Source: Candidatus Omnitrophota bacterium
GTDB lineage: Bacteria; Omnitrophota; Gorgyraeia; Tantalellales; Tantalellaceae
Direction of reading: 5' to 3'
DNA: 10,481 nucleotides
Assembly (NCBI GenBank): GCA_018814505.1
Contig: JAHIZQ010000029.1
Location: 1 to 10,481 of the forward strand
The position numbers and the translations under genes were made by a program. Positions 1-10,481 of this stretch are shown here, one piece after another. Positions within the stretch are counted from its first letter, which is position 1, and each line of letters starts with the position of its first letter. The notes beneath the pieces were generated by a model. It had not been told where the DNA came from, did no database searches, and saw only the letters and a program-made list of their open reading frames with translations.

Positions 1-75
1 AGTAAAAGCGTTCTAATTAAGTTAACCGCGACAGTTCTTGTTCTAGTTTTTTCCTTTCAGACTACTCTTGGTGCG
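1..75 (+). other. Signal peptide (N-terminus cut by window edge)
   Basis: Codons 1-25 give a short basic stretch (Lys2, Lys7), then a hydrophobic core rich in Leu and Val (about residues 8-19), then a polar TTLGA segment. The arrangement n-region, h-region, small residue at -1 matches a Sec signal peptide, with a plausible signal peptidase I cut after Ala25 (LGA|NG). I see no lipobox Cys and no twin Arg. The initiator codon must be a few bases upstream of base 1. This implies that the whole giant protein crosses the inner membrane, which is striking for domains derived from cytoplasmic glycolytic enzymes. The feature is seen in the sequence; the cleavage site is inferred. Confidence 0.8.
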
Positions 76-3000
76 AACGGGGTAGTGCCTCTGGAAAATA
101 TTTCCGCCGAAGTGGGCAAGACGCTTCAGGTGCAATCGTCATATAAGCCCATTGGTGGCGTTGATCTTGTATATCGGCATCTTATCTCAGCTAATTTAAA
201 AGTTTTTCTCAAAACGACAAACGTAGATGTCGCGGAAATAAAATATAGAGTCAATCAGATTCTTGAGAATAGGAAAGAAAAAGAAACTGTTACAGATGAA
301 AAAAGTGGCAGGCGGATTCTTTATGATCATTCCAGTTCATTAAAACGCAAAGAAGGAGAAAATTGGATATTGCCGTGTTTTGTCGTTGGTGAAAATGATG
401 AAATTATTGGGGGACCATACGAAGCGGTTATTAAACCTAATGGTGATGTTGATACACGAATTTCCTCAGATGAACAGGATCAAAAAAAGCCGTCTAAAGC
501 TTTTGGTCATGTTGGTGGGGACGCGCCAAAGTATGAAGTTAAGCCGGATGATATAGAGCTTAAAGCAGGTGTTTTTTCTGCAGGAGAAAGTCCAGAACAA
601 AGCGCTTTTAGTTTTAGAGAACGTCCGGATTTAACGGGACTTTTTAATGAAACTTTTGGAGCTTTGAAGCTTTTAGTCGAAGAAAATAAACGATTGCTAT
701 CACATTTTAACGAAATATTGAAAAGAGAAGAGAACAAATCTCTTGACATTATTTTTAACGATGATTTAGCTAATATCAATTCATTCCGGAGAGGAAAGTC
801 TATTGTTTTTAATGGTAATTTTGTGCGTAGCCTTTTGGCAATGTATTCCGCGGAAGAAAAATATAAATGGTGGGCAAAATATATTCTTATGCACAGAATG
901 TTACATGAATTAGGACATACGCTAACACAGAAGTCTTTTTGGAAAGAAGTTAAAGAAGAGCAAAGTCTTGTTAAGATAGACCTTGTCTTGTATGATCAAT
1001 TAGAACGAATAGGAATACAAAAGGACGTTATCAACGCGGTTTTTGAAGATAGTTTTCTAAAAAGAGAAATAAGGTTTTCGTCAGGATATTATTTCAAGTT
1101 TCTGAAAGTTCTTTCACTTTTAGATAAAGAAACGCAGGATAAAGTTATTGCGTTTTACGCGGCGCATCCCGATATCACAAGAGATAAAATTAATGAGTTG
1201 ATTTTCTATTTAACGTCAGATACGGGAGAGGATGTAACAGACGGTATACACAAGGCGGTAATATGGGAATACATAAATAGAGAAGAAGCGAAAGATATAG
1301 CGAAAAGTCATTTTCAGGTGGCTAGCCCCATGACGTCATCTGTGTTACAGGGTGCGAGGACCGGAGAAGTTTCTGTTCAGGACATAAATGATGCGGGAGC
1401 AGATTACGTTGTCATTGACAAATGTGGTGCCGGAGAATCAGATCAAACTATGCGTGAAAGAATAAGAATGGTTTTCGAAAAAACCGATAAAAAGGTAGTT
1501 ATGCGGTTGGATGTTACGGGTAGGTCACTTGACCCGTTTGCGAATTGGATGGGTTCTCTTAAAGAACAATTACGTTGGATTAAACTCGAGCATATGAGCA
1601 GGCTTGTCATGTCTCTGGGAACAGATCCGAGTAAAGGGGAAAGCCTTACTGTAATGATTCAAAAAACAGATTTAGTTGCGGCGAAAATTCGTGAAGAACT
1701 TTTAAAGATTGTTGTTGAAAACAATGAATTGGGAAAAGAAGAAGCTTCTGAAAAGATAAATCAGGTGCGTATTATCTATGAAGTTGACGGGCATACAGCT
1801 GGGGTTCTTGCCGACAATACGATTTATCCGGAGGAATGTTTACCAGAAAATTTGAACGGAGTTTTTCTTATGACGGGAGTTTTTAATAACGTCGATGTTG
1901 TTAAAAAGATGCTTGTGAGAATATATCGTTTATGGCAGAAACAACCTAAGAAAACCGTATTTTGTAATCCATTGGTTATGTGCGATTGCCGGGAGGTATA
2001 TGATTTTGAACAAATTCATAAGAAGTTGTATCAACTTTCGCTTGGAATTAAAGATGATAAGGCAAAAAATTTAACTAGAAATTTTATGGAATATGTTGAT
2101 TTCGCGGCAATAGTGCCGTTTCTTCATTTAAGAAAAACTGCGTGGGAGACAGGTAAATTTGTTTATACGCCCAGTACTAAGACTTGGGAAGGCGCTTCTG
2201 TGAAACTTGCTGTTCAGAATCTTGAATCTTTGGATGAAGCCTATTTTGGAGAACTAATTCGCAAAAAAGTGACGCATGTAATACTGGGGCATTCTGAAAG
2301 GCGTAAATATCATGCGGAAAACAGTGAAAGTCTAGTTGAAAAAATAAAAGCCGTAGTTAAACATGGTATGGTTCCAATATTTTGTATCGGAGAGAAAGAA
2401 AACGAAATAAATAAATGGAAACAAGTTTTGGGTAAACAGCTTAACGACGTACTTTCTCATTTAACTCCGGACGAAATAGCGAGTCTCATAATCGCGCATG
2501 AACCGGTATACGCGATAGAGGGAAGCACTCCGGCAACGCCAAGACAGATTCAAACTACAGCGGAATTTATCCGCAATAAAGTTTTGAAAAAATTTGTGTC
2601 AGACGCAAATGTAAGAAATTCCATTCGTATAATTTACGACGGAAGCGTGAAGGGTTCTAACGTATACGAGATTATGGGGAACGAAGGAAGAATAAAACCG
2701 GCAATGCTCAAAGCGCTTAAGGGTATGTGGGATGTTATTGGAGCTTTGGTTGGAGGTAGGAGTTTAACGGAAGACTTTCCGAAAATTTTTCAGCGTGCCG
2801 CGGATGTATGTAAGCGACTTGGAAAACCCGCGCCTGTTATCGTAGCTAACTGGAAGATGGGTAAAACCAGTATGCAGGACGCGGAAGAGTCAATAAAAAC
2901 TTTTTGTGAAAAAGTAAAAAAGATTAGGCATGATGTAGAAGTAATAGTCGCGTGTAACCCTACGCAACTTACAGACGTGAGCAAAATGCTTTTTAGCGAG

Positions 3001-6000
3001 AATCAACCGGTTTCGCCCAACGCGCCGCAACTTATTGCGCGTGAAAAGTTTTTGAACAAAGAAGTCGCTGATTTTACAAGATGGATGTGGGAAAACGGGT
3101 TTGCTACAACGCCTGAATTTATTGATAAAGCTATTAAAGAGTTGCATAGACGTTACTCTGATTCTACTACAGAGCGAGAGTTTGAAAAGCACGGAATTTC
3201 ATGGTATGCGTTTTTACAACAAGCAGTTCTTTCATCTGTTTTTGTTGGAAAAGACATGATAAAGGCCGCCGAAGAGTTTTATGGTGAGAAAATTGGTTAT
3301 GCTAGGAGTGGTGCTCTATGTACAGAGATCGCTGAAAAATATAAACTTAACGCGTATGAAAGAGTTATTTTAACGTGGATCGAGCCCACTGTCAGCGTTG
3401 GAGCGTTTCATGAAGAGGTATTGAAAGAAAATAAAGGCACTCAGGAAAACAAAATATTGAATTTATGGAGATTTGCGGATATGGTGCAAAGACTGCCCTC
3501 TAACATGGGAAGAATGGTATATGACAAGACAGATGCAGAGACATCTTTAAAAGAATTCGCTGAAAAATTAGACGTTGGGGATGAGCTTATTGGGGATAAT
3601 CTTAAATTGATTTTAAAATATCTGGGTTGGGATAAAGCAATAGAAGTCAAGGTTTCGTCTGATGGAGAATGGTCTGTTCCAAACGGCATCAAGAATTTAT
3701 CTAAAAGCCAGGCAATTAAAGATAAAATGCTTGTGGATTTGTACCTTTTAATAAGAAACATAGATCGGTTCCAAGACAAAAAACGAGGTGATTTAGGTGT
3801 AAAGGGGAGATTTAAGTTTTTATTATACGGCCTAGCAGAATCAATTAAGTTTACTAATTTTACTAAATATGACGATATTGATAATGTGTTCGATAGCAGG
3901 ATAACGGGTTATTATTTCAAAGCTTCTAACTATTATCAAGATCGAGCGTCTAAAATGAAAAATGAAGATTATATGATCGATAGGGCCATTTCTTTAGCGC
4001 AAGTTCAATATGAAAACATGTTTAGAGGGAGTGTTTTGAGTAAAGAAAGAGCTGAGCTAAAAAATGTGATTGATACGTTAAAAGACGTTAAGGCTCAAGG
4101 CGGAATTAGCGCGTATGTAAAGTATAAAGTCAGGGACATTATTGCCGCGAAAAAAGCTGAAAAAGAGAAAAAGTATAATGCTGAGACAAGAAATAATCCA
4201 TTGTCCCACATAAGCGGAGTACCGTCTAATCCTTATAACGCGGATCCGGTAAAAGAAGTAGTGAATCAGATTCGCACTAATTTATATTTGCCGAATTTTT
4301 CAATGGATGCGGAGAATACAATTTATGCCCGGTTAGCGGCGCAACTTATAAGAAGATGGGTAAACGATTCTGCAAATATTAACATAATAAACGCTCGTAT
4401 TTATGGTATCAAAGAAAAGGATATCGGGTTATTCGTAAGGTTTTTGCAAAATAATAGTTACACAGGTAACGCTGATTTTACTGTTAATTACGAGGGGAGT
4501 AATTCTTTTACGATTCAAAGAGATGGAAGAGATATTGCTCTAGTAGATGTTTGTGAAAATTTTGATGGACACAAGGGAAAAGATTTGTCAAACCAATTGG
4601 TAGTGGTTTGTGACCGCACAAAATGCAAGGACAATGAATTAATGCTTAGTCTTGAGGGGTATACGGGAGGTATTCTTGTAGTTGATCCTGTAAATGACCC
4701 CAAAGGTAAGATAGTTGTAACGGGTATTAATGAGAATACCTGGATAAAAAAAAATGAACAAGTTTGTTATTACGCGTCAGCGTTTACAGACGCGGTTTCA
4801 CATCTTTTCAAGGCAATAGGAGAAAAGTATGGACTTAAGAATTCTTCTGTTTCATATTGCCGGCCCAGCATGGCTGGAGAATTAATCCCTTCTAATACGA
4901 ATGTTGGTGAAGGTCTTATTAGGTTATTGCCCAATTTGGGATTTTCCAAAAAGGGTCTAGAGGACAAAAAAGATTTTTCAGGTCAGATGTATGATGTACA
5001 AGTTAATCGTGGCGGTGCGGTAGCTCAGCTAAACCTGGATCTTGGCAAAGGAGTTACTAAGAAAGAGATACAAGGATTTTTAAGAAATCTTGCTTTTGAT
5101 CCTAGAATGAAAAACCGTGTTGTGATTTCGGAAGACATTAATTCTTTTCATTCAGTGAATGTTATGGGGAAAGAACCAGTACTTTTTATTGACGCGGGAA
5201 GCATAAGCATTAAAGACTATAGCACATTTCTTAGCTTAAGAGCTTGGATTCCTGAAGAATGGTCTTTGGCGCGCAGTATTACGGATTTAATTAAAAAAAT
5301 TGGAGTTAACAAAGAGCTTTCGCAGACAAAAAAGTGGAAAACTAAAGAAGAGCATAGAGAAGCTGTTAAAAATTCAGGAAATGGTCTTTCTTATGAACTA
5401 AAAACGGGGTTTTTAGACAAAATAGAAGGTAGCGGAGAAATAGAAACAAGTATTGAAACAATTATTAGGGATGGTGTAACAGTTCCCATTGTCCGATTAA
5501 AAGCGCGTAAAAGTTCAGGAATAAGATTGTTTCAGGATATGTTTAAAGCTATGTATGGTAATGTCCATTATGTGAGAGATACGGGGGCAAGAACACACGT
5601 GTTTAAGGCAGATACCTATCTCTTTAGCTCTCCTTATTATTCAGGACAGTATGTGAACGCGGGCAGAATAGATGCTGTTAGGGCAAGTGCAATAGTTGAA
5701 TTTGTACAGACCGAAAAAATGTTTCGCCGGGGATACCCTGTAATACCGCCTATAGGCGTTATTGTTATGGAAACGCCTGATGGGGGGGAAGAGTACTTTG
5801 TAATGGAAAAATACGTAGAGACTTTTACAAGGAGAATTAAACAATTAAAAAATGAATTTAACCCGTCAAAAGGTGAGGTATTGAGCCATGGGGTGAAACA
5901 GATTGTAGGTAAGATGCTTTTAAAATTATCAAGAGATCTAGGTGAATTTTGCAGGTTTTTACGCGCGACTGCTCCTACATTTTTTCAGATGGAAACTAAA

Positions 6001-9000
6001 GTAGTATCAAATGGCAAAGTTTACATGGATGATGTTCCACGGTTTCATATTAATCCGGAAATGGATACAGATAAAGAAAATCTTCGAAGAATAGAATCTT
6101 TTATATCTTCGAAGTTTGAAGAGCTTATGAAAAATATGCCCGAGAAACTTCTTATAAAAGCAAAGGAAGAGTTTAACAAGGGGCTTCGGACAGAAAAAGT
6201 TGTTATTCAAGGCGGAGAGAGCCCTGTTTCGCAGGCGCTTTATGCACAGCTTATAGGCAACATGGCAATAGATCCGCGTGCCATAATGATGGTGCGGTAT
6301 GATAAAATTCTTCATTATCAAAATGAAGAGTTTATACGTCTCCTTAGAGATTCACTTCCCGGTGCCGTAATAGAAGGGGGTGACACTTGGATCAGTATAA
6401 ACGGAAAACGTATTCAGGTTTTAAATAGCTCTGAGAATAAGCCTATAAATTCTGGAAAGTACGGGGCTGACACCGTGATTTATGACGTGGCTTGGAGCGC
6501 GAAAACTCAGGAGGAGGCGCTAAAGTATCTTCAAAACGGAGCTAAACGTGTAATTTTTGTCGGTGCGTCTAATGACGAAAAAATAAAAACATTTATTTCA
6601 GGTGTTACGGAAACGCTCGGAGCAAAAGACCACATTATAGCAACTGGTACCGCGCAAGATAATGCTGTGGCAACTGTTACGTCTATGCTTAAGAAAAAAT
6701 TTGATATAGAAGGTCAATCGGTTTTTATAAGCCGAAGTGTGTCTCCCGACCACACTGTGCATGACGGTTCAGGGTCAGGGACATATAAAAAATCAAGAGC
6801 TCCAATAGGTAACATTTCAGCGGTTCCCGAAGAATATGGTCAAGGTTTAAGTGATGAAGTAAAATCACTTTTGGGGTCTTCCTTAGGAGTTGAAGCTGAA
6901 ACAGGTACTTTAAAGGGTAATATAGCTTTCATTACACTGAAACTAAAAGAAAAAGCCGCTGGGCTGAATCCTGCTATTATAGAAGGACTTTTTGAACAAG
7001 CCGCGCGTGAGGGGAAACTAGAAATTAACCCGTTTCCAGTGCCTCTGGGGACTAATGATGTTGTCGGGAAAGATAAATTGGTTTTTGATCCTAATAGCGT
7101 GCAAATAAATGGCAATCTTCTTACTCTTGCGGTTGGGTATGATAGTGAACTGTTTCTTGCCGCGCAACTCAGGCGTTTAATTGAAACAGCGGATACTTGT
7201 GAAAAACCTAGCGAAGATTTTATTAATAACGTACAGGAAGAAATAACCCAAGCAAAGACAGAAAGCGAACAGAAGAAAAAAGAAAAAGAAAACGACAAAA
7301 AAACTGAAAAGCCAATCCAAAAGGATAAAAAAAGTGCATATGTTCCGCTTCCTTCTCCTGAAAAAACCGCGGTTAAACCGTGTCCTGAAGGAATGGAGTA
7401 TCCTGCAAAGGTGGTTTTGGATTTAGACGGGTTTACATTTGATAAAGGCAAAAGGTCTTCTATAAATCAGATGGCAACAGAGCTAATTTGGAAATGGATA
7501 GGTAATACAGCTGTGAGTCTTAGGGCTATTAATTTAGGTCATGTTGAGGTGCGGGAAAATGGTAAAGACGTAACTTTAAGGGAATTAGCGCGCTACCTTC
7601 AGAAAGAATTAAAGGATGGACCAGTTCGTGCCGAAATAAGTTATAAAAGAGGGTTTAGAAATGATTATGATGATAGTGAGTGGCACAATTTAGGACGTTT
7701 ATACATAAACGATCCGGATCAAAAAAATCCAATTAAGGTTTTTCGTTGTAATGAAATGAAAGACGAAGAAGATGAAAAGTGGTTTGATGAGAATTGTGAT
7801 TATGGTTTGAATCATTGGGTGATGTTGACAAATAAAAAAGATCCTTCTAAGCAATATCGTCCAAAATTTTGGAATTTGCATGTTATAAATCCCCAAGAAG
7901 ATGTGTGGCCGCCAAAAATGAATGTTTTTGCACCTTGTTGTTCTGAGAATGTATCGTATCATCCTTCTGTTACAACTTTGGGCGCAAGTAGAGCTATAAG
8001 CGCGATGTATGGCTATGATGCGGGGCTAAGGAATATTCAAGTTATTGCAGTTAGTCCGGAAAGATCCTCGGAAGTAAAAATTAAGGATAGTTTTATAACG
8101 AAAACAAACGAAGGCTTTACAAAAAATGATGGAAGTTTTGTTCCGTATAGAGTTCTTAACCTGGAAAGCCCAGTAAGGAAACAGGGTAATTTAATTAAAA
8201 TGACGTTTGAATTGTCTAAAAAAGCGTCCGTGGAAGAGATTAATAACTGTTTTAGGGAATCGGCGAATAAGCTAGGTCAAATGAAATACCTGGAAAAAGG
8301 TATGGGATGGACATCCATTGATATGAAAAATTGTGACGCGGCATGCGCTTTTGAAAGTGAACTTACGCAAGTAGATGGTAACCTGGCAACTGTCTACGTC
8401 TGGGCGAGTGAAAGTACTTTGGCGGGAATTGTTACTGATACCATCATTTTTGATGCATATGACATTCAGCGAGAGGATGAGTCTGGTGTGCGTATTCTCG
8501 AACTGTCTAAAACGAAAGAAGGTGGGACAAGGGGTAAGACCTTGAATTCAGCTCTTCAAAAAAACATGGGAAAGGGTCTTATATTTCTTAAACAGCCGAC
8601 AACCGCGCCGAACTCACTTCAGCTGGAAGAAAAAGAAATTATCCCTGAACTTGAAGGTAAACCTGCTACGGTTGTAGTTGCGGGTTCGTTTGGAAGAACA
8701 GGCAAGGGGTTTTTACGCACCATTCCGGGCGACAAAAACATAGACCTAAAAGCTGTTGTTTTGACATCTGTTAAGAACGTAAAGAAATACATTATCGGGC
8801 TTCGAAATGACACTGCTTATGGGCAGTTAGGGTATGAAGTTGAGTACGGTGGTATTGACCCTGAAAAAGGATGGCACTATATTTGGATGGGAAGTGATGC
8901 GATCGGCTGGAAAAAAGTATACGCGTTTGCTGAAAAAGATCTAGGAAAAGTGAAATTTAAAGAGTTAGGTGCTGAAGTTTATTTACATGCCACTGGTCGC

Positions 9001-10473
9001 GGTCTTCACAGGCTTAAAGAAAGAGCCGCTTTGGAAGCCGGGGTAACCACCATTTTTGCCTCAGCTCCTTATAAAGGTGAAGCAGTAACAAGTGTGTGGG
9101 GAGTAAACAGTCAAAATGAATTGGAAGAACTTGAAGATGATGTAATTTCACCCGCGTCTTGCACAACAGGCGCTGTATCGGGTGCTTGCAAAACGGTTTT
9201 AAGTTATTTGGAAATGTCTTTTGATCTCTTAAAAGGCATTACTTATCATGAAGCGACAAATGACCAAAGTGAGACAAGAACTGTGCATAGAACAGCGCTT
9301 AGAGGTGAACCGGCAACTGATACGGCTATTAGTACAACTTCTGGGGCAGGCACTGCCACAGGTCTTGCCGTTCCGCCGGTTATGGGTAAAGCCGATATAG
9401 CCGCAATTAGAACTGGGTTTGGTGGCGCGTCACTTGTTGAAGTTTTTATACGTCTTAACCCTGATCACAATAGGTTTAAAGCGACGGGTTTTCCAACAGC
9501 AGAAGACATAAATAATGTGTTAAAAAATGCCGCGCAAGGTGAACTTGCGGGAATCCTTGGATTTCATAAAGGCGATTGGAAATTAACTTCAGAAGAAGTA
9601 AAAGGCATGCTGGAATCAGGTGCTATTGATCCGCATCTTACGAGAGTCGAAGGAAATATTCTTAGGTTTGGTTCATGGTATGATAACGAAGTTGCTTTTT
9701 CCAGGCGTTTAGCGGACCAGATTCCACGTATCGCGGCAAAAAGAAGGAACATTGACGTGAGCAAAAAAACGAAGTCTAAACCAGATGCGTCTAACCTTGC
9801 GAAAATGGAGAAAAAAGAAAAACCGAAAAAGACGAAAGTTCCAGGTTTTCTGGATAGAAATCTTGAAGATACCAAACAGCTCGCACTTAGCCTTAAAGAA
9901 ACCATTATATCAATTTGTTCATCATATTCTTTTAATAACCAACTTGTATTGATTTTTGATGACACGATCGGACAGAATCACGAGGTAAATGTCCTGGATA
10001 TTGTTGATGCACTTGAAGACCTTAAGAAGGATGCCAAAGTTGGACCCATTTTGAAAAACCTTGTTACAATAAAAGCTGCACCGGACAGCATTTTTTCTGA
10101 AGCTGTGCAATATATTGGTGCTCGCCAGACGGAAGTCTTTCTTTTTGCTAACGGTGATTCGCGTCCGGTTTTAAAATCTATGGAAACGGATGTGCATTCA
10201 GTTTATATTGAGGAAGATGATTTTAATCCGAGAGCGTATCATCCGTTAACGGATATTATAACGATTAGTTTAGCTGAACATTTGGCAAAAAGCCTTAACG
10301 GCAGTATTCTTAATAAAGTTCGGGAAATAATGAAAGATCTGAACATAGCACAAATAGAGTTGGGGCCAGATGGTATTTTAATTTTCTATCTGTTACCGGA
10401 TGCTAAGCCGTACAACAAAGGTGAACTTTTGCGGGAGATAGGAGTAATAAAAAGAACGCTTAAATCTGTATAA
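1..10473 (+). CDS. Giant exported multidomain protein with tandem TIM and GAPDH-like domains (5' partial)
   Basis: One uninterrupted frame encodes at least 3,490 residues and ends in TAA at 10471-10473. The frame is open at base 1 and has no ATG, GTG or TTG before the GTG at 85. Bases 1-84 encode a signal-peptide-like segment, so the real start is upstream and the GTG at 85 is not the start. Recognisable parts in order are: signal peptide, beta-rich region, HExxH region, two TIM barrels, helical region, GAPDH-like A, possible kinase-like region, GAPDH-like B, Lys linker, GAPDH-like C, GAPDH D, Lys linker and a C-terminal alpha/beta domain. A normal TIM is about 250 residues and a normal GAPDH about 335, so this is a mosaic over ten times longer. 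Most units have lost catalytic residues, while the last copy of each family keeps them. I infer a secreted or periplasmic scaffold with possible enzyme activity in barrel 2 and unit D. The frame is certain; the role is not known. Confidence 0.95.
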   Translation, partial: SKSVLIKLTATVLVLVFSFQTTLGANGVVPLENISAEVGKTLQVQSSYKPIGGVDLVYRHLISANLKVFLKTTNVDVAEIKYRVNQILENRKEKETVTDEKSGRRILYDHSSSLKRKEGENWILPCFVVGENDEIIGGPYEAVIKPNGDVDTRISSDEQDQKKPSKAFGHVGGDAPKYEVKPDDIELKAGVFSAGESPEQSAFSFRERPDLTGLFNETFGALKLLVEENKRLLSHFNEILKREENKSLDIIFNDDLANINSFRRGKSIVFNGNFVRSLLAMYSAEEKYKWWAKYILMHRMLHELGHTLTQKSFWKEVKEEQSLVKIDLVLYDQLERIGIQKDVINAVFEDSFLKREIRFSSGYYFKFLKVLSLLDKETQDKVIAFYAAHPDITRDKINELIFYLTSDTGEDVTDGIHKAVIWEYINREEAKDIAKSHFQVASPMTSSVLQGARTGEVSVQDINDAGADYVVIDKCGAGESDQTMRERIRMVFEKTDKKVVMRLDVTGRSLDPFANWMGSLKEQLRWIKLEHMSRLVMSLGTDPSKGESLTVMIQKTDLVAAKIREELLKIVVENNELGKEEASEKINQVRIIYEVDGHTAGVLADNTIYPEECLPENLNGVFLMTGVFNNVDVVKKMLVRIYRLWQKQPKKTVFCNPLVMCDCREVYDFEQIHKKLYQLSLGIKDDKAKNLTRNFMEYVDFAAIVPFLHLRKTAWETGKFVYTPSTKTWEGASVKLAVQNLESLDEAYFGELIRKKVTHVILGHSERRKYHAENSESLVEKIKAVVKHGMVPIFCIGEKENEINKWKQVLGKQLNDVLSHLTPDEIASLIIAHEPVYAIEGSTPATPRQIQTTAEFIRNKVLKKFVSDANVRNSIRIIYDGSVKGSNVYEIMGNEGRIKPAMLKALKGMWDVIGALVGGRSLTEDFPKIFQRAADVCKRLGKPAPVIVANWKMGKTSMQDAEESIKTFCEKVKKIRHDVEVIVACNPTQLTDVSKMLFSENQPVSPNAPQLIAREKFLNKEVADFTRWMWENGFATTPEFIDKAIKELHRRYSDSTTEREFEKHGISWYAFLQQAVLSSVFVGKDMIKAAEEFYGEKIGYARSGALCTEIAEKYKLNAYERVILTWIEPTVSVGAFHEEVLKENKGTQENKILNLWRFADMVQRLPSNMGRMVYDKTDAETSLKEFAEKLDVGDELIGDNLKLILKYLGWDKAIEVKVSSDGEWSVPNGIKNLSKSQAIKDKMLVDLYLLIRNIDRFQDKKRGDLGVKGRFKFLLYGLAESIKFTNFTKYDDIDNVFDSRITGYYFKASNYYQDRASKMKNEDYMIDRAISLAQVQYENMFRGSVLSKERAELKNVIDTLKDVKAQGGISAYVKYKVRDIIAAKKAEKEKKYNAETRNNPLSHISGVPSNPYNADPVKEVVNQIRTNLYLPNFSMDAENTIYARLAAQLIRRWVNDSANINIINARIYGIKEKDIGLFVRFLQNNSYTGNADFTVNYEGSNSFTIQRDGRDIALVDVCENFDGHKGKDLSNQLVVVCDRTKCKDNELMLSLEGYTGGILVVDPVNDPKGKIVVTGINENTWIKKNEQVCYYASAFTDAVSHLFKAIGEKYGLKNSSVSYCRPSMAGELIPSNTNVGEGLIRLLPNLGFSKKGLEDKKDFSGQMYDVQVNRGGAVAQLNLDLGKGVTKKEIQGFLRNLAFDPRMKNRVVISEDINSFHSVNVMGKEPVLFIDAGSISIKDYSTFLSLRAWIPEEWSLARSITDLIKKIGVNKELSQTKKWKTKEEHREAVKNSGNGLSYELKTGFLDKIEGSGEIETSIETIIRDGVTVPIVRLKARKSSGIRLFQDMFKAMYGNVHYVRDTGARTHVFKADTYLFSSPYYSGQYVNAGRIDAVRASAIVEFVQTEKMFRRGYPVIPPIGVIVMETPDGGEEYFVMEKYVETFTRRIKQLKNEFNPSKGEVLSHGVKQIVGKMLLKLSRDLGEFCRFLRATAPTFFQMETKVVSNGKVYMDDVPRFHINPEMDTDKENLRRIESFISSKFEELMKNMPEKLLIKAKEEFNKGLRTEKVVIQGGESPVSQALYAQLIGNMAIDPRAIMMVRYDKILHYQNEEFIRLLRDSLPGAVIEGGDTWISINGKRIQVLNSSENKPINSGKYGADTVIYDVAWSAKTQEEALKYLQNGAKRVIFVGASNDEKIKTFISGVTETLGAKDHIIATGTAQDNAVATVTSMLKKKFDIEGQSVFISRSVSPDHTVHDGSGSGTYKKSRAPIGNISAVPEEYGQGLSDEVKSLLGSSLGVEAETGTLKGNIAFITLKLKEKAAGLNPAIIEGLFEQAAREGKLEINPFPVPLGTNDVVGKDKLVFDPNSVQINGNLLTLAVGYDSELFLAAQLRRLIETADTCEKPSEDFINNVQEEITQAKTESEQKKKEKENDKKTEKPIQKDKKSAYVPLPSPEKTAVKPCPEGMEYPAKVVLDLDGFTFDKGKRSSINQMATELIWKWIGNTAVSLRAINLGHVEVRENGKDVTLRELARYLQKELKDGPVRAEISYKRGFRNDYDDSEWHNLGRLYINDPDQKNPIKVFRCNEMKDEEDEKWFDENCDYGLNHWVMLTNKKDPSKQYRPKFWNLHVINPQEDVWPPKMNVFAPCCSENVSYHPSVTTLGASRAISAMYGYDAGLRNIQVIAVSPERSSEVKIKDSFITKTNEGFTKNDGSFVPYRVLNLESPVRKQGNLIKMTFELSKKASVEEINNCFRESANKLGQMKYLEKGMGWTSIDMKNCDAACAFESELTQVDGNLATVYVWASESTLAGIVTDTIIFDAYDIQREDESGVRILELSKTKEGGTRGKTLNSALQKNMGKGLIFLKQPTTAPNSLQLEEKEIIPELEGKPATVVVAGSFGRTGKGFLRTIPGDKNIDLKAVVLTSVKNVKKYIIGLRNDTAYGQLGYEVEYGGIDPEKGWHYIWMGSDAIGWKKVYAFAEKDLGKVKFKELGAEVYLHATGRGLHRLKERAALEAGVTTIFASAPYKGEAVTSVWGVNSQNELEELEDDVISPASCTTGAVSGACKTVLSYLEMSFDLLKGITYHEATNDQSETRTVHRTALRGEPATDTAISTTSGAGTATGLAVPPVMGKADIAAIRTGFGGASLVEVFIRLNPDHNRFKATGFPTAEDINNVLKNAAQGELAGILGFHKGDWKLTSEEVKGMLESGAIDPHLTRVEGNILRFGSWYDNEVAFSRRLADQIPRIAAKRRNIDVSKKTKSKPDASNLAKMEKKEKPKKTKVPGFLDRNLEDTKQLALSLKETIISICSSYSFNNQLVLIFDDTIGQNHEVNVLDIVDALEDLKKDAKVGPILKNLVTIKAAPDSIFSEAVQYIGARQTEVFLFANGDSRPVLKSMETDVHSVYIEEDDFNPRAYHPLTDIITISLAEHLAKSLNGSILNKVREIMKDLNIAQIELGPDGILIFYLLPDAKPYNKGELLREIGVIKRTLKSV
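82..612 (+). other. N-terminal beta-rich region, unknown family
   Basis: Residues 28-204 follow the signal peptide. They contain alternating hydrophobic stretches that look like beta strands (around 50-75 and 121-145, the latter with two Gly pairs), separated by charged loops. A polar, low-complexity stretch follows at about 155-200 (DEQDQKKPSK and similar), which is probably a linker. I do not recognise the family. The position, straight after the export signal and before the HExxH region, would suit a small beta-sandwich or propeptide-like domain, but that is a guess. Confidence 0.4.
613..1317 (+). other. Helical region with HExxH zinc-metalloprotease-type motif
   Basis: Residues 205-439. 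The key sequence is MLHELGHTL, with His302, Glu303 and His306 (codons 904-918), the HExxH signature in which two His bind zinc and Glu activates water. It sits at the end of a helix rich in aromatic residues and follows a strand-like stretch at 266-272, the order expected in zincin folds. A third zinc ligand could be Glu319 or Glu320 in KEEQSLVKID, 17-18 residues after the first His, similar in placement to ImmA/DUF955-like proteases, but this is inferred. The rest (about 325-439) is helical with no other motif I recognise. Because HExxH can occur by chance and the following domains are largely degenerate, activity is uncertain. Confidence 0.5.
1318..2136 (+). other. TIM-barrel unit 1: degenerate, permuted triosephosphate isomerase
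   Basis: Residues 440-712 align by eye to triosephosphate isomerase starting at strand 3. GARTGEVSVQDINDAGADYV (451-470) matches the conserved TIM segment around GAFTGEVS, the beta4 strand follows (YVVID), and TIM-like stretches continue for beta5 (KKVVMRLD), beta6, beta7 (VRIIYEVDG) and beta8 (NGVFLMTGVFNNVDVVKKML). After beta8 comes KKTVFCNPLVM (650-660), a ruined version of the beta1 NWKM segment, and then a beta2-like AAIVPFLHL (702-710). The unit is therefore arranged beta3-beta8 then beta1-beta2. All three catalytic positions are lost: the HSERR His is replaced by about Lys474, the EPVWAIGTG segment by LGTDPSKGE with no Glu at the site, and the NWKM Lys is absent. It is probably a pseudoenzyme with a structural or binding role. 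Confidence 0.72.
2182..3000 (+). other. TIM-barrel unit 2: permuted triosephosphate isomerase with catalytic residues
   Basis: Residues 728-1000. Triosephosphate isomerase interconverts dihydroxyacetone phosphate and glyceraldehyde 3-phosphate. Motifs in order are KLAVQN (beta3), VILGHSERR (beta4, catalytic His764), VPIFCIGE (beta5), AHEPVYAIEG (beta6, catalytic Glu834), IRIIYDGSVKGSNVYEIM (beta7), IGALVGGRSL (beta8, phosphate-binding Gly918-Gly919), then VIVANWKMGKT (beta1, Lys952 with Asn950) and VEVIVACNPTQL (beta2). The beta1-beta2 segment that starts a normal TIM comes last, joined to the beta8/alpha8 end by a very short linker (GKPAP). The catalytic Lys, His and Glu are all present. Oddities: the loop-6 lid reads PVYAIEGSTPATP instead of the usual PVWAIGTGKTATP, and the loop-7 YGGS is YDGS, so phosphate binding may be altered. 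TIM homology is very sure; the permuted reading is inferred. Confidence 0.9.
3052..4215 (+). other. Long helix-rich region of unknown function
   Basis: Residues 1018-1405, about 390 residues between the second TIM barrel and the first GAPDH-like unit. The composition suggests mostly alpha helix: amphipathic stretches with many Leu, Ile, Phe, Tyr, Lys and Glu and few Gly or Pro. Aromatic residues are common at 1296-1340. A charged helix at about 1378-1395 (AAKKAEKEKKYNAE) probably ends the region as a linker. I searched it by eye for phosphoglycerate kinase motifs, which might be expected between TIM and GAPDH, and for a P-loop, and saw neither. No family is recognised. Confidence 0.4.
4282..5304 (+). 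other. GAPDH-like unit A (degenerate)
   Basis: Residues 1428-1768 follow the GAPDH layout from end to end, with low identity. A helix and strand like the Rossmann start (LAAQLIRRWV, then NIINARI) lack the GFGRIGR glycine loop. Later matches are LVVVCD (GADIVIES position), GGILVVDPVNDPKGKIVVTG (the AKKVIISAP and VMGVN strands), YASAFTDAV (the catalytic NASCTTNCL segment), AVAQLNLDLGKGVTKKEIQG (1674-1693, the SVVDLTVELEKDVTVEEIN segment), PVLFIDAGS (SSIFDA) and AWIPEEWSLARSITDLI (the SWYDNEWGYSNRLVDLI end). The catalytic Cys is Ala1594 (codon 4780-4782), and the usual VHAYT His position reads VSYCR. The nucleotide-binding loop is lost as well, so oxidoreductase activity is not expected. It is probably a structural or binding pseudoenzyme. 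Confidence 0.75.
5353..6186 (+). other. Region resembling a degenerate kinase-like fold (tentative)
   Basis: Residues 1785-2062 lie between GAPDH-like units A and B. The layout loosely recalls protein or small-molecule kinases. VFKADTYLF is a possible beta3 strand; a helix with Glu (AIVEFVQTEKMFRRGYPV) is followed by a strand pair and hinge (IGVIVMETPDGGEEYFVMEK). A later helix (LSRDLGEFCRFL) precedes TAPTFF where a catalytic loop would be, and GKVYMDDVPRF stands where beta8 and DFG would be. There is no glycine-rich loop and no HRD motif, so if the fold is right it is a pseudokinase. The similarity is structural in pattern only and I would not assign a function. The last 40 residues are a charged helix leading into unit B. 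Confidence 0.28.
6190..7191 (+). other. GAPDH-like unit B (degenerate)
   Basis: Residues 2064-2397, the clearest of the three degenerate GAPDH copies. KVVIQGGESPVSQALYAQL replaces the Rossmann GFGRIGR start. GDTWISINGKRIQVL (2128-2141) matches GDTLVVNGKKIKVL, YGADTVIYDV matches LGVDIVVEST, and QEEALKYLQNGAKRVIFVGA matches the REKAEKHLKAGAKKVIISAP segment. HIIATGTAQDNAVATVTSML aligns with HIISNASCTTNCLAPVAKVL, placing Ala2218 (codon 6652-6654) at the catalytic Cys. ISRSVSPDH aligns with TVHAYTND, placing Arg2245 at the catalytic His. APIGNISAVPEEYG and VEAETGTLKGNIAFITLKLK cover the catalytic domain core, and VGYDSELFLAAQLRRLIE matches the SWYDNEWGYSNRLVDLI end. Length is close to a normal GAPDH. 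It has lost both catalytic residues and its glycine loop is altered, so it is probably a pseudoenzyme. Confidence 0.85.
7210..7374 (+). other. Lys/Glu-rich low-complexity linker 1
   Basis: Residues 2404-2458 are dominated by Lys, Glu, Gln and Asp (for example KKKEKENDKKTEK) and end in a Pro-containing stretch (PLPSPEK). It separates GAPDH-like unit B from unit C. It is probably a disordered or single-helix spacer. A run of this charge could also bind acidic surfaces, but nothing in the sequence says so. Confidence 0.7.
7396..8460 (+). other. GAPDH-like unit C (most diverged)
   Basis: Residues 2466-2820. The GAPDH layout remains. A start strand and helix (KVVLDLDGF, then MATELIWKWI) precede AVSLRAINL, which matches the IEVVAINDL strand. 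SYHPSVTTLGASRAISAMYG (2652-2671) aligns with the SNASCTTNCLAPVAKVL segment with Val2657 (codon 7969-7971) in place of the catalytic Cys. VIAVSPERS aligns with the segment that should hold the catalytic His and has Ile2682 there. GNLIKMTFELSKKASVEEIN (2729-2748) matches the SVVDLTVELEKDVTVEEIN segment, and NLATVYVWASESTLAGIVTDTI matches the C-terminal SWYDNE region with the motif lost. A charged insertion at about 2545-2640 with clustered acidic residues, Trp and a Cys pair (CC at 2646-2647) makes it longer than a normal GAPDH. It is very unlikely to be active. Confidence 0.68.
8461..8655 (+). other. Linker between GAPDH-like units C and D
   Basis: Residues 2821-2885 are polar, with a Gly/Lys/Thr-rich patch (KEGGTRGKT) and an acidic end (LEEKEIIPELEGK). 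I see no motif beyond a spacer leading into the Rossmann strand of unit D. Confidence 0.4.
8659..9735 (+). other. GAPDH unit D with catalytic residues retained
   Basis: Residues 2887-3245. GAPDH oxidises and phosphorylates glyceraldehyde 3-phosphate to 1,3-bisphosphoglycerate with NAD(P). Visible motifs are: ATVVVAGSFGRTGKGFL (Rossmann glycine loop, one residue longer than GFGRIGR), GAEVYLHATG (GADIVIESTG position), ALEAGVTTIFASAPYKGE (AGAKKVIISAPAKGE), ISPASCTTGAV with catalytic Cys3054 (codon 9160-9162), TYHEATNDQ with His3083 (codon 9247-9249), RGEPATDTAISTTSGAGTAT (3101-3120, phosphate site region), an altered VEVFIRL strand, AGILGF, and FGSWYDNEVAFSRRLAD with Asn3229, which normally contacts the nicotinamide. 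The acidic residue that usually ends the second Rossmann strand (in AIND) is replaced in KAVVLTSVKN, so cofactor preference may differ or binding may be weak. It is the only copy of four with a plausible active site. Confidence 0.92.
9736..9846 (+). other. Lys-rich low-complexity linker 2
   Basis: Residues 3246-3282 are strongly basic (KRRNIDVSKKTKSK, then KKEKPKKTKVPG) and join GAPDH unit D to the C-terminal domain. It resembles linker 1 in composition but has more net positive charge. It is probably flexible. Confidence 0.7.
9847..10470 (+). other. C-terminal alpha/beta domain, unknown family
   Basis: Residues 3283-3490. Alternating helices and hydrophobic strands are visible: a helix (LEDTKQLALSLKETIISI), the strand QLVLIFDD, a helix (VLDIVDALEDLKKD), the strand LVTIKA, a helix (IFSEAVQYIG), the strand TEVFLFAN, the strand SVYIEEDDFNP, a helix (PLTDIITISLAEHL), and a closing strand pair (IAQIELGPDGILIFYLLP). 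This is a Rossmann-like or receiver-like alpha/beta pattern, but no nucleotide loop or phospho-acceptor context stands out. The acidic EEDDFNPRAYHPL patch is the most distinctive motif. I recall similar C-terminal segments in giant Omnitrophota proteins but cannot verify this here. It could act in dimerisation, surface retention or regulation; this is not known. Confidence 0.45.
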
Positions 10474-10481
10474 AAGAGACT

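Follow-up and report, generated by a model that had tools for sequence, protein, structure and literature searches.

A giant Omnitrophota frame with diverged TIM and GAPDH units between two terminal domains that recur in other giant frames

The open frame and its homologues

The window, by which we mean the whole stretch of DNA that was analysed, is the complete contig C132 (10,481 bases) of a 1.58 Mb genome in 316 contigs. One open frame runs through it on the plus strand (1..10473) and encodes 3,490 aa, with the stop codon at 10471-10473 and the 5' end truncated by the contig edge. The preliminary description of this DNA had claimed a single frame of about 3,490 codons, and the frame is indeed open across the full contig. 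The other frames of at least 100 aa lie on the minus strand and reach at most 203 aa, apart from a later start within the same frame. Ordinary standalone TIM and GAPDH genes are found on contig C72 of the same genome.

A whole-length protein search returned two proteins, the window's own and P0002, a protein of 3,439 aa from a Candidatus Omnitrophota metagenome-assembled genome (MAG). The preliminary description had proposed looking for the same architecture in relatives, and P0002 is colinear with the window protein over the full length, with 62% identity in the alignment (60% of the window residues). Its N-terminus (MRVSKS...) begins three residues before the window start, so the window lacks about three codons at the start of the gene. 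P0003, a partial Omnitrophota protein of 598 aa, represents a third copy: its GAPDH-D unit is 91% identical and its C-terminal region was recognised by eye. With both homologues coming from Omnitrophota, the host presumably belongs to this phylum too. A scan of the whole-protein alignment against genome contigs found no relative.

As the source is a MAG contig and one frame spans all of it, an assembly artefact or a decayed pseudogene has to be considered. Against this stand the full-length colinear homologue in another assembly, the third fragment, 3,490 codons without a stop and a codon-position bias that is present in each unit of the frame (GC1 highest). The independent colinear copy and the third fragment confirm that the giant frame is genuine and that the single-frame protein is real. 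We regard the artefact or pseudogene reading as already refuted in substance and give it hardly any credence.

TIM and GAPDH units

Searches against Pfam, NCBIfam and the PDB placed TIM at three stretches of the window protein and type I GAPDH at five. With HMMER the three TIM stretches were found at 160.7 bits compared to a Pfam cut-off of 20.1, and for the five GAPDH stretches the whole protein reached 249.7 bits, which is below the TIGR01534 equivalog cut-off of 367.2. We compared slices of the window protein and P0002 with profiles of canonical Omnitrophota TIM (59 sequences) and GAPDH (28 sequences) using HHalign. The probabilities against the TIM profile were 93 for TIM-A, 100 for TIM-B and 93 for the trailing segment with strands 1-2; against the GAPDH profile they were 96, 98, 96 and 99.9 for GAPDH-A, B, C and D. 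Five other slices and the TIM/GAPDH cross-comparisons, which served as controls, all stayed at or below 6.2. The two TIM and four GAPDH-like units that had been read from the sequence are thus all matched, GAPDH-C in its C-terminal half only.

TIM-A (1288..2136, plus strand) is degenerate; its strands 3-8 (aa 430-645) come first and the putative strands 1-2 (aa 646-712) after them. TIM-B (2137..3015, plus strand), which we read as circularly permuted, has strands 3-8 at aa 713-938 and then strands 1-2 at aa 939-1005. Its alignment extends from strand 2/3 to strand 8, and behind it comes a strands 1-2 segment that is clearly recognisable and bears the motif NWKM. The segment before TIM-B (aa 646-712) is without NWK and is 45% conserved between the window and P0002; the corresponding values are 81% for TIM-B, 82% for the strands 1-2 behind it and 61% for TIM-A. 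Moving the trailing segment (aa 939-1005) to the front raised the score of TIM-B from 142.9 to 160.7 bits and that of TIM-B in P0002 from 144.8 to 156.9 bits, and increased the number of kept columns from 42 to 46 of the 68 with at least 95% conservation in canonical TIM. Two observations count against the permuted order. Placed before TIM-A, the same segment raised the score from 18.1 to 42.6 bits, compared to just 23.1 with TIM-A's own following segment. In addition, aa 698-712 also align as strand 2 preceding TIM-B.

As the trailing segment raises the scores of both units, scores alone do not assign its barrel, and the permuted reading is drawn from adjacency and conservation instead. On these grounds the TIM units are likely, though not proven, to be two circularly permuted barrels in tandem, each with strands 3-8 followed by strands 1-2. 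The alternative, in which TIM-B has the native order with a worn start and is accompanied by an extra half barrel, is not the reading we favour. With the permuted order the units offer an apparent natural circular permutation of TIM. In a low-confidence AF2 model built from two sequences (mean pLDDT 52.8), eight successive strands extend over TIM-A and aa 646-712. All 50 matches listed in a fold search with the low-confidence model of the TIM region were TIMs at an rmsd of 10.5-18.2 A, which lends the predicted fold weak backing.

The catalytic Lys, His and Glu of TIM are kept by TIM-B if the trailing segment is used, and are not kept in TIM-A. TIM-B has N950, K952, H764 and E834, all identical in P0002, with K952 and N950 located in the trailing segment; its loop 6 is altered (AHEPVYAIEGS vs AYEPVWAIGTG). 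In the permuted reading TIM-A keeps 20 of the 68 conserved columns next to the 46 of TIM-B, and the respective P0002 counts are 22 and 43.

GAPDH-A (4258..5310, aligned over 278 columns), GAPDH-B (6181..7200, 301 columns) and GAPDH-C (7381..8448, 112 C-terminal columns only) are degenerate, and all GAPDH units lie on the plus strand. The position of the catalytic Cys is occupied by Ala1594 in GAPDH-A, by Ala2218 in GAPDH-B and, judged by eye, by Val2657 in GAPDH-C. GAPDH-D (8656..9750, 325 columns) is the least degenerate unit and matches PDB chain 1hdg_O with an E-value of 1.4e-37. It alone of the four retains both the catalytic Cys and the catalytic His (C3054 and H3083, the same in P0002), and it reads SCTTG where SCTTN would be canonical. 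The number of conserved GAPDH columns kept, out of 99, is 52 for D, 27 for B, 24 for A and 21 for C (50, 29, 23 and 20 in P0002), and the conservation between the window and P0002 is 76% for D, 67% for B, 61.5% for A and 53% for C.

The highest conservation between the two proteins falls in the least decayed units, i.e. TIM-B with its strands 1-2 and GAPDH-D. It had been suggested that the units are mostly inactivated with one copy of each potentially active. This agrees with the catalytic residues, which are kept only in TIM-B (permuted reading) and GAPDH-D; with the altered loops, any activity is a prediction. With HHalign values of at most 19.9%, no GAPDH unit is visibly nearer to the other three than to canonical GAPDH; this neither demonstrates a tandem duplication nor speaks against one. 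In a GAPDH tree of 91 rows, computed with a quick method, the branch carrying the three GAPDH-D copies measures several changes per site, too long to show where the cargo came from.

Signal-like segment, HELGH module and remaining regions

The protein starts with a signal peptide-like segment (1..75, plus strand, aa 1-25), for which we judged the cleavage site by eye to lie between ...FSFQTTLGA and N. Only one hydrophobic 19-mer of the window protein exceeds the threshold; it is located at the N-terminus and fits a cleaved signal peptide. The signal peptide of the preliminary description is therefore borne out as a signal-like hydrophobic segment, and export itself is what we infer from it.

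The HELGH module (799..1161, plus strand, aa ~267-387) carries its motif at aa 302-306, which agrees with the HExxH region noted before and is kept in P0002. A profile of the slice aa 200-430 matches two further giant proteins, L117 (E 1.5e-6) and L120 (E 0.002), and HELxH stands at the corresponding place in all four proteins, so that the region is a recurring module. No Pfam family was above the cut-off for this module; from its motif one might guess that it is zinc-peptidase-like.

The stretch at 3016..4245 (plus strand, aa 1006-1415) is helical-looking by eye, is 51% identical to P0002 and gave nothing above the cut-off in the Pfam search. A possible kinase-like region had been proposed at 5311..6180 (plus strand, aa 1771-2060; 40% identical to P0002). 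We found no backing for a kinase identity at the sequence or profile level: the best E-values were 0.14 in Pfam and 0.75 in the PDB, and the profile comparison was also negative, including that with the protein-kinase segment of the relative L154. Two linkers were read from the sequence, a charged one at 7201..7380 (plus strand, aa 2401-2460; 47% identical to P0002) and a Lys-rich one at 9751..9843 (plus strand, aa 3251-3281; 45%).

Terminal domains shared with other giant frames

Two domains bookend the protein. The N-terminal domain (118..459, plus strand, aa 40-153) follows the signal segment and reads LQVQxxFxPI ... KRKEGxNWxIPC. The C-terminal domain (9844..10470, plus strand, aa 3282-3490) is of the alpha/beta type and is described by a 20-sequence alignment. 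Its AF2 model (12 sequences, mean pLDDT 76.8) is a predicted layered alpha/beta fold, for which a fold search returned no clear relative. We define the family here by a C-domain at the frame end and an N-domain behind a signal-like segment, and the window protein has both.

The final 207 aa of the window protein gave 25 matches, of which 14 lie in frames of over 2,000 aa; the matches are spread over 14 of 99 genomes, the window's own among them. Across 285 genomes of the phylum the C-domain profile gave 56 matches in 22 genomes, again counting the window's own. The frames concerned have a median length of 1,910 aa, 43 of the 56 have at least 1,000 aa and the longest has 7,588 aa. Twenty of these places were fetched, and in all 19 that were run through phmmer the C-domain occupies the C-terminal end of the frame or lies close to it; all profile matches with E<1e-10 in the fetched frames end within 11 residues of the frame end. 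The domain is present in the same-family genome G009 and in Candidatus Omnitrophus magneticus. In the window's own genome (G000) a further copy, which has diverged, lies in a frame of 552 aa (contig C197 5805-6407).

An iterated HMM of the N-domain takes in 13 proteins including the window protein and P0002. The iterated profile finds the domain in 11 of the 14 fetched C-domain relatives with a visible start; it is absent from L119 and L135 and occurs in a separate upstream frame for L133. A search of 59 genomes gave 22 N-domain matches in 12 genomes (own included), 17 of them in frames of at least 1,000 aa. One match (G025 contig C70 8831-9133) lies inside an open frame of 9,919 aa. Eight further places were fetched. 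L152, L153 and L154, a held-out check since they were not part of the N-profile build, carry both domains. In L147-L151, fetched for the N-domain, a C-domain search at E<0.1 gave nothing. Two of these frames, L148 and L149, are cut off by their contig ends; L147, L150 and L151 look complete, and the pairing of both domains is therefore not universal.

The taxonomic scan used the C-domain DNA signature (YYPLxEIVxIxL), and all 11 stretches that it found in the species-genome collection are titled Omnitrophota, Omnitrophica or Omnitrophus; the N-domain was searched within Omnitrophota. A protein search with the C-domain, limited to lengths of 0.55-1.75x the query, returned solely the window's protein and P0002.

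Inspecting the flanks of six giants by eye, for four of them in both directions and for two in one, we saw no common partner or secretion genes. Downstream of the giant L153 (L170:1162-5942) lie genes which by eye resemble polysaccharide export and chain-length proteins. At L154:2-6853 a frame with a terminal C-domain match (E 6e-5) ends only some bases short of the following giant, which has both N- and C-domain, i.e. the two are tandem members, and L172:107-2374 holds a similar adjoining pair of an N-frame and a C-frame.

Cargo of the relatives

We scanned 20 relatives, of which 18 have the C-domain and 2 just the N-domain, and found a Pfam family above the cut-off in 13 of them. The assignments include glycogen debranching enzyme and GH77 (L121), PPDK with PEP-utiliser and HATPase (L122), glycosyltransferase 9 (L131), and a sugar transferase together with a histidine-kinase ATPase (L117). 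Others are DUF2779, HD and DeoC (L120), GNAT (L123), AAA_5 and VWA (L124), biotin-lipoyl with VTC (L126) or without it (L127), SNase, HEAT and methyltransferase (L153) and a protein kinase (L154). L118 (1-17127) is a 5,709-aa frame with HTH_3 in six stretches, a phosphotransacetylase and the C-domain at its end. In L129 (3-5006) a single frame combines sigma-70 regions 2-4, nitroreductase and GNAT with the C-domain. No Pfam family was above the cut-off in L116, L119, L130, L132, L134, L147 and L150. In L118, L122, L126, L127 and L129 the 5' side is cut, and any signal segment would fall outside the visible part.

The phosphotransacetylase module of L118 is 30% identical to the enzyme of its own genome and 27-35% identical to the other matches listed. 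It is thus no closer to its own genome's enzyme, which argues against a recent self-capture there. The debranching-enzyme module of L121 has no second match within its own genome, and 24 relatives contributed a single weak one (29%, 109 residues).

As the middles of other giants hold quite different modules, glycolysis appears to be one cargo of a general family of presumably exported mosaics. This modifies the earlier proposal that glycolytic folds were domesticated: the diverged units and the signal-like start agree with it, but the same ends enclose unrelated cargo and the process is not specifically glycolytic.

Possible roles of the protein

We read the window as a member of a giant mosaic family, so far seen in Omnitrophota only, in which a bookended and exported scaffold is built from captured cytosolic folds, and put the probability of this reading at about one half. 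The architecture and the bookend family are well supported. As to localisation and function, which we infer, the signal-like segment would lead to Sec export, and the bookends may help to export or assemble the protein or to anchor it at the envelope or surface. The middle would mainly be a long chain of stable globular beads and could form an adhesive or coat-like scaffold at the surface or envelope. One TIM and one GAPDH, apparently constrained at active-site residues, perhaps still bind or turn over ligands.

Heterogeneous cargo, the decay of the majority of units and the fast divergence of linkers and unassigned parts (29-51% identity) would also be expected if a secreted bookend frame tolerated any folded insert and the captured genes then decayed, i.e. 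if domains accreted with little function. We consider this unlikely: TIM-B with its strands 1-2, GAPDH-D and the C-domain are 76-82% identical compared to 60% overall, the catalytic residues there are intact and the entire architecture is preserved in P0002. The conservation gradient argues for genuine constraint on one TIM, one GAPDH and the C-domain, against pure decay, and the loss of catalytic residues in four of the six units argues against a plain enzyme. A little less probable than accretion is an effector polyprotein that enters a prey or partner cell, its cytosolic modules acting there or serving as decoys. It is chiefly in a cytoplasm that modules such as sigma-70, HTH, phosphotransacetylase, protein kinase and glycolytic enzymes would be of use, and the available parts of two papers describe a predatory Omnitrophota species (PMC10066038; PMC12583861). 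However, no toxin or translocation family was above the cut-off in the 20 scanned members, most window units look inactive and the flanks of the six giants, viewed by eye, are without common secretion genes.

That the protein is an exported enzyme, carrying out two glycolytic steps outside the cytoplasm by means of TIM-B and GAPDH-D, appears improbable to us, since NAD and triose phosphates are not expected there, the ordinary enzymes are encoded in the same genome, the active-site loops are altered and four of the six units are inactive by residue. One copy of each enzyme does retain the catalytic residues, and eukaryotic TPI-GAPDH fusions with mitochondrial targeting, as far as the accessible text describes them, provide a parallel (PMC3527533). 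We favour the exported scaffold, with effector delivery and near-neutral accretion as its main rivals. Somewhat more tentative than the scaffold is the broader idea of an export platform owned by Omnitrophota, with which two bookends would capture copies of arbitrary cytosolic proteins such as glycolytic enzymes, transcription factors and signalling kinases, so that giant polyproteins for display or delivery result. We know of no described counterpart of such a capture system at the protein level.

Relation to known systems

Glycolytic enzymes that 'moonlight' on surfaces typically lack signal peptides. They resemble the window protein in being outside the cytoplasm, its presumed location, where according to the available text they often are adhesins (e.g. 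PMC4009768). In contrast to these ordinary enzymes, the window has dedicated diverged copies in a giant protein with a signal-like start. The PGK-TIM bifunctional enzyme is a two-enzyme cytosolic protein. Its model (NF010569) is similar to the window in that TIM is part of a larger protein. The TPI-GAPDH fusions of stramenopiles and other eukaryotes join the same two consecutive enzymes behind an N-terminal targeting signal; in the portion of the source available they comprise two enzymes bound for mitochondria, whereas the mosaic of 3,490 aa encoded by the window has six units, all diverged (PMC3527533).

Giant predicted proteins are common in Omnitrophota, and in the available parts of the account by Seymour et al. 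(2023, PMC10066038) they have few annotated domains and an obscure function, with adhesion, coat or predation being proposed. The window is from the same phylum and likewise encodes a very long predicted protein; its frame of 10.5 kb is below their 20 kb limit, and bookend relatives reach 7,588 and 9,919 aa, so that some exceed it. Those parts of the paper do not mention the bookend family or housekeeping-enzyme cargo. In the accessible literature on Omnitrophota, giant genes and permuted TIM we did not find the architecture described; earlier giant-gene work may contain it. New here are the N-domain and the C-domain of ~205 aa that frame other giant Omnitrophota frames. The two portable profiles define one giant family whose middle can consist of diverged cytosolic enzymes, and they turn the question of the nature of giant proteins into a testable one. 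The window protein may thereby help to explain the makeup of Omnitrophota giant proteins.

More than one framework may have yielded exported glycolytic mosaics. Counting the window's own, 8 of 39 genomes have TIM in a frame of at least 983 aa, and the other seven frames (L069-L075), several of which are cut by contig ends, matched neither bookend. They fuse TIM with enolase, aldolase, PPDK/PEP-utilising, FBPase, phosphoesterase or HEAT domains, and some of them sit behind signal-like segments.

Among these loci, L070:2-10500 contains three adjoining frames (972, 1,396 and 950 aa, the third one cut) with similar starts, and the middle one combines TIM and enolase; we see in it another framework of glycolytic mosaics, distinct from the bookended one and with signal-like starts. 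In L072:1-9207 one frame of 3,069 aa takes up the entire contig and strings together PPDK_N, PEP-utilisers, TIM, class II aldolase and enolase.
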